A DNA stretch of 64,000 bases from Limisphaerales bacterium. Its GTDB lineage: Bacteria; Verrucomicrobiota; Verrucomicrobiia; Limisphaerales; SXTU01. The translations under genes and the position numbers were made by a program. This document shows, one piece after another, positions 1 through 64,000 of the stretch. The notes under the pieces are model-generated. The model searched no databases. It saw only the letters and a list, made by a program, of their open reading frames with translations, and was not told the origin of the DNA. Numbering within the stretch: position 1 is the stretch's first letter; every line of letters starts with the position of its first letter. The DNA lies in the NCBI GenBank assembly GCA_009773355.1, contig WRPG01000017.1, positions 1 through 64,000 on the forward strand, written 5' to 3'.

Positions 1-426
1 CTTCACGTCCTCGCCGCGCAGGCGGACGTTCTCCCACGGTCGCGCGCGGTCCAGCACGCGCACGGTGTCGCCCTCCGCCTGCGTGTCCTCCTGCATCACC
101 ACGGCGTCCGCGCCGGCGGGCAGCGGCGTGCCGGTGAAGAGCCGCACGCAGGTCTGCACGCCGACGCTGCCCTTGAAGACCTGTCCCGCGCCCACCTGCC
201 CGACCAGCCGGAGCGCGACGGGCTGGTCGGCGCGGGCGGAAGCCACATCCGCCGCGCGCACGGCGTAGCCGTCCATCGCGGAGTTGTCGAAGGGCGGCAG
301 GTCGAGCGGAGCGGAAATCGGCTCCGCGAGGAAACGCCCGGCGGCCTCGCCCACGGCGACCTTCTCCGCCCTGGCCGGCGGCAGCGCGGCCAGGACGTGG
401 GCCAGGGCTTCTTCGTAAGTCAGCAT
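1..426 (-). CDS. moeA: Molybdopterin molybdenumtransferase MoeA, partial (C-terminus outside window)
   Basis: This is the first 142 codons of a minus-strand gene that runs off the left edge. The translation begins MLTYEEALAHVLAALP and contains PLDLPPFDNSAMDGYAV, the MoeA/gephyrin E-domain signature, followed by RLFTGTPLPAGADAVVMQED, also typical of MoeA domains. MoeA inserts molybdate into adenylated molybdopterin in the cytoplasm to complete the molybdenum cofactor. The ATG at 424-426 is chosen because the protein starts at the usual MoeA N-terminus. No Shine-Dalgarno is visible before it. The gene lies 60 bp downstream of purC on the same strand, so the two could be co-transcribed, but their functions are unrelated. 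The missing two thirds should hold the MPT-binding domain. Confidence 0.93.
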   Translation of the reverse strand, partial: MLTYEEALAHVLAALPPARAEKVAVGEAAGRFLAEPISAPLDLPPFDNSAMDGYAVRAADVASARADQPVALRLVGQVGAGQVFKGSVGVQTCVRLFTGTPLPAGADAVVMQEDTQAEGDTVRVLDRARPWENVRLRGEDVK

Positions 427-486
427 CGCAATTGTGCCAGCATCGGCCGGGCCGTTCCCAGCGGCAAGGGCGGGTCGGGCTGCAGC

Positions 487-1377
487 TCAGAGCTTCTTCC
501 CCGTCAGCCGCTCATAGGCTTCCAGATACTTCGCCTGGGTGCGGGCGACGATGATGGGCGGCAGCGCGGGCGCGGGCGGGGTTTTGTCCCATGCGAGGGT
601 TTCGAGGTAGTCGCGCACGAACTGCTTGTCGAAGCTGGGCTGGCTCTTGCCCGGAGCATATTGCGCCGCCGGCCAGAAGCGTGAGGAGTCCGGCGTGAGC
701 ACCTCGTCAATCAGCAGCAGCTCGCCGTCGAACAGGCCAAACTCGAACTTCGTGTCCGCGATGATGATGCCGCGCTTGCGGGCGTAGTCCCGGGCGAAGT
801 TGTAGATGCGCAGGCTCAGGTCACGCGCGCGCTCCGCGATATCCGCGCCCACGAGCTGCGCCGCCGTCTCGAAGGGGATGTTCTCGTCGTGGCCGGTCTC
901 GGCCTTCGTCGCGGGCGTGAAGATCGGCTCGGGCAGCTCGGCGGATTCCGTGAGGCCGGCGGGCAGTTGGATGCCGCAGACGGTCTGGCTCCGCTGGTAT
1001 TCCTTCCAGCCCGAGCCAGCGAGGTAGCCCCGCACCACGCACTCGATGGTCAGCGGCGTGGCCTTCTTCACGATCATGCTGCGGCCCGCGAGCTGCGCGG
1101 CGAAGGGCTGGAGCGGCGGCGGCAGGGGATCGTCCGCCTTGGCGAGCAGGTGGTTGGGCACGAGCTTTTCCGTCTGCCCGAACCAGAAGTGGGAAATCTG
1201 CGTGAGCACCTCGCCCTTGCGCGGGATGCCGTTGGGCATGATGCAGTCGAAGGCCGAGATGCGGTCGGTGGCGACGAACAGCAGGCGGTCGCCAAGGTCG
1301 AAGACTTCGCGGACCTTGCCGCTTTTGACCTTGCGGACGCCGGGGAGATCAAGCTGGAGCAACGGCTCGTCGTTCAT
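487..1377 (-). CDS. purC: Phosphoribosylaminoimidazole-succinocarboxamide synthase (SAICAR synthetase)
   Basis: A 296-residue protein that ligates aspartate to CAIR with ATP in de novo purine synthesis. Visible hallmarks are the N-terminal VKSGKVREVFDLGD ATP-binding loop, DRISAFDCIMPNGIPRKG, the middle segment ECVVRGYLAGSGWKEYQ, and DTKFEFG followed by LLLIDEVLTPDSSRFW near residue 230. The length fits the roughly 300-residue long form rather than the 240-residue short form. An open frame continues 27 codons upstream to 1458, but the ATG at 1375-1377 (MNDEPLLQLDLPGV) gives the expected N-terminus. The cytoplasmic enzyme stands alone here with no other purine genes nearby, and moeA follows 60 bp downstream. 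Confidence 0.96.
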   Translation of the reverse strand: MNDEPLLQLDLPGVRKVKSGKVREVFDLGDRLLFVATDRISAFDCIMPNGIPRKGEVLTQISHFWFGQTEKLVPNHLLAKADDPLPPPLQPFAAQLAGRSMIVKKATPLTIECVVRGYLAGSGWKEYQRSQTVCGIQLPAGLTESAELPEPIFTPATKAETGHDENIPFETAAQLVGADIAERARDLSLRIYNFARDYARKRGIIIADTKFEFGLFDGELLLIDEVLTPDSSRFWPAAQYAPGKSQPSFDKQFVRDYLETLAWDKTPPAPALPPIIVARTQAKYLEAYERLTGKKL

Positions 1378-1727
1378 CGCGCGCGATGATGGTGAGCGCG
1401 GGCCGGAGCGCAAGGCCGTTCGCAGCCCGCCCGGCGGCGGCGCGCTGACGCAAATCAAAGGACGACGAAGGGGACGGGCCGGGTTGGGCGAGCAGGCATC
1501 GTTGACTCACGGATAAAGGACGACGGGCAAACCGGCCCGACGCGCATGAGTCAGGCCCCGTCAGCCGAACACCTGCCCAAATTTCAAGCCCTCCGCCCGA
1601 CCCAGCAGCCAACCCCATCGTCATGCTCCACTGTCCGGTCTTCCGGCCACCGTGCCCCCGCTTGATCGCCCGCGAAGGTTTTCTTTGGAAGCCATACGAC
1701 CCGTCCGGGGAATCCGCTTGAAATGCG
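1378..1727. other. Non-coding gap between purC and the cyclase gene
   Basis: This 350-bp stretch separates two divergent genes, so promoters for both are expected here. I see no convincing -35/-10 pair, no riboswitch-like structure and none of the inverted repeats that fill other gaps in the window. Open frames crossing it are GC-driven and show no recognisable protein. Confidence 0.5.
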
Positions 1728-3875
1728 GTGGCGCTTCCGGTTGCCTTGCCACCGGTGAAACGGAAGCTCTTCAAATTCTACCCCCTGCTGGTCGTGCTGC
1801 TCGTGTGCGGCCTGCTCGGGTGGGTTCACCACCACGACCGGCAGCGGCCCAGGTCTCCTTCCGTGTTTCAGTTGTTTGAGGGGTATTTGCATGACTGGCG
1901 GGTGCAACTGGCGTATCCGCGCCCCGCCCCTTCGGCCGCGTCGAGGCTGGCCGCAGTGGAGATCAACGACGCGACGTTCGAGTGGATGCGGGAGCAGCTT
2001 CCCCAACTGCGGGCGCGCTGGCCGCTGCATCATTTCTTCTACGGCCCCGTGCTCAATGAACTCAAGGAGCAGGGGGCGAAGGCGGTGGGGTTCGACATCT
2101 GGTTCGTGCAGGAGGACGACGAATTGCGTTACCGGCTGCCCCACCTGACGGGCCGCACGAATCCAGTCCTCAGCCAGACCTTCTTTGCGGACCGGCTGCG
2201 GGCCAGCGGGAACGTGATCCTCGCCACGGCGGCGAGCCGAGCCGGCGGGCCGCTCGTTCCACCCGTGCATGAACTGCGCACCAATGCCCACTCGCTCGCG
2301 ACGGTGTTCGCTCAGGCGGGGCGCGATGGCGTGATGCGCGAGGTCGTCGCCTTCCAAGATGATCCGGCTCTTGGCCGGGTGTGGTGCCTCGGCTTCCAGT
2401 TGGCGGCACAAACCATGGGAATTAACCTGAACGACGCGGTGGTGGACGCCAACGGCATTCGATTGCAGGGCGCCAACGGAGACATCCGGGAGATCCCGCT
2501 GGGACCGGGCAACACCTTCTATCTCGATTGGGTGGTCCGGCCCGGACACCCGAATCCGGACCAGCGCGTTCCCCGCCTGAATTTCGCAACAGTGTTCAAG
2601 GATGCATGGAACCGAGGCCTTGGAGGCCCGACCCGCGACTGGGGGATTCGCGATCGCCTTGTGGTGGTCGGAGCCGGCGGGGAGGGGAAGAACAGTGTGG
2701 ATCAGGCTCCTTCGGCCCTGGCCAGGCGCGATTCCATTTTTTTGGCCCACGTCAACGCGGCCAACTCGCTGCTGACCGGCCGGTTCGTCCGCCGGCCCGG
2801 GCCGGCGGTGGAACTGGCCATCATCTTCGGCCTGACGGTTCTTTCAGCGGCGGCGGGCTGGCGGATGACCACGCTCAAGGCCACGCTGACCGTGCTGGCG
2901 GTGGCCGGGCTGTATGCGGCGGCGGCGGTCTGGGTCTATGTTGCCCACCGTCAGTTGTGGCCGATGGCCCTGCCGTTGCTCGGCGCGGTGCTGACCACCC
3001 ATTTGATGATGACCATCTGTCGGGGCATGGAAACCGCTGAACGGCGGCATCTGGAGCGGCTGCTCCAGAAGGTCGTCTCGCCCAAGATCATTGACACGCT
3101 GCTCCAGCAGGACTCGCCCACGCCGCAGACCCGCCGGCTGGAAGTCACCGTCATCTTCGCCGACCTGCGCGGATTCACCCGCTTCTCCGAGGAATCCCAG
3201 ACCCGGGCCGAGGCCGCCGCGCGCGAGCAGGGGCTGCCGCCTGAGCGCGCGCGCGCCTTCGCGGATGAGGCGGCGCGCGAGGCGATGAACACCGTGAACC
3301 GCTACCTCGCCGTCGTGGTGGACGAGATCAAGGGCACCGACGGCACGCTCGACAAATACATGGGCGACTGCGTGATGGCCTTCTGGGGCGCTCCAGTGGA
3401 GGACGCCGATCATGCCGCCAAGGCGCTGCGGTGCGCCATCGCCGCCGAGCAGAGCATGGAGCGCATCAACCGTGAGATCGCCGCCGAAAACCAGCGGCGC
3501 GAGCAGGCGAACCACGGCGCCCCGGTCCCGGGGCGAACCCTGTCACCGCTGTTGCCCGTGTTGCGGATGGGCATCGGGCTGAACTCTGGCTTCGCCACGG
3601 TTGGCTTCATGGGGTCGGAACAGCACCTCTCCGGCTACACTGCCTTTGGCCATGTCGTGAACGTGGCGAGCCGCGTGGAGGGCTTGGCCAGCGGCGGCCA
3701 GATCATCGCCACCGAGGCCACCGTGCTCGCCGCCGGACGCAACCACCCGGACCTGCTGGCGCGCTGCGTGGAGCAAGTCCCCGTGATGCTCAAGGGCATC
3801 ACGACGCCGGTGAAGACCTTCGAGGTCCGGTGGAAGGATTCCGCCGCCGATCCGGCGGCGACCTCTGTCACATGA
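1728..3875 (+). CDS. CHASE2-domain class III adenylate cyclase, membrane bound
   Basis: A 715-residue receptor-type cyclase. After an N-terminal membrane segment (YPLLVVLLVCGLLGW) comes a CHASE2-like extracytoplasmic domain (about residues 40-350), three membrane segments (about 365-435) and a class III cyclase domain. Metal-binding aspartates are D479 (FADLRGF) and D547 (YMGDCVMAFWGAP); the transition-state Asn and Arg are present in VVNVASRVEG. The Lys in DKYMGD and the Thr in YTAFG suggest ATP as substrate, as in class IIIb enzymes. It should make cAMP in response to a periplasmic signal. The GTG at 1728 is the longest start; a GTG at 1755 gives MKRKLFKFYPLL and is a plausible alternative. 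The stop overlaps the next start (ATGA), implying coupled translation. Confidence 0.9.
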   Translation: MALPVALPPVKRKLFKFYPLLVVLLVCGLLGWVHHHDRQRPRSPSVFQLFEGYLHDWRVQLAYPRPAPSAASRLAAVEINDATFEWMREQLPQLRARWPLHHFFYGPVLNELKEQGAKAVGFDIWFVQEDDELRYRLPHLTGRTNPVLSQTFFADRLRASGNVILATAASRAGGPLVPPVHELRTNAHSLATVFAQAGRDGVMREVVAFQDDPALGRVWCLGFQLAAQTMGINLNDAVVDANGIRLQGANGDIREIPLGPGNTFYLDWVVRPGHPNPDQRVPRLNFATVFKDAWNRGLGGPTRDWGIRDRLVVVGAGGEGKNSVDQAPSALARRDSIFLAHVNAANSLLTGRFVRRPGPAVELAIIFGLTVLSAAAGWRMTTLKATLTVLAVAGLYAAAAVWVYVAHRQLWPMALPLLGAVLTTHLMMTICRGMETAERRHLERLLQKVVSPKIIDTLLQQDSPTPQTRRLEVTVIFADLRGFTRFSEESQTRAEAAAREQGLPPERARAFADEAAREAMNTVNRYLAVVVDEIKGTDGTLDKYMGDCVMAFWGAPVEDADHAAKALRCAIAAEQSMERINREIAAENQRREQANHGAPVPGRTLSPLLPVLRMGIGLNSGFATVGFMGSEQHLSGYTAFGHVVNVASRVEGLASGGQIIATEATVLAAGRNHPDLLARCVEQVPVMLKGITTPVKTFEVRWKDSAADPAATSVT

Positions 3876-4945
3876 CCTACCTGCACAGCTTCTGGACGCG
3901 GCCAAAACAGCGCCCGGAGGCGGACGGCGAGAAGACCATCACCCTCCAGGACTTCGAGGCGCTCACCTGGCTCGTCAGCGCCTTGCAGGCCCGCCGGCAC
4001 GGGCGCGTCAAGATGCTCACGGACACGCGCGGGCTGCGGTTCCTGCAACGCACCGGGCTGGACTGGGTCTATGACGGCGGCGTTTCCACCGCGCTGGACG
4101 ACACGCCGGCGGACATCCATCCGGGAGTCTTCTGGACAGCGGGGCGGATGTTCGCGTTCGGCCTGATGGAGGAACCGTTTGCCAGCGTGGACACCGACGC
4201 GATCCTCTGGCAGCCGCTGCGACCGGCCGCGCCGGTGATGGCGCTGCATTACGAGGACCGGCGCTGGGTCTCCTACGCGAGCAACCGCGCGGATTTCGGG
4301 CGTTTTGGCTTTGCGGGGAGCGGTTGGAACTGGCGCTTGCAGCCGGTGAACCTGGGCATCGTCGCCTTCCCCTCGCCGGAGGTGACGCGCAGCTTCTCCC
4401 GCGAGGCGCTGCGCTTCATGTCCGAGTATTCGCAATGGCTGCGCGACCATCCCGAGGACGTCGCCCTGCCCCGCACCCGCCGCGCGCCGCTCTTCCTCGA
4501 CCAACGCCTCCTGCCCATGTGCATGGCCCGGTTGGGTCTGCGGGTGAGGCCCATCGGGCGGCTCAACCAGTGGAAGAACGGCCTCGCCCGCAACCCGCTT
4601 TGCTCGCACCTCTGGCTGGGCAAGCGAAACTTCCTTTATAGCGCGGCGGCGCGCACGGCCTACGTGAACTACCTCATAGCCCACACGCTGAAGGAATTTC
4701 CCGAAGCGGAACCGACGCTCCAGCGGTGGAAGCTCGCCATCCCGCAGGCCGTCAACCCGCGCTCCGAGATGGACTGGCGCACGCGCCCGCCCTACCGCGG
4801 AAAAGTTGAAGGATTTCGCTTGATAGAACGGCTCGGCGGCCCCAGCGTCGTGCTAGATGCCCATTTGCCAGCCGTGAGGACGGCCGAAACCGGGATGTTG
4901 GTGCTGCCAGGGGAAGAGGTCGTGCCGGTGACGAGCGAGCGGTAG
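3872..4945 (+). CDS. Uncharacterised protein, possible glycosyltransferase-like, coupled to the cyclase
   Basis: A 357-residue soluble-looking protein starting MTYLHSFWTRPKQRPE. Its ATG at 3872 overlaps the cyclase stop codon as ATGA, which fixes the start and implies translational coupling. There is no signal peptide or membrane segment. The segment FASVDTDAILWQPL resembles the DxD nucleotide-sugar site of glycosyltransferases, and the preceding region (rules for an N-terminal alpha/beta fold followed by an acidic motif) is compatible, but this is weak evidence. MALHYEDRRWVSYASN and LFLDQRLLPMCMARLGL would be the following strand-helix elements; the latter resembles the family pattern in which an acceptor-side Asp/Gln precedes a helix. 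I cannot name a family with confidence. The coupling to a cAMP-making receptor is the main contextual clue. Confidence 0.7.
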   Translation: MTYLHSFWTRPKQRPEADGEKTITLQDFEALTWLVSALQARRHGRVKMLTDTRGLRFLQRTGLDWVYDGGVSTALDDTPADIHPGVFWTAGRMFAFGLMEEPFASVDTDAILWQPLRPAAPVMALHYEDRRWVSYASNRADFGRFGFAGSGWNWRLQPVNLGIVAFPSPEVTRSFSREALRFMSEYSQWLRDHPEDVALPRTRRAPLFLDQRLLPMCMARLGLRVRPIGRLNQWKNGLARNPLCSHLWLGKRNFLYSAAARTAYVNYLIAHTLKEFPEAEPTLQRWKLAIPQAVNPRSEMDWRTRPPYRGKVEGFRLIERLGGPSVVLDAHLPAVRTAETGMLVLPGEEVVPVTSER

Positions 4946-5007
4946 CTCCCACCGGAGTTGGTGCGAAGCTGGTTGGGCTGAGACAAGAACAACGCAAACA
5001 ACGAACT

Positions 5008-5012
5008 GGAGG
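5008..5012 (+). promoter_or_regulatory. Shine-Dalgarno GGAGG before the 114-residue orphan protein
   Basis: GGAGG lies 8 bases ahead of the ATG at 5021. Most genes in this window show no such site, so this one supports the start and suggests comparatively strong translation of the small protein. Confidence 0.7.
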
Positions 5013-5020
5013 CAAACAAT

Positions 5021-5365
5021 ATGGCCAGCAAACTGTATCTGAAGGATGTCATCAACCCATCACACGACGACAAAGTGGAGGTGGACACAGGCAGCGTCAC
5101 GGCTTGGCTCGGCAGCGGGGACGAAGTTCCCAGCGGAGCGACGATAACCAGCGAGACGTCCGCCAGCGGAAGCGTTGAAGTCGGTCCGGATGTCAACAAC
5201 ACGGTTCTCACGGTTTCCTTTGAGGGCGCGGAACCCGTGGTCATCCAGGCGGACTGGAGTGTCGTGACTTCGGTTGATGAGTATTACGGAACCGAGGGCC
5301 AGACAGTGTTTGACGTGGGTGTTGACGACGGAAACGGCCCTCTCTCTTATACCATCGAAGGCTAA
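5021..5365 (+). CDS. Small acidic orphan protein
   Basis: A 114-residue protein, MASKLYLKDVINPSHDD onward, with a good Shine-Dalgarno (GGAGG, 8 bases upstream). It is acidic, rich in Val, Ser, Thr and Gly, has a single Cys-free sequence, and lacks a signal peptide or membrane segment. Alternating hydrophobic residues (VEVGPDVNNTVLTVSFEG) suggest a mostly beta-strand fold. I do not recognise a family. It lies 75 bp after the putative glycosyltransferase and 21 bp before a second small orphan, all on the plus strand behind the CHASE2 cyclase, so the four genes may form one transcription unit. A structural or signal-carrying role is possible but unproven. Confidence 0.7.
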   Translation: MASKLYLKDVINPSHDDKVEVDTGSVTAWLGSGDEVPSGATITSETSASGSVEVGPDVNNTVLTVSFEGAEPVVIQADWSVVTSVDEYYGTEGQTVFDVGVDDGNGPLSYTIEG

Positions 5366-5386
5366 ACCATCCAACTCACCCTCCTT

Positions 5387-5755
5387 ATGCCAAAAGACAA
5401 GAACATGACCCTGTGGGTTCTCACTGGCTCCGTGCAAGCCGGGGCCGCCACCGTGAACGCCGGCAAGCGCGCGGCATTTGCACCCGCCGACGAGATCAAG
5501 CTGGCCAAGAGCAGCTCGTGCGTCCTACTGGCCGGGGCCTCGCCCCGCGTGTTTGCGTCCTCCAGTGACGCCAACGTGCCGAAGATCCGCGTGATCTCCG
5601 TGCACGGCCGCGGCACCAGCGGCGTCAAGGCCACCGCAGCCAAGTCCAAAAAAGGCAACCGGCTCACGTTGGAATTCCGGAAAAAGACCTCCCGGGCAAA
5701 CTCCGGCGCGGACAAGGACAAACGCTATGCGTTCAAGGCGCTGATCAAGCTGTAG
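5387..5755 (+). CDS. Small basic protein with FecR-like beta repeat pattern
   Basis: A 122-residue protein starting MPKDKNMTLWVLTGSVQAG. The N-terminal half has the rhythm of a FecR-type beta domain (WVLTGSV, then V.AG, then I.LAKSSSCVLLAG). The C-terminal half is basic and Lys/Arg rich (KSKKGNRLTLEFRKKTSR). No signal peptide or transmembrane segment is visible, unlike classical FecR anti-sigma regulators, so the similarity may be only to the fold. It is the last gene of the plus-strand cluster that starts with the CHASE2 cyclase; CHASE2 and FecR domains are known to be found together in other bacteria, which makes the resemblance worth testing. Internal start ATG at 5405 (MTLWVL) is an alternative. 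Confidence 0.65.
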   Translation: MPKDKNMTLWVLTGSVQAGAATVNAGKRAAFAPADEIKLAKSSSCVLLAGASPRVFASSSDANVPKIRVISVHGRGTSGVKATAAKSKKGNRLTLEFRKKTSRANSGADKDKRYAFKALIKL

Positions 5756-5823
5756 CCGGCTGCGATGCGGGGCGGATCCGATCACTGTCGTTCCGGTGCG
5801 AACACTGGTGGCGACGCAGCGCG

Positions 5824-6624
5824 CTATCTTCCAAACAGCAGAATCACGCCGCCCACCACGATGCGATACCAGCCGAACGCGACGAACGTGTGCGTCTGGA
5901 TGAAGCGCAGCAGCCACTTCACGGCGAGGAAAGCGGTGACGGCGGAGACGAGGGCGCCGAGCGCGAACAGCCCCCAGTCCACGGGCGGCGCGCCGGGGAC
6001 TTTGAGCGCCTTAAAGCCCGAGTAGGCGCCCGCCGCCAGCAGCGTCGGCACCCCGAGCAGAAAGGAAAACTCCGTCGCCGCCGGGCGGCTCAGGCCCAGC
6101 GCGAGCGCCGCCAAGATTGTCGTGCCTGAACGCGACGCGCCCGGGAACGCGGCGGCCACCAACTGTCCCGCGCCGATGGCCAGCGCGACGGCCCAGGTGA
6201 TGTCACCCACCGATGGCTTGTCCTTAAGCCACCGCTCCACCGCGAGGAACAGCGCGCCGCCGATGAGCGTGGCCCACGCGACGGGGCCGACTTCCTCCGG
6301 CAGCTTCAGCCCGGCCTTCTTCATCGCCAGCCCGCCAAGGGCCGTGAGCACGAAGGCCCCACCGAGCTTGAGCAGATATTCCCGCGTGGCCGGCTCGGTG
6401 AAGCGCGTGGCGAACTCCTTCATGCGCTCGGAAAAGACGGCAACGACGGCCAGCACCGCGCCGGACTGGATGCCGACGTTGAAAAACTCCGAACGGAGGA
6501 AACTTCCCGCCGGCAGCTTCAGCCAGTGCTCCGCCAGCAGCAGGTGGCCGGTGGAGGAAATGGGAAGGAACTCCGTGATGCCCTCGATGACACCGAGGAG
6601 AATTGCCGCGAGCCAGTCTTGCAC
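5824..6624 (-). CDS. uppP: Undecaprenyl-diphosphatase (BacA/UppP family)
   Basis: An integral membrane enzyme of about 266 residues that dephosphorylates undecaprenyl pyrophosphate, recycling the lipid carrier for peptidoglycan and other envelope polymers. The two family motifs are clear: EGITEFLPISSTGHL near the N-terminus and AFPGASRSGTT in the second half, with about eight hydrophobic helices. The GTG at 6622-6624 (V/M-QDWLAAILLGVIEG) is chosen because family members begin almost directly at this helix. A longer frame from a TTG at 6666 would begin inside an inverted repeat (6652-6750) and is less likely. The gene converges with the plus-strand orphan gene ending at 5755 and has no obvious operon partner. 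Confidence 0.95.
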   Translation of the reverse strand: MQDWLAAILLGVIEGITEFLPISSTGHLLLAEHWLKLPAGSFLRSEFFNVGIQSGAVLAVVAVFSERMKEFATRFTEPATREYLLKLGGAFVLTALGGLAMKKAGLKLPEEVGPVAWATLIGGALFLAVERWLKDKPSVGDITWAVALAIGAGQLVAAAFPGASRSGTTILAALALGLSRPAATEFSFLLGVPTLLAAGAYSGFKALKVPGAPPVDWGLFALGALVSAVTAFLAVKWLLRFIQTHTFVAFGWYRIVVGGVILLFGR

Positions 6625-6651
6625 GCGCCGGTTAGACGCGAAAACCGGGGA

Positions 6652-6750
6652 GGTGACAAGTGACAAGTGGCAGGTGACAAGGGAGCGGCGGTGAGTTCGA
6701 ACGCGTCCGGCGTGAACCCCGTGTCACCTGCCACCTGTCACCTGTCACCC
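6652..6750. repeat. Inverted array of 7-base units (GGTGACA type)
   Basis: The left arm (about 6652-6682) reads as four consecutive 7-mers GGTGACA, AGTGACA, AGTGGCA, GGTGACA. The right arm (6721-6750), read on the other strand, is GGTGACA, GGTGACA, GGTGGCA, GGTGACA. Thus 26 of 28 positions pair, and even the variant third unit is matched between arms. The spacer is about 40 bases. It fills the gap between the uppP start and the end of the DUF1501 gene. Confidence 0.9.
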
Positions 6751-8166
6751 AATCGGCAGCAGCTCGGGGATCGGCTCGCCGAAGGGCAGGATGGGCATCG
6801 GCCGGCCGGTGTGGTCGGGGAAGGATTGCTCCCAGTCAATGCCGAGGTGCTGATAGACGGTCGCCCAGAGATCGTTCGGCGACATCGGGCGCTCGATGGG
6901 ATGCTCGCCGCGGCTGTTGGTCGCGCCGACGATCTGGCCGGTGCGCATCTTCGCGCCCGAGACAATGAAGGACATCGCCTGCGGCCAGTGGTCGCGGCCC
7001 GGCTGCATCACGCCCGTCTGCGTGCCGACGGCCGTCGAGACGCGCGGGGTGCGGCCGAATTCCCCGGTGACGATGAGCAACGTCTTCTCGTCGAGGCCGC
7101 GCGCGTAAAGGTCTTCGATGAGTGCGGAGACCGCTTGGTCATAAGGCGGGAAGCGCCAGCGGGCGTCGTCGAACAGGTGGCAGTTCACCGCGTGCGAGTC
7201 CCAGTTGTAGGAACCGTATTTCGGAGCGGTCGTGCCGGGGTGTTCCCAGACCATCGTGACGAAGCGGCAGCCGGCCTCAACCAGCCGGCGGGCCATCAGG
7301 CCGCGCTGACCGTAGGCGTTCATGCCGTAGCGGTCGCGCACGGACTGCGGCTCGCGTGAAATGTCAAAGGCCTCGCGCACCGGCTCGCTGGTGAGCATGT
7401 CGAAGGCGCGCTGGCTGTATTGGTCCATCGCGTCCATCAGGCCGGTGCGGTCGGCATCGCGGCGGAGGCGGTCCACGCCCTTGAGCAGGTGGAGCCGGTC
7501 GTCTAGCCGCGTCTCCATGTCCGGCGTGAGGCCGAGGTTCTGCACCTTGAAGGTCGGAGAAGCCGGATCGCCGCCCACGACGAACGGCGTGTTGACCGAG
7601 CCGAGCCACGCGGCACCGAGGCTGAAGGTGTCAATCTGCGCGCGGCCCGCGTCCGTGCCGAGGACGCAGGCGGGCATGCCCTTCGGGCCGGTGTGGCGTT
7701 CGTTGAAAATTTTGCTGATGTAGGAGGTGACGGCCGGCGCGTCGTTGACGAAGCCCGCCGGTTCCGCCGGCAGCCGGCCGGTCATGAAGCGTTTGTGGCC
7801 GCCACCGTGGTCCGCAAAGGTGTGATGGCAGGAGCGGACGATGGTGAACTTGTCCGCGATCTTCGCCTGCATCGGGAATAGCTCGGAGATCTCGATGCCG
7901 GGGACGTTGGTCTTGATGGGCCGGAAGATGCCCCGGTAGTCGGAAGGAGCATCCGGCTTCAGGTCGTAGGTCTCCATGTGCGGCGGGCCGCCGGGGAGCC
8001 AGACGAAGATGACGGAGGTGTCGCGCAGGTTCCTGCCGGTCTGCTTGGCGATGGTCTCCAAGCGGAACAAGTCGCTGAGGCCGAGGCCGGTGGCGACGAG
8101 CGCGCCCGCTTGCAGGAAACTGCGGCGCGAGACGGGGCCGCGGCAGGATTTTGCGCCAGTGGTCAT
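6745..8166 (-). CDS. DUF1501 family exported protein (sulfatase-like fold)
   Basis: A 473-residue protein with a Tat-type N-terminus, PVSRRSFLQAGALVATGLG, so it is probably exported folded. Family features visible are VIFVWLPGGPPHMETYDLKP, MQAKIADKFTIVRSCHHTFADH, GMPACVLGTDAGR, WDSHAVNCHLFDDARW, and the C-terminal LLIVTGEFGRTPRVS and GRDHWPQAMSF, the pattern of DUF1501 proteins, which are structurally related to alkaline phosphatase/sulfatase superfamily enzymes. These proteins are abundant in Planctomycetota and Verrucomicrobiota; their biochemical role is not settled. The ATG at 8164-8166 (MTTGAKSC) is preferred over an in-frame start at 8187 because it places the twin arginines near residue 13. 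The usual DUF1549/DUF1553 cytochrome partner is not adjacent. Its 3' end overlaps the repeat at 6652-6750. Confidence 0.92.
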   Translation of the reverse strand: MTTGAKSCRGPVSRRSFLQAGALVATGLGLSDLFRLETIAKQTGRNLRDTSVIFVWLPGGPPHMETYDLKPDAPSDYRGIFRPIKTNVPGIEISELFPMQAKIADKFTIVRSCHHTFADHGGGHKRFMTGRLPAEPAGFVNDAPAVTSYISKIFNERHTGPKGMPACVLGTDAGRAQIDTFSLGAAWLGSVNTPFVVGGDPASPTFKVQNLGLTPDMETRLDDRLHLLKGVDRLRRDADRTGLMDAMDQYSQRAFDMLTSEPVREAFDISREPQSVRDRYGMNAYGQRGLMARRLVEAGCRFVTMVWEHPGTTAPKYGSYNWDSHAVNCHLFDDARWRFPPYDQAVSALIEDLYARGLDEKTLLIVTGEFGRTPRVSTAVGTQTGVMQPGRDHWPQAMSFIVSGAKMRTGQIVGATNSRGEHPIERPMSPNDLWATVYQHLGIDWEQSFPDHTGRPMPILPFGEPIPELLPIG

Positions 8167-8224
8167 GGTGAAAAAGTAGCTGGGCAACCGACGGCTGTCA
8201 GCGGGGAAAATTCAGCGCCAGCTC

Positions 8225-8321
8225 GGAGCGCGGCGTTCACGCCGCAGAGAGTGACAGTGGGATAAGCGCGCTCGAATACCCTCGACACATGCTCGTTGCT
8301 GCGGCTTGAACGCCGCGCTCC
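8225..8321. repeat. Inverted repeat, 23-base arms (GGAGCGCGGCGTTCA type)
   Basis: Arms at 8225-8247 and 8299-8321 are complementary at 22 of 23 positions, separated by 51 bases. The right arm ends two bases before the glmM stop codon, so on the minus strand it could also act as a transcript end structure, although there is no following T-run. Confidence 0.85.
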
Positions 8322-8322
8322 G

Positions 8323-9708
8323 TCACGCCCCGACCTGCTTCTTGATGGCCTCGGAAATCTTGTCGGACCACTTGGCGAGCATGGCCATGTCCTTGCCCTC
8401 GATGAGCAGGCGGCATTTCGGCTCGGTGCCGGAATAGCGGAGCAGGACGCGGCCACCACTGGGCTGCACCTCGGCCTCGGCCTCCTTCACCAGCGCGAGC
8501 ACGCCGTCGAGCTGCTCGAAGGGCTTCTTCTCGCGGACCTTGATGTTGGAGACCTGCTTCGGGAAACGCGTCCAGCAGCGCTTGAGCTTGGAGAGATGCT
8601 CGCCCCGCGCCTTCATGATGCGCAGCACCTGGAGCGCGGCCACAAGGCCGTCGCCGGTGGTCGAGTAGTCGCGGAAGATCAGGTGGCCGCTCTCCTCGCC
8701 GCCGAAGTTGTAGCCGCACTTGAGCATCTCATCTATCACGTTCTTGTCGCCGACGGAGGTGTAGACAATTTTGCCACCCGCCGCCTGCATCGCCGCGCCG
8801 AGGCCGGCGTTGCTCATCACGGTGGCGACAAGCGTCTTCTCGGCGAGCGTGCCCTGCGCCAGCATGTCCAGCGCGGCGACGGCCATGATGTCGTCGCCAT
8901 CGAGCAGGATGCCCGTCTCGTCGCTGAGGATGACGCGGTCGGCGTCGCCGTCGTGCGCGATGCCGAGGTCGGCGCGATACTCGCGGACCTTGGCGCAGAG
9001 GTTCTGCGGGTGCATGGAGCCGCATTCCTTGTTGATGTTCGTGCCGTCGGGCGTGTTGCCGAAGACGAAGATTTCCGCGCCCAACTCGCGCAAGACGCTG
9101 GGCGTGGCCTTGTAGGACGCGCCGTTGGCGCAGTCCACCACGATCCTCATGCCGTCGAGCGTCAGGCCCTTGGGGAAGCTGGCCTTGGCGAACTCGATGT
9201 AGCGGCCCAGCGCGTCGTCAATGCGGACGGCCTTGCCGATCTCGGTCGCCGATGGGCGCACGCTCTCGATGTTGCCGCTGAAGACGAGGCTTTCGATCTG
9301 CGCCTCGATCGGGTCGGGCAGCTTGAAGCCGTCCGCGCCGAAGAACTTGATGCCGTTGTCATCGTAGGGATTGTGCGAGGCGGTGATGACGATGCCGGCG
9401 TCCGCGCGCAGCGAACGCGTGGCGTAGGCGACGCCCGGCGTGGGCAGCGGCCCGATGAACAACACGTCCACGCCCATGCTCAAGATGCCGGAGCTGAGGG
9501 CGTTCTCGAGCATGTAGCCGGAGAGGCGCGTGTCCTTGCCGATGACGATGCGGTGCTTGCCGCGCGAGCGGGACTGGGATTCGAGGTTCTTGAAGACGTG
9601 CGCGGCGGCGCGGCCGAGCTTGAGGGCGGTCTCCGCCGTCACGGGCTCGATGTTCGCGGTGCCGCGGACGCCGTCGGTGCCGAAGATTTTCTTGGGTGCG
9701 TTGCTCAT
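8323..9708 (-). CDS. glmM: Phosphoglucosamine mutase
   Basis: A 461-residue cytoplasmic enzyme that interconverts glucosamine-6-phosphate and glucosamine-1-phosphate on the way to UDP-GlcNAc for peptidoglycan and lipid A. It begins MSNAPKKIFGTDGVRG, carries the phosphoserine loop TASHNPYDDNGIK with S111 as the phosphorylated serine, the magnesium site DGDADR, the sugar-specificity segment GGEESGHLIF, and the C-terminal phosphate-binding RYSGTEPKCR. The family is usually near 445-460 residues. It is the last gene of folP-cdaA-cdaR-glmM. GlmM is known to bind and restrain CdaA in Firmicutes, and the same arrangement here suggests a similar link. The start lies 20 bp after the cdaR stop. Confidence 0.97.
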   Translation of the reverse strand: MSNAPKKIFGTDGVRGTANIEPVTAETALKLGRAAAHVFKNLESQSRSRGKHRIVIGKDTRLSGYMLENALSSGILSMGVDVLFIGPLPTPGVAYATRSLRADAGIVITASHNPYDDNGIKFFGADGFKLPDPIEAQIESLVFSGNIESVRPSATEIGKAVRIDDALGRYIEFAKASFPKGLTLDGMRIVVDCANGASYKATPSVLRELGAEIFVFGNTPDGTNINKECGSMHPQNLCAKVREYRADLGIAHDGDADRVILSDETGILLDGDDIMAVAALDMLAQGTLAEKTLVATVMSNAGLGAAMQAAGGKIVYTSVGDKNVIDEMLKCGYNFGGEESGHLIFRDYSTTGDGLVAALQVLRIMKARGEHLSKLKRCWTRFPKQVSNIKVREKKPFEQLDGVLALVKEAEAEVQPSGGRVLLRYSGTEPKCRLLIEGKDMAMLAKWSDKISEAIKKQVGA

Positions 9709-9728
9709 GGGGAAGTCACTACGGAAGG

Positions 9729-10142
9729 TTAGTCAGCGGCGACCGGCGTGATGCCCGCCTCGGTATGGGACACCGCCACGACCGCGATGCCGGGCGGCGT
9801 GTGGACGAGGATTTTCTTGTTCAGGCCAGCGGTGTCGTGCACGTCGGTGAGGTTGATGAAAACTTCGAGCTGCCGGGCGGTCAAGGCTTGAACCTCCGCG
9901 ATGGGGCCGCGCACGGTCACGTCAATCTGGCTCGGCTCGACGCGGAACGCGCGCAGGTCGGCGGCGGACTTCATCACCGTGATGGGCACATGCTCGATCT
10001 TGCGCGTGACCGTGCCGAGCGCGGGCTGGCTCGGGCGCAGGTTGTTCTGCGCGCCGAAGATGGCGAACCAGATCATCGTCGCCAGCACGAGCGAGAAGAG
10101 CTTGAGCCAGAAGTTCTGGAGGATGGCGTCGCGGGCGGACAT
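9729..10142 (-). CDS. cdaR: YbbR-domain regulator of the diadenylate cyclase
   Basis: A 137-residue membrane-anchored protein. One N-terminal helix (FWLKLFSLVLATMIWFAIFG) is followed by a single extracytoplasmic YbbR-like beta domain (about residues 45-130; VTVRGPIAEVQAL is characteristic). In Firmicutes CdaR has several YbbR repeats and modulates CdaA at the membrane; this version has only one and is short. The ATG at 10140-10142 directly follows the cdaA stop codon with no spacer, so translation is likely coupled. The symbol is assigned from domain plus position between cdaA and glmM. Confidence 0.87.
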   Translation of the reverse strand: MSARDAILQNFWLKLFSLVLATMIWFAIFGAQNNLRPSQPALGTVTRKIEHVPITVMKSAADLRAFRVEPSQIDVTVRGPIAEVQALTARQLEVFINLTDVHDTAGLNKKILVHTPPGIAVVAVSHTEAGITPVAAD

Positions 10143-11066
10143 TTACTTGGCCTCGGCTTTCTTCGGGACGACGACGGGCGCGCCCGGTTCGGCGGGCTTG
10201 GCCGGGGCCGGCTCCGCCTCCGGGGCCTTCGCCGTGCCGGTCAGTTTGATGTTCTGCGCGATCCAGAGCCGCAGGTTGTCCACCCAGTTCCGCGCGCGCA
10301 CCCGCTTGACGAAGATGGCCGTGAGGAAGGCGCGCAACTCCTCGGCCGTCACACCGCGCCTCAAGTCCCCGCGGAACGCATAGGAAATCGCCCCCGTCTC
10401 CTCGGACACGATCACCACGACCGCGTCCGTCTCCTCGCTCAGACCAATCGCCGCGCGGTGGCGGGTGCCGAGCGACTTGTGCAAGTCCTGCCGCTGTGTC
10501 AGCGGGAAAATGCACGCGGCGCGGAGGATCCGGCCGTTCTTCAAGATGACGCCGCCGTCGTGGATGGCGTTGTTCGGGAAGAAAATCGTCTCCAGCATCT
10601 CCGGCGTCGCCTCGCAGTCCACCGCCACGCCGGACTCGACGGCCTCCGTGAGGTTGATGCTCTGCTCCATCGCCATCAGCGCGCCAATGCGCACGTCAGC
10701 GAGGCGTTCGACGGTCTCGATGATGACCTCGACGTCCTCGCGCTGTTCGCGGGCGGACATGAGCAGCGACTGGTTGCCCAACTCGGCCAGCAGCCGCCGC
10801 AGCTCCGGCTGGAAGATGACCAGCACCGCCACCGCGCTGAACGCGGAGAACGTCGTCAGCAGCCAGCGCAGCACCGTCAGCTCCAGCACCGTCGTGATGA
10901 AGCTCAACGCGACGAACAGAACCACCAGCCCCGTCACCACCGGCGCGCCCCGCGTGCCGCGGATGAAGTTCGCGGCGTAATAGATCCCCACCGCGAGGAT
11001 GAGAATCTCCAGCGCGGGCCGCCAGACCAGGTTGATGATTTCGAGCGCCACTGTGTCGGCAGTCAC
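10143..11066 (-). CDS. cdaA: Membrane diadenylate cyclase CdaA (c-di-AMP synthase)
   Basis: A 307-residue protein that condenses two ATP into c-di-AMP. Three N-terminal membrane helices (about 15-85) precede the DAC domain, which shows HDGGVILKNGRI and GTRHRAAIGLSEETDA, corresponding to the DGA and RHR active-site motifs (the first is DGG here, as in many CdaA proteins). The C-terminal tail is Pro/Ala/Glu rich (TAKAPEAEPAPAKPAEPGAP) and longer than usual. The gene lies between folP and cdaR. The order cdaA-cdaR-glmM matches Firmicutes, where c-di-AMP governs potassium and turgor. No c-di-AMP receptor or phosphodiesterase was seen in this window. Confidence 0.96.
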   Translation of the reverse strand: MTADTVALEIINLVWRPALEILILAVGIYYAANFIRGTRGAPVVTGLVVLFVALSFITTVLELTVLRWLLTTFSAFSAVAVLVIFQPELRRLLAELGNQSLLMSAREQREDVEVIIETVERLADVRIGALMAMEQSINLTEAVESGVAVDCEATPEMLETIFFPNNAIHDGGVILKNGRILRAACIFPLTQRQDLHKSLGTRHRAAIGLSEETDAVVVIVSEETGAISYAFRGDLRRGVTAEELRAFLTAIFVKRVRARNWVDNLRLWIAQNIKLTGTAKAPEAEPAPAKPAEPGAPVVVPKKAEAK

Positions 11067-11093
11067 TTTGCCGCAAATCGGAGGCGGAGAGAA

Positions 11094-11200
11094 GCAAGTA
11101 ATCAGTTTTCAGTGTTCAGTATTCAGTGCGGCCGGTCGTCGGATGCGCTGTGAATGCCGCCGCTTCACTGATAACTGAACACTGAGCACTGCTTACTGTT
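11094..11200. repeat. Inverted array of 7-base units (TTCAGTG type), copy 1
   Basis: The left arm (about 11094-11128) contains ATCAGTT, TTCAGTG, TTCAGTA, TTCAGTG in register. The right arm (about 11166-11198), read on the other strand, contains AGCAGTG, CTCAGTG, TTCAGTT, ATCAGTG. The element occupies the folP-cdaA gap and touches the folP stop region. The same unit occurs at 63127-63226. Confidence 0.9.
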
Positions 11201-12041
11201 TCGGGCGGCTCGCTTCAATCGCCTCCGCCACCCGCACCGCCGCCACCGTCTCGCGCACGTCATGCACGCGGAGGATTTGCACGCCGTCGCGCACGGCGAG
11301 GGCGGCGCAGGCCAGCGCGCCGGGCAGCCGGTCGGCGGGGCTTTCCGCGCCGGTGAGTTTACCGAGAAAGGACTTTCGCGAGACGCCCAGCAGCACGGGG
11401 CGGCCGTGGCGGGCGAAGCGCGGCATCGCGCCGAGCAATTGCAGGTTGTGCTCCAACGTCTTGCCGAAGCCGATGCCGGGGTCGAGCGCGACCTGCTCGC
11501 GGCGCACGCCGAGTGCTTCGAGTCGCGCGAGCCGTTCGGCAAAGAACTCATCCACCTCGCGCACTACGTCGGCATAGGCCGGGTTCTGCTGCATGGTCTG
11601 CGGCGTGCCCTGCATGTGCATCGCCACGTAGCCGGCGCGAAACTCGGCCACCACGCGCCCCATCGCGTCGTCGGTGCGGTTGGCGGCGATGTCGTTGACG
11701 AGGCTCGCGCCGGCCAGCAACGCGGCGCGGGCGACTTCCGGCTTCTGCGTGTCTATGGAGATGGGCGTGGACACGCGCGCCGCGAGCTGCTGGATGACGG
11801 GGACGACGCGACGGATTTCCTCCTCCGCCGGCACTGGAGCCGCGCCAGGCCGCGTGGACTCACCGCCCACGTCCAGCAAGTCGGCTCCCTCGCGAATCAT
11901 CTGCCCCGCGCGTTCCAGCGCCGCCTCGACGGAGTAAAACCTGCCGCCGTCTGAAAACGAATCCGGCGTGACGTTGAGCACGCCCATCACGAGCATGGGG
12001 CGGGGGAAGCGAAACTCGTGTCGGCCGGCGCGCCAAAGCAT
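11193..12041 (-). CDS. folP: Dihydropteroate synthase
   Basis: A 282-residue TIM-barrel enzyme joining p-aminobenzoate and dihydropterin pyrophosphate in folate synthesis. Diagnostic segments are VMGVLNVTPDSFSDGGRF, DLLDVGGESTRPGA, DTQKPEVARAAL, VNDIA, YVAMHMQGTPQTMQ, DPGIGFGKTLEHN and GVSRKSFLGKL. The start ATG at 12039-12041 gives MLWRAGRHEFRFPRPM; a later ATG (MLVMGVLN) is possible but the longer form matches family length. It is the first gene of the run with cdaA, cdaR and glmM, 126 bp ahead of cdaA, and is divergent from pgi. An inverted repeat lies in the spacer to cdaA, so co-transcription is likely but not certain. Confidence 0.96.
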   Translation of the reverse strand: MLWRAGRHEFRFPRPMLVMGVLNVTPDSFSDGGRFYSVEAALERAGQMIREGADLLDVGGESTRPGAAPVPAEEEIRRVVPVIQQLAARVSTPISIDTQKPEVARAALLAGASLVNDIAANRTDDAMGRVVAEFRAGYVAMHMQGTPQTMQQNPAYADVVREVDEFFAERLARLEALGVRREQVALDPGIGFGKTLEHNLQLLGAMPRFARHGRPVLLGVSRKSFLGKLTGAESPADRLPGALACAALAVRDGVQILRVHDVRETVAAVRVAEAIEASRPKQ

Positions 12042-12079
12042 GGGGGGAGTTCAGCACAGGTGACTGGCGGCGTCAGCAG

Positions 12080-12141
12080 CGGAGCGCCGGGCATTGCCCG
12101 GCCTTGGCGCATTCCCTTGCCGAGCAATGCCTGGCGCTCCG
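12080..12141. repeat. Inverted repeat between folP and pgi
   Basis: CGGAGCGCC at 12080-12088 pairs with GGCGCTCCG at 12133-12141, and the pairing continues inward through GGCATTGCC/GAGCAATGCC with a few mismatches. It lies between two divergent starts, so it is unlikely to be a terminator; it could hold an operator or simply be another dispersed element. Confidence 0.75.
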
Positions 12142-12191
12142 CCGTTTTCTTGCTGCCAGCGCCGCGCCCGCGTGCTTAAGCTCGCCCCACT

Positions 12192-13790
12192 ATGAGCGCG
12201 ACTCCCGAGCAGCTTTGGCAGCGGTTTCAAAAGCATTACACCGAGTTCCCCACGCTCGGCCTCGCGCTGGACCTGAGCCGGATGAACTTCGGCGACGACT
12301 TCCTGCCCGCGATGCAGCCGCGCATGGCGAAGGCGTTCGCCGCGATGGCCGAGCTGGAAAAGGGCGCCATCGCCAACCCCGACGAAAAGCGCATGGTCGG
12401 CCACTACTGGCTGCGCAATCCCGCGCTCGCGCCCACGCCGGAGATCGCGAAGGAAATCACCGACACGCTCGCGGCGGTGGAGAAGTTCGCGGCGGAAGTC
12501 CACGTCGGCTCGGACGTGCGCGGCACGGGCGGGCCGTTCAAGCGCCTGCTCGTCGTGGGCATCGGCGGCTCGGCGCTGGGGCCGCAGTTCGTCGCGCACG
12601 CGCTCGGCCAGCCGGCGGACGACAAGCTCATCGTCCACTTCTTCGACAACACCGACTCCGACGGCATGGACAAGGTGCTCGCGGCGATTGGTGGCGACTT
12701 GGACCGCACGCTCGTCGTCGTGATCTCCAAGTCCGGTGGCACGAAGGAGACGCGCAACGGCCTGCTCGAAGCCAAGGCCGCCTACGAGCGCAACGGCCTC
12801 CGCTTCGAGAAACACGCCGCCGCCGTGACCGGCGTGGGCAGCGAGCTGGACAAGTATGCCGAGCAGCACGGCTGGCTGCGCCGCTTCCCGATGTGGGACT
12901 GGGTCGGCGGGCGCACGAGCGAGTTGTCCGCCGTCGGCCTGCTCCCCGCCGCGCTGCAAGGGCTTGGCATCCGCGAAATGCTCGCGGGCGCGAAGGCGTG
13001 CGACGACGTGACGCGCTTGGCGGACGTGGCGAAGAACCCCGCCGCGCAGCTTGCGCTTATGTGGCATTACGCCGGCGGCGGACGCGGCACGAAGGACATG
13101 GTCGTGCTGCCTTACAAGGACCGGCTGGAACTTTTCTCGAAGTATCTTCAGCAGCTCCTCATGGAGTCGCTCGGCAAGGAGTTGGACCTCGACGGCAAGG
13201 TGGTGAACCAGGGCCTCGCCGTCTATGGCAACAAAGGCTCCACCGACCAGCACGCCTACGTGCAGCAGCTCCGCGAGGGCGTGCTGAACTTCTTCGTCAC
13301 GTTCATCGAGGTGCTGGCCGACCGTGCCGGCGACAGCATCGAGGTCGAGCCGAAGACCACGAGCGGCGACTTCCTCACGGGCTTCTTCCTCGGCACGCGC
13401 GCGGCGCTGCACGAGAAGGACCGCGAGTCCGTGACCATCACCGTGAAGGAAGTCTCGCCGTTCACCATCGGCGTGCTCATCGCGCTGTTCGAGCGTGCGG
13501 TGGGCTTCTATGCCTCGCTCATCAACATCAACGCCTACCACCAGCCCGGCGTCGAGGCCGGCAAGAAGGCGGCGGGCGCGGTGCTCTCCTTGCAGGCGAA
13601 GCTCGTCACCCACCTGGGCGCCAACCCCGGCAAGTCCTTCACCGTCGCGGAAATCGCCGCCGCCATCGGGGCGCAGGGCCAAGAGGAAACGCTCTTCAAG
13701 GTCGGCTCGCACCTCGCGGCCAACGTGGGCCGGGGTGTGCAGAAGTCCGGCGGAGCCTCCCCGGCGGACGCGAAGTTTGCCGCCAGTTGA
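12192..13790 (+). CDS. pgi: Glucose-6-phosphate isomerase
   Basis: A 532-residue SIS-domain enzyme converting glucose-6-phosphate to fructose-6-phosphate. Seen motifs are [47 protein letters not shown], and [18 protein letters not shown], which holds the catalytic region around the glutamine/histidine. The C-terminus ([20 protein letters not shown]) also fits the bacterial GPI family. The length is in the usual 530-550 range. The ATG at 12192 gives [12 protein letters not shown]. It is transcribed divergently from folP and convergently with priA, so it is probably monocistronic. Together with glmM upstream it feeds fructose-6-phosphate toward amino-sugars, but no regulatory link is visible. 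Confidence 0.96.
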
Positions 13791-13837
13791 TGGGCAGTGG
13801 CGGTGGTGCTCCCGGCACTGGTCCCGGCTTCGCGTCG

Positions 13838-16243
13838 CTACATCAGGCTCACCGGGTCAACATCCACGGTCAGCGTGACATCCTCGGGCAGTTCGATGGC
13901 TTCCAGCAACTTCGCCAGCAGCTTGCTCACGCGCGGCATCTGCCGGGTGCGGAGCATGAGCTGGTAGCGGTAGAAGGTCTCGGCCCGCAGCAGCGGCGCG
14001 GGCGCGGGGCCGGCGAGGACCAGATCACGCAACGGCGCGGTCGGGGCGGGAGCAGGTGTGAAAGTGGGCGGATGAGAAAGTGGGAGGAGTTCCAGCGTAT
14101 CCGAGTCCGCCGGCTCACTTTCCCGCTTTCCCACTTTCCCACCTGCCAGGCTTTCAAGTTCGCGCGTCACATGCTCCGCCATGAGCTTCACTTTCTCCTC
14201 GTTCCGCCCCTTGAAGGTGAGCAGCGCGAGGCGCGAGGCCGGGGGGTAGTTGAGCTGCTCGCGGAACTCAATCTCCTGCTCATAGAAGCCGGTGAAGTCG
14301 TGGCGGCGGGCGTATTGAATCGCGGGATGAAAGGGCGTGAAGCTCTGCACGAAGACCTCGCCCTCCACCTCGCCGCGACCGGCACGACCGGAAACCTGCG
14401 TGAGGAGCTGGAAGGTGCGCTCGCCGGCGCGGAAGTCCGGGATGTGCAGGCTGAGGTCCGCGTGGATGACGCCGACGAGCGTGACGTTCTCGAAGTGCAG
14501 GCCCTTGGCGATCATCTGCGTGCCGACGAGGATGTCGGTCTTGCCGGCCTTGAAGTCGCCCAGCACGCGGCGGTAGTCCTCCTTGCGCTTCATCAGGTCG
14601 CTGTCCATCCGCGCGATGCGGGCGTGCGGGAAGAGCTTGCCCAGCGTTTCCTCGACGCGCTCGGTGCCGAGGCCGGCGTAGCGGATGGCGGCGCTGCGGC
14701 ACTTCGGCTCGGGGCAGGCGGTGGGCGCAGGGGCTTCGTGGCCGCAGATGTGGCAGCAAATCTTCTGCGCGCGGCGGTGGTAGGTGAGGGCGACGCTGCA
14801 ATTCGGACACTCCGCCACGAAGCCGCATTGCGGACACTGGAGCGAGCTGGAGTAACCGCGCCGGTTCAGGAAGAGCATCGTCTGCTCTTTGCGCTCCAGC
14901 CGCTTGGTGATGGCTTCCTTCAGCTCCTCGGAGAAGATGGGCGTGCCCTTGTCCTTGCGCGCGGCCTGCCTCATGTCCACGACGCGGACGATGGGCATCT
15001 TCTTGTCGTCGGCGCGGGTGGGCAGTTCGAGCAGGGCGTATTTGCCGCGCTGGACGTTGTAGAAACTCTCCATCGAGGGCGTCGCGGAGCCGAGCACGAC
15101 GACGGCGTTGTCCATCTGCCCGCGCACGACGGCGACATCGCGCGCGTGGTAACGCGGGGCTTCCTCCTGCTTGTAGGAATGCTCGTGTTCCTCATCCACG
15201 ATGATGAGGCCAAGCGGCTCGACGGGCGCGAAGATGGCCGAGCGCGCGCCGATGACGATGCGTGCGCGGCCCTGCCGAATCTTGTGCCATTCGTCGTGCC
15301 GCTCGCCGGCGCTGAGGTGCGAGTGCAGCACGGCGACTTGGGTCTGAAGCGGCCCGTGGCTGAAGCGGGCCTTGAAGCGTTCGACGGTCTGCGGCGTGAG
15401 GGCAATCTCCGGCACGAGCACGATGGCCCCTTTCCTCTGCGCCAGCGCGTGCGCGATGGCTTGGAGATAAACCTCCGTCTTGCCCGAGCCGGTGACACCG
15501 TGCAGAAGAAAAGTCGCAGGTGGGAAAGTGGGAGGGTGAGAAAGTGGGAGTGGGCGTTCGGACGCCGTCTCACTTTCCCGCTTTCCCACTTTCTCACCTG
15601 CTCCGCCACCCTCGTCCATGCGCTTGCAGATAACAGCCAGCGCCTTCGCCTGCTCCGCATTCATCGTCAGCGACTCGGTGCGGCTGATGACGTCCTTCGC
15701 ATACGGGTCGCGCTCGGAGACTTGGTTGGTGATGACGACGAGGTGCTTGTCCTCAAGCCGGCGGACGGTTTCGGCGGTGGTCTCGGCGAGTTCGAGGAGT
15801 TCCTGGAGCGGCAGCTCGCGGCGCTCTTCGAGGAGGTTGAGGATTTCCTGCTGGCGCTTGGTGAGCTTGGGCGGGTCGCCGGTGACGGGCAGGAGGCGGA
15901 CGACGAGCCGTTCGCGCCAGCCGTCGCGCTCGCGGCGCACGACCTCGGGCAGCACGCTCTTCAAGGCGATCTCCGGCGCGCAGCAGTAGTAGTCCGCAAT
16001 CCAACGCGCAAGCTGGAGCACGCGGGGCGTGACGAGCGATTGCTTGCCGACGACGCCGGTGAGGTGGCGGAGGTTTGTGTGGGTGGACTGCTCGATGAGC
16101 GCGGTGACACAGCCCATGACCTGCCGGTGGCCGAAGGGCACCTTGACGCGCGTGCCGACCTCGACCTGCCCGGCCAGCTCCGGCGGGATGGCGTAGTCGA
16201 ACTCCTTGCGGAGCGCGATTTCGAGCGTGACGCGGGCGACCAT
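13838..16243 (-). CDS. priA: Primosomal replication-restart helicase PriA, with two in-frame repeat insertions
   Basis: An 801-residue 3'-5' helicase that reloads the replisome at collapsed forks. Domains in order: 3'-end binding domain (1-100, IPPELAGQVEVGTRVKVPFG), winged helix, helicase core with Walker A GVTGSGKT and DEEH box IIVDEEHEHSYKQEE, then a zinc module (CPQCGFVAECPNC, CCHICG, CPEPKC), helicase lobe 2 and a C-terminal domain ending in VDVDPVSLM. Two repeat copies of related sequence (KVGKRESE ... PLSHPPTF) interrupt the protein in frame at about residues 214-243, just before Walker A, and 699-731 in the C-terminal region. Normal PriA has a short linker at the first site. All catalytic motifs remain, so the protein is probably active. 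Confidence 0.96.
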   Translation of the reverse strand: MVARVTLEIALRKEFDYAIPPELAGQVEVGTRVKVPFGHRQVMGCVTALIEQSTHTNLRHLTGVVGKQSLVTPRVLQLARWIADYYCCAPEIALKSVLPEVVRRERDGWRERLVVRLLPVTGDPPKLTKRQQEILNLLEERRELPLQELLELAETTAETVRRLEDKHLVVITNQVSERDPYAKDVISRTESLTMNAEQAKALAVICKRMDEGGGAGEKVGKRESETASERPLPLSHPPTFPPATFLLHGVTGSGKTEVYLQAIAHALAQRKGAIVLVPEIALTPQTVERFKARFSHGPLQTQVAVLHSHLSAGERHDEWHKIRQGRARIVIGARSAIFAPVEPLGLIIVDEEHEHSYKQEEAPRYHARDVAVVRGQMDNAVVVLGSATPSMESFYNVQRGKYALLELPTRADDKKMPIVRVVDMRQAARKDKGTPIFSEELKEAITKRLERKEQTMLFLNRRGYSSSLQCPQCGFVAECPNCSVALTYHRRAQKICCHICGHEAPAPTACPEPKCRSAAIRYAGLGTERVEETLGKLFPHARIARMDSDLMKRKEDYRRVLGDFKAGKTDILVGTQMIAKGLHFENVTLVGVIHADLSLHIPDFRAGERTFQLLTQVSGRAGRGEVEGEVFVQSFTPFHPAIQYARRHDFTGFYEQEIEFREQLNYPPASRLALLTFKGRNEEKVKLMAEHVTRELESLAGGKVGKRESEPADSDTLELLPLSHPPTFTPAPAPTAPLRDLVLAGPAPAPLLRAETFYRYQLMLRTRQMPRVSKLLAKLLEAIELPEDVTLTVDVDPVSLM
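14051..14147. repeat. In-frame inverted array of 8-base units inside priA, C-terminal copy
   Basis: The left arm is built of 8-mers such as GTGTGAAA, GTGGGCGG, ATGAGAAA, GTGGGAGG. The right arm on the other strand reads GTGGGAAA, GTGGGAAA, GCGGGAAA, GTGAG. The arms pair across about 25 bases. On the priA strand the element is read through without a stop. Confidence 0.9.
15515..15602. repeat. In-frame inverted array of 8-base units inside priA, helicase-domain copy
   Basis: This has the same 8-base units as the copy at 14051-14147: left arm GTGGGAAA, GTGGGAGG, GTGAGAAA, GTGGGAGT; right arm on the other strand GTGAGAAA, GTGGGAAA, GCGGGAAA, GTGAGAC. It encodes residues about 214-243, a few residues before the helicase Walker A loop. 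Confidence 0.9.
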
Positions 16244-16384
16244 GAACGAGTTGAGAGTCGGGGAGTTGAGAGCGGCGAGTCAAGGCGGCCGGCCCGGCGG
16301 ACCAGGCCGGTCCCTTGCCGGGAGCGGCGGGACCATTCCACGTTGCAAACCGCCGCATCGCAAACCCCGCTCGGGGTGCGGCGA

Positions 16385-17314
16385 CTATTTCGACTCCTGC
16401 CACCGTTTCCAGGCCAGCCCCGGCCGGTCCGTCCGGAACGCCACCAGCCGCGTGTGCTCAACCTCGGTGACATAGACCGTCCGCCCGTCCGGGCCGCCGA
16501 AGCAGAGGTTGCTCGGGCGCGGGCCGAGCACCGGCACCTTGCGCAGGATTTCGCCCTGCGGTGAAACGACGGCCACGACCCCCTCGCCGTAGCGGGCGAT
16601 GTAGAGGTTCCCGTCGGCGTCGCAACGGTGGCCGTCGAAGCCGTGGTCGGGAAACTTGCGCAGCAGCCGCTTGTTCGTCAGCGACTTGTCCGGCGCGATG
16701 TCGAACACCCACAGGTCCCGCTGCACGCTCTCGTTCACGTAGAGCCGCTGGCCGTCCGGGCTGACTTCGATGCCGTTGGTCGTGCCCATGCCCGACGCGA
16801 GGCGCGTGGTCTTCCCGTCACGGTCAATGCGCCAGAGCTGGCCGGTGCCGTCCTTCCAGTTCGGATCGCTGGCGAAGAGCGTGCCGTCGGGCGCGATGGC
16901 GAGGTCGTTGGGCTGGTTCATCTGCGGGTTGTGCGCGAAGACGGAGATCGCCTTCGTCCGCATGTCCACGCGCAGGACGTTGTGCTCCACGTAGTCGGCG
17001 ACATACATGAAGCCCGCGCGGTCGAAGACGATGCCGTTGCCGGTGCTCTTGCCGGGCAGGGTGACGAAGATTTCCGAGCGCCCGTCCGGCGTGGTCCGGC
17101 CGATGGTCTGCTGCTTGGCGAAGTTGACCGCGTAGATGTTGCCGGCCCGGTCGCAGCACGGCCCTTCGATGCCGGGGGTGAACTCGCCGGGTTTCGTCAG
17201 CGCGCGCGGGGTCCAGAGCGGCTCGCTCGTGCCCAGGGACGTGCAGCCGGAAAAGGCCGCCGGCGCGGCGAGCGACAGGGAGAGCATCTGCGTGAACTGG
17301 CGGGTGGTCATCAT
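16385..17314 (-). CDS. SMP-30/gluconolactonase-like beta-propeller lipoprotein
   Basis: A 309-residue exported protein. The N-terminus MMTTRQFTQMLSLSLAAPAA ends in a lipobox FSGC, so C24 is probably lipidated. The rest is a six-bladed beta-propeller of the SMP-30/gluconolactonase/LRE type: repeated DRAGNIYAVNF, NGIVFDRAGFMYVADY, PNDLAIAPDGTLFASDP, NGIEVSPDGQRLYVNES, GHRCDADGNLYIARYGEG and NLCFGGPDGRTVYVTEV. Family members hydrolyse sugar lactones or other esters using a bound divalent metal; the substrate cannot be read from sequence. It stands alone, divergent from the rpsP operon, with a 140-bp gap to priA that contains no clear gene. Confidence 0.88.
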   Translation of the reverse strand: MMTTRQFTQMLSLSLAAPAAFSGCTSLGTSEPLWTPRALTKPGEFTPGIEGPCCDRAGNIYAVNFAKQQTIGRTTPDGRSEIFVTLPGKSTGNGIVFDRAGFMYVADYVEHNVLRVDMRTKAISVFAHNPQMNQPNDLAIAPDGTLFASDPNWKDGTGQLWRIDRDGKTTRLASGMGTTNGIEVSPDGQRLYVNESVQRDLWVFDIAPDKSLTNKRLLRKFPDHGFDGHRCDADGNLYIARYGEGVVAVVSPQGEILRKVPVLGPRPSNLCFGGPDGRTVYVTEVEHTRLVAFRTDRPGLAWKRWQESK

Positions 17315-17512
17315 GCGCCGAGACTAGCGCGCGGGGCCGGGGCTTGGCAATCGCCGGCCCGCCCGCCCCGCGCCGGGCGCGTGTTCCCAAGGCCAAAATC
17401 AGTTCTTGCCTCCTTTGCAACCGGATGGCTAACCTCCCGCTCCTTTTTGATAAGGACCGTTGGCGCAGTGTGCCCGCAGGGGCGCGGCGCGGCGGTGTAA
17501 CGAAACGATTTT

Positions 17513-17779
17513 ATGCCAGTCAAAATCCGTTTGAAGCGAGTCGGCGCGCGCAATACGCCGGCGTTCCGCGTGGTCGTGGCCGATGGCCGCAGCCCGCGCG
17601 ACGGCAAGTTCATCGAGGAAATCGGCACTTACCAGCCGGGCAAGAAGGACGACAACTTCAAGCTTAACCTCGAACGCGCCGATTACTGGGTCAGCAAGGG
17701 CGCGCAGCCCAGCGACACCGTGGCGAGCTTCATGCGGAAGGCGCGCCGCGCCGCCGCTGCCGTGGCCGCCGCCAAGTGA
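17513..17779 (+). CDS. rpsP: 30S ribosomal protein S16
   Basis: An 88-residue ribosomal protein starting [20 protein letters not shown], with the family segment [20 protein letters not shown] and the tail [15 protein letters not shown]. It binds 16S rRNA and stabilises the 30S subunit. It opens the classical operon rpsP-khpA-(rimM)-trmD-rplS; khpA follows after 8 bp. About 200 bp of upstream sequence separates it from the divergent lactonase-like gene, and a promoter is expected there, but no site matches consensus well enough to annotate. Confidence 0.97.
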
Positions 17780-17787
17780 TTTCCGCC

Positions 17788-18021
17788 ATGCAGGCCTTCC
17801 TCGAATACGTCGTGAAGGGCCTCGTGGACCGGCCCGACGCGGTGACCGTCACGCCGGTCGAGCAGGGCGGGCAGACGCTGTTCGAGCTGCGTCTCCACCC
17901 GACCGACGTGGGCAAGATCATCGGCAAGCAGGGCGCGACCATTCAGGCCATCCGCTCGCTGACACAGGTGGGCGCGGCCAAGCGCGGCATCCGCTGCGCC
18001 GTCGAGATCATCGAAGACTGA
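17788..18021 (+). CDS. khpA: KH-domain RNA-binding protein KhpA
   Basis: A 77-residue single KH domain, MQAFLEYVVKGLVDRP, with the RNA-gripping GKIIGKQGATIQAIRSL (GxxG loop GKQG). KhpA partners with KhpB and binds many RNAs; it often lies directly behind rpsP. The ATG at 17788 is preferred over an overlapping upstream GTG at 17776 because it gives the conserved N-terminus. No Shine-Dalgarno is seen. In most bacteria rimM comes next, but here the following gene is trmD after 42 bp. Confidence 0.94.
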   Translation: MQAFLEYVVKGLVDRPDAVTVTPVEQGGQTLFELRLHPTDVGKIIGKQGATIQAIRSLTQVGAAKRGIRCAVEIIED

Positions 18022-18063
18022 CCGGCGGAGGCCGGAGCGCGACCGGACCGCGCGACACCGAGC

Positions 18064-18756
18064 ATGAAGATTGATGTGCTCACGTTGTTTCCGGGGATGT
18101 TCGCGGGGCCGCTGGACGAAAGCATCGTCAAGCGCGCGCGCGACGCAGGCAAGCTGGACCTGCGCATCCACAATCTGCGGGACTACACGCACGACCGGCA
18201 CCGCACGGTGGACGACCGTCCATTCGGCGGCGGACCGGGAATGCTGTTGAAGCCCGAGCCGCTCTTTGAAGCAGTTGAGCAATTGAAGACCGCGACGACG
18301 CGGGTGATTCTGCTCGGCCCGGCCGGCCGGAAGTTCACCCAGGCCGTCGCCCGCGAACTGGCAGGGCTGGAGCATTTGCTCCTCATCTCCGGCAGCTACG
18401 AGGGCTACGACGAACGCGTCCGCGCCGCGCTGGCGCATGACGAGTTGTCCATCGGGGACTACGTCCTGACCAACGGCGCGCTGCCGGCGATGGTCATCGT
18501 GGACTGCGTGACGCGTCTGCTGCCCGGCGTGCTGGGCGACGACGAAAGCGCGACGGATGAGTCCTTCAGCCACGGGCTGCTGGAGTATCCGCACTACACG
18601 CGACCGGCGGAGTTCCGGGGAATGAAGGTTCCGGACGTGCTCCTCTCCGGCAACCACGCGGAGATTGAGAAGTGGCGGCGCGAGCAGGCGAAGCAGCGCA
18701 CGCGCGAACGGCGGCCCGATTTGCTCGACGGCAAGAACGACAAGACAAACCAGTAA
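18064..18756 (+). CDS. trmD: tRNA (guanine37-N1)-methyltransferase
   Basis: A 230-residue SPOUT methyltransferase that methylates G37 of tRNAs with S-adenosylmethionine, preventing frameshifting. Key segments: [57 protein letters not shown], and the knot motif [17 protein letters not shown]-terminal [19 protein letters not shown] also matches the family. It lies third in the rpsP operon with 42 bp after khpA and 13 bp before rplS. rimM, normally encoded directly upstream, is absent from the interval. Confidence 0.97.
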
Positions 18757-18769
18757 CAAACAACAATTT

Positions 18770-19147
18770 ATGAACCAGGCACTACTCGACAAGATTCACG
18801 GCGAACAGCTCCGCAAGGAGAAGGCGGTCTTCAACGTGGGCGATTCCGTCAAGGTCCACACGAAGGTCGTCGAGGGCGACAAGGAGCGCATCCAGATTTT
18901 CAGCGGCGTCGTCATCGGCAGGCGCGGGCGCGGGCTGGAGGAGTCCTTCACCGTCCGCCGCATTAGCTACGGCGAGGGCGTGGAGCGCGTCTTCCCGGTG
19001 AATTCGCCGCGCGTGGACAAGATTGAAGTCGAGCGCGAAGGCAGCGTGCGTCGCGCCAAGCTCACCTATCTGCGCAAGCGCATCGGCAAGGGCGCGACCG
19101 CCGTGAAGGAGAAGGACACCCGCGCCGCCGCAGCCGCCGTGAAGTAA
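18770..19147 (+). CDS. rplS: 50S ribosomal protein L19
   Basis: A 125-residue ribosomal protein located at the 30S-50S interface. It starts [18 protein letters not shown] and contains the conserved [34 protein letters not shown] and [21 protein letters not shown]. The C-terminal extension after [15 protein letters not shown] is Ala/Lys rich. The ATG at 18770 is chosen by homology; the sequence before it (caacaattt) has no Shine-Dalgarno. It ends the operon and is followed 23 bp later by a strong terminator hairpin. Confidence 0.97.
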
Positions 19148-19170
19148 GCGCGCGCCATACCATTTCAGCG

Positions 19171-19203
19171 AAGGCGGAACTCCGGTTCCGCCTTTTGCTT
19201 TTC
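19171..19203 (+). terminator. Rho-independent terminator of the rpsP-rplS operon
   Basis: AAGGCGGAAC, a TCCG loop, then GTTCCGCCTT followed by TTGCTTTT form a 10-bp GC-rich stem with a T-rich tail, 23 bp after the rplS stop codon. Confidence 0.88.
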
Positions 19204-19208
19204 GTGGG

Positions 19209-19279
19209 GCGGACACGCTTGTCCGCTGTGGAGAGGGGGAGAGTGGTCAAATGAAAAGGGGACAAGAGTGTCCCCCCTC
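19209..19279. repeat. Two short hairpins between convergent rplS and arsC
   Basis: GCGGACA-CGCT-TGTCCGC (19209-19226) and GGGGACA-AGAG-TGTCCCC (about 19258-19275) are two related perfect hairpins with the core GGACA/TGTCC and 4-base loops, placed 30 bp apart between converging genes. The second may help end arsC transcription, though no T-run follows it. Confidence 0.7.
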
Positions 19280-19718
19280 ACCGTCGCTGCGCATCGCTCC
19301 GCCCGTCCGCATACGCGCGGAACACGGCGGCGATTTCATCCCGCACGCGGCGGAACATCGCGAGCTTCTCCTCCTCCGTCCCGGTCGCGTGCGCCGGGTC
19401 ATCGAACGGCCAGTGGTGGCGGTTCAACTGGCCGGGGAACATCGGGCACGCCTGGTCCGCGTTGCCGCAGACCGTGATGACGGTCTCGACTTTGCGGCTG
19501 AGGAAGTCGTTCATGTGCTTCGAGGTGTGCGCGCTGATGTCCACGCCCGCCTCGCGCATGACTTGGATGGCGAGCGGATGCACGTAGCCGGCGGGCTTCG
19601 ATCCGGCGCTGGCGACTTCGAGGAGGTCCCCGGCGAACTGGCGCAGCAGCCCTTCCGCGAGATGGCTGCGGCAGGAGTTGCCCGTGCAGAGGATGAGGAT
19701 GAGGGGTTTTTCGTTCAT
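19278..19718 (-). CDS. arsC: Arsenate reductase, low-molecular-weight phosphatase type (ArsC)
   Basis: A 146-residue cytoplasmic protein with the P-loop CTGNSCRSH near residue 11 (CX5R), the reductase Cys in [14 protein letters not shown] and the C-terminal catalytic Asp in [11 protein letters not shown]. This pattern fits thioredoxin-coupled arsenate reductase of the LMW-PTPase fold, which reduces arsenate to arsenite. The ATG at 19716-19718 ([14 protein letters not shown]) is used; a longer frame reaches into the repeat at 19731-19819. The gene follows an aquaporin-like channel on the same strand, an arrangement known from ars loci where arsenite leaves through an AqpS-type channel. No arsR or arsB is visible nearby. 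Confidence 0.92.
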
Positions 19719-19730
19719 GGAAGTCGGATT

Positions 19731-19819
19731 GGCCGCGAAAGGGCGCAGAGAGCGCAAAGGGTTTGGAAGCTCATGCCTTTGGTTCAGCTGTGTGTTCTCT
19801 GCGCCCTTTCGTGGCAAAA
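19731..19819. repeat. Inverted repeat between aquaporin and arsC (GCGAAAGGGCGCAGAG type)
   Basis: Left arm about 19731-19760 and right arm about 19792-19819 both contain GCGAAAGGGCGCAGAGA or its complement; the arms differ at a few bases. A diverged copy forms the outer arms of the element at 35940-36118. Confidence 0.85.
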
Positions 19820-19821
19820 TT

Positions 19822-20490
19822 TCAAGCCGCCTTCACCGCGCCGCAGCAGCCTTCCGCCTGCACACAGCGGCACGCCGGCACCGCGAGTTGCGCGCCCAGC
19901 ACGGGAGCGAGCAGGTAAATCCACAGGTGCTCCAGATGCCCGGACACCACCGCCGGCGCGAGCGAGCGCGCCGGGTTCATCGAGGCCCCGCAAATCGGTC
20001 CGGCGAACAGCGCCTCCAGCGCGATGACCGACCCGACCGCGATACCGGCGGTGATGCCCTTCTCCTTCGCGCCGGTCGAGACGTTGAGGATGACGAACAT
20101 GAGGATGGCCGTGAGCACCACTTCGAGGATGAACGACTGCATCGCCACGCCTGCCGGCAATGTCGCGCCAAGCGTGACGTTCTGCGGAAACAGCGCCCGC
20201 AGCAGTCCGCTCGCGGCGAACGCCCCGACGCACTGGCTCGCCAAATAGGGAGCCGCCTCACTCCACGGCATCCGGCCCGCCGCGCAGAAGCCCAGCGTGA
20301 CCGCTGGATTCAGGTGCGCGCCGGACACCTCGCCGAGCGTGTAAATCATCGCCAGCACCACCAGCCCGAACGTCAGCGCGATGCCGACATGCGTGATGGC
20401 TCCATTGCTGGCCTGGTTGATGACGATGGCCCCCGTGCCCGCGAATACGAGCGCGAACGTGCCGATGGCTTCCGCCGCAAACTTCTTCAT
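19822..20490 (-). CDS. MIP/aquaporin channel, probably arsenite-associated (AqpS-like)
   Basis: A 222-residue six-helix channel with both pore motifs, HLNPAVTLG and [10 protein letters not shown]. The first helix begins [20 protein letters not shown], and the ATG at 20488-20490 fits this; a TTG 12 codons upstream is less likely. The C-terminal tail [11 protein letters not shown] carries four cysteines, unusual for aquaporins. Because arsC follows downstream on the same strand after 103 bp, the channel may let arsenite out after arsenate reduction, as shown for AqpS in other bacteria; water or glycerol transport remains possible. The Cys-rich tail could sense or bind arsenite, which is inference only. 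Confidence 0.88.
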
Positions 20491-20575
20491 GCGCGGCGAT
20501 GATGTCGCCCCCGGCGTGAAAACCAAGTGACAATTCCATGACGCTCCCGGCGGCGTTAAGCCTCACGCGCCATTT

Positions 20576-21565
20576 TCACGGCACCGGCAGCTCGTCAAAA
20601 ATCTTCTGGATCACGATCTCACTGGTCTTGTCCTCCGCCTCGGCCTCGTAGGTGATGGCGACGCGGTGGCGCAGCACGTCCATGCCGATGCTCTTCACGT
20701 CCTGCGGCGTCACGTAGCCGCGGCCCTTGAGGAAGGCGTAGGCCTTCGCGGCGAGCGTGAGCGAGATGGTCGCGCGCGGCGAGGCGCCGAGCTGGATGAA
20801 GTCCTTGACGTTGATCTTGTATTTGGCGGGGTCGCGCGTGGCGCACACGAGGTCCACGATGTAGTCCTTCACCTTGTCGTCCACGTAGATGTCGTTGATG
20901 ACCTGGCGGGCGGCGAGAATGGTCTTGGCCTCGACGACGGGCTGTGCGGAGGGCAATCCGCTGGTGCGGGCCATGAGGTCGAGGATTTGCCGCTCCTCCT
21001 CGCGCGAGGGATAGCCGATCTTGAGCTTCAACATGAAGCGGTCCACCTGCGCCTCGGGCAGCGGATACGTGCCTTCCTGCTCGATGGGGTTCTGCGTGGC
21101 CAGCACGAGGAACGGTTCCTCCAGCTTGTAGGAGTTGTCGCCGATGGTGACCTGCTTCTCCTGCATCGCCTCCAGCAGCGCGGACTGGACCTTGGCGGGC
21201 GCGCGGTTGATTTCGTCGGCGAGGACGAGGTGCGCGAAGATGGGGCCGAAGCGCGTGGTGAAGCCGCCGGACTGCGGGTTGTAAATCTGCGTGCCGATGA
21301 CGTCGGCGGGCAGCATGTCCGGCGTGAACTGAAGCCGGGAGAACTTCACGTTCAGGCACGACGCGAGGGATTTGACGGAGAGCGTCTTGGCGAGGCCGGG
21401 CACGCCTTCGAGCAGGACGTGCCCGTTGGCGAGCAGGCCGATGGTCAGGCGCTCGACGAGATACTTCTGGCCGACGACGACCTTGTTCAGCTCGGCGAAG
21501 AGCGTGGGGACGAAGGCGGCGGCCTGCTGGACTTCCTCGTTGATGGCGGAGATGCCGGTGTTCAT
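20576..21565 (-). CDS. MoxR family AAA+ ATPase
   Basis: A 329-residue cytoplasmic AAA+ protein. It shows Walker A GVPGLAKT near residue 55, Walker B LVLADEINRAPAKVQSALLEAMQE, sensor 1 ATQNPIEQEGTYPLPEAQVDRF, and the C-terminal lid ending in VTPQDVKSIGMDVLRHRV. MoxR ATPases assist insertion of metals or assembly of partner proteins, usually with a DUF58 and a von Willebrand-A protein next door. Here the expected DUF58 and VWA partners are not adjacent: upstream is a pseudopilin gene in the opposite direction and downstream the aquaporin. If they exist they lie elsewhere in the genome, so its client cannot be inferred. Confidence 0.95.
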   Translation of the reverse strand: MNTGISAINEEVQQAAAFVPTLFAELNKVVVGQKYLVERLTIGLLANGHVLLEGVPGLAKTLSVKSLASCLNVKFSRLQFTPDMLPADVIGTQIYNPQSGGFTTRFGPIFAHLVLADEINRAPAKVQSALLEAMQEKQVTIGDNSYKLEEPFLVLATQNPIEQEGTYPLPEAQVDRFMLKLKIGYPSREEERQILDLMARTSGLPSAQPVVEAKTILAARQVINDIYVDDKVKDYIVDLVCATRDPAKYKINVKDFIQLGASPRATISLTLAAKAYAFLKGRGYVTPQDVKSIGMDVLRHRVAITYEAEAEDKTSEIVIQKIFDELPVP

Positions 21566-21722
21566 GTCGGGCGGATGTTACGCGGCAAGAGACACCGGCG
21601 GAAGCCTGCGCGTTCGGAAAAAGGCGGCCATTCCGGGCAGTCTCAACCCACCTGCGCGGATTCCCGTCGCGAATCCGCTGGCAATGCCGGGACGGGTTGC
21701 CTAGGTTGCGCTGAGAAAGCCA

Positions 21723-22499
21723 ATGTCCATGCGCCGCTCCCATCACCAGGCCACCGCGTTCACGCTGATCGAACTCCTCGTCGTCATCGCCATCATTGCG
21801 ATCCTCGCGGGGATGCTCCTGCCCGCGCTGTCCAAGGCGAAGAGCAAGGCCAAGGGCATCCAGTGCCTGAACAACGACCGGCAGGTGTGCGTGGCGCAGA
21901 AGCTCTACATTGACGACCACGACGGCACGTTCGTTTTCCTCTGGCGCAACCCCCGCAATCCCGCCCAACCAGGCGAGCCGACGCAGGCGAATAGTTTGGT
22001 GCCCAACGCGACCGTAATCTGGTGGCCGGACAAGCTGGTCCGTTATGTCGGTGGCAATCCGCAGTCCTTCAACTGTCCGGCCCTGCTGCTGCCCGCTATT
22101 CAGGCGGCGGGCGGAGCCGCCAGCACCAATCGCATGGGCCTCGCCATGAGCCATGTGGAGTTTGGCGTGACCGTGACCGCCCCGGCCAGCAACAAGGTCC
22201 GTGAGGCTCAGGTGGCCAAGCCGTCCGCTTCGATCTTCATGTCCGACTCCGCGCAGGTCAGCAATTTTACCGAGCCGAACCCGGACCTGTGGGTGGAACG
22301 CCAAGGCTTTGCCTCCGTCTATTTGCGGCCGCCCTCGGATGGCAACTACGCCTCCACGGAACCAACGCGGCTGGTCGCCCGGCACAACCAGCGGGCGCCC
22401 TGCGGCTTTGTGGACGGCCACGCGGAATCCATGAAACCCAGCGAAACGGGCATGCAGTTTCCCAAGGGTGATCCGCGCGCTCTGTGGGACAAGGAATAA
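21723..22499 (+). CDS. Type II secretion-like pseudopilin (prepilin N-terminus, DGH C-terminus)
   Basis: A 258-residue protein with a short basic leader ending before [20 protein letters not shown], the prepilin peptidase site and hydrophobic spine of GspG-like pseudopilins, then [19 protein letters not shown]. The C-terminal part holds the conserved FVDGHAES motif found in PVC-group pseudopilin-like proteins. It is expected to be cleaved by a prepilin peptidase and anchored in the inner membrane or assembled into a fibre. A small lipoprotein gene follows after 42 bp. No secretion machinery genes are present in the window. It is one of five paralogues here. Confidence 0.92.
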
Positions 22500-22541
22500 G
22501 CTCGCGCAACATTTCCAAGCCCCCGGTTCACTTCCGCTACG

Positions 22542-22856
22542 ATGACTCCGCGCCTCGTCCTCCCGTTGACGGCCCTGTTGCTCACCCTCGTCCTGCCGAC
22601 TGGCTGCAACCGGAAGAAAAAGCCGGAACCTGCCGCACTTCCCGCGCCGCCTCCGTCCACCGCGACCACCCCGGAGCAGGCGGTGGCGGAGATCAACCGG
22701 AGCCTGGAGCTTTGGACCTTCCAGCGGAATCAGCCGCCCAAGGACTTGAATGAACTGGTGACGGCAGGCTATCTGCAACGGCTGCCAGCTCCGCCTGCGG
22801 GCAAGAAGTTTGCCTTCGACCCGGTCAAGATGCGGGTGCAGTTGGTTGCGGAGTGA
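22542..22856 (+). CDS. Small lipoprotein paired with a pseudopilin
   Basis: A 104-residue lipoprotein with leader MTPRLVLPLTALLLTLVLPT and lipobox PTGC, then a Lys/Pro-rich linker and a compact C-terminal domain: EINRSLELWTFQRNQPPKDLNELVTAGYLQRLPAPPAGKKFAFD. This domain resembles the C-terminal part of GspG-type pseudopilins (initial helix, PKDLxELV, GYLxxLPxPPxGKK). The gene lies 42 bp behind a pseudopilin gene. A second lipoprotein at 47175-47585, also directly behind a pseudopilin, has the same order of features. A role in periplasmic pseudopilin assembly or presentation is plausible but inferred only from pairing and sequence pattern. Confidence 0.8.
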   Translation: MTPRLVLPLTALLLTLVLPTGCNRKKKPEPAALPAPPPSTATTPEQAVAEINRSLELWTFQRNQPPKDLNELVTAGYLQRLPAPPAGKKFAFDPVKMRVQLVAE

Positions 22857-22874
22857 GGCGGCCTCCCCGCCGGC

Positions 22875-24089
<1,215 letters not shown>

Positions 24090-24311
24090 GGGGGGCAAGG
24101 TAGCAAGGGGGCGGGCGAGGGCCAACGGGGAAGTTCGGGGCGCGAAAAACGTAACGCGTGACGCGTAAGGGCCAACGGCGTTCGGGCGGATTGAGCCGGC
24201 ACCGGTTTGGCGGCCATTTTTGGGCAAGGTGGCCGTCGTCTGCGGCACCTGAACCACCGCGCCCCGCAAAACCGCTGGGCAACCCGCCTTCATTCCGCCA
24301 CGCTTCGCTTC

Positions 24312-25562
24312 ATGTCCGCTGGAACGATTTCATCGCGTCTCCTGGCGGGTTTGCTTTTCATGCTTGTGACCAGGTTCCCCGTCCCCGCCGCTGAACCCCG
24401 CGATGAAGCCCTCTGGCAGCGCGCGCTCGCCCTGCACCGCTCCGCCATCGTCGTGGACGGCCACAATGACATCACCGGCGCGATGACGGACGACGGCTAC
24501 AACCTCGCCACGCCCTCCGCCGGCAAGCACCACACCGACCTGCCCCGCCTGCGCGAGGGCGGTGTGAGCGCGCTTTTCTTCGCCATTTACGTGGACCACA
24601 AGTTCGTGACGAACAACACCGCCACCCGCCGCGCGCTGGCGGTGATTGACGCGACGCACCGCGAAATCGAGCGCCACCCGAACGACCTCGTGCTCTGCAC
24701 CACGGCTGCCGGGATTCGCGCCGCCAAGCAGTCCGGGCGCATCGCCGCGCTCATGGGCGCGGAGAACGGCGCGGCCATCGAGGACTCGCTCGCCACCTTG
24801 CGCGCGTTCCACCGCCTCGGCGTGCGTTACCTAACGCTCACGCACATGCAGGCGACGACGTGGGCCGACGCCTCCACCGCGCCGCCCAGGCACCAAGGCC
24901 TCTCCGACTTCGGCAAGTCCGTCGTCCGCGAGATGAACCGGCTCGGCATGATGGTGGATGTCTCGCACGTCGCGGACAAAACCATGAGCGACGTGCTCGA
25001 CCTCACGATCGCGCCCATCATCGCCTCGCACTCCTCCGCCCGCGCGCTCGCGCCGCACCCGCGCAACATTCCCGACGACCTGCTCAAGCGCATCGCCACC
25101 AACGGCGGCGTGGTGATGGTGAACTTTTACCCCGGCTACATTGACCCGCGCATCAGCGTCGTCCTTGAACAGTTGCAGCCCGAGTTGGACGCCCTCCGCG
25201 CCCAGTGGCGCGACCAGCCCGCGCGCTCCCGTGCCGAGCGCCGCAAGCTGATGGAAGGCAGGCTGCCCGTCACGCCGCTCGCCGTGGTGATTGACCACAT
25301 CGAGCACGTCATCAAGGTCGCGGGCATCAACCACGTCGGCCTCGGCTCGGACTTCGACGGCATCTCCATCGTCCCCGCCGACCTCCGCGACGTTTCGATG
25401 TTCCCGAACATCACCTATGAACTCCTCAAGCGCGGCCACTCCGAGGCCGACGTGAAGAAGATCCTCGGGGAAAACTTCCTCCGCGTCTTCGCCGAGGTGG
25501 AGCGCCGCGCGACTGCGAAGCCGGACCAAATCAGCGGTGGCCCCGAGGGCAGGACGCGTTAG
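24312..25562 (+). CDS. Membrane dipeptidase-like zinc peptidase (M19 family)
   Basis: A 416-residue exported enzyme. The leader [20 protein letters not shown] ends near PAAEPRDEA. The M19 metal site starts with [11 protein letters not shown] (HxD), followed by [11 protein letters not shown] with the metal-bridging Glu, [12 protein letters not shown], the second histidine pair region [16 protein letters not shown] and [11 protein letters not shown], and [12 protein letters not shown] near the C-terminus. Renal dipeptidase-like enzymes hydrolyse dipeptides and beta-lactams. It is likely periplasmic. The ATG at 24312 is chosen for the signal peptide. About 220 bp upstream, between it and trpB, there is no gene; a short run of 7-base units of the ACGCGTAA kind occurs near 24150-24175. 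Confidence 0.92.
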
Positions 25563-25673
25563 GGCATGCAAGCGTGGAGCCCCACAAGGCTTGCGTCACC
25601 TGAATGTAACCCTACACTCCGCCCGTCCCAGACAGGCTGCCGGCGGTTGGGCCGGCGCGGGAAGAACTGACTT

Positions 25674-26393
25674 ATGGACGAGCAGCCGAAAATTCCGACG
25701 CCGTCGCCCGTGCTTCTGCGCGAGCTGAACTACACCTACACGCCCATCGCGGCGTTCGTCATCGTCGCCATCATCGCGCTGGTGCTGTGGAACAAGCGGC
25801 TCGGCCCGACCACGCTGCTTGGCGAGGCGGAGACGATTGACGCCATCGTGTCCAGCCCGCAGCCCGGCGTGCTCGCCGAGGCCAGCAAGGACATCCGCAT
25901 CTTCTCCAAGGTCGCCAGCGGCCAGATCGTCACCCGCGTTGTCGGCGCGGACCCGAAGAACCCCATCCCGCTCACCGCGCCCATCGAGGGCGTCATCACC
26001 AAGATTCACCGCTTCCCCGGCGACACCAACGCCGTCGTCGCCGCCGGCGAGCCGATCATGACCATCACCGCGCCGCGCCCGGACCGCATCATCGCCTTCC
26101 TGCGGCAGCCGCTCACGTTCGATCCCAAGCCCGGCATGAAGGTGGTCATCCGTCCGCGCGCGCGCAGCCGGAAGACCTTCGAGGCGACGATTGACAAGGT
26201 CAGCCCGCAGCTCGCACCCATCCGCGGCGCGCTCCTGCCGCCCGGCCAGACGCGCGTCGAGCTGGGCCTGCCCATCATCATCGAGAAGATTCCCGCTGAA
26301 CTCGCCCTTTACGCCGGTGAAATTGTGGACCTGACAATTTACCCCGGCGAAGTCTCGGCTCCGACGGCGGCGGCAACCCCGGCAGCGAAGTAA
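25674..26393 (+). CDS. Membrane-anchored biotinyl/HlyD-like adaptor protein
   Basis: A 239-residue protein. After a short cytoplasmic N-terminus a single membrane helix (about 20-42, YTPIAAFVIVAIIALVLW) anchors a periplasmic part. The periplasmic domain has the beta-barrel and lipoyl-like pattern of membrane fusion proteins (PLTAPIEGVITKIHRFPGD, VVAAGEPIMTITAPRPD, PGMKVVIRPRARSRKTFEATID). It is short and lacks the long coiled coil of export-pump adaptors, so partners are unclear. No transporter is next to it; prmC converges 2 bp downstream. The ATG at 25674 has a weak GGAAG upstream. Confidence 0.75.
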   Translation: MDEQPKIPTPSPVLLRELNYTYTPIAAFVIVAIIALVLWNKRLGPTTLLGEAETIDAIVSSPQPGVLAEASKDIRIFSKVASGQIVTRVVGADPKNPIPLTAPIEGVITKIHRFPGDTNAVVAAGEPIMTITAPRPDRIIAFLRQPLTFDPKPGMKVVIRPRARSRKTFEATIDKVSPQLAPIRGALLPPGQTRVELGLPIIIEKIPAELALYAGEIVDLTIYPGEVSAPTAAATPAAK

Positions 26394-26395
26394 CC

Positions 26396-27250
26396 TCAGC
26401 GCCAGGCTTCCAGCACGCGCGGACGTCCGGTGAGGTCGCGATGAACGGTGACTGACCGCCAGCCGGCCTCGGAGAACAGCGGTTGGAGCGCGGCTTCCTG
26501 GCCGTCGCCGAACTCGGCGAACAAACCGCCGGCGGCCTTCATCCACGCCGGAGCCTCCAGCGCGAGCCGCCGGTAGAAGTCCAGCCCGTCCACGCCCCCG
26601 TCGAGCGCCGCCCGCGGGTCGAAGTCGCGCACCTCGGGTTGCAGCGTGGCCAGCTCACCGGTGGGGATGTAAGGCGGGTTTGCGACGATGAGGTCGAAGC
26701 GCAAATCCGCTGGCAGCGCGCGGAAACCATCGCCCACATGAAACGCAAGTCGCGCCACCAGCCCAAGCCGCTCCGCATTCTTCCGCGCGAGTGCCAGCGC
26801 GGCCTCGGAGAGGTCGAGGGCGTGGATGCGCGCGGCCGGGCAGCGCGTCGCGAGCGCGATGGCCAGGCAGCCGGTGCCGGTGCCGAAGTCGAGGACGACC
26901 GGCGGGGCTGACGAGTCGCGCCCGGCAAGGGCGGTGGCGGCCAGTTCCGCCAGGGTCTCCGTCTCGGGCCGGGGAATGAGCGCCACCGGGCTGACGGCGA
27001 TTTCCAGTCCGCAGAAGGACGTGGAGCCGACCAGATGTTGCAGCGGCTCGTGTTTGGCGCGGCGCTGCACGAGCGCCCGGAGCGCGGTGACTTCCGGTTC
27101 GGTGAGGGCGCGGTCGTGGTTCAGGTAGAGTTGCAGGCGCGGCAGCTTGAACAGGTGGGCGAGCAGCAACTCGGCTTGCAGGCGCGGCGAATCCACCCCG
27201 TGGCGTTGCAGGAACTCGGTGCTGCGCTGGATGACTTCTCGAACCGTCAC
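26396..27250 (-). CDS. prmC: Release-factor glutamine methyltransferase
   Basis: A 284-residue S-adenosylmethionine methyltransferase that modifies the GGQ glutamine of release factors RF1 and RF2. It has the N-terminal helical bundle (VTVREVIQRSTEFLQRHGVDS), the SAM loop VVLDFGTGTGCLAIALA, and the catalytic NPPYIPTGEL. The C-terminus FAEFGDGQEAALQPLF also fits. The GTG at 27248-27250 (V/M-TVREVIQ) marks the expected N-terminus; a frame 60 codons longer to 27430 is not conserved. prfA, often adjacent, is absent. The gene is divergent from the response regulator. Confidence 0.94.
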   Translation of the reverse strand: MTVREVIQRSTEFLQRHGVDSPRLQAELLLAHLFKLPRLQLYLNHDRALTEPEVTALRALVQRRAKHEPLQHLVGSTSFCGLEIAVSPVALIPRPETETLAELAATALAGRDSSAPPVVLDFGTGTGCLAIALATRCPAARIHALDLSEAALALARKNAERLGLVARLAFHVGDGFRALPADLRFDLIVANPPYIPTGELATLQPEVRDFDPRAALDGGVDGLDFYRRLALEAPAWMKAAGGLFAEFGDGQEAALQPLFSEAGWRSVTVHRDLTGRPRVLEAWR

Positions 27251-27351
27251 GCCGGCAGCGTAGCCAGGCTGATGCCCCGCCCGAAGGCTTTTCGCCGGAC
27301 CAACGCCGGAACGTAAAGTTGGCGCTTGCACTCCGGCGCGGCTGGGCGCAG

Positions 27352-27358
27352 AAAGGAG
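27352..27358 (+). promoter_or_regulatory. Shine-Dalgarno AAAGGAG before the response-regulator gene
   Basis: AAAGGAG ends 7 bases before the ATG at 27366. It is one of the few strong ribosome-binding sites in the window and fixes the response-regulator start. Confidence 0.75.
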
Positions 27359-27365
27359 CCAATCC

Positions 27366-27752
27366 ATGACCAAAATCCTTCTCGTCGAAGACAACGAGAT
27401 GAACCGGGACATGCTCTCGCGCCGGCTCATGCGCCGGGGCTATGCGGTGTCGCTCGCGCTGGACGGAGCCGAGGGCGTGACGGCCTGCGAGCAGACGTTG
27501 CCGGACCTGGTCATCATGGACCTGGGCCTGCCGGTCATGGACGGCTGGGAGGCCACGCGGCGCATCAAGGCCGCGCCGGCCACGCGGCACATCCCGGTCA
27601 TCGCGCTGACCGCGCACGCCATGTCCGGCGAGGAGGAGAAGGCGCGCGAGGCGGGGTGCGACGATTTTGAGACGAAGCCGGTCGAGTTCGACCGGCTGCT
27701 CGCCAAGCTGGTGGCGTTGCTGCCGCTGCGGGCCAAGCCTTCCACGCCATGA
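27366..27752 (+). CDS. Single-domain response regulator (CheY-like)
   Basis: A 128-residue receiver domain without output domain. The phosphoacceptor is D52 in VIMDLGLPVMDGW, with the acidic pair at VEDNEMNRD, T82 (IALTAHA) and K104 (FETKPVEFD). It should receive a phosphate from a histidine kinase and act by protein contact. The gene has a strong Shine-Dalgarno (AAAGGAG). Its stop overlaps the next gene's start (ATGA at 27749), so the two products are probably made in fixed ratio. No kinase with an ATPase domain is next to it. Confidence 0.93.
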   Translation: MTKILLVEDNEMNRDMLSRRLMRRGYAVSLALDGAEGVTACEQTLPDLVIMDLGLPVMDGWEATRRIKAAPATRHIPVIALTAHAMSGEEEKAREAGCDDFETKPVEFDRLLAKLVALLPLRAKPSTP

Positions 27753-28192
27753 GCAAGGCACTGCCAGCCGGATCGCGGTTGCACCTGCCGGTCGGCACGG
27801 AGGCGCTGCGTGAGCTGCGGCACGACCTGCGCACGCCCATCAACGCCGTCATTGGCTACTGTGAGATGCTCATCGAGGACGCGGGCGCGGCGGCCCCCGC
27901 CGGCTTCCTCGTGGACTTGCGCCGGCTGCACGCCGCCGGCCGGCGGATGCTCCGGCTCACCAACGAGCTGTTCTCCGACCGGCCCTCGCCGCTGCACCAG
28001 CTCACCTGTCAGGAAGTCCTCCGCGTCTGCCGCACGCCCGCCAGCGAGGTCACAACGCTCTGCGCGCGGCTGGAGCAGCCGGCCCGCGCCACCGGGCTGC
28101 CCCAGGCCGTGTCGGACTTGCAGCGCATCGCCGTGGCCACCGACCGCTGGCGGAAGCGCATCGAGGAAATGCTGGCGGCGCACTGCCGGTGA
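27749..28192 (+). CDS. Stand-alone histidine-kinase DHp (HisKA) domain protein lacking an ATPase
   Basis: A 147-residue protein carrying a clear H-box, ELRHDLRTPINAVIGYCEML, with H25 as phospho-acceptor, and a second helix DLRRLHAAGRRMLRLTNELF. No HATPase_c domain (no N, G1 or G2 boxes) follows; the C-terminal 80 residues are helical and of unknown role. The ATG overlaps the response-regulator stop (ATGA). It could be a phosphotransfer protein or a docking partner for the receiver, comparable to Spo0B in principle, or phosphorylated by a kinase elsewhere. The gene is complete, not truncated: the ORF ends in a normal stop and the next gene starts 56 bp later. Confidence 0.8.
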   Translation: MSKALPAGSRLHLPVGTEALRELRHDLRTPINAVIGYCEMLIEDAGAAAPAGFLVDLRRLHAAGRRMLRLTNELFSDRPSPLHQLTCQEVLRVCRTPASEVTTLCARLEQPARATGLPQAVSDLQRIAVATDRWRKRIEEMLAAHCR

Positions 28193-28248
28193 GGCGCGCG
28201 GCGTTCAATTCGCTTTCCCGCCGCCGCCGCGCCCACTAGCTTCGCGCC

Positions 28249-28974
28249 GTGCCGGAACCGATTTCCATCATCGTCCCCGTGTTCGAGGAGACGGAGAACG
28301 TGCTGCCCATGGCCCGCGAGGTGGCGGCGGCGTTTGCGGCCGTGCCCAACGACTGGGAGCTGGTCTTCGTGGACGATGGCAGCCGCGACGCGACGTGGGC
28401 AAAGGTCTGCGAAGCGGCGCGCGCGAACCCCCGCGTGCGCGGCGTCCGCCACACGCGCAACGCCGGCCAGAGCGCGGCGTTGTGGACGGGCATCCAGCAG
28501 ACGGACCGCCCGCTGCTCGCCACGCTGGATGGTGATTTGCAGAACGACCCGGCGGATCTGCCGCGCCTGTTGGCCGAGCTGGACTCGTGCGACTTCGCCT
28601 GCGGCTGGCGGCAAAACCGGCAGGACACGTTCGTGCGCCGGGTGTCGTCCCGGCTCGCGCGGGCCGCGCGCCGCGCGGCGCTGGGCGCGGAGTTTCGCGA
28701 CACGGGCTGCGCGTTGCGCGTGTTCCGGCGCGCGGCGCTGGCGGGTGTGTTCGGCTTCAACGGCCTGCACCGCTTCCTGCCGATTCTGGTGGCGGGCGGT
28801 GGCTTCCGCGTGCGCGAGGTGCCGGTGAACCATCGCCCGCGCGTCGCCGGCGTCTCGAAATACGGCGTCTGGAACCGGCTCGGGCGCGGCCTCTACGACC
28901 TCGTGGCCATCGCGTGGTATCAGCGGCGGCGGTTCCAGCCGGTGCCCGTCGAGCACACGCCCGCGTCGCGGTGA
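28249..28974 (+). CDS. Glycosyltransferase family 2 (dolichol-phosphate mannosyltransferase-like)
   Basis: A 241-residue GT-A fold enzyme starting at GTG 28249 (MPEPISIIVPVFEETENV). The nucleotide-sugar and metal motifs are VFVDDGSRD and TLDGDLQNDPADLP, followed by CGWRQNRQDTFVRR and FRDTGCALRVFRR. This matches DPM1/polyprenyl-phosphate glycosyltransferases, which load a sugar onto a lipid carrier. No C-terminal membrane helices are present, so it is the soluble short form that associates peripherally with membrane. lpxB and other envelope genes follow in the region, so a role in lipopolysaccharide or glycolipid synthesis is reasonable. Confidence 0.9.
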   Translation: MPEPISIIVPVFEETENVLPMAREVAAAFAAVPNDWELVFVDDGSRDATWAKVCEAARANPRVRGVRHTRNAGQSAALWTGIQQTDRPLLATLDGDLQNDPADLPRLLAELDSCDFACGWRQNRQDTFVRRVSSRLARAARRAALGAEFRDTGCALRVFRRAALAGVFGFNGLHRFLPILVAGGGFRVREVPVNHRPRVAGVSKYGVWNRLGRGLYDLVAIAWYQRRRFQPVPVEHTPASR

Positions 28975-29032
28975 GCCGGCCCCGGCCAACTGGACGCTTG
29001 AGTTCACCCGCGTTGGTTCCTAAGTTTGCGCC

Positions 29033-30091
29033 ATGAAATCCCCGTGGTATGGGAAACTGTTCCAGCACGCGGCGGAGAAAGATTTTGCCGCCCTCCGCCA
29101 GCGCGCCGAACAGGGCGATGCCGAGGCGCAGTATCAACTGGCGCTCCGGCTGGGTGCCGGCCATGGCACCTCCCAGAACCACGCCGCAGCGGCCGAGTGG
29201 TATCACCGGGCGGCGGAGCAGGGCCACGCCGAGGCGCAGAACGCGCTGGGCCTTTGCCTGGATGAGGGCACCGGAGTCGAGCGCGACCCCGCCGAGGCCA
29301 TCAAATGGTATCGCAAGGCCGCGGAGCAGGGCCACTCGGCGGCGCAGAACAATCTCGGGTTGAGCCACCGCAAGGGCGAGGGCGTGCCGAAGGATCTGGA
29401 GGAGGCCGCGCGGTGGTTCCGGCTCGCGGCGGAGCAGGGCTACCCTGATGCGGCCTACAGCCTCGGGCTGGCCTACGCGCGCGGCGAAGGGGTTTTGCAG
29501 GACAGCGCACGCGCGGTGAAGTGGCTCCACAAGGCCGCCGAGCAGGGCGAGGTCAATGCCATGCACCGGCTCGCCCGCGAGCTGCACAAGAAGGCGGAGA
29601 AGAAAGCCGAGTTCCGCGAGGCGGCCAGATGGTATCGCGCGGCGGCGGACAAGGATCATCTGGACGCGATGTATTATCTCGCGCAGCTCCACTCGGACGG
29701 CACGGGCGTGGCGGAGAACTTCGTCGAGGCCGCCGCCTGGCTGCTCAAGGCGGCGGAGCAGTTCCACGCCCCTTCCCAGTTCGAGCTGGGCCGCCGGCAC
29801 CTCGCGGGGCAGGGCGTGCCGCCCAATCCCGCCGAGGGGGCCAAGTGGTTCCGGCGCGCCGCCGATCAGGGCCATGTGCCGGCGCAGTTGCAGTTGGGCC
29901 GGTGCTACGTCGAGGGCAAGGGCGTGCCGCTGGACTTCACCCGGGCCTACCGCTGGTTTGTCATCGCGGCCAACCTCGGGAGCAAGGACGCCGCCATCGA
30001 GCGGGACAAGATCACTGGGACGCTCACCGGCGAGCAGATGGCCGAAGCCAAGAAGCGGATCGCGGAGTTCACTCCGCAGCGGCCGGGCTGA
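29033..30091 (+). CDS. Sel1-like repeat (SLR) protein
   Basis: A 352-residue protein made of about eight Sel1-like repeats, each of the type AEAQYQLALRLGAGHGTSQN or AAAEWYHRAAEQGHAEAQN, forming a solenoid of paired helices. No signal peptide is visible, so it is probably cytoplasmic. SLR proteins act as scaffolds for other proteins and are often involved in signalling or envelope functions; the partner is unknown here. The gene stands between the glycosyltransferase and the oppositely transcribed lpxB. Confidence 0.92.
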   Translation: MKSPWYGKLFQHAAEKDFAALRQRAEQGDAEAQYQLALRLGAGHGTSQNHAAAAEWYHRAAEQGHAEAQNALGLCLDEGTGVERDPAEAIKWYRKAAEQGHSAAQNNLGLSHRKGEGVPKDLEEAARWFRLAAEQGYPDAAYSLGLAYARGEGVLQDSARAVKWLHKAAEQGEVNAMHRLARELHKKAEKKAEFREAARWYRAAADKDHLDAMYYLAQLHSDGTGVAENFVEAAAWLLKAAEQFHAPSQFELGRRHLAGQGVPPNPAEGAKWFRRAADQGHVPAQLQLGRCYVEGKGVPLDFTRAYRWFVIAANLGSKDAAIERDKITGTLTGEQMAEAKKRIAEFTPQRPG

Positions 30092-30118
30092 GAAGCCAGG
30101 TCGGGCCAACGGCTCCCG

Positions 30119-31399
30119 CTATCCGCGCGGAGCAGGCGCGGAGTCCAGCAGGCTCCAAACCGCCTTCGCCGCGCGCACATTCGCACCAGGGGAGCCAAGC
30201 GAGGCGATGACGTGGCCGAGCTTGCCTTCGATTTCCGCACGGCGGGACGGGTTCCGCAGCAAGTCCAGCGCGGCCTCGGCAAGGTTCTTCCCCATGGCCG
30301 CGTCCTGCACGAACTCGGGGAACACCGCCTCGCCCGCCAGCAGGTTCGGCATGGCGAGATAGTTCACCGTGACGATGCGCTTGCCGATCTGGTAAGTGCT
30401 CCACGAGGTCTTGTAGAGCGCGACCGTCGGCACCTTGAAGAGCGCGCACTCCATCGTGACCGTGCCGGTGGAGGCGACGGCGATGGTGGCGGAGCGGAGG
30501 GCGGCATCGAGGTGGCCGACTTGGATCTGGAATTGAGCAGTCGCGTGCTTCATCAAGCCGGTCGCGCGTAATTCGCCCGCCTCCTCGGACCATCCCATCT
30601 TCAAGTCCAACTCTTTTGCGCAAACGGGCAACGCCATTTCGACAAGCTCTCTATTCGGCAGCACCATGCGGAAGCTCAAATCCATCTCGGCGGCCATCTG
30701 CATCGCTGCGTCCACCATCACCGGCAAGTGTCGCTTCAACTCGCCGGCCCGGCTGCCCGGCAGCAGCAACACTTCGGGCCGCACCAACGATGCATCGCTG
30801 TCAGACTTTGAACTTTGAACTTTGAACTTTGAACTCTCCCCCGCGAACCGGTCCAGCATCGGATGCCCGACAAACTCGACCTTCAGGTCCGGCGCACGCT
30901 TCGCATACCAGTCCTTCTCGAAGGGGAAAATGGACAGCAGCAGGTCGTAGTCATCCGCCATCTTCGTCGCCCGGCCCGGGCGCGATGCCCAGACCTGCGG
31001 CGAGACGTATTGCACGATGCACGGGTTCCACTGGCCGTTCGACTTGGCCGCCCTTGCCCGCAACGCATGGGCGAAGCGGCGGTTGAACCCGGAGAAGTCC
31101 ACGCAGACGAGCAGGTCGGGCCGGCGTTGCTCCGCAAGGTCGAGCAGCTCATGGAAGATGCGGCGGAACTTGCCGTAGCTCTTGATGACCTCCCACAGCC
31201 CGATGACCGCGTGCTGCGTCATGTCCACCGCCAGCTCCACCCCCGCCGCCGCCAGCCTCGGCCCACCCGCGCCGAAGAAATGCAGTTCGGACTTCGTGGG
31301 CTGAGAGCCGGCTTCCGCGCGCAGCGCCTGCACCAGCTCCGCCGCCAGCGCATCGCCGCTCGGCTCGCCGGCGATGACCATGATGGAAGTGGGCTTCAT
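30119..31399 (-). CDS. lpxB: Lipid-A-disaccharide synthase with an in-frame tandem repeat
   Basis: A 426-residue peripheral membrane enzyme that joins UDP-diacylglucosamine and lipid X to make lipid A disaccharide. It starts MKPTSIMVIAGEPSGDALA and has the family marks FFGAGGPRLAAAG, DFSGFNRRFAH, YVSPQVWASRPGR, EFVGHPMLDRF, LLLPGSRAGELKRHLP and STGTVTMECAL, and SYLxxxNL-like VNYLAMPNLLAG near the end. About residues 189-199 (SSKFKVQSSKS) come from four tandem copies of GTTCAAA, inserted in frame between HPMLDRF and the next beta strand. Presence of lpxB indicates an outer membrane with lipid A. lpxA and lpxC are not in the window. Confidence 0.95.
   Translation of the reverse strand: MKPTSIMVIAGEPSGDALAAELVQALRAEAGSQPTKSELHFFGAGGPRLAAAGVELAVDMTQHAVIGLWEVIKSYGKFRRIFHELLDLAEQRRPDLLVCVDFSGFNRRFAHALRARAAKSNGQWNPCIVQYVSPQVWASRPGRATKMADDYDLLLSIFPFEKDWYAKRAPDLKVEFVGHPMLDRFAGESSKFKVQSSKSDSDASLVRPEVLLLPGSRAGELKRHLPVMVDAAMQMAAEMDLSFRMVLPNRELVEMALPVCAKELDLKMGWSEEAGELRATGLMKHATAQFQIQVGHLDAALRSATIAVASTGTVTMECALFKVPTVALYKTSWSTYQIGKRIVTVNYLAMPNLLAGEAVFPEFVQDAAMGKNLAEAALDLLRNPSRRAEIEGKLGHVIASLGSPGANVRAAKAVWSLLDSAPAPRG
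30804..30835. repeat. Tandem 7-base repeat (GTTCAAA x4) inside lpxB
   Basis: On the lpxB strand four consecutive GTTCAAA units encode SKFKVQSSK without breaking the frame. The same unit occurs twice (AACTTTG on the plus strand) just before plsY at 35236-35257. Confidence 0.9.
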
Positions 31400-31430
31400 C
31401 CGGCGGACGGTTTGCGAACGCGGCGGGCGG

Positions 31431-31994
31431 TCAGAGTTTCACGCCCTCGTAAATGTCCCGCAGCGGCTGCGCGAACTCCAGCGAGGCAAGCCGGAGCGCG
31501 TCCGCCTCGTCGCGCAGCACCTCGGCCTGCCAGCCGTTCGCCCGCCGGAACACCGTCACCTCGCGCCGGTCCTGCGCCACCAGCACGTATTCCTCCAGCG
31601 TCTCGATGCGCGTGTAGCTCAGGAATTTCTCCCGCCGGTCAATGCGCTCCGTCGTCTCGGACAACACTTCGACCACGACGGTCGGAAAGCGCAGAAAGAG
31701 CGGGTGCGTGTCACGCGGGTCGCAGCCCACGACCACGTCTGGATAATAAAAAACGTCGTCACCGAGGATTTCGAGGCGGACTTTAACATCGCCGACGAAC
31801 GGGCGACACCGCTTGCCCTTGAGATGCGACCGGAGCGCCGAATAGATGCTGCCTGCGATGTCATTGTGCGCGAGGCTCGCCCCCGCCATCGCGTGGACCT
31901 CGCCCGCAATGTATTCGTGGCGCACCTCGCTGAGTTGCTCGCCCGAGAGGTAGTCGTCCACCGGGATGAATGTGTCCGCCGCCAGCGCTTGCAT
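31431..31994 (-). CDS. Uma2 family PD-(D/E)XK nuclease-like protein
   Basis: A 187-residue protein. After an N-terminal YLSGEQLSEVRHEYIAGEV comes the Uma2 (DUF820) core: YYPDVVVGCDPRD and VVVEVLSETTERIDRREKFLSYTRI, which supply the Asp and Glu-x-Val acidic positions of a restriction-enzyme-like fold. Members are common in cyanobacteria and Verrucomicrobiota and their function is unproven. The ATG at 31992-31994 (MQALAADTFIPVDDY) is chosen; a longer frame to 32042 overlaps the next gene. It is encoded between lpxB and the flavoprotein, all on the minus strand. Confidence 0.88.
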   Translation of the reverse strand: MQALAADTFIPVDDYLSGEQLSEVRHEYIAGEVHAMAGASLAHNDIAGSIYSALRSHLKGKRCRPFVGDVKVRLEILGDDVFYYPDVVVGCDPRDTHPLFLRFPTVVVEVLSETTERIDRREKFLSYTRIETLEEYVLVAQDRREVTVFRRANGWQAEVLRDEADALRLASLEFAQPLRDIYEGVKL

Positions 31995-32032
31995 GGCCGG
32001 ACGATGCCGCGCGCCGCACGGCCTGACAAGCC

Positions 32033-33370
32033 TCAGGCGCACTGCGCCATCGCGTTGCCCGCCAGCCAGCCCGTCGTCCAGGCGGCCTGGAAATTGAACC
32101 CACCCGTGATGCCGTCAATGTCCAGCAGCTCGCCGGCGAAATACAGGCCGGGGCAGACCCGGCTCGCCATCGTCTTGAAATCCACCTCCGCAAGCCGCAC
32201 GCCGCCGCACGTCACAAACTCCTCCTTGTTCATGCTCTTGCCTGTCACGGTGAACTCCGACTCCACCAGCAGCCGCGCCAGCGCCTGCGTCTGCGCCTTG
32301 TTCAGCCCCGCCCACTGCGTCTGCTCCGCGACGCCCGCCGTCGCCACGAGCCGTTCCCACAGCCGCGACGGCAGCCCACCGAGCGACACGTTCAACACGC
32401 GCTTCGCTCCCGTCAGCCCGCGCTGCTGCTGGGCGAGTGCGATGACGCTCTCGAAATTGTGCTCCGGCAGCCAGTTCACGCGCAGGGGAAACTTGTAGTC
32501 GCACGCAGCCAGCTCCCGTGCCCCCCACGCTGAGAGCCGCAAAATCCCCGGCCCGCTCAAGCCCCAGTGCGTGATGAGCACCGGCCCGGTCTCCTTCAGC
32601 TTCGTCCCCGCCACGCTCACCGTCGCTCGCTCCACTGCCAGCCCGGACAAGCCTTCCAGCCGTTTGTCCGCGATGTGGAACGTGAACAGCGACGGCAACG
32701 GCGGCTCAATCGTGTGCCCCAGCGAAGCAGCCAATACATCCGCCGCCTTCACCCCGCCCGTGGCCAGCAGCAGCACATCGCAATCTAGACTCGCACCCGA
32801 AGTCGCAATCTCCTCCCTCTCCCCCACCGGGGGAGAGGGCCGGGGTGAGGGGGCAACGCCGCTTGCGCCACCAGCCAAATGAAGTCGAAAACCTCCCTCA
32901 CTCCTCCGCTCCACCCGCTCCACGCCGCAATTTGTCCGCAACTCCACGCCCGCCGCGCGCGCCGACTCCATCAAGCAATGGATAATCGTCTGCGACTGGT
33001 CCGTGGTCGGGAACATGCGCCCGTCCGCCTCCGTCTTCAGCACCACGCCACGCGCCTCGAACCACTTTACTGTGTCCTCCGCCTGAAACCGATGGAACGC
33101 CCCGATGAGCGCCGGACCGCCGCGCGGATACCGCTTCGCCAGTTCCTTTGGCTCGAAGCACGAGTGCGTCACATTGCACCGACCGCCCCCGGAGATTTTG
33201 ACCTTCTGCAACCCATTCGTCCCGCGCTCCAGAATCGTGACCGAGCCGCGCCCCTGCAACGCCTCCGCGCACGCGATGGCTCCGAAGAATCCCGCCGCGC
33301 CACCGCCGACCACCACCACCCGTAGGTGACGACGTGAGGAGTCTCCAACTTTGTCTTCGTCGGTCGTCAT
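32033..33370 (-). CDS. BaiN/RdsA-like FAD-dependent oxidoreductase with two repeat insertions
   Basis: A 445-residue flavoprotein. The FAD Rossmann motif is VVVVGGGAAGFFGAIACAEAL, followed by GGGRCNVTHSC and FAGELLDIDGITGGFNFQ (C-terminal FAD contact), the pattern of HI0933/BaiN-type enzymes. Physiological substrates of most members are unknown. Two dispersed repeats alter the protein: a REP-like copy encodes residues 8-17 (VGDSSRRHLR) directly before the first beta strand, and a CCTCTCCC-type palindrome encodes about residues 173-187 (SPRPSPPVGERE). The start ATG overlaps the RAYT stop (TGA) as ATGA, so the first residues may be a by-product of RAYT insertion and the true start could be internal. 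Confidence 0.88.
   Translation of the reverse strand: MTTDEDKVGDSSRRHLRVVVVGGGAAGFFGAIACAEALQGRGSVTILERGTNGLQKVKISGGGRCNVTHSCFEPKELAKRYPRGGPALIGAFHRFQAEDTVKWFEARGVVLKTEADGRMFPTTDQSQTIIHCLMESARAAGVELRTNCGVERVERRSEGGFRLHLAGGASGVAPSPRPSPPVGEREEIATSGASLDCDVLLLATGGVKAADVLAASLGHTIEPPLPSLFTFHIADKRLEGLSGLAVERATVSVAGTKLKETGPVLITHWGLSGPGILRLSAWGARELAACDYKFPLRVNWLPEHNFESVIALAQQQRGLTGAKRVLNVSLGGLPSRLWERLVATAGVAEQTQWAGLNKAQTQALARLLVESEFTVTGKSMNKEEFVTCGGVRLAEVDFKTMASRVCPGLYFAGELLDIDGITGGFNFQAAWTTGWLAGNAMAQCA
32812..32852. repeat. In-frame CCCTCTCC-type palindrome inside the BaiN-like gene
   Basis: CCCTCTCCC and GGGAGAGGG face each other around CCACCGG at about 32815-32839, followed by the common GCCGGGGTGAGG tail. 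Two more copies of this widespread type lie at 60028-60161. Confidence 0.85.
33320..33347. repeat. REP-like element, left flank of the RAYT gene
   Basis: CGTAGGTGACGACGTGAGGA followed by GTCTCC resembles the 26-base arm at 33965-33990. It lies in frame within the first codons of the BaiN-like gene, 20 bases after the RAYT stop. Confidence 0.85.
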
Positions 33371-33960
33371 AACGGCGGTCGCCTAATGTTCCCCGCATCC
33401 GGCTGCCGCAGCTTGCCGTAAATCCGCCAGAACTTCGGCCAGTAATCTTCCGCGAGCGGCTGAAGCGTCGGATACCCCGGCACCACACAGCCTGTGAATG
33501 ACCACGCTCGCACGTCCTCGACCAACTCCGCCTTCACCGGGTTCTCCGCGATGTAAAAGCACGTCTCGGCAAACGCCCCTCTCCGCCGCTGCTCCTCGCG
33601 CAGCACCCGGTCCTGCGCCTGCGGTTGAAACCGGGCCGGGGCCAGCAGCGGCTCAAGGTAGGTGCGGAGAAACGCCATGCCGTTGAGCTGATCTGAGTCG
33701 AGTCGCAGCCCCATCCAGACCAGGTGAATGTGGTCTGGCATCAGACAATACATGGGACACAACAGCCCCTCGCGTGCCGCCGCGTGCAGCAGCAGCTCCC
33801 GAAAGCGCAGGTGAAAATCCGGGGTCAACCACTCTTGCTGCCGGTCAAAAGTCGTCTGCGTCCAGTGGAGCACCGCATCGCCCTGATAGTATCCCCGAGG
33901 AAGTCGGGGAAGCTGGTAAGCCCGGTTCAGCGGGTCGCGGAGTTTGCCGGGAGTGCTCAT
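33367..33960 (-). CDS. REP-associated tyrosine transposase (RAYT, Y1 HUH family)
   Basis: A 197-residue single-strand DNA transposase-like protein. The HUH metal site is MPDHIHLVWMG (H77 and H79) and the likely catalytic tyrosine is Y136 in CFYIAENPVKAELVED, the RAYT signature. It begins MSTPGKLRDPLNRAYQLPRLP. RAYTs are domesticated relatives of IS200/IS605 transposases that process and spread REP palindromes. This gene is flanked by copies of one palindrome family, at 33320-33347 downstream and as a perfect 26-base inverted repeat at 33965-34042 upstream, with scattered copies elsewhere, the hallmark of a RAYT-REP unit. Its stop overlaps the BaiN-like start (ATGA). Confidence 0.93.
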   Translation of the reverse strand: MSTPGKLRDPLNRAYQLPRLPRGYYQGDAVLHWTQTTFDRQQEWLTPDFHLRFRELLLHAAAREGLLCPMYCLMPDHIHLVWMGLRLDSDQLNGMAFLRTYLEPLLAPARFQPQAQDRVLREEQRRRGAFAETCFYIAENPVKAELVEDVRAWSFTGCVVPGYPTLQPLAEDYWPKFWRIYGKLRQPDAGNIRRPPL

Positions 33961-33964
33961 GTTA

Positions 33965-34042
33965 CGTAGGAGACGACGTGAGGAGTCTCTGACTTTCTCC
34001 CGTTCGATTTTTAGTTAGAGACTCCTCACGTCGTCTCCTACG
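33965..34042. repeat. REP/BIME: perfect 26-base inverted repeat beside RAYT
   Basis: Arms 33965-33990 and 34017-34042 are perfectly complementary (start CGTAGGAGACGACGTGAGGA) with a 26-base loop. The element lies at the RAYT 5' end and also contributes the last codons and the TAA stop of the Gfo/Idh gene. Confidence 0.95.
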
Positions 34043-35052
34043 CGGATTTGCCGCGTTATCTCAAACGCCACGTCCAGCGCTTGCTTGGCGGAGGCCCCGC
34101 TGACCTTGGGCGTGCGGCGCTCGCGGACACACTCGACGAAGTGCGCCAGCTCCAGCTTGAGCGGCTCGTCCTTCGCGATGGGCACCGGCTCGCGCACGAT
34201 TTTCTTCCCGGCAAACTCGCTGACGATGGCCGAGTCGTTGGCGGACAAGAGCAGCTTGAGCAGCGAACTTTTCTCCGCGTCGTCGCCGGCAAGGCGATAG
34301 ATGAAGCCTTTCTGCTCGCGATAATCCAGCGAGATGTAGCTGGGCTGCGCGCCGCCGCTGAAGACGCGGATTTTCCGCAGCCGCTCGGGGCTGATGCGGC
34401 TGGCGGTGAGGTTCGCTACGCAGCCGTTGGCGAAGCGCAACCGAGCGTTCGCGATGTCCTCGGACTTGCTCAGGACTGGAATCCCGACGGCGTCCACGCT
34501 CGTGACCGGCGATTTCACGAAGGCGAGCACCACGTCGAGGTCGTGAATCATCAGGTCGAGCACCACGCCGATGTCCGTGCTGCGCGCGGGGAAGGGCGAG
34601 AGGCGGTGGCACTCGATGAAGCGCGGCTCGGGCGCGGCGGTTTCGAGGTAGCTGAAGACGGGGTTGAAGCGCTCGACGTGGCCGACTTGCAGCACCAGCT
34701 TGCGTTCGTGCGCGAGCCGCACCAGTTCCGCCGCCTGGTCGGAGCGCTCGGTCATTGGCTTTTCTACGAGCACATGGCGGCCCTGCTCCAGCAGCGTCTT
34801 GGCGATGTCGAAGTGTGTCGTGGTGGGCGTGACGATGCTCAAGGCGTCGCTCGCGGCAGCGGCCTCGGCAATGGAGGTGAAGGCGCGGGTCCCGTGCGCG
34901 GCGGCGTGCTTGCGGGCAGCCTCGGGATTCGCGTCAAAGACACCGGCGAACTCCACCGCAGCGGCGCGCGCGAGTTCGGCGTAGAGCCGGGCGTGTTCCT
35001 TGCCCAACGAGCCAGTGCCGATGACGGCGACGCGGATTTTCTCAGCAGCCAT
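34015..35052 (-). CDS. Gfo/Idh/MocA family oxidoreductase, possible lipid-A sugar enzyme
   Basis: A 345-residue NAD(P)-dependent oxidoreductase. The Rossmann start is IRVAVIGTGSLGKEHARLYAE; the family EKP motif is in HVLVEKPMTERSDQAAELV, and the substrate/catalytic region is VGHVERFNPV with DLMIHDLDVVLAF. It resembles the oxidoreductases often found beside lpxA/lpxB, some of which (GnnA) oxidise UDP-GlcNAc at C3 for an amide-linked lipid A; this specific role is inferred only from proximity to lpxB and no GnnB aminotransferase is seen. The C-terminal VGDDVRSL and the stop codon come from the REP element at 33965-34042, so the natural C-terminus was altered. The ATG at 35050-35052 is used. Confidence 0.85.
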   Translation of the reverse strand: MAAEKIRVAVIGTGSLGKEHARLYAELARAAAVEFAGVFDANPEAARKHAAAHGTRAFTSIAEAAAASDALSIVTPTTTHFDIAKTLLEQGRHVLVEKPMTERSDQAAELVRLAHERKLVLQVGHVERFNPVFSYLETAAPEPRFIECHRLSPFPARSTDIGVVLDLMIHDLDVVLAFVKSPVTSVDAVGIPVLSKSEDIANARLRFANGCVANLTASRISPERLRKIRVFSGGAQPSYISLDYREQKGFIYRLAGDDAEKSSLLKLLLSANDSAIVSEFAGKKIVREPVPIAKDEPLKLELAHFVECVRERRTPKVSGASAKQALDVAFEITRQIRVGDDVRSL

Positions 35053-35105
35053 GCGCGGAGTGTGCCACTGCGCAGGCGCGGCTGACAACGCGGGGGTTTG
35101 CGTTC

Positions 35106-35213
35106 GTTCGGAGTCCCGCCTTCAGGCGGCATGGCATTCGGCTATCCGAAGCGCTGCGTGCGTTGCGTCTTGATCCTCGCCGCACGTTACCGGCTGAAGC
35201 CGGGACTCCGAAC
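35106..35213. repeat. Inverted repeat, 24-base arms (GGAGTCCCG type)
   Basis: Arms 35106-35129 (GTTCGGAGTCCCGCCTTCAG start) and 35190-35213 match at 21 of 24 positions. It sits in the spacer between the Gfo/Idh start and plsY, with an AT-poor internal region. Confidence 0.85.
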
Positions 35214-35235
35214 CGTCGCCATCGCTGTGCCCCGA

Positions 35236-35257
35236 TGAACTTTGAACTTTGAACTTC
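35236..35257. repeat. Short tandem 7-base repeat before plsY
   Basis: Two to three AACTTTG units lie ahead of plsY. A TTG inside them would extend plsY by 11 codons, which is unlikely to be used. Confidence 0.7.
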
Positions 35258-35281
35258 GCCCGCCGGAAACATACTCCGCGC

Positions 35282-35941
35282 GTGGCTGCCGCTCTCATCA
35301 CGCTGGTTCTGTTGAGCTACCTGCTCGGCTCGATTCCGACCGGCTTCCTCGTGGCGAAGGCGATGGGCGTGGACATCCGCAGCGTGGGCAGCGGGAACAT
35401 CGGAGCGACGAATGTGTTCCGCATCCTTGGCAAGGGAGCGGGAATCTTCGTGCTGACGGCGGATGCGTTGAAAGGGGCTTTTGCTGTCTGGCTTTCACGG
35501 TGGTTTGTTCACGGGGTCGAGCTTCACACGGGTGTGCATCTTCAATTGGAAATCGCCGCCGGCTTTGGTGCGATCCTCGGCCACAACTACACCTGCTGGC
35601 TGAAGTTCAAGGGCGGCAAGGGCATTGCCACCACGGCGGGCGTCTTCGCGGCGCTGGCTCCGGCGGCGTTCGGGATCGCGCTGGCGACGTGGCTGGTGGT
35701 CTTCGCGGCGAGCCGCTACGTGTCACTTGCGTCCATCGTGGCGGCGGTGGCGTTGCCGCTGGCGGTCTGGCTCACGGGCAACGGCGGCCTCCTCATTGGC
35801 GTCTCGACGGCGCTGGGCGCGCTCGCGATCTACAAGCACAAGGCCAACATCGAGCGCCTGCTGGCCGGCACGGAGAACCGCATCGGCGGGAAGAAACCGG
35901 AATCGCCTGCCCCGCCACCTCAAGAGGAAAAGAAGGATTAG
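35282..35941 (+). CDS. plsY: Glycerol-3-phosphate acyltransferase PlsY
   Basis: A 219-residue integral membrane protein that moves an acyl group from acyl-phosphate to glycerol-3-phosphate, the first step of phospholipid synthesis. Motifs are LLSYLLGSIPTGFLVAK, SVGSGNIGATNVFRILG, ADALKG, and GHNYTCWLKFKGGKGIATTAG, with five to six hydrophobic helices. The GTG at 35282 is selected so that the first helix starts right after the start; an upstream TTG at 35249 lies in a repeat. gpsA, which makes its substrate, follows on the same strand after 185 bp, so the two form a logical pair. Confidence 0.94.
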   Translation: MAAALITLVLLSYLLGSIPTGFLVAKAMGVDIRSVGSGNIGATNVFRILGKGAGIFVLTADALKGAFAVWLSRWFVHGVELHTGVHLQLEIAAGFGAILGHNYTCWLKFKGGKGIATTAGVFAALAPAAFGIALATWLVVFAASRYVSLASIVAAVALPLAVWLTGNGGLLIGVSTALGALAIYKHKANIERLLAGTENRIGGKKPESPAPPPQEEKKD

Positions 35942-36118
35942 CCACAAAAAGGCGCAAGGAACGCAAAGATGAAAACCCGAAACGTCCAACGTCCAACGCT
36001 CAACGCTCAACCTTCAACGGGGAGCGACGCGGCGACTTTGGATGTTGAAAGTTGGAAGTTGAGCGTTGGACGTTTCCCCGTCTTTTCTGTGCTCTTCTCT
36101 GTGTCCTTTCGCGGCAAA
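35940..36118. repeat. Nested inverted repeats between plsY and gpsA
   Basis: The inner element (35979-36076) has arms of 7-base units: CGTCCAA, CGTCCAA, CGCTCAA, CGCTCAA, CCTTCAA on one side and ACGTCCA, ACGCTCA, ACTTCCA, ACTTTCA on the other read as complement. The outer arms (about 35942-35970 and 36080-36116) resemble the GCGAAAGGGCGCAGAG family of 19731-19819. Confidence 0.85.
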
Positions 36119-36126
36119 ACACTCCC

Positions 36127-37107
36127 ATGAACATCACCGTCCTCGGCGCGGGCGCGTGGGGCACGGCGCTCGCCAAGCTCCTCCGCGAATCGGGCCACGC
36201 GGTCACGCTTTGGGGCCACGACCCCGGGCACCTTGCCGAGGTGCTCGCCACCGGCCGCAACGAGCGCTACCTGCCGGGCGTCACCCTGCCACCGGACATT
36301 CAGTGCCTCGCCGACTTGAATGACGCGGTTCGCAGCGCGGGCGAAGTGGTTGTGGCCGTGCCGTCGCGCGCCTTCCGCGAGGTGGCCAGTGCGTTGAGGG
36401 ACTTTCGCGGGCTGGCCATCAGCGTGACCAAGGGCATCGAGCACGACACTGGCCTGACCATGTGCGGCATCCTGCGCGCGTGCGCGCCACGAGCGAAGGT
36501 GGCCGCGTTGTCCGGCCCCACGCTCGCGCCCGAGGTGGCGCGCGGCATCCCGACCGCCATCGTCGCCGCGAGCGAGAACCTGGGGGCCGCGCACATCGTG
36601 CAGAGCCTCTTTCACCGGCCCTCGTTCCGCGTCTACACCAGCGCCGACCTGCTGGGCGTGGAACTGGGCGGGGCGCTCAAGAACATCATCGCCATCGCCG
36701 CCGGCGTGGGCGACGGCCTGGGCTTCGGCGACAACGCCAAGGCCGCTCTGGTCACGCGCGCGCTGGCGGAAATGCGCCGGCTCGGCGTGGCGTGCGGCGC
36801 GCAGGCGGAGACCTTTGCGGGCCTGAGCGGCCTCGGAGATTTGACCGTGACCTGCTTCTCGAAGTTGAGCCGGAACCGCTCCTTCGGCGAACGGCTCGGC
36901 AAGGGCGAGAAGCTGGCCGATTTGCTCGCCGGCACGCAGCACGTCGTCGAGGGCCATCCCACCGCACGCTCGGCGTGGCAGCTCGCGCGCAAGCACGGCG
37001 TCACCACGCCCATCATCGAGCAAGTCCACGCGATGCTTTACGAGGGGAAGGACGCAAGGGCGGCGGTGCGCGACCTGACGAACCGCGACTCGAAGGCGGA
37101 GGACTGA
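36127..37107 (+). CDS. gpsA: NAD(P)H-dependent glycerol-3-phosphate dehydrogenase
   Basis: A 326-residue enzyme reducing dihydroxyacetone phosphate to sn-glycerol-3-phosphate for phospholipid synthesis. It begins MNITVLGAGAWGTALAKLLRES (Rossmann GxGxxG), has SVTKGIEHDTGLTMC with the catalytic Lys region, ALSGPTLAPEVARGIPTA, and ELGGALKNIIAIAAGVGDGL with the second catalytic lysine. The ATG at 36127 is used; a longer frame from 36052 lies in repeat sequence. It follows plsY, the enzyme that uses its product. Confidence 0.96.
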   Translation: MNITVLGAGAWGTALAKLLRESGHAVTLWGHDPGHLAEVLATGRNERYLPGVTLPPDIQCLADLNDAVRSAGEVVVAVPSRAFREVASALRDFRGLAISVTKGIEHDTGLTMCGILRACAPRAKVAALSGPTLAPEVARGIPTAIVAASENLGAAHIVQSLFHRPSFRVYTSADLLGVELGGALKNIIAIAAGVGDGLGFGDNAKAALVTRALAEMRRLGVACGAQAETFAGLSGLGDLTVTCFSKLSRNRSFGERLGKGEKLADLLAGTQHVVEGHPTARSAWQLARKHGVTTPIIEQVHAMLYEGKDARAAVRDLTNRDSKAED

Positions 37108-37168
37108 AGCCGGCGTTGGCCCCGGCAGCTAGCGACCCATCGCTCCAGCGGACGGCGATGAGCCGCCG

Positions 37169-38254
37169 CTAAAGCTTCCGGTGGTTCGCCGCGCCGACGG
37201 GGATGTCCTTCGGTGCCTCCACCAGCAGCCGCTTCACATCGGCCACAAAGGCGCGCACGTCGGCCTCCGTTGTGTCCCACGCGCACATGAGCCGGCAGCC
37301 GCCCTGGCCGATGAAGGTGTAGAACTTCCAGCCCGCCGCCCGCAGCGCGACGATGAGCCACGGCGGCATCTCGATGAAGACGGCGTTGGCCTGGCGCGGG
37401 AACATGAGGCGCAGCTCGGGCAGCCGCACCAGCTCGTCGTGCAGCAGCGCGGCCATCGCGTTCGCGTGCCCGGCGTGCCGCAGCCACGCGCCGTCCTTGA
37501 GCATCCCGACCCACGGCGCGGAGAGGAACCGCATCTTCGAGGCGAGCTGGCCGGACTGTTTGCAGCGGTAGTCGAACTCGTGCGCCAGCTCGCGGTTGAA
37601 GAACACCACGGCGTCGCCGACGGGCGTGCCGTTCTTCGTGCCGCCGAAGCACAGCACGTCCACGCCGGCCTCCCACGTCACCTCGCGCGGCGCGCAGCCG
37701 AGCGCGGCGACGGCGTTGGCGAAGCGCGCGCCGTCCATGTGCAGCTTGAGGCCGAGCTGCTTGGTCTTCGCCCAAATCGCCTTCAGTTCGGCGACGGAAT
37801 AGACCGTGCCCAGTTCCGTGCTTTGCGTGACGCTGACGGCGCGGGGCTTGGGGTAATGCACGTCGGAGCGTTTCTTCACCATCCGCTCGATGCCAGCGGG
37901 GTCAATCTTCCCGTCCGCGCCGGGCACGGTGAGCACCTTCATGCCGTTGCTGAAAAACTCCGGCGCGCCGCACTCGTCGGTCTCGACGTGCGCGGTCTCG
38001 TGGCAGAGGACGCTGTGGTAGGACTGGCCGAGCGACGCGAGCGAGAGCGAATTCGCCGCCGTGCCGTTGAAGACGAAGAACACCTCGCAGGCCATGCCGA
38101 ACGTCGCTCGCAGGAGGTCGGCGGCCTCGGCGGTCCAGGGGTCGTCGCCGTAGCTGGGGGCGTGGCCGCGATTGGATGCCTCCAGGGCCTGCCAGGCTTC
38201 CGGGCAGATGCCGGCGTAGTTGTCGCTGGCGAAGTGGCGGCGGGCGGGTTGCAT
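37169..38254 (-). CDS. Low-specificity threonine aldolase-like PLP enzyme
   Basis: A 361-residue fold-type I PLP enzyme of the beta-eliminating-lyase/threonine aldolase group. Seen are FASDNYAGICPEAWQAL at the N-terminus, FFVFNGTAANSLSLASL, HVETDECGAPEFFSNGMKV, SVTQSTELGTVYS, KLHMDGARFANAVAAL and DVLCFGGTKNGTPVGDAVVFF with the PLP lysine in GGTKNG. It probably cleaves L-threonine or allo-threonine to glycine and acetaldehyde. The ATG at 38252-38254 (MQPARRHFASDNY) is chosen; upstream codons to 38356 are not conserved. The gene is divergent from a pseudopilin gene. Confidence 0.93.
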   Translation of the reverse strand: MQPARRHFASDNYAGICPEAWQALEASNRGHAPSYGDDPWTAEAADLLRATFGMACEVFFVFNGTAANSLSLASLGQSYHSVLCHETAHVETDECGAPEFFSNGMKVLTVPGADGKIDPAGIERMVKKRSDVHYPKPRAVSVTQSTELGTVYSVAELKAIWAKTKQLGLKLHMDGARFANAVAALGCAPREVTWEAGVDVLCFGGTKNGTPVGDAVVFFNRELAHEFDYRCKQSGQLASKMRFLSAPWVGMLKDGAWLRHAGHANAMAALLHDELVRLPELRLMFPRQANAVFIEMPPWLIVALRAAGWKFYTFIGQGGCRLMCAWDTTEADVRAFVADVKRLLVEAPKDIPVGAANHRKL

Positions 38255-38346
38255 GACGGGAGGATGATGGGCGGGCAGGCGGCGAATTGACAAGCGCGGG
38301 GGTTGGCGGGATAAGTAACCCGACCCTGCGACCGCAACCAACGGCC

Positions 38347-39192
38347 ATGAAAGCAACCCGCTTCACCACGCGCCCGTCTTTCCGGGACGGCTTCACGCTC
38401 ATCGAACTGCTCGTCGTCATCGCGATCATCGCGATTCTGGCGGGGATGCTGTTGCCGGCGTTGAGCAAGGCGAAACAGAAGGCGCACGGCACTCAGTGCT
38501 TGAACGGCCTCAAGCAGCTTGAGCTGGCCATCACGATGTATTCCGACGACCACGAGGATCGGATCATCTCCAACAACAACGCCGCGGGGGCCGCCACCTC
38601 GGCCGAGCCGAACGCGTGGATTCAGGGCAACGTCCAGCTCGGCAACGCCAACTACACCAACGAAATCCGGAACGGCAAGCTCTTCCGCTACCACAACACC
38701 GAGAAGATATACGTCTGCCCCGGCACGCGCGCCAAGACCATCAACGCCAGCCCCATCCCCGGCATCCCGCATCACCGCTCCTACGCGATGTCGGTGGGAG
38801 TCAATTGCTCGGTGGTTGCGCAGAGCGTCAAGCGCATCGCTGCAATCCAAAAGCCCTCGGATGTCATCATCTTCCTGGAGGAAAACCCGGTGAGCATTGA
38901 CAACGGCGCGGCCGGAATCCGCCCGTTGAGCGCGTTGCAAGGGGGGCAGTGGACCACATGGAATCCTCCCTCCGGCCGTCACAACAATGGCGCGGCGATC
39001 TCCTTCGCGGACGGTCATGTGGAAAACTACGTCTGGCGCAGCGGCTTTGTCCGCGTGAACCAGCAATACAACGACAACTCGCACCCCACCTACCGGACCT
39101 CTGTCACCGGTAATCCCCTGAACGGCGGCTTCAATGTCGGCGTCAACGACCCCGACTCCCTCCGCATGGCCAACGGCCTGAACTACCAGTAA
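38347..39192 (+). CDS. Type II secretion-like pseudopilin (DGH type)
   Basis: A 281-residue pseudopilin-like protein. A leader [15 protein letters not shown] precedes [20 protein letters not shown] and [20 protein letters not shown], so it should be cleaved by prepilin peptidase and inserted in the inner membrane. The C-terminal region has [12 protein letters not shown], the DGH motif shared with paralogues, and lacks other known domains. The ATG at 38347 is selected by the short leader. No lipoprotein partner follows; a spacer filled with repeats leads to the triheme protein gene. Confidence 0.9.
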
Positions 39193-39345
39193 GCCGCACA
39201 TTCCCCGCTCGCCAAGCGCTGCCCGTCCGTCTAAAACGCCGCTGATCACATGAGCGGCCACGCCATTTCCCGTTCCTTCCGTGCCGTCGGGTTTTCCTCG
39301 CCCACCGCCACGCCCGCCTCCACCACCTCGCCGCCGAGCCACCCG

Positions 39346-39490
39346 CATCGTCTTGGACTGCGGTGGCAGAGCGCAGCGGCGACACCGCTTTGGCGTCCCG
39401 CGCAGCGGAAGGCGCCGTTGCCCACCGACTGCTCCGCAGGACGCCAAAGCGGCGTGGCACTGCGCTTCCCGCCGCAGTCCAAGACATCGC
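39346..39490. repeat. Large inverted repeat between pseudopilin and triheme gene
   Basis: Arms of about 45-50 bases (roughly 39349-39397 and 39438-39488) read CGTCTTGGACTGCGG and TTTGGCGTCC on one strand and their near complements on the other. They occupy the 378-bp gap before the triheme gene together with the hairpin at 39561-39624, and I see no gene in this gap. Confidence 0.85.
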
Positions 39491-39560
39491 CGGCCGCCGC
39501 CGCGTCCCTCACAGACCGCGCCCTCACACCGCCTCGCAGCGGTCGGCCCAACCGAAAGAC

Positions 39561-39624
39561 TGGCAAACGAATGGGGACAAACGAATCCCCGACTAGGCAT
39601 TCGTTTGTCCCCATTCGCTTGCCA
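39561..39624. repeat. Perfect-type hairpin containing a candidate start codon
   Basis: Arms 39561-39586 and 39599-39624 pair at 25 of 26 positions with a 12-base loop (CGAATGGGGACAAACGAAT core). The ATG at 39571, the probable start of the triheme protein, lies inside the left arm, so folding of the mRNA could hide it. Confidence 0.92.
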
Positions 39625-42480
39625 TCTTTGTCCGCCCCAAATCTTTGGGTCTTCCTCTTCCTCCTCACCGCCACCACCGCCCCCGCCGCGCCGCGCACGC
39701 CGTGGACCACCTCGCGCGTCACCGGCTCGCCGAACCCGCCCGCGCCTTTCACCGTCGAGCGCGTCTTCCCGCAGCGCAACTTTGACCGCCCCGTCGAGTT
39801 CATGCGTCAGCCCGGCAGCGACCGCTGGGTGGTGCTGCTGGAGGGTGGAAAACTCCTTTCCTTCCGTCCGAGCGACGCCGGCACGAACACCGACCTCGCC
39901 CTCGATTGCCGGGAATTCCGCTCCGCCGCCCGGCCCATCGGCTTCACCTTTCACCCCGGCTTCGCGACCAACCGCTTCGTCTTCGTGAACCACAACGAGG
40001 GCTACAACCGCGAGCACGGCGCGCGCGTCTCGCGCTTCACCGCCTCCTCGCTCGACCCGCTGCGCCTCGACCCCGCCAGCGAGCGGCCCATCATCTCGTG
40101 GCTCGGCGGCGGCCACAACGGCTGCACGCTCGTCTTCGGCTCCGACGGGATGCTCTACCTCTCCACCGGCGACGCCGCCGAGCCGGACCCGCCCGACGGC
40201 TTGCGCAAGACCGGCCAGGACATCTCCGACCTGCTCTCCGCCATCCTGCGCATTGACGTGGGCCGCACCGAGGGCACGAACAATTACGCCGTGCCCAAGG
40301 ACAATCCCTTCGTCACCACGCCCGGCGCGCGCGGCGAGGTCTGGGCGTTCGGCTTCCGCAACCCGTTCCGCACCGCGTTCGGCCCGGACGGCATGTTGTG
40401 GGTCGGCGACGTGGGCTGGGAGCAGTGGGAAATGATTTTCCGCGTGAAGCGCGGCGGCAACTACGGCTGGGCCATCACCGAAGGCCCGAACACCCGCGTT
40501 CGCACCGACGTGAAGCCCGGCCCCGGCCCCATCCTGCCCGCCATCGTCGCCATCCCGCACAGCGAAGGCGCGAGCGTGACGGGCGGGCGCTTCTATCGCG
40601 GGAAGAAGTTTCCCAAGCTCAACGGCGCTTACATCTACGGCGACTGGGAGACCGGCAAGTTCTGGGCGCTCCGGCACGACGGCGACAAGCTGCTCTCCAA
40701 CACCGAGCTGTGCGACACCGTGCTCAAGCCCGTCTCCTTCGCCGAGGACGCCGACAACGAGCTGCTCATACTCGACCACCAAGGCGGCATCTACCGCTTC
40801 GTGCCGAACCCCGCGCCGCCCGCGAACCAGGCCTTCCCGCGCAAGCTCTCCGAGACCGGCCTCTTCGCCTCGCTCAAGCCCCTCGCGCCCGCGTCCGGCG
40901 TCGAGCCTTACGCGCCCGCCGCTCCGATGTGGAACGACGGCGCGGTCGCGCAGCATCACCTCGCCATCCCCGGCGACGGCGTCATCGCCACCACCAACGC
41001 GCGCAAGGTCATCTCCGGCTTCATGTGGCATTTCCCAACGGACACCGTCCTCGCGCGCACGCTCACGCTGGAGATGAAGCGGGGCGACCCCGCCAGCGCC
41101 CGCCGCATCGAGACGCAGCTAATGCACTTCGACGGCCAAGGCTGGAACCCTTACACCTACCGCTGGAACCTCGCGCAGACCGATGCCGCGCTCGTTCCCA
41201 GCGAGGGCGCGAGCGACATGTTCAACGTGACCGACGCCACCGCGCCCGGCGGACGCCGCGAGCTGGCGTGGCGCTTCCACAGCCGCTCCGAGTGCCTCCG
41301 CTGCCACAACGCGTGGGCGAGCGAAACCGTCGGCTTCAACTGGCTGCAACTCGGTGCAGCCAGCTACGCCCCCGCGAAGGGCGAAACCACCGCCGCACCC
41401 AGCGAGTTGCGCCGCCTTGAAGAGCGTGGCCTCATGCAGGTGAGCGGCCTGCCGAAGAACCTCGCCCGCCTCGTCAACCCGCACGACACCGCGCAACCGC
41501 TCGAAGCCCGCGCCCGCTCGTGGCTGCACGCCAACTGCGCCGCCTGCCACCGCAACGGCGCAGGTGGAGCCGTTCCGTCGCACCTGAACATTGACAAGAA
41601 GCTCGACGCCGCCCGCGTCGTGGACGCGAAACCCACGCGCGGCGACTTCGGCCTACCCGACGCGCGCGTCATAGCGCCGGGTTGGCCCTATAGCTCCGTG
41701 TTGCTCTGGCGCATCGCGACGGAAGGCGTGGGGCGCATGCCGATGACTGGCTCGCGGACGGTGGACGAGGCGGGGGTGCGGTTGATGCGAGACTGGATTT
41801 CACAACTTAAGGCAGCGCAAAGCAACCCAGAGCCAAACGTTGCCGGTGATGGAGATTTGTTCGCGCACATGGACAATCCACTCAAAGTCGCATTAACCCT
41901 GAATGACTTAGGACCAAGACCCCGAAAGGAAATAGCTGCATCCTCTCTTCGAGTCACCAACGCCCTTGCCCGCGACCTCTTCCAGCGCTTCCTCCCGCCC
42001 GAGCAACGCCGCCGCACGCTCGGCGCGGACTTCGCCGCGTCCGAAGTGCTCGCGTTGCGCGGCGATGCCAAGCGCGGCAGCGCCGTCTTCGCCAACGAGT
42101 CCGGCGGCCAGTGCGTCCGCTGCCACCGCGCCCACGGCGCGGGCCGCGACTTCGGCCCCGACCTCACCGACATCGCCCGCAAATACGACCGCGCCACGCT
42201 GCTCACGCACATCACGCAGCCGAACCTCCTCGTCGCCCCCGAGCACCGCACGCACTCGGTCCTGCTCCGCGACGACACCGAACTGACCGGCTTCCTCAAG
42301 TCGCGCACGCCCGCCGAGCTTCTCCTCCGCCTCGAAGACGGCACCGACCGCCACGTCCCCGCCGCGCAAGTCGCGACCACCCGCGAGTCCGCCCTCTCCG
42401 CGATGCCGGACGGCCTCCTCGCCGCGCTGACGGCACAGGAAGCCGCCGACCTTTTGGAGTTCCTCCTGTCCCACCCGTAA
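39571..42480 (+). CDS. Exported triheme protein: sugar-dehydrogenase-like propeller plus cytochrome c segments
   Basis: A 969-residue exported protein. A signal segment (NLWVFLFLLTATTAPA) precedes a PQQ-type glucose/sorbosone dehydrogenase beta-propeller (about 60-410; GGHNGCTLVFGSDGMLYLSTGD, RGEVWAFGFRNPFRTAFG, GNYGWAITEGPNTR). Then come three CXXCH haem sites: C575 (CLRCH), C656 (CAACH) and C848 (CVRCH), the last inside a PVC-type haem-binding domain with GRDFGPDLTDIA. It should oxidise a sugar or similar substrate and pass electrons to haems. The start is uncertain: ATG 39571 lies in a hairpin, TTG 39619 or 39628 would place the signal peptide nearer, and the frame stays open back to 39250 through repeat sequence. 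Confidence 0.85.
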   Translation: MGTNESPTRHSFVPIRLPSLSAPNLWVFLFLLTATTAPAAPRTPWTTSRVTGSPNPPAPFTVERVFPQRNFDRPVEFMRQPGSDRWVVLLEGGKLLSFRPSDAGTNTDLALDCREFRSAARPIGFTFHPGFATNRFVFVNHNEGYNREHGARVSRFTASSLDPLRLDPASERPIISWLGGGHNGCTLVFGSDGMLYLSTGDAAEPDPPDGLRKTGQDISDLLSAILRIDVGRTEGTNNYAVPKDNPFVTTPGARGEVWAFGFRNPFRTAFGPDGMLWVGDVGWEQWEMIFRVKRGGNYGWAITEGPNTRVRTDVKPGPGPILPAIVAIPHSEGASVTGGRFYRGKKFPKLNGAYIYGDWETGKFWALRHDGDKLLSNTELCDTVLKPVSFAEDADNELLILDHQGGIYRFVPNPAPPANQAFPRKLSETGLFASLKPLAPASGVEPYAPAAPMWNDGAVAQHHLAIPGDGVIATTNARKVISGFMWHFPTDTVLARTLTLEMKRGDPASARRIETQLMHFDGQGWNPYTYRWNLAQTDAALVPSEGASDMFNVTDATAPGGRRELAWRFHSRSECLRCHNAWASETVGFNWLQLGAASYAPAKGETTAAPSELRRLEERGLMQVSGLPKNLARLVNPHDTAQPLEARARSWLHANCAACHRNGAGGAVPSHLNIDKKLDAARVVDAKPTRGDFGLPDARVIAPGWPYSSVLLWRIATEGVGRMPMTGSRTVDEAGVRLMRDWISQLKAAQSNPEPNVAGDGDLFAHMDNPLKVALTLNDLGPRPRKEIAASSLRVTNALARDLFQRFLPPEQRRRTLGADFAASEVLALRGDAKRGSAVFANESGGQCVRCHRAHGAGRDFGPDLTDIARKYDRATLLTHITQPNLLVAPEHRTHSVLLRDDTELTGFLKSRTPAELLLRLEDGTDRHVPAAQVATTRESALSAMPDGLLAALTAQEAADLLEFLLSHP

Positions 42481-42517
42481 CCGTCCGGTTGGTTGCCGTC
42501 TCACCCGCGCCATGGGC

Positions 42518-45500
42518 TTACTCCCGCAGCCAGGCGAGGAGGTCCGCCATCGCCGGCGGCGGGAGCGCGGCTTCCAGACCCTCGGGCATCAGGCTGAGGG
42601 GCGACGGGCGCAGGGTCTTCACGTTCGGACGCAGCAGCTTGTCCTTCACGCCGTTCGCCTGCGCCAGGGTGAAGCCGGTGGCGGTCTCGTCGGTGACGAG
42701 GCCGGTCAACGCTCGGTCGTCCTTCGTGTCCACGTTGTAGGCGATGTAGCGCGGTTCGATGGCGGCATTCGGGTCGAGGATGGCGGTGAGGAAATCGCCG
42801 ACGGGCTTGGTGCGGAAGGTCGCGAGGTCCGGGCCGAGCGCGTGGCCGAGGCCGCGATAGGCGTGGCAGGCGGCACAGCTCGCGGTGAAGAGCGCGGCTC
42901 CCTTCTTGGCGTCGCCCTTGAGCGAGGGGACGGTTGCGTAGCTCGCGAGCACGGTGGCGCGCGAGGCGGTCTGCTCGGGAAAGAGTTTGACCACGCGCGC
43001 CTTCGTCGCGTCGCTGCCGTGCCAGCGGAGGCGGTTGCGCGTGGCGGGCGGAATCTCCGCGAGGCCGACCACGCCGCGCTCGACGGCGTTGAGGAGCGAC
43101 TGGGTCCACGACTCCTGGCTCGCGAGCAGTTCCACGACGGCGGGCCGCGTCGCGACGGGCAGCGCGGCCCACTGCGCGAGGATGAGTTCGTCCGTCCCCG
43201 CCCAGCGGCGCGTGCGCAGCGTGGTGAGCGCGACCTGCTGCAACGCATCGCTCGCCGGCGGCACGAGCAGGCCGGCGACGATGGGGGCGTCGGCGTCGGG
43301 ACGGTTAAAGCCGCGCCCCAGCAGTGGCACGGACGCCCGGCGCGTGGCGTCGGAGGACTTCGGGCTGGCGGCGAAGGTGCGGGCGTCGGCGTAGAGTTGC
43401 TCCAGACGCTTCACGGCGGCGCGGATTTCGGTGCTGGGCGACGCAGTGAATTTGGTCAGCGCAAGCCCGCGAGTGTCGAAGGCGTCCTGCAACGCGGTCA
43501 TCGCGTAGAGCTGCCATTGCTGCGTGCGCTTGCCTTCCGCCGGGGCGAGCGCGGTGAGCAGCGACGCGAACTCAGTGTCACTCGCCGACGCGGACGCGGT
43601 AGCAATGAGCTGGCCGAGGAACTCGTTGCGGCCCGGCGCGGTGGCGGGCGCGGTGACGGCGACCTTGAGCAACTCGCCGGTGCGGCCCACGGCTCCGCTG
43701 AGGATGGCGGCGCGCTGGTAAGGGTCGCCCATGCCCTCGCGGGCGAGTTGCGCGAGCACGGCGGTCGCACGCGGGTCGCTCCATGTGCCGAGAGTGAAGG
43801 CGAGCTGGTAGCGGACGGTGGGGTCGCGCTCTTCAACTCGATTGAGCAAGGCACGCTGGCTGAACTCGTCAGTGGCGAGGCGAGGTTCGAGCAGGCGCAA
43901 TGCAAAACGCCGAACCGACGGATGGGGGTCGTTCAACGCACGAAGCAGCAACGTGTTTTCCACAGTCCAGTCTTGATCAGGAACACGGGGCTTGGTCACA
44001 AAGCTGACCGCCGCAGCAATGGCTCGCGGTTCAATCCATTCATTCAGCAGCGCCAATGCCTGCAAACGCACTGTCGGGTTCGGTGAGGAGCCGAACAATT
44101 GTGCCAGTTCCGCTTCGGTAGTCGGGTCGGCGCGATGCAGCAGCTCCCGATGCACCAGGTCGCGTGCGACGCCGTTCTCAGTATTCAGTGCGGCGACAAC
44201 TTGCGCGGTCGTCAGCTTGGTCAGGTCGTTGAAGGGCCGGAGCTTCGCTCCTTGCGGGTAGATGCGGTAGATGCGGCCCTTGTCCGAGCCGGCGCGCACG
44301 TCGAGCGTCTTCAGCCGGTCGGGTGGAATCCAGCGCGGGTGCTCGATGACGAAGCGATACATGTCCACGACCCACAGCGCACCGTCGGGACCGGTGAGCG
44401 CCTGCACGGGGCGGAACCAGTTGTCGGTGCTCGCCAGAAACTCGGACTGAACTTCGTCGGCGGCACGGGCGGCGGTGAAGGTGACGCCGTTGGGCGTGAG
44501 CACGAGGCGGCGGACCAGGTTGTGCACCGGCTCGCAGACGAAGAGGTTCTGGCTGAAGCCCGCGCCCAGCAGTGTGTCGCGATACACGCCCAGGCCGCAG
44601 GCGCTCGTGACGTGATTCAGCGACTGCGGGCTGTTGAAGCGCTCCAGCGGCGTGCTGACGGGGTTCAAGCGCGCGAGGCTGGCGGCGAGGTTCACGCTCG
44701 GCGGCGGCGCGGGGACGTGCGGGTTGCGCGCGAGGTAGCGGTCGGGCAGCGGGTAATGGTAGGCGAAGGTGCTGTTGTGGCAGCCGAACCAGTTGCCGAA
44801 GTCGTCGCGCGCGCGGCCCTGCTGCGTGAGGCCGGACGTGGCCTCGAACTCGCCGGTGTCGGGCCGGAAGCGGAAGTCGCGGCCGCGGATGTTCACCGCC
44901 TTGGTAGCAGCCGACGTGAGGAGGCTCTGACTGGTTGGCGATTGCCGATTGGCGATTGCCGATTCTGAAGTGAGACTCCTCACGTCGTCTCCTACGGCGA
45001 TGTCGCCGCCGAGCAAGCCGTTCGCGCCGTGGACCCAGTTGTCGAGGCCGAGGGAGAGGCTGTTCACGCGGGCCTGGTAGTTGTTGGTTTCAAAACCCGT
45101 GTAGAGCTTGCGCACCACGTCGGCCTTGCCGTCGCCGTTCGTGTCCTCGGCGTAAATGATGTCCGGCGCGGCGCAGATGAGCGCGCCCTTGCGCCACGCC
45201 ATCACTCCGGTCGGGAACGGCAGGCCGTCGAGGAAGAGTGTGGCGCGGTCGAACGGGCCGTCGGGCCGCGAGCGGGTGAGGGATTTTACGCGGCCGCCGG
45301 GCTTCCAGTTGCCATCCGAGCCCATCGGATAATCGGCCATCTCCACGACCCACAGCTTGCCGTCGGTGCCGAAATCAATCGCGACGGGGCTGGTGACGAG
45401 CGGCTCGGCGGCGACAAGCTCGATGGTGAGGCCGGGCTTGGTGCGGAGGGTGGCGAGGGAGTCGGTCGGGGACTTCGGAGGCGGGTTGCCCGTGCCGGCT

Positions 45501-47038
45501 AGCGTTGTGCCGGCGGTTTGCAACCGCCGCTCGGGCGTGCTGCTCGCCGCAGACGGCGATTGCAAATCGCCGGCACGGGGGGCGGTTGCAGCCGGGGCGT
45601 TGGTGGTCTTCGACACGAAGTCGCGCGGCAACAACTCGTGAGCCGCGCCAACGATTTTGTTCTCCAAGCCCGGCGCGAATTTCGTGGGCCGGTCGTAATA
45701 GACCATCGCGCCGCCGGCTTCGTAGCCGCCTTCCTGCAGGATGCGCTCGCTCGGGATGTAGCACGGGGCGTCGTTCGCGTAGCCGTGAACCCACAGGCGC
45801 GTGCTGTCGAACTCGCGCTTCAGCCGCAGCCCGTAGTCCACGACCACTTCGCCGGGCAGGAAGACCAGCGCGAGGTTCGTGCCGAAGTGCCAGGTCTGGA
45901 TGAGATACGGCAGCTTCGTTGGGAGCGTTTCGCCGCGGTCAAGGCGCGTGAGGTTTTTCTTCGCGTGATACGAAATCTGCTGCGCCTTGTTCGTCGCGAG
46001 TGCCTCCCACTCGGCGCGCGTGGGGAGATTGTCGAAGTCGAGTGCGATGCGCTTGGTGCGAGCCGTGGGCGTGGTGGGAAGCTCCTTCCACGAGCCGGGG
46101 AAAAGGCGTTTCACCTCGTTGGCGATTTGGCCGCCGAGCGCGTCGGCCAGGTCCGGCGTGCCGCGCTTGTTGGGGTTCTGGTCCGCGCCGCAGCCGATGG
46201 CGACGAGGCCGATTGCGCCGGGATGGTCGGCTTCGAGTGCGAGTTGTGCGGAGCCGGCCCAGTCGCCGTGAACTGTGTTCAGCCCCAGCGTCACGCAATG
46301 ACACGCGTAGCTCACAAAGACCGCGCGCACGATGCCTTCCGGCGCGACGACACGCAGCACGGGGAGGTCGTGGTCCACGGGCGCAATGGGGCGGGCGCGC
46401 CGGTTCATCGCGAAGCCGACCTTGCCCTGCGTCCACTCGACGCGGCTGGGCCGGCGGTCGGCGAGCGCGGCGCGGATGACTTGCTCCAGCTTGAAGGTCA
46501 GCTCGCGCGTGTAGCGGTCCACACGCGACTGCTGGTCGGGCGAGAGGTCGGCCATGAAGATGTTCGGCGCGACGCCCGCGATCATCGGAGCGGAGTGCGT
46601 GTGCGAGGAGCAAATGGCGAGGCGGTCGTGCGTGAGGCGCGTGTTGGCGAGGCGGCGGAGCAACTCGGTGCGGATGGCGTCGGACACGCCGAGGTTGTCC
46701 ACGGTGACGAGCACGGCGGGGCCTTCCGCATCGGTGCCGATGGCAAGGGCCTTCGCGTGGATGCGCTGTGCGACACCCTCGGACTCGGTCTTGCGCACGG
46801 CGAAACCGGTAAGCCGGATCGGATAGTCCGGCGTGATGTCCACGCGCGCGACGCCGACGCTGGGGAGGCGCCGGGCGGTGGCGTGCCGCACAGCGCAGGC
46901 GGCGAAGAAACAGAGCACCGCGAAGGCGAAGGCCAGCGCGCGTGCCGGCGATTTGGAATCGCCGCTCGTGGCGCTGACGGACGCTTCAGACGGCGGTTGC
47001 AAACCGCCGGCACGGGGCGCGGGAGAGTCGGAGTTCAT
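42518..47038 (-). CDS. Fusion of a neutral-ceramidase-like domain and a PVC-type haem dehydrogenase
   Basis: A 1506-residue exported protein. A signal or lipoprotein leader (ALAFAFAVLCFFAAC) follows a repeat-derived N-terminus (residues 9-33). Residues about 45-470 resemble the neutral/alkaline ceramidase N-domain (ARVDITPDYPIRLTGFAVRK, LAICSSHTHSAPM, YACHCVTLG). A repeat-encoded linker (488-511) joins this to a TIGR02604-type dehydrogenase propeller (LTIELVAAEPLVTSPVAIDFG), then HEAT-like repeats, and a C-terminal haem segment C1388 (CAACH) with LGPDLATF. A REP-like insertion occupies 681-712. This is either a true fusion or two formerly separate genes joined by repeat insertion. Function: lipid hydrolase plus redox module, untested. 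The start at 47038 is the best initiator after the repeats. Confidence 0.83.
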   Translation of the reverse strand: MNSDSPAPRAGGLQPPSEASVSATSGDSKSPARALAFAFAVLCFFAACAVRHATARRLPSVGVARVDITPDYPIRLTGFAVRKTESEGVAQRIHAKALAIGTDAEGPAVLVTVDNLGVSDAIRTELLRRLANTRLTHDRLAICSSHTHSAPMIAGVAPNIFMADLSPDQQSRVDRYTRELTFKLEQVIRAALADRRPSRVEWTQGKVGFAMNRRARPIAPVDHDLPVLRVVAPEGIVRAVFVSYACHCVTLGLNTVHGDWAGSAQLALEADHPGAIGLVAIGCGADQNPNKRGTPDLADALGGQIANEVKRLFPGSWKELPTTPTARTKRIALDFDNLPTRAEWEALATNKAQQISYHAKKNLTRLDRGETLPTKLPYLIQTWHFGTNLALVFLPGEVVVDYGLRLKREFDSTRLWVHGYANDAPCYIPSERILQEGGYEAGGAMVYYDRPTKFAPGLENKIVGAAHELLPRDFVSKTTNAPAATAPRAGDLQSPSAASSTPERRLQTAGTTLAGTGNPPPKSPTDSLATLRTKPGLTIELVAAEPLVTSPVAIDFGTDGKLWVVEMADYPMGSDGNWKPGGRVKSLTRSRPDGPFDRATLFLDGLPFPTGVMAWRKGALICAAPDIIYAEDTNGDGKADVVRKLYTGFETNNYQARVNSLSLGLDNWVHGANGLLGGDIAVGDDVRSLTSESAIANRQSPTSQSLLTSAATKAVNIRGRDFRFRPDTGEFEATSGLTQQGRARDDFGNWFGCHNSTFAYHYPLPDRYLARNPHVPAPPPSVNLAASLARLNPVSTPLERFNSPQSLNHVTSACGLGVYRDTLLGAGFSQNLFVCEPVHNLVRRLVLTPNGVTFTAARAADEVQSEFLASTDNWFRPVQALTGPDGALWVVDMYRFVIEHPRWIPPDRLKTLDVRAGSDKGRIYRIYPQGAKLRPFNDLTKLTTAQVVAALNTENGVARDLVHRELLHRADPTTEAELAQLFGSSPNPTVRLQALALLNEWIEPRAIAAAVSFVTKPRVPDQDWTVENTLLLRALNDPHPSVRRFALRLLEPRLATDEFSQRALLNRVEERDPTVRYQLAFTLGTWSDPRATAVLAQLAREGMGDPYQRAAILSGAVGRTGELLKVAVTAPATAPGRNEFLGQLIATASASASDTEFASLLTALAPAEGKRTQQWQLYAMTALQDAFDTRGLALTKFTASPSTEIRAAVKRLEQLYADARTFAASPKSSDATRRASVPLLGRGFNRPDADAPIVAGLLVPPASDALQQVALTTLRTRRWAGTDELILAQWAALPVATRPAVVELLASQESWTQSLLNAVERGVVGLAEIPPATRNRLRWHGSDATKARVVKLFPEQTASRATVLASYATVPSLKGDAKKGAALFTASCAACHAYRGLGHALGPDLATFRTKPVGDFLTAILDPNAAIEPRYIAYNVDTKDDRALTGLVTDETATGFTLAQANGVKDKLLRPNVKTLRPSPLSLMPEGLEAALPPPAMADLLAWLRE
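44903..44997. repeat. REP-like element inside the ceramidase-dehydrogenase gene
   Basis: Left arm starts GTAGCAGCCGACGTGAGGAG (44904-44923) and right arm (about 44969-44995) gives the opposite strand of CGTAGGAGACGACGTGAGGA. The inner part holds GATTGGC, GATTGCC, GATTGGC, GATTGCC in 7-base steps. It encodes VGDDVRSLTSE and more, in frame. Confidence 0.93.
45507..45576. repeat. Inverted repeat encoding the linker between the two fused domains
   Basis: Arms 45507-45529 (GTGCCGGCGGTTTGCAACCG start) and 45554-45576 match at 21 of 23 positions. On the gene strand it reads AGDLQSPSAAS...RLQTAG. Further copies lie at 46942-47013 and 53211-53281. Confidence 0.93.
46942..47013. repeat. Inverted repeat in the N-terminal codons of the ceramidase-dehydrogenase gene
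   Basis: Arms 46942-46964 and 46991-47013 are of the GTGCCGGCGATTTG family. It encodes the residues just before the leader peptide and is read in frame. Confidence 0.9.
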
Positions 47039-47106
47039 ATTGCGGCAGTGCGGGCAGTGTTCGTGCGAGGCCGTCAAAGTCAACGCGGGAGACGGCGGGG
47101 AGGCGG

Positions 47107-47178
47107 CTCGACATTCCAAGGTCGAGTGCGGCAGCGCTGGCAGCACGGGCAGATCTCGACATTGGAATGTCGAGCTAC
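47107..47178. repeat. CTCGACATT palindrome pair, copy 1
   Basis: CTCGACATTCCAAGGTCGAG (47107-47126) and CTCGACATTGGAATGTCGAG (47155-47174), themselves nearly palindromic, in the gap between the fusion gene and a small lipoprotein gene. Confidence 0.93.
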
Positions 47179-47585
47179 TGGCGCGGGCGCGCGCTTGCCT
47201 TGCCAATCCGCTGCATCGTCGCGTTCCAGTCCAGCGGTTTGCCGTCCGGACCGAGCGGAATCGCGGAGATGTATTTGCCTTTGAGCAACTCTTCCCAAGC
47301 CATCGCCGGGCGCTCGTGGACATTGTAGAATTTGGTGAGGGCTTGCTGCACGCTGGCATCCACCGGATAGATGACCAGGGGCGGTTCGGTGCGGCGGACG
47401 GCTGGTCCGGCAACCGGGATGCCGGCGGGCGGCGCGGCAGTGGCCGGGGTGGCCGCTGATGCGGGTGCAGCAGTGGTCGGGTCCGGCACGGAGGGCGCGG
47501 CGGTTTCTACTTTCTTTCTCCGGCAGGCGTCGAGCAACGGGACCGCCAGCAGCAGAGCGAGCGCGGGGATGGAAAAGATTTTCAC
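47175..47585 (-). CDS. Small lipoprotein paired with a pseudopilin
   Basis: A 136-residue lipoprotein. The leader MKIFSIPALALLLAVPLLD ends at a lipobox LLDAC. An Ala/Pro/Thr-rich linker (about residues 25-70) precedes a compact domain with ALTKFYNVHERPAMAWEELLK and GKYISAIPLGPDGKPLDW. The pattern parallels the lipoprotein at 22542-22856 (helix, P/A-x-x-EL, xYxxxxP, PxGK). It follows directly (45 bp) behind a pseudopilin gene on the same strand, as in the other case. Its 3' end overlaps the CTCGACATT repeat. Function unknown; an accessory of pseudopilin-like fibres is a reasonable guess. Confidence 0.78.
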   Translation of the reverse strand: MKIFSIPALALLLAVPLLDACRRKKVETAAPSVPDPTTAAPASAATPATAAPPAGIPVAGPAVRRTEPPLVIYPVDASVQQALTKFYNVHERPAMAWEELLKGKYISAIPLGPDGKPLDWNATMQRIGKASARPRQ

Positions 47586-47630
47586 AGACTGAAGTTGAAG
47601 GAGTATTGCCGCCGCCGTGAAAACCCCGGG

Positions 47631-48404
47631 CTACAGGCCCGGTGGAGTGCCCGTCGTTAGCTGGCCGAAGATGTTGTTAACATTGTTGGACAGCGAGTCG
47701 TAGGTGAAGGACTCAACGTGGCCATCCATCAAGACCACGTTCACCCGCTTGTTGTGCCGTGGGACGGGTTCGCGCCCGGTTGTCCAACCAAACGGGGCCG
47801 TGGCGTTCGGGCGAAACACGGTTGGGGTGGTCGAGTATCCGCCGGGAGCACCGAGGGCAAGATTCTTCAACTGACCAATGTCGCCCATCATCCAGATCTG
47901 GGTGGGCCGGGTGATTTGCGTCAGCCGGAAGCTGCCGATGGGTGCGGCCGGCGTCCCCATGTAACGAATGATGCCTTCCACCGGGCCGTAGCCGCCGAAG
48001 AAAATGCCAGGGAAGTTCAGCCCCCCGCCGGTCATGTCTTTTTCCACGACCTCGGGACAACGCCAGACCAGATTGGGGTTTGCCTTCGGATTCAAGTCCT
48101 TTCCCAGATACGGGGTCAGTTTCTCCCAATACCATTGTGCCCCGGGGAAGGTTATCACGGGAGGAAATAGCGCCGGTCCCTCAAACAAGGGCGGCAGGCC
48201 GTCATTGTTATCGGACGCGTAGAGTTGCAAGGCCATGCCCTGCTGGCGCTCGTTGCTCAAGCACTTGGTGCTCTTGCCTTTTGCCTTTGCCTTCGAGAGC
48301 GCCGGCAGGAGCATCCCGGCCAGAATCGCGATGATGGCGATGACCACGAGCAGTTCGATGAGCGTGAACGCGAAGGAATCCAAGCGACGGAGCCGGGTCT
48401 TCAT
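47631..48404 (-). CDS. Type II secretion-like pseudopilin (DGH type)
   Basis: A 257-residue pseudopilin-like protein with a leader [12 protein letters not shown] followed by [20 protein letters not shown] and [20 protein letters not shown]. The C-terminal motif is [14 protein letters not shown]. The ATG at 48402-48404 is chosen because it yields a short basic leader; the frame extends to 48521 without conservation. It probably forms a unit with the lipoprotein gene downstream, 45 bp away. Separated by only 76 bp from the next upstream gene, an unknown membrane protein, it may share its transcript. Confidence 0.9.
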
Positions 48405-48480
48405 AGATTTGCGGATGACAGGCCGAAGGTGCGCCTCTCCCTTCACAGCGTCAAGGCGTGACTCGTGCGAAGCGGGCGGC

Positions 48481-49074
48481 TCACTTCGGGTCCACGTCAT
48501 CCGCCATCGGCTCCGGACCAACGCCTTCGCTGGTGAACGTCCTGGCCTCGCGGAAAAACGGGATGCTGCCGCCGGTCCACCATTGCCGCCACGCGAGCAG
48601 CGCGAGCAGGAGCATCACCACCGCCGCCAGCCGCCACGACAGTTGGGCGCGGACGGATTGCGCGGTCTTGCGCACCACCACCTCGCCAACCGTCAGCCCA
48701 ACCGGGGCGTTGGGGGCATCGGCCTGCACTTCGGTTCCAATCGCGGCCCACTTCACCGCCGGGTGCGGCGCGAAGGTGAGTTCGTAGAACCGGGATTCGC
48801 AGCCGATGCGCAGGCAGTATTCCTGCCGCAACCGCGCCAACTCCTCCGCCGACCGTCCGGCGGCCAGCTCCGCGCCAGTGAACAGCGCGCCAACCACTTC
48901 CGGCGACGGGCGGGCGTCGCACAGGCAGCAGCGCGCGGCGACATGCGTCTGGAGGACGCCGGCGTGCGCCAGGTCGGCGATGCCGGCCTGGGCCAGCGCC
49001 GCCCGCGCGTTGCGTGCGAACGGGGCAAGGTGGGCGAGGGCGAGCTTGCGGGTGATGGGGGCGGATGCGCTCAC
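48481..49074 (-). CDS. Unknown protein with one membrane helix and Cys-rich motif
   Basis: A 197-residue protein. Residues 1-140 are probably cytoplasmic and contain a short Cys-rich piece ([20 protein letters not shown]) and another Cys pair in [14 protein letters not shown]. One membrane helix follows near residues 148-165 ([14 protein letters not shown]), then a short C-terminal tail. No family is recognised. It is located between two pseudopilin genes on the same strand with small spacers (19 and 76 bp), so it may act with them, for instance as an assembly or regulatory factor, but that is conjecture. Confidence 0.7.
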
Positions 49075-49093
49075 GATGAAGGCTGGATGTTGG

Positions 49094-49987
49094 TTAGTTG
49101 CGTGGTTGATACCACTGCCAGTCCTTGGTCTCCTCGTAGGGGTAGTAGGGGTCGGTCATCACTGAGGCGGAGAAGTCGTGAACCGCGGCATGGCCGTCCA
49201 CGAACAGCACTGGTGAGACAAAGAGCGCCGGTGCGATCCGGGGATCGCGAAAATCGGTCCGGCCCCGGTTGCGGTGCCATTGGGTCCAGTAATTGATCCA
49301 GACATATGGGCGCCGAGAAAGCACTTTGTCCAGGGGTTGGGCGGGAGGTTCGTTCATGAGGATGAAACGGTCGGGCTTTTCCACCCATGTCTCAGGCTGC
49401 CTGGAAATTGAGCCTCGCGCCGATCGGAGCGTGCCGAGTGGCAGTGGCGGGGTTCGGGTGTCGTCTCTGGGAGCGCCGAGTTGGACGTTGTAGAGATAGC
49501 TGCAACCAGCGGTTTCCCAGGCCGAAATCTTTGCATCAGCCACTTGGTGGTGAGGGAAGTCCAGGTCACCCCGATGGCCCTGGTCCATCGGGCAGCGAAA
49601 GATCATGGGGTTGCCTTGGTAACGGTAGAGCGGCCGGTTGGTGGCTTGCGGATACTGATCGTTGTAGGGATACGATCGCGGGTTGGTTCCGCCCACGGCG
49701 GCGAAAACGCTCTTGTTGGTGAGGAATTGGGTCGGGGGGTTGGTCTCCCGAATTCCCGCTGGTGCAAAGTGCCCATACTCGTCGAGATACAGCCGATGAG
49801 CGATGCCGATCTGCTTGAAGTTGTTCAGACATTGCGTGTCCCGCGTCCTGATCTTCGCCTGACTCAGGCTCGGCAGGAGCAGGCTCGCCAGCGTGCCGAT
49901 GATGGCGATGACCGTGAGCAGTTCGACGAGCGTGAAGGCGGAATCGGCAGCACGCTCCTTTCGCTCCGTGTGCGATGACATGGTCAT
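49094..49987 (-). CDS. Type II secretion-like pseudopilin (DGH type, VELLTVIAIIGTL variant)
   Basis: A 297-residue pseudopilin-like protein starting MTMSSHTERKERAADSA, with FTLVELLTVIAIIGTLASL as its prepilin helix, then LPSLSQAKIRTRDTQCLNNF. The hydrophobic spine is more diverged than in its four paralogues. Its C-terminal motif is LFVDGHAAVHDF. The ATG at 49985-49987 is used, with another ATG two codons later. It forms a minus-strand group with the unknown membrane protein and the pseudopilin at 47631-48404. ThuA follows upstream after 122 bp on the same strand. Confidence 0.88.
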   Translation of the reverse strand: MTMSSHTERKERAADSAFTLVELLTVIAIIGTLASLLLPSLSQAKIRTRDTQCLNNFKQIGIAHRLYLDEYGHFAPAGIRETNPPTQFLTNKSVFAAVGGTNPRSYPYNDQYPQATNRPLYRYQGNPMIFRCPMDQGHRGDLDFPHHQVADAKISAWETAGCSYLYNVQLGAPRDDTRTPPLPLGTLRSARGSISRQPETWVEKPDRFILMNEPPAQPLDKVLSRRPYVWINYWTQWHRNRGRTDFRDPRIAPALFVSPVLFVDGHAAVHDFSASVMTDPYYPYEETKDWQWYQPRN

Positions 49988-50109
49988 AACGGGCCAAACT
50001 GTGTGGGTGACGCCCGCAGAATGGGACAAGGCGCGGCCAGCCGGAATACGGTTTTTACCGGAGCCGCCGGAAGGCTGTGAGCTGCGCGGTGGCAAGCCAG
50101 ACGCGCGCC

Positions 50110-50907
50110 CTACTTCTTCGCCGGCCCGTAGCCGGGCTTGGGCTTGCCGTCGTCGCCCAGCTTGCCACAGCTCCAGAGTAGGCCGCGTGTGACGAGGTCG
50201 AGATACACCGGGTCGGCCATCGTGTGGTTGCCATGGCCCAGCGTGGTGCCGAAGACCTTGCCCTTGCCGTGCTGGTTCACCCAGATGACGACGTGGTCCT
50301 TCTTGGTGTCCTCGCCGTAAGCCTGCGCGAGCGGGACGGTGTTCGGCCAGAGCTTCTCGTTCTTGTAGAGTTCGTCCTTGGGGTTCTTCCACTCGGCGGG
50401 AAAGCCCTTCATCACCGGATGCTCGGGCTTGAGGTTTTTCACGAACAGGTCGCGGTTCTTCTCATGGCTCATGGAGGTCTGGCCGATGGCCTTGCGCCAC
50501 TCATCGGTGGCGGCGGCGCGGTAGCTGTGCGTGGAGCAATGGAGCATCACCGCCGGCACGCCGTCCGCGTGCGCCTTGGCGATGCGCTCGACGAACGCGA
50601 CGTCCGTCACCTGGCCGAAGCACTCGTTGTGGACGATGACATCGAAGCCCCTGGCCCAGTCGTCCTTCGCGTAAATGCTCACCTGATGCGTCCGCGTGTC
50701 GCCGCCCTCGTGGAGGATGGTCCACGCGACGTTCGCGCGGGCGGAGATGCCTTCGGAAAGAATCTTCTTCTGCTGTTCGTAGTCGTGACAGCAGCCGCCC
50801 GTGACCATGAGGGCGCGCAGGGGCTTGGTCTCAGCGGCGGAGGCGAGGCCCGTCAGCGCGAGCAGAAGGGTGATGGTGACGGAGCGGAACAGGTGGATGC
50901 GTTTCAT
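50110..50907 (-). CDS. ThuA domain exported protein
   Basis: A 265-residue exported protein with a signal peptide (LFRSVTITLLLALTGLASAA). It has the ThuA/trehalose utilisation fold: LRALMVTGGCCHDYEQQKKIL, DVIVHNECFGQVTD, VPAVMLHCSTHSYR, HVVIWVNQHGKGKVFGTTLGH. These are the positions that in ThuA form a class I glutamine amidotransferase-like fold, but here the nucleophile site looks degenerate. Many PVC bacteria carry such proteins next to dehydrogenases; true function is undetermined, and ThuA itself oxidises trehalose-derived sugars in rhizobia. It directly follows a sulfatase gene (30 bp), so the two may be co-transcribed. Confidence 0.87.
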   Translation of the reverse strand: MKRIHLFRSVTITLLLALTGLASAAETKPLRALMVTGGCCHDYEQQKKILSEGISARANVAWTILHEGGDTRTHQVSIYAKDDWARGFDVIVHNECFGQVTDVAFVERIAKAHADGVPAVMLHCSTHSYRAAATDEWRKAIGQTSMSHEKNRDLFVKNLKPEHPVMKGFPAEWKNPKDELYKNEKLWPNTVPLAQAYGEDTKKDHVVIWVNQHGKGKVFGTTLGHGNHTMADPVYLDLVTRGLLWSCGKLGDDGKPKPGYGPAKK

Positions 50908-50936
50908 CGGGGAGTTGGATGCGAGGTGGTGATGTT

Positions 50937-52382
50937 CTATTTGCCGTCGGCCAGCCGTCCTACTTCACGGACGCCGCTGCCTTTGCGTTGCGTGAGCGAG
51001 TCGCCCAGCTCGGCGCGGGCCTTCTCCGCGTGGGCGAGGAGCTGCTGCACGACGGTTGGGTGCGAGGAGGCCACGTCGGTCTTCTCACCGATGTCGGCCC
51101 GCAAGTCGTAGAGCTGCGGCTGCTCAATCTTCGCGCCCTCGTATTTCGCCGGGATGCCGTCCTTGCCGCCGGGGCGGCCCGCGAGCGTGCGGAAGCCGTG
51201 CGGGAGCTGGAGCTTCCACTTGCCGTCGGGCGAGAAGACGGCCTGCAGCTCGTTCTGCGCGTAGTAGCTCCAATAGGAGTCGTGCGGGTTTTTCACGCCG
51301 GGCGTGCCGGTGATGAGCGGCCACACGTCGAGGCCGTCAATCTTGTGCTCCGGCAGCTTTGCGCCGATGAGCTGCGCGAAGGTGGGCAGCAGGTCAATGG
51401 TCATCAGCATCTCACCGCTGCTCGTTCCCGCCGCAAGCTTGCCGGGCCAGCGCATCACACACGGGACGCGCGTGCCGCCTTCCCACGCCGTGCCCTTGCC
51501 CTCGCGGAGCGGCCCCGCACTGCCGGCGTGCGTGCCGTAACTCAACCACGGGCCATTGTCGCTGGTGAAGACGACGAGTGTGTTGTCATCGAGCTTGTGC
51601 TTCTTCAACGCGTCGAGCACCTGCCCGACCGACCAGTCAATCTCCTGGATCACGTCGCCGAAGAGGCCCGCGCCGGATTTGCCCTTGAACTTGTCGCTAA
51701 CGAAGAGCGGGACGTGTGGCATGTTGTTCGCGAGGTAGAAGAAGAACGGCCGGTCCTTGTTGCGCTCGATGAACTTCACCGCGCGCTCGGCATACCAGGT
51801 CGTGAGATTCGGCTGCTCGTCGGGCGTGACCTCGGCGTCAATGACCTTGTCGCCCTCGATGAGCGGCAGCGGCGGATAAGTTCCCTTCTTCGCCTCGGGA
51901 TGGTGCGGCCACATGTCGTTGGAGTAAGGCAGGCCGAAGTATTCGTCAAAGCCGTGCCGCACCGGAAGGAACTGTGGGTGATGGCCGAGATGCCACTTGC
52001 CCGCCATGCCTGTCGCGTAGCCCTTCTGCTTGAAGACCTCGGCCATGGTCATCTCGTTCGCGTGGATGCCGATACGCGAGCCGGGACCGAGCGCGCCGTG
52101 GATGCCCACGCGGTTGTTGTAGCAGCCGGTGAGCAGCGCGGTGCGCGACGCGGAGCAAACCGCCTGCGAGACGTGGAAGTTGGTGAACTTGCGGCCCTCC
52201 TTCGCCATGCGGTCGAGGTTGGGCGTGGCGTAGGCCTTGCAGCCAAACGGCCCGATGTCGCCGTAGCCCATGTCGTCGCAGAAGATGACGATGACGTTGG
52301 GCAGACGCGGGGCGGCGAGCACGTTCGACGGGACCGCAAGGAGGGACAGCAGGAGAATGGTGAGGCAGCGCAGTGCTTTCAT
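50937..52382 (-). CDS. Exported type I sulfatase (arylsulfatase family)
   Basis: A 481-residue exported enzyme. The signal [20 protein letters not shown] precedes [18 protein letters not shown], the metal-binding start of sulfatases. The catalytic motif is [11 protein letters not shown] with C76 as the residue converted to formylglycine, followed by [15 protein letters not shown] and [18 protein letters not shown] at the second metal/substrate region. This makes it a formylglycine-dependent sulfatase of the arylsulfatase A type. The sulfate ester target cannot be read; polysaccharides are typical for this phylum. It shares its strand with the ThuA gene 29 bp downstream. The ATG at 52380-52382 fits the signal peptide. 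Confidence 0.95.
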
Positions 52383-52478
52383 GGTCGTGGCGACGGTAGC
52401 CAGCCGCGCGCAGGCTGCCAAGCCGCGTTTGGCCGGGCGCGGCTCGACTTGCCCGACGCCTCGCCGCATCCTCCGCGC

Positions 52479-52892
52479 ATGAACTACTGGCTCGTGAAAT
52501 CCGAACCCGGGGCCTACGCGTGGGACAAGTTCGTGACGGACGGCGGCACGGCGTGGACCGGCGTGCGCAACTTCGCCGCGCGGCTGAATCTGCGCGCCAT
52601 GAAACGCGGCGACCTCGTCTGCTTCTATCACAGCGTGACCGGCAAGGATATCATCGGCCTCGCGAAGGTGACAAAGGAGGCGTATCCCGATGCAACCGCG
52701 AAGGAAGGCGACTGGTCATGTGTGGACCTCGCGCCGGTCAAGCCGCTGGCGAAGCCGGTTCCGCTCGACGCCATCAAGGTGGACAAGGTGCTGGCGGGCA
52801 TCCCGCTCGTGCGGCAGTCGCGGCTTTCGGTGTCGGCGCTGACGAAGGAGCAGTTCGCGCGCGTGCTGGCATTGGGCGGAACGAAGCTTTGA
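52479..52892 (+). CDS. EVE domain protein
   Basis: A 137-residue EVE (PUA-like) domain protein: [41 protein letters not shown] and [17 protein letters not shown] match the family's modified-base-binding fold. EVE domains recognise modified nucleotides and are linked to defence or RNA-modification systems in some bacteria. It is encoded alone between the sulfatase and a repeat-laden lipoprotein, so no partner can be named. The ATG at 52479 is chosen as the canonical N-terminus. Confidence 0.93.
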
Positions 52893-52924
52893 GCCGGCGC
52901 GCGGGTTTTGTGGCAGGTTGCGCC

Positions 52925-53728
52925 ATGAACGGTCGGCTTCGCCTCGCGCTTGGCGCAGCGGTGCTCTCCCTCGGCGCGGCGTGCGGCACGGTGCAAACTG
53001 GACATCCAACTGCCCAGTCAGCCAGCCCCCTCACCCAGGCCCCACCCATGAACCGGGCGGAGCGCAGGTGTCCAACCTGCGCACTGGGGCTGAACAGGAA
53101 CGCGCAGGATGGACTCCTGCGCTCCGGTTCAGGGGCTCAAATCGCGGGACTTGGCGGCTCGTGGGTTCTCTCCCGCGTTGGGGGCGAGGGAAAAGCATCG
53201 CGCGGTGCTCGTGCCGGCGACTTGCAGTCGCCGACTGGAACGCAGCCAACGCCGGCGGGCGGCGGTGGCCAATCACCGGCCCGACGGATGCAAAAATGGA
53301 ACCCGCTCTGGTGGCTCGGCAACGCGGACGACCCGGTGCCGCCCGACTGGTATCGCCCTGGCTCGCGCTGCCGCAACGCGCTGTGGCAACTCCGCAACCC
53401 GCTCCACAACTTCACCTTCCACGTCATCGGCATCGCGGACAAGTGCTTCACCCGCACGGGCAAATTTCCAGACGCGGTCTTCGCGCCGGACGGCGGGTGG
53501 AACTGGGCGGTCGCGCGTTACGGGTGGCTCCGGCTGCCGTTCGTTTCCTACAATGGCGAGCGGTGGCGGTTCTACCTCGGCTGGCGCGAGCGCGGGAATT
53601 TTGGCGGCAAGATTAACTTCGGCCGGCTCAAGACCACGGACAGCAGACCGCAGGCTTCAGACCTCGAACCGGCCCGGACGAGGGAGTGGCGCGACAATGT
53701 GGCCCAACCTTCCAATGTCCAGTTTTGA
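52925..53728 (+). CDS. Lipoprotein with three repeat-derived segments
   Basis: A 267-residue lipoprotein: leader MNGRLRLALGAAVLSLGAA, lipobox GAAC. Residues about 45-67 come from an inverted repeat at 53059-53125 (GGAGCGCAGG type), residues about 96-119 from an AGDLQSP-type repeat at 53211-53281, and the last residues (SNVQF) from a CTCGACATT-type repeat. The remainder is a recognisable conserved unit: WLGNADDPVPPDWYRPGS, LRNPLHNFTFHVIGIADK, FVSYNGERWRFYLGWRERGN. It may be a small conserved domain of unknown function. The insertion of three repeats in one gene suggests it is under weak constraint. It follows EVE by 32 bp. Confidence 0.72.
   Translation: MNGRLRLALGAAVLSLGAACGTVQTGHPTAQSASPLTQAPPMNRAERRCPTCALGLNRNAQDGLLRSGSGAQIAGLGGSWVLSRVGGEGKASRGARAGDLQSPTGTQPTPAGGGGQSPARRMQKWNPLWWLGNADDPVPPDWYRPGSRCRNALWQLRNPLHNFTFHVIGIADKCFTRTGKFPDAVFAPDGGWNWAVARYGWLRLPFVSYNGERWRFYLGWRERGNFGGKINFGRLKTTDSRPQASDLEPARTREWRDNVAQPSNVQF
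53059..53125. repeat. Inverted repeat in the lipoprotein gene (GGAGCGCAGG type)
   Basis: Arms 53059-53082 and 53102-53125 match at 22 of 24 positions. The gene reads it in frame as ERRCPTCALG...QDGLLRS. Confidence 0.9.
53211..53281. repeat. GTGCCGGCGA-type repeat in the lipoprotein gene
   Basis: Left part at 53211-53233 begins GTGCCGGCGACTTGCAGTCG, similar to 45507-45576; the right part is more diverged (CGGTGGCCAATCACCGGC). It encodes RAGDLQSPTGTQ and onwards. Confidence 0.82.
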
Positions 53729-53807
53729 GCTGCCGGACGCACGCGCGGGTCTCGACATTGGAATGTCGAGCTACTGACAGGTGAGCCTCCTCACGTCGGC
53801 TGCTACG
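53706..53807. repeat. CTCGACATT palindrome pair plus REP-like arm at gene junction
   Basis: A degenerate left arm (53706-53731) and CTCGACATTGGAATGTCGAG (53751-53770) form copy 2 of that family. Directly after it, 53781-53807 is a REP-like arm whose complement starts CGTAGCAGCCGACGTGAGGA. It abuts the stop codon of the PPOX-like gene. Confidence 0.88.
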
Positions 53808-54254
53808 CTACGACAGCGGGACCTCGTGATACTCCAGCGCCCACTCCTGCATGTAGCGGACGCGCCCGGGGCGGATGCGATAGACGAGGAGCTGCGGGTT
53901 GTCGAGCGAGCCGAGGAACTGGCGCATGAGCGGGTTGGCGTCCCAAATCTCCTGAAGCAGCGGCCGCTCGGTGACGACTTCCGCGACGCCCGTCAGGCGA
54001 ACCTGGTTGTGGCCGTCGTCCATGTAGCAAAGCTCGACCTTCGGGTTCGCCGCGATCTCGGCGGTCTTCCCATAGCAGCGCAGGTTCGCCACGAAGACCG
54101 TGAAGCCGTCGGTCCTCACCGGCGAGACGGGGCGCACGCGGGGCTGGTCGCCGTCCATCGTGGCGAGCACGGGAAAGCGGTCGGCCTTGAGGACGCCGCG
54201 CGCGAGGTCGAGCAGCTCGGCGGGCGCGATGGGCTTGGGGACGGGCTTGGCCAT
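53808..54254 (-). CDS. Pyridoxamine 5'-phosphate oxidase-like FMN-binding protein
   Basis: A 148-residue split-barrel flavin protein: LKADRFPVLATMDGDQPRVRPVSP, GFTVFVANLRCYGKTAEIA, NPKVELCYMDD and QVRLTGVAEVVTERPLLQEI match the PPOX-like/general stress family. It likely binds FMN or F420; the specific substrate is unknown. It is 6 bp downstream of a zinc-ribbon gene on the same strand. Its stop is at 53808-53810, directly next to a REP-like arm. Confidence 0.9.
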   Translation of the reverse strand: MAKPVPKPIAPAELLDLARGVLKADRFPVLATMDGDQPRVRPVSPVRTDGFTVFVANLRCYGKTAEIAANPKVELCYMDDGHNQVRLTGVAEVVTERPLLQEIWDANPLMRQFLGSLDNPQLLVYRIRPGRVRYMQEWALEYHEVPLS

Positions 54255-54260
54255 CGCCGC

Positions 54261-54731
54261 TCAGGCCTTGTAGTGGACCAGCACGCCGTATTCGGTGGTG
54301 GGCACGGAGGTTTCCTTGCCCTCGGCGTCCTTCTGCTTGAGCTGGTGGGTGTATTGGATCCCGGTGATGCTGACGATGTCGTCCTCGGGATGCTGGCCGA
54401 TGAAGTTGGACACCACGTCGTCGAAGGCGTCCTTGCCGTCCTTCACATGCTCGTGGTGGCGGAAGGTTTTCACCCGCAGCTTCTTCACGGTCTTGGCCGC
54501 GATGTCGAGGGACTTGGAGGCGTTCTTGATGATCTTCGCCTCGGGGAAACTGCCCTGCGGAATGGCCGGGCCGCGCTCCTCCTCCTCGGCCGCCGCGCCC
54601 CCCCCGCCGCCGGGGGCGGGGATGATGAGCACCTCCTTGCAGCCGGGGCACTCGATTTCCTGGCCGATGCCGGACTCGTCAATGCTCAGTTCCAGGTTGC
54701 AGAAGGGGCAGTTGAAGGAGAATTCAGCCAT
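54261..54731 (-). CDS. Zinc-ribbon protein with a C-terminal alpha/beta domain
   Basis: A 156-residue protein. Residues 8-35 form a Cys4 zinc ribbon (CPFC ... CPGC), then a Gly/Ala/Glu-rich linker, then a C-terminal domain (about 75-156: VKKLRVKTFRHHEHVKDG, DDIVSITGIQYTHQLKQ, TEYGVLVHYKA) similar in outline to small DUF4177-like domains. No signal peptide. Its role is unknown. The gene is followed by the PPOX-like gene with a 6-bp spacer, so the two are probably co-transcribed. Confidence 0.83.
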   Translation of the reverse strand: MAEFSFNCPFCNLELSIDESGIGQEIECPGCKEVLIIPAPGGGGGAAAEEEERGPAIPQGSFPEAKIIKNASKSLDIAAKTVKKLRVKTFRHHEHVKDGKDAFDDVVSNFIGQHPEDDIVSITGIQYTHQLKQKDAEGKETSVPTTEYGVLVHYKA

Positions 54732-54927
54732 AACGCGCGTGGGTTGCTGTGTCGGCGCGACGTTAAGCGCGGGCGTGCGGCCAATCTAGCGAAAAGTGCT
54801 ACGGGGAAATCCGCAGCGCGTGCGGTCGCGGCGCTCGGTGGGCGCCGGGTTGCGCCACCGGCGGTCACAGACCGCCGCCACAGCGTGTCGAAGGCGCGCG
54901 TTGCCTCGCGAGTCAAAGGCTCCCATC

Positions 54928-57531
54928 ATGCGCTCCATGCAACCTGCTCCACGCCAGTTCGCCGCGTTCTTTGCCCTGCCCGCCCTCGCGCTGCCGCTGC
55001 TCGCCGCGCCGGCCGCCTTCGAGATCGGCCCGGACAACAAGGACCAGCTCCCGCGCGGCAAGGAGGCCGACGGCATCATCGGCGACTTCGTGCTGCGCAA
55101 CGACAAGATCGAGGCCGTCATCTCGGCGAACCTCCCGCTGCGCCGGGCGAACATGAGCACGTTCTACGGCACCAACGGCATTTCCCCCGGCTGCCTCTAC
55201 GACCTCACGCTGCGCGGCGCGCACAACGACCAGCTTACCTGCTTCTCGCCCAGCGGCCAGCAGGGGCCGGTCTCGTGGGTGCGCGTGGCGAAGGACGGCA
55301 AGGAAGGCGAGGCGGTCATCGAAGTCGTCGTCACCTCGCCCAACAACGGCGGCCTCTACAAGCGCCACGAGTATCGCCTGCGCGACGGCTGGCAGGGCGT
55401 GCTCGTCGTCACCACCTATCGCAACGCGGGCAAGGACTCGCGCAAGGGCACGGTGGACGACCGCTGGACGACCTTCACCAGCACCGGCACGACCGGCGAC
55501 ATCGCGTGGGCTGACGCCGTGGACCCGGCGGACAAGGCGGGTTACGCGCGCGCGTGGGTGGAGCGCGACGGCCTGAAAGCCCCGCCGAACGAACTCGAAC
55601 TCAAGCCGGGCCAGGAAATTTCCTTCGCGCGGTTCGTCGCAGTGGGCACGTCGCCGTTGCAGGCTGTGGGCGTGGTGAAGGCGTTTCGCGGCGAAGCCAC
55701 CGGCCTTGTTTCCGCAACTGCCAAGGATGCCAGCGGCAAGCCGGTGACGACCGCGAAGCTGGTTGCGCGGTCGCTTGAGGCTGCCGGCACAACCAACCGC
55801 CTCGCCGCGTATCCAGATGCTCAGGGTGTTTTCACGGTGCGACTTCCCATCGGTGATCAATTTCTGGAAGTCAGCGATCTTGGGCGCGAGGTTGCCAGTC
55901 AGGTCGTGGGGGTCAGCGCTAACAGCGAAATCAAATTCGCCGCGAAGCTCTCCGCCCAATCTGCCATCGCCTTCGACATCCGCAGCGAGAACGGCCAGCC
56001 GCTTCCCTGCAAAGCCCAGTTCATCGGCGTCAACGGCACGAAGGTGCCCAGCCTCGGCCCGCAGAACCGCGCCGCCGGTTGTGTGGATCAGCATCACTCG
56101 GCCAACGGCCAGTTCCGCCAGCCGCTGCCGCCGGGCGATTACGAGGTCGTCGTCACGCGCGGCATCGAGTTCGGTCACTTGCGCCAGACCGTGAAGCTCG
56201 CCGTCGGCCAGACCGCGACGGTGAAGGGCGTTTTGAAACGGCTCGTGGACACGCGCGGCTGGGTGAGCGCGGACTATCACAACCACTCCACGCCCAGCGG
56301 CGACAACACCTGCGGCACCGACGACCGCCTCATCAACCTCGCCGCCGAGGGCGTCGAGTTCGTGCCCACCACGGAGCACAACCGCTTCTACGACTGGCGG
56401 CCGCACATCGTCCGGCTCGGGCTGACGAACCATTTGCAGACCGTCTCCGGGGTGGAAATGACGGGCGGCGGCGCGCACTTCAACTCGTTCCCGTTCGAGC
56501 CGACGCCGCTCGCGCAGGACGGCGGCGCGCCCGTGTGGAACGCCGACCCGCGCATCACGGCGGCGACCCTGCGCGACTTCCAAAAGCCCGAGCCGGCGCG
56601 GTGGATTCAAATCAACCACCCGGACATGGTCGCCAACTTCACGGACCGCGATGGCGACGGGCGCGCGGACGGCGGCTTCATCGGCCTGCCGCTGATGATT
56701 GATGGCGTGGAGGTCGAGAACTACAGCATGAGCAGCATTCTCAGCGGCGTGCCGTTCACGGTGACGCGGGACACCAAGACCGGCCGCGACACGGTGCGTT
56801 CGCAGCGCGAGTTCGTCTGGCTTCAGCTCCTCAACAAAGGCCACCGCTACGTCGGTGTGGCCGTGTGCGACGCGCATTCCGTCTATGGCAACGGCACCGG
56901 CGGCTGGCGGATGTATATGCCCAGCGCGAGCGACGAGCCGGCGAAGATTGACTGGCGCGAGAACAGCCGCCACGCGAAGGAAGGCCGCAGCTACCTGACC
57001 ACCGGGCCGTTCCTCCAGGTGCAGACCGACGACGGCACGCTGCCCGGCGGCACGGTGCGCGCGACCGGCGGCGTGAAGCTCAAGGTGCGCGTGCAATGCA
57101 CCGACTGGATTGACATAGACCGCGTGCAGGTGCTCGTGAACGGCCGGGCCGAGCCGAAGCTGAACTTCACGCGCGCGTCACATCCGACGTGGTTTGCGAG
57201 TGGCGTGGTGAAGTTCGACCGCGTGATTGACGTGCCGCTCGCCGAGGACGCGCACCTCATCGTGGTGGCGGCGGGCGAGAACTTTGACCTCAAGACCGGC
57301 TACGGCACGAGCGCACAGGCGCGCATCAAGCCCATCGCCTACCACAACCCCATCTGGGCCGACGTGGACGGCGGCGGCTTCAAGCCCAACGGCGACACCC
57401 TCGGCTTTCCGCTCACGACGAAGGTCTCGCTGGAGGAGGCGCGCGCGCTGCTGGAGAAGCACGCGGGCGCAAAGCCCGCAGCAGCCCCGGCAGCGGCGAC
57501 TGAACCGAAGGCCAAGGCGAAGAAGAAATAA
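54928..57531 (+). CDS. Exported CehA/McbA-type metallohydrolase with PHP domain
   Basis: An 867-residue exported protein. A signal peptide ([20 protein letters not shown]) is followed by an N-terminal beta-rich region of unknown role and, from about residue 440, a PHP-type metallohydrolase domain: [18 protein letters not shown] (D449, H451, H453), [15 protein letters not shown] and [17 protein letters not shown]. This is the CehA/McbA-type family known to hydrolyse carbamates such as carbaryl, but most members have unknown substrates. The region 55-430 has several Ig-like or carboxypeptidase-regulatory-like stretches ([21 protein letters not shown]). The C-terminus is Ala/Lys rich. The ATG at 54928 is chosen for the signal peptide. 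Confidence 0.87.
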
Positions 57532-57543
57532 GCCGCCCCGTGG

Positions 57544-57642
57544 CTCGGCATCGGAATGTCGAGCTGCTTGTGCGCCCTTCGATTGGAGCACGGACGCCCG
57601 CGTCCGGGTCGGGCTGCGGACGTGGGCGTCCGCGCTCCATTC
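57544..57642. repeat. CTCGACATT-type palindrome and GGAGCACGGAC inverted repeat
   Basis: A CTCGACATT-family half (57544-57563, CTCGGCATCGGAATGTCGAG) is followed by an inverted repeat with arms 57585-57606 and 57617-57638 (GGAGCACGGACGCCCGCGTC start). Both lie in the gap between the metallohydrolase and a pseudopilin gene. Confidence 0.85.
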
Positions 57643-57703
57643 AGAGAACTCTCCGTTGACCCGGCTCAGGCGGCTGGTAGCTTCCGGCTGTCACCAGCCA
57701 GCC

Positions 57704-58459
57704 ATGAACACCGACTTCACTCCGGCGCTCCGCGTGCGTGCGCGCGGCTTCACCCTCATCGAACTCCTCGTCGTCATCGCCATCATCGCGATCCTGGCCG
57801 GGCTGCTCCTGCCCGCGCTGGCCGGAGCGAAGGAGAAATCCAAGCGCACGCTCTGCGTGAACAACATGAAGCAACTGGGCCTGACCATCATCATGTATGC
57901 GGGCGAGAGCAACGACCGTTTCCCCGACGGGAAGCGCAACGACAACTCCTACCATTCCTCGTTCGTCCACAGCCAGACCTTCACCAACGCCTTTCTGCGT
58001 GCGGGCTTCAACACCAACTCGCTCAACTGCCCGAACAAGAAGGACTGGATCCGCTACCAGGCCGCCTCGGGCTGGCGCATTGGCTACTACAACCTTTGGG
58101 GCTACCCCACCGACAACGACACGCGGAGCCGGACCGCCACCTACGCGCGCCCCGCGACCACGCCGTGGGACAGCCCCAAGTTCACGCATGACCAGGGGCC
58201 GCATCATGTGCTCGGCGCGGACATCATCGAGAAGGGCACCAGCAATCCGACCGTGACCAGCTCCGGCTCCCACGGACCCACCGGGCCGGTCAGTGTCAAC
58301 GGCCTGGCCGAGCCGGAGACGTTCAAGGTCGCCGGCGGCGCGGTCTCCCTGCCCGATGGGTCGGCGCAGTGGCGCAAGATGAGCGACATGAAGGCGCGCT
58401 ACGTGCGCTGGACGGGCGCGAACCCGTCCGGCCAGACCGCGATCATTGGGTATTGGTGA
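57704..58459 (+). CDS. Type II secretion-like pseudopilin without the C-terminal DGH motif
   Basis: A 251-residue pseudopilin-like protein. Leader [15 protein letters not shown] precedes [40 protein letters not shown]. Unlike its four paralogues in the window it lacks a clear C-terminal DGH motif, having [21 protein letters not shown] instead, so its head domain differs. The ATG at 57704 gives the short leader. It stands between a metallohydrolase gene and, across a repeat cluster, the convergent DUF1501 gene. Confidence 0.88.
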
Positions 58460-58525
58460 GCCAGGGCGGACGAGCCGGGTCGAATCGCTGCCCTCCGCAC
58501 CGCTTCAGTCGCCCCGCAGGGTCCG

Positions 58526-58598
58526 TAGCTCGACATTCCAATGTCGAGACTGGCGCGGGCCAGTGCGGTTCAGCGCTCGACATTGGAATGTCGAGCTG
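58526..58598. repeat. CTCGACATT palindrome pair, copy 4
   Basis: CTCGACATTCCAATGTCGAG (58529-58548) and CTCGACATTGGAATGTCGAG (58576-58595) as a complete opposed pair, next to the stop of the DUF1501 gene on the minus strand. Confidence 0.93.
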
Positions 58599-58608
58599 CG
58601 TTTGGCTC

Positions 58609-59730
58609 TCACCCATAGACCGCCTGCGGCTTCAGCTCGTAGTCCGGGAACACCTTCGCCAGGTCCACTTGCGGGTGATGCCGTTGCAACACCGGCGCGA
58701 GCACGTCGCGGTAGTTGATGGTCACGGGCAGGTCGCCGGGGCCTTCGAGCACATCTTGCGTCAGGCCGGGCCACTTGGACAGCACGCGTCCGCCCTTCAC
58801 GCCGCCACCCATCACGAACATCACGCTGCCGCGTCCGTGGTCGGTGCCGAAGGCGGAGTTCTCGCCGAGCCGGCGGCCAAACTCGGTCAGCACCACGACG
58901 GTGACGTGCTGCATCGTCTTGCCGAGGTCGCGGTAGAAGGCGCTCAGGCCGGCGTTCAGCTTGCGCATCTGCGGGTCCATGATGGCGCTCTGCGTGATGT
59001 GCGAGTCCCAGCCGCCGATGTCCAGCGACACGGCTTCGAGGCCGACGCGCGCCTTGATGAGCCGGGCGATTTGCTTCAACCCCTGCGAGAAGTCATCGCG
59101 CTCGTAGTTCGCGCCGTGGGCCGGGGCATAAGTGGCGTTGCGCAACTGCTCGATGCGGCGGAGGGCTTCGATTGTATCGCGCGCGGACGTGCCGAGGGCG
59201 TCGGTTTCCTTCGCGTAGAGCTTTTCAAGGCTGTTCTGGAGCGGGCCGCCGCCTTTGCCGAGCGTGAAGTCTTCGAGCGAGCGCATCACCGTGGCGGCGG
59301 GCGCGCCGCGCAGGCTCTCGGGCAGCGCGCGGCTCACGGCGATGGCCGAGAGCGCGCCGGTGGTGGTCGCGCCGCGGAAGCGCAGGTAGCGCCCCAGCCA
59401 GCCGCCGGCCACGTCGCCCGCGCGCTCCATCAAGTCCTGCGCCTCGAAGTGCGACCGCGTGGAGTCCTCAGACCCGGCGGCGTGGACCACGAGCATCGAG
59501 CCGTCGTGATAGGGCGCGGCGAGGTCTTTGAGCAGCGGGTTGAAGCCGAAACTGCCGTCGAGCTTGGTGGCATCGGCGGCCTTGATGGCGATGCGGGGGC
59601 GGGCGCGGTAATAGCCGTCGTCGTGCGTGGGCGCGACCATGTTCAAGCCGTCCGCGCCGCCGCGCAGGAACACGACGACGAGGGTTTTGAGCTGGTCGCC
59701 GTTGCCGGTGAGGGAGGTTTGGGTGCTCAT
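58609..59730 (-). CDS. DUF1501 family protein, shortened N-terminus
   Basis: A 373-residue protein: TLVVVFLRGGADGLNMVAP, LVVHAAGSEDSTRSHFEAQDLME, LDIGGWDSHI, VVVLTEFGRRLGENSAFG, TDHGRGSVMFVMGGGVKGGRV match the DUF1501 family. The typical Tat leader is missing; the protein begins MSTQTSLTGNGDQLKTL, directly on the first strand. Just upstream, at about 60251-60275, there is a near-copy of the codons for TSLTGNG, and repeats lie between, suggesting the original 5' end was displaced. Its partner DUF1800 gene lies across the cluster at 60658-62184. Whether it is exported is therefore doubtful. Confidence 0.85.
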   Translation of the reverse strand: MSTQTSLTGNGDQLKTLVVVFLRGGADGLNMVAPTHDDGYYRARPRIAIKAADATKLDGSFGFNPLLKDLAAPYHDGSMLVVHAAGSEDSTRSHFEAQDLMERAGDVAGGWLGRYLRFRGATTTGALSAIAVSRALPESLRGAPAATVMRSLEDFTLGKGGGPLQNSLEKLYAKETDALGTSARDTIEALRRIEQLRNATYAPAHGANYERDDFSQGLKQIARLIKARVGLEAVSLDIGGWDSHITQSAIMDPQMRKLNAGLSAFYRDLGKTMQHVTVVVLTEFGRRLGENSAFGTDHGRGSVMFVMGGGVKGGRVLSKWPGLTQDVLEGPGDLPVTINYRDVLAPVLQRHHPQVDLAKVFPDYELKPQAVYG

Positions 59731-59734
59731 GGGA

Positions 59735-59771
59735 TTCTAACCACGGATGGACACGGATGAACACGGATGGG
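59735..59771. repeat. CACGGATG tandem unit, left arm of a large inverted pair
   Basis: CCACGGATGGA, CACGGATGAA and CACGGATGGG occur in 10-base steps. The complementary arm lies at about 60626-60660, so the two enclose about 860 bp with the zinc-ribbon gene. Confidence 0.85.
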
Positions 59772-59827
59772 GAAGGGATGAGAAGCTGGCAGCGGCCCCG
59801 CCGAAACCTTGCTGCCGGTGACGGGGT

Positions 59828-59966
59828 GGAACGGGCCACCGGCCCGTTGCGGCGGGCGACCCGCCCGCCGCTCGTGCTGCGCCGGGGGCGACCCAAACAG
59901 CTCGGGCGTTGGCTGTGCCGAAGCTCGGCGGCAGGTTGCCGCCGAGAACGGCCAGGTTGGCCGTTC
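59828..59966. repeat. Compound hairpin element with matched loops
   Basis: The left half has two small hairpins with ACC loops (59830-59848 and 59851-59869), the right half two with GGT loops (59924-59946 and 59946-59966). The whole is an inverted repeat of hairpins; each stem is 8-10 bp. No gene is present. Confidence 0.88.
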
Positions 59967-60027
59967 CACCCGGAAGCTCACAGTGCGGGGGGCTGGGTGG
60001 GAGAACTGTGTATTGAAGGATGCGTTC

Positions 60028-60161
60028 TCCCTCACCCCGGCCCTCTCCCGCTGGGAGAGGGGGAAACTCCGGCCGCGTTTGAGTGAAAGAGCGCGTTTAG
60101 TTTGTCGAGGGCGGGCGGCGTGGCTCCCTCTCCCAGCGGGAGAGGGCCGGGGTGAGGGGGA
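60028..60161. repeat. CCCTCTCCC-type palindromes in opposed pair
   Basis: CACCCCGGCCCTCTCCC with its fold-back lies at about 60028-60064 and the reverse at 60122-60161. Same family as 32812-32852. In total 59731-60316 has no gene and consists largely of such repeats. Confidence 0.88.
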
Positions 60162-60316
60162 AAGGCGGCGAACGCACAGCACCGCGCCAAGGTAGCTCGT
60201 GCCTCGCAACCCTGGGCTGGAGGGCGGAATCCCGTTGGGATTCGAGGGCACGCCGTTGTCGGTGAGGGAGGTTTGCATAGTCGTGGGTGATTTGCCGCAG
60301 GGGACACGCCGAGCTT

Positions 60317-60640
60317 TCACCAGTTAAGATTGATGGAGCCACATTTCTTGCACACTGCCTGTGCGCTGTCGGCTAGTGGTGTTGAACATCTGTGACAGAC
60401 GCGATTGCTTCGCGAGAGGTGCAGCATCACAGCTTTGGCGTCTCCGAGTCCGACACCAGCCAATTCTCGGATGAAACGAATCGCCTCAATTCGCCGGTTA
60501 TTCCTTACCAAGCGAGCGAACTCAGCTTGTTCGGACTCTGAAACGTGGGGCACGCAAAAGGATGCGCCGCACTTTTGGCAGAACACCGGCTCCGCCTCCT
60601 CACGTCGGCGGCTACGGGCTTCTTGTGTATCCGTGTTCAT
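60317..60640 (-). CDS. Small zinc-ribbon protein with L7/L12-like helical segment
   Basis: A 107-residue protein with two Cys4 candidates (CQKCGASFC, and CHRC ... CKKC near the end). Between them FARLVRNNRRIEAIRFIRELAGVGLGDAKAVML resembles the C-terminal helix pair of ribosomal L7/L12 (I-x-x-x-R-E-x-x-G-x-G-L-x-x-A-K). The first 17 residues (MNTDTQEARSRRREEAE) are coded by a CACGGATG-type arm and a REP-like arm (60591-60618), so the start lies in repeats. It may be a complete small protein inserted between DUF1501 and DUF1800, or a remnant. Function unknown. Confidence 0.7.
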   Translation of the reverse strand: MNTDTQEARSRRREEAEPVFCQKCGASFCVPHVSESEQAEFARLVRNNRRIEAIRFIRELAGVGLGDAKAVMLHLSRSNRVCHRCSTPLADSAQAVCKKCGSINLNW

Positions 60641-60657
60641 CGGTGTCCATACGTGGT

Positions 60658-60660
<3 letters not shown>
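60591..60660. repeat. REP-like arm and CACGGATG right arm at the DUF1800 end
   Basis: 60591-60618 is a REP-like arm (complement starts CGTAGCCGCCGACGTGAGGA). 60626-60660 is the complement of the 59735-59771 arm and contains the DUF1800 stop codon (60658-60660) and the start ATG of the zinc-ribbon gene. Confidence 0.85.
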
Positions 60661-62184
<1,524 letters not shown>

Positions 62185-62198
62185 GCGGCAGGGATGGT

Positions 62199-62439
62199 TT
62201 CAGGGCTGAAAGCCCGCAATTCGACAGCCTGGGGTGGAGTGAGCGAAGTGAGCGCAGCCCCAGGAAAACCGGAGAAACAAAATGTGCCGCCCTGAAGGGG
62301 CGAAACCATCGGGCGCGATTGGCTAGGCGTGTTCCGCCCCTTCAGGGCTGGTGCCATACCGCACTTCGTGACCTGGGCCTCCGCCTCGCGTCGCTCGGCT
62401 ACAGCCCAGGCTGTCGAATCGCGGGCTTTCAGCCCTGAA
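62199..62439. repeat. Large inverted repeat (TTCAGGGCTGAAAGCC type) with inner pair
   Basis: Outer arms 62199-62233 and 62405-62439 match at 34 of 35 positions. An inner pair uses CCGCCCTGAAGGGGCG (62288-62303) and its opposite (62334-62350). It fills most of the 274-bp gap between DUF1800 and the next gene; no gene was recognised there. Confidence 0.93.
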
Positions 62440-62458
62440 GGTTGACGAGGGCAAGCGT

Positions 62459-62995
62459 TCACGCGGCGGCAGGGATGGCCGGCGGTTCAGTCTTCGCCAC
62501 CGGGGTCGGCTCAACGGAAGTCGGCTTGGCTTCGCGCGTGGCAAAGACCAGCGCGGCAAAACCCGTGACCAGCGTCCAGATGCTCAGGCCCAGCCAGCCG
62601 ATGAACGGCAGCAGGAACGTGAGCGTGAGCACGATGCCGCCGCGCAGCACGCGCCGCCACGGCTGGGCGTCGTCGGTGGGCGAGGGCAGGCCCGCGCCGA
62701 TGCGCTTGGCGAAACCGGCGGAACCGGTCAGGCCGCCGAGGATCACCACGCCCAGCGAAATGATGCCGGCGATGTTGAAGAGCGGGTTGTTGCCCTTCTT
62801 GAAGCAGAGCAGGGCGAGGCCGATGAGCGGCGCGGCCATCGCGAGGCCGGCGAAGGTGAGCTTCCACGGGCGGTCGTATTGGCGGCGGGCGCCCTCGACG
62901 GCGGCGGGGAACAAAGCCTCGGCGGCGAGCCAGAAGGAGATGAAGATGAGGAGGCCTCCGAGGATGAGGAGGAAGATCTTGAGGATGTCGGCCAT
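62459..62995 (-). CDS. Unknown membrane protein, four helices
   Basis: A 178-residue protein. Four membrane helices (about 5-28, 48-66, 75-95, 122-150) are followed by a Pro/Thr-rich C-terminus (PTSVEPTPVAKTEPPAIPA). The ATG at 62993-62995 (MADILKIFLLILGGLLIF) is used, with a second in-frame ATG at 63001. I do not recognise a family. It is upstream of DUF1800 on the same strand but separated by a repeat of 240 bp, so co-transcription is uncertain. Confidence 0.72.
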   Translation of the reverse strand: MADILKIFLLILGGLLIFISFWLAAEALFPAAVEGARRQYDRPWKLTFAGLAMAAPLIGLALLCFKKGNNPLFNIAGIISLGVVILGGLTGSAGFAKRIGAGLPSPTDDAQPWRRVLRGGIVLTLTFLLPFIGWLGLSIWTLVTGFAALVFATREAKPTSVEPTPVAKTEPPAIPAAA

Positions 62996-63126
62996 TATCA
63001 TAGGTCAGGTGTGCTGAGGTGACGTTCGCGGCAGCCGGGCGTTACAAATTGAGCTTGGGCTGCGCTACGGAACATAGGACACAGGCGGTGGGAGGGAAGT
63101 TTCAAGTTTGGGGCGCGCGGGCAGTG

Positions 63127-63226
63127 TTCAGTGTTCAGTGTTCAGTAATCAGTATTCAGTTGGGGAGCAGCGCTCGAACCGCGCAAACTCTGCATGACTG
63201 AAAACTGACTACTGATTACTGAACAC
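63127..63226. repeat. Inverted array of 7-base units (TTCAGTG type), copy 2
   Basis: Left arm TTCAGTG, TTCAGTG, TTCAGTA, ATCAGTA, TTCAGTT (from 63127) and right arm, other strand, TTCAGTA, ATCAGTA, GTCAGTT, TTCAGTC. The same unit is seen at 11094-11200, more than 50 kb away. The gap 62996-63235 contains no recognisable gene. Confidence 0.9.
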
Positions 63227-63235
63227 TCCCTTCGG

Positions 63236-64000
63236 CTACGCGGCTGCGGTTGCGAAGGGCAACCCATGCGCCTCCGCCACGGCGCGGCAGGTGAGCTGGC
63301 CGGCTTGGACATTGATGCCGCCGAGGAGCGCGGGCTGGCGTTCGCAGGCGTCCGCGAGGCCGAGGTCGGCGAGCTGCTCGAGGTAGCGGTAGGTGACGTT
63401 GGTGAGCGCCTGCGTGGCGGTGCGCGCGTAGGCGGCGGGCATGTTCGCGACGCAATAGTGGAGCACGCCCTCCTCGGTGAAGACGGGGTCGTGGTGCGTG
63501 GTGGGCCGGGAGGTTTCGGCGCAGCCGCCCTGGTCAATCGCGATGTCAACGAGCACGCTGCCGGGGCGCATCTGGCGGAGCATTTCGCGGCGGATGAGCT
63601 TGGGAGCCTTCGCGCCGGGCACGAGCACCGCACCGATGAGGAGGTCCACGGTCGGCAGGAGTTCCATCAGGTGCGCCTCGTTCGAGTAGAGCGTATGCGC
63701 GGTGTGCAAGGTGATGTCGAGAAAGCGCATCCGCTCCAGGTCCACTTCGAGGATGGTCACGTCCGCGCCAAGGCCCTGGGCCATGCGCGCGGCGTTGACA
63801 CCCGCCGCACCGCCGCCGAGGACGACGACGCGTCCCGGCAGCACGCCCGGCACGCCGCCGAGCAGCACGCCGTTGCCGCCGCAGTGCTTGGCGAGGAAGT
63901 AGCCGCCCACGAGCACGCTCATGCGTCCGGCGATTTCGCTCATGGGCTCGAGCAGCGGCAGGCGGCGGTTCACCTCGATGGTCTCGTAGGCGATGCACGT
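63236..64000 (-). CDS. ald: Alanine dehydrogenase, partial (N-terminus outside window)
   Basis: The C-terminal 254 codons of an NAD-dependent enzyme that converts alanine to pyruvate and ammonia. Seen are [19 protein letters not shown], the Rossmann motif [80 protein letters not shown] and [14 protein letters not shown], all typical of alanine dehydrogenase. The frame is open to the right edge, so the start lies outside. Alanine dehydrogenase proteins are about 370 residues, so roughly 115 are missing. It ends next to the repeat at 63127-63226 and is encoded behind an unknown membrane protein. Confidence 0.94.

Follow-up and report, generated by a model that had tools for sequence, protein, structure and literature searches.

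The fused gene and its repeat-coded segments

The window analysed here is a stretch of 64,000 nucleotides from a Limisphaerales bacterium of the phylum Verrucomicrobiota (genome G000; contig WRPG01000017.1), the minus strand of which carries, at 42518–47038, an open frame of 1506 amino acids uniting a ceramidase-fold domain with a PVC-type haem-binding protein. From the N-terminus, a signal/lipobox-like segment is followed by a neutral-ceramidase-fold domain (45611–46867; residues 58–476, from Foldseek and profile evidence), a linker, a DUF7133/TIGR02604 beta-propeller (44252–45472), HEAT repeats (43700–43951; about residues 1030–1113 in Pfam) and a TIGR02603 haem-binding domain (42524–42916) with the CxxCH motif CAACH at residues 1388–1392. 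Pfam further assigns Ceramidase_alk to residues 61–270 (E 2.1e-12), DUF7133 to 523–929 (E 2.9e-144) and cytochrome c to 1377–1425, while the NCBIfam models TIGR02604 (PVC-type heme-binding CxxCH protein) and TIGR02603 (haem-binding domain; residues 1375–1505) score 233.8 and 110.9 bits against curated cut-offs of 122.2 and 68.15, respectively. The two-part frame, with HEAT and haem segments, that a sequence-only reading had proposed is borne out by these matches. With its C-terminal 1000 residues passing both NCBIfam models, the protein resembles other PVC-type heme-binding CxxCH proteins (TIGR02604, TIGR02603, DUF7133), but has in addition an N-terminal domain of ceramidase fold, a feature common among such proteins. 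The convergent gene beside it (39628–42480) likewise codes for a multi-domain c-type cytochrome/PQQ-dehydrogenase-like protein that includes a TIGR02603 domain.

Three inverted repeats lie within the fused gene, at the codons to which the same reading had assigned them. The junction repeat (45507–45576; 70 bp) has 23-nt arms (45507–45529/45554–45576) that are 91% complementary, and encodes residues 488–511, RAGDLQSPSAASSTPERRLQTAGT, in the inter-domain linker; a 72-bp repeat at about 46942–47013 (arms 46941–46964/46991–47014) encodes residues 9–33, between the ATG and the hydrophobic signal segment; and a 92-bp repeat at 44904–44995 (arms 44904–44927/44972–44995) encodes residues 681/2–712, in a loop of the propeller. 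Chance does not account for them: matches to the arm pattern with up to three mismatches number eight in the window, against 0.03 expected. All three are inverted dimers of REP elements, drawn from two families, one tagged GTGC (residues 9–33 and 488–511) and one carrying the terminal tag GTAG (residues 681/2–712). A fourth REP-type dimer, of another GTAG-tagged family (GTAGCTCGACATTCCAATGTCGAG), occupies 47106–47178 on the minus strand, between the fused gene and the upstream gene at 47175–47585, to which its GTAG supplies the TAG stop codon; the provision of TAG stop codons by GTAG REPs has been described previously (PMC3733652).

The N-terminal start is placed at the ATG at 47038, upstream of the first repeat, so that residues 9–33 are coding only if this ATG is the start used. 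A home-made codon-usage caller favoured the GTG at 46891; the ATG and its upstream context are kept in the relative G004 and on contig C82 of assembly G046 (G046:C82).

Fold and conserved residues of the N-domain

The 1506-residue protein was modelled in two parts. Among solved structures, the N-domain model (pLDDT 87.4) convincingly matches neutral ceramidases only: Foldseek comparison with 2zws, 2zxc and 4wgk gives E-values of 1.7e-21 to 2.9e-20 and TM-scores of 0.72–0.75 normalised by query, and a profile search matches the solved ceramidase relatives at E 1.8e-16, although phmmer with the N-domain alone found no solved relative. Taking the zinc-site ligand set of neutral ceramidases to be His/His/Glu/Tyr, the likely zinc residues are H146/H148, H247, E397 and Y427, each present in at least 47 of 48 alignment rows, with the Glu and Tyr equivalences resting on motif; the residues of the candidate zinc site are invariant or nearly so. 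The catalytic serine of neutral ceramidases sits in a GDVSPN-type motif, for which the motif-based counterpart in the N-domain, a stretch that HMMER left unaligned, is GADxNP, with alanine (19), glutamine (16) or serine (12) at the variable position. Given this variation where the serine nucleophile would be expected, ceramidase activity should not be assumed. The N-domain therefore shares with neutral/alkaline ceramidase (2zws, 4wgk) its fold and the conserved His, Glu and Tyr of the likely zinc site, but differs in that the serine nucleophile position is, by motif, not conserved, and the C-terminal part of the enzyme is replaced by the propeller-haem protein.

Age of the fusion

Whole-genome and GTDB-species searches for both domains in one open frame recovered the same domain order and frame in 47 loci besides that of the window, across Verrucomicrobiota and Planctomycetota, with the isolate Paludisphaera soli among them. 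The part of the alignment corresponding to residues 466–535 spans 70 residues in the window protein, 65 in G004 and G046:C82 and 56 in a further relative, G007, and is 26–42 residues long in the remaining 44 of the 48 fused proteins, which have no repeat-coded peptide there (median of all rows, 35). The fusion is hence old, widespread in Planctomycetes and Verrucomicrobia, repeat-free in most lineages, and predates the repeats.

An alternative origin, offered by the sequence-only reading, was that the fusion arose when insertion of the junction repeat eliminated the stop and start separating two adjacent genes. The exact placement of the repeat at the junction lends itself to this account, as do six loci at which the two parts sit side by side as individual genes, their order unchanged, an arrangement that the same reading had suggested seeking in relatives. 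Five of these (L164, L173, L177, L181 and L170) belong to an Opitutae-type group, and in some the stop of the ceramidase-like gene overlaps the start codon of the DUF7133-haem gene (ATGA), the second gene then opening with its own signal-like segment. The account is nonetheless ruled out, and retains next to no probability, by the 44 fused relatives in two phyla that have no repeat, the very finding that had been named in advance as counting against it; G007, moreover, is fused yet bears another repeat family in its linker. In a maximum-likelihood tree (54 rows, 1417 columns), one deep change is enough to set fused proteins apart from split ones (SH-aLRT 100), a topology which, being midpoint-rooted, is compatible with one fusion or one fission; the window protein groups with its three nearest relatives in a single clade, borne on a long stem. 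What survives of the earlier interpretation is its second option, a loose linker within an old fusion: the repeat-coded segments are extra, those at the junction and in the propeller are modelled as disordered, and the linker of G007, a species from the genus of the window, carries another repeat family.

The disorder is seen in an AlphaFold model of residues 440–960 built with 28 homologues (pLDDT 79.7), in which the propeller resembles PQQ sugar dehydrogenases, and pLDDT falls below 50 at residues 475–517 (the junction insert and its surroundings) and 686–711 (most of the propeller-loop insert); on this model, both inserts are disordered segments.

Two high-copy REP families

Genome-wide counts derive from pattern searches and about 125 sampled sites, in a genus represented here by metagenome assemblies only. 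In the genome of the window, the GTGC arm pattern occurs in 88 exact copies, against none for the reversed-pattern control, and the GTAG element in 274 copies with up to one mismatch, likewise against none. The GTGC consensus is GTGCCGGCG(R)(Y)TTGCA(R)(Y)CGCCG, each arm being itself a hairpin, with GTGC at the outer end; 64 of 104 copies carry CGTC at their inner end, and each of the three bases before the element (−3 to −1, giving CCC) is C in 64–80% of copies. Its arms of 23 nt fall within the 20–40 bp of short, high-copy REP palindromes, and its dimers, mostly of 70–73 and 95–96 bp with spacers of 24–50 bp, within the 20–100 bp spacing of inverted REP dimers; both families fit the published description of REP elements and their dimers (PMC3733652). 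As to the terminal GTAG or CGTC tag of REP elements, the element at 44904–44995 ends in GTAG, and the junction family has its CGTC, where present, on the inner side, with GTGC outside. Among 56 genomes searched, the GTGC element is limited to the genus of the window, save for one contig each in G033 and G046. No clean empty site was found that gives exact insertion boundaries or target duplications.

REP elements are linked in other bacteria to RAYT tyrosine transposases (PMC3733652). The genome of the window encodes three Y1_Tnp genes: one, RAYT-like (C27:210177; L083), is flanked on both sides by inverted GTAG/CTCGACATT REP pairs of a further family, and is with them a candidate autonomous REP unit; another (C27:165344) is bordered on one side by the GTAG/ACGTGAGGAG dimer. 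None of the three lies next to GTGC elements, and a search for a RAYT gene belonging to that family found none; that a RAYT moves the junction family is therefore an inference.

Intragenic copies and a reading-frame bias

Trained on the window, a simple gene caller based on codon usage placed 18 of 68 sampled GTGC-REP sites in the genome of the window within genes that are clearly coding to either side of the insert, and a further 5 where the flanks are weaker; for the other genomes of the genus and the G033 contig the figures are 15 of 57, and 7 weaker. Intragenic sites thus make up about a quarter to a third of the total and involve some 20 other genes; since 87% of the window counts as coding by this caller, genes are struck less than their length predicts, yet often. 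Pfam domains lie across or flank the insert in an MFS transporter, an M20 peptidase, UvrB and a UvrD-like helicase.

The 23-base consensus arm contains no stop in any of its six frames, and intragenic dimers have four to six open frames. One frame is nonetheless strongly favoured: among sense arms with strong flanks, 15 of 17 in the genome of the window and 14 of 15 in relatives are read as RAGDLQSP/RAGGLQPP (29/32 in all), and 27 of 30 remain when two UvrB copies shared by descent are set aside (P 1.7e-10 against one third). Purifying selection on the encoded peptide would explain this preference. It could partly stem from target-site choice as well; that insertion-site preference and codon-phase composition, instead of selection, produced the bias altogether is unlikely, if well short of negligible. 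GC-rich genes have phase-specific base composition, and the C-rich positions preceding most copies would suit a sequence-dependent target, but the CCC may simply belong to the element, and the inserts of the fused gene sit in disordered or loop positions, as expected under selection.

Repeated colonisation of the linker

The junction repeat varies among relatives, with the first arm intact and the second eroded in both G004 and G046:C82. The linker of G007 has no GTGC element, and holds instead a 25+17+25-nt dimer of another palindrome, GGAGCACGGACGCCCACGTCCGTAG, the 15-base core of which occurs in 109 copies in G007 and 58 in the genome of the window; the same inter-domain linker has therefore been colonised at least twice, by different REP families. 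Of the other inserts, the N-terminal one (residues 9–33) is present as a single arm in G004, and that at residues 681–712 is absent from both G004 and G007.

A functional role for the junction dimer, in which an mRNA hairpin would pause ribosomes between the domains, aid folding or tune the amount of full-length protein, appears very improbable. At the domain boundary the mRNA strand is predicted to form a very stable hairpin (−51.7 kcal/mol; z −6.5 relative to shuffled sequences), and settlement of one linker by two REP families in different species might hint at a benefit; a repeat-lengthened linker is, however, present in only 4 of 48 fused proteins, and erosion of the distal arm in G004 and G046:C82 means that the hairpin is not conserved.

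Assembly G046 belongs to another family, and its only exact GTGC-REP lies in the linker of the fused gene, which raised horizontal transfer tagged by the repeat as a candidate explanation. The contig (G046:C82; L231) has a GC content of 65.6% against 56.9% at the G046 rpoC locus, and a neighbouring gene on it is 84–95% identical to genes of the window's genus; because of this mismatch and this identity it is probably misbinned from that genus, and transfer was rejected.

A model for REP insertion into an old fusion

We favour, at a probability of about 0.9, an old repeat-free fusion into which REP dimers were later inserted at three sites within one Verrucomicrobiota genus, lengthening disordered segments. 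Under this model, the ceramidase-fold and PVC-type haem proteins would have been joined early, without repeats; non-autonomous REP elements, presumably RAYT-type mobile palindromes, would later have entered the gene as inverted dimers just past the start codon, in the inter-domain linker and in the propeller loop. As the GTGC arm is stop-free in all frames and one frame yields a hydrophilic Gly/Pro/Ser-rich peptide, insertions in that frame at tolerant loops would persist, and those at other sites or in other frames would mostly be lost. The outcome would be longer disordered segments, the extended linker being near-neutral, without a new domain or a new fusion.

More tentatively, and with the balance against it, the genus may host a palindromic lineage suited to intragenic life, REP colonisation serving as a steady source of new disordered linkers; if so, REP-derived disordered linkers reach many proteins, including repair enzymes and kinases. 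The locus corrects the tempting story that a repeat makes a fusion, and offers an example of coding palindromes beyond Rickettsia that is clear and can be counted, with one gene holding three inserts from two families and a related gene holding a third family in the same linker, in which the frame preference can be used to test selection against target choice.

Relation to known coding palindromes

Coding REPs are already known from Rickettsia and Opitutus terrae, and the elements of the window belong to that kind. Those of Opitutus terrae and others (PMC3733652; 2013) are likewise high-copy short palindromes, often dimers, inside genes, coding for 20–30 residues, with uvr and recombination genes among their hosts and, for Opitutus terrae, in the same phylum. 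The junction family differs in its GTGC outer and frequent CGTC inner ends and in its strong, counted preference for a single frame; in the window, moreover, a single gene holds two of its dimers together with one from a second family. Rickettsia palindromic elements (Ogata 2000 and 2002, reviewed in PMC10969869) are also palindromic mobile DNA lying in-frame in unrelated genes and encoding a recurring peptide, and the GTGC elements similarly lie in-frame in functional ORFs as one recurring peptide; Rickettsia elements measure about 150 bp in that review, against 23-bp arms in dimers mostly of 70–96 bp here, and the likeness drawn is one of behaviour.

Individual host genes show further arrangements of the GTGC-REPs. 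The UvrB genes of three genomes of the genus (L011, L261 and L274) share one inherited insert (RAGDLQSP), located after QTIYVSATPAPRELEWAKASAR. A UvrD-type helicase gene (L215) carries two 96-bp REP dimers, at residues 312–344 and 739–771, and two kinase genes (L208 and L210) have REP dimers at the same point, after HPNIV.VH.FGFA and immediately ahead of the section that matches the kinase domain.
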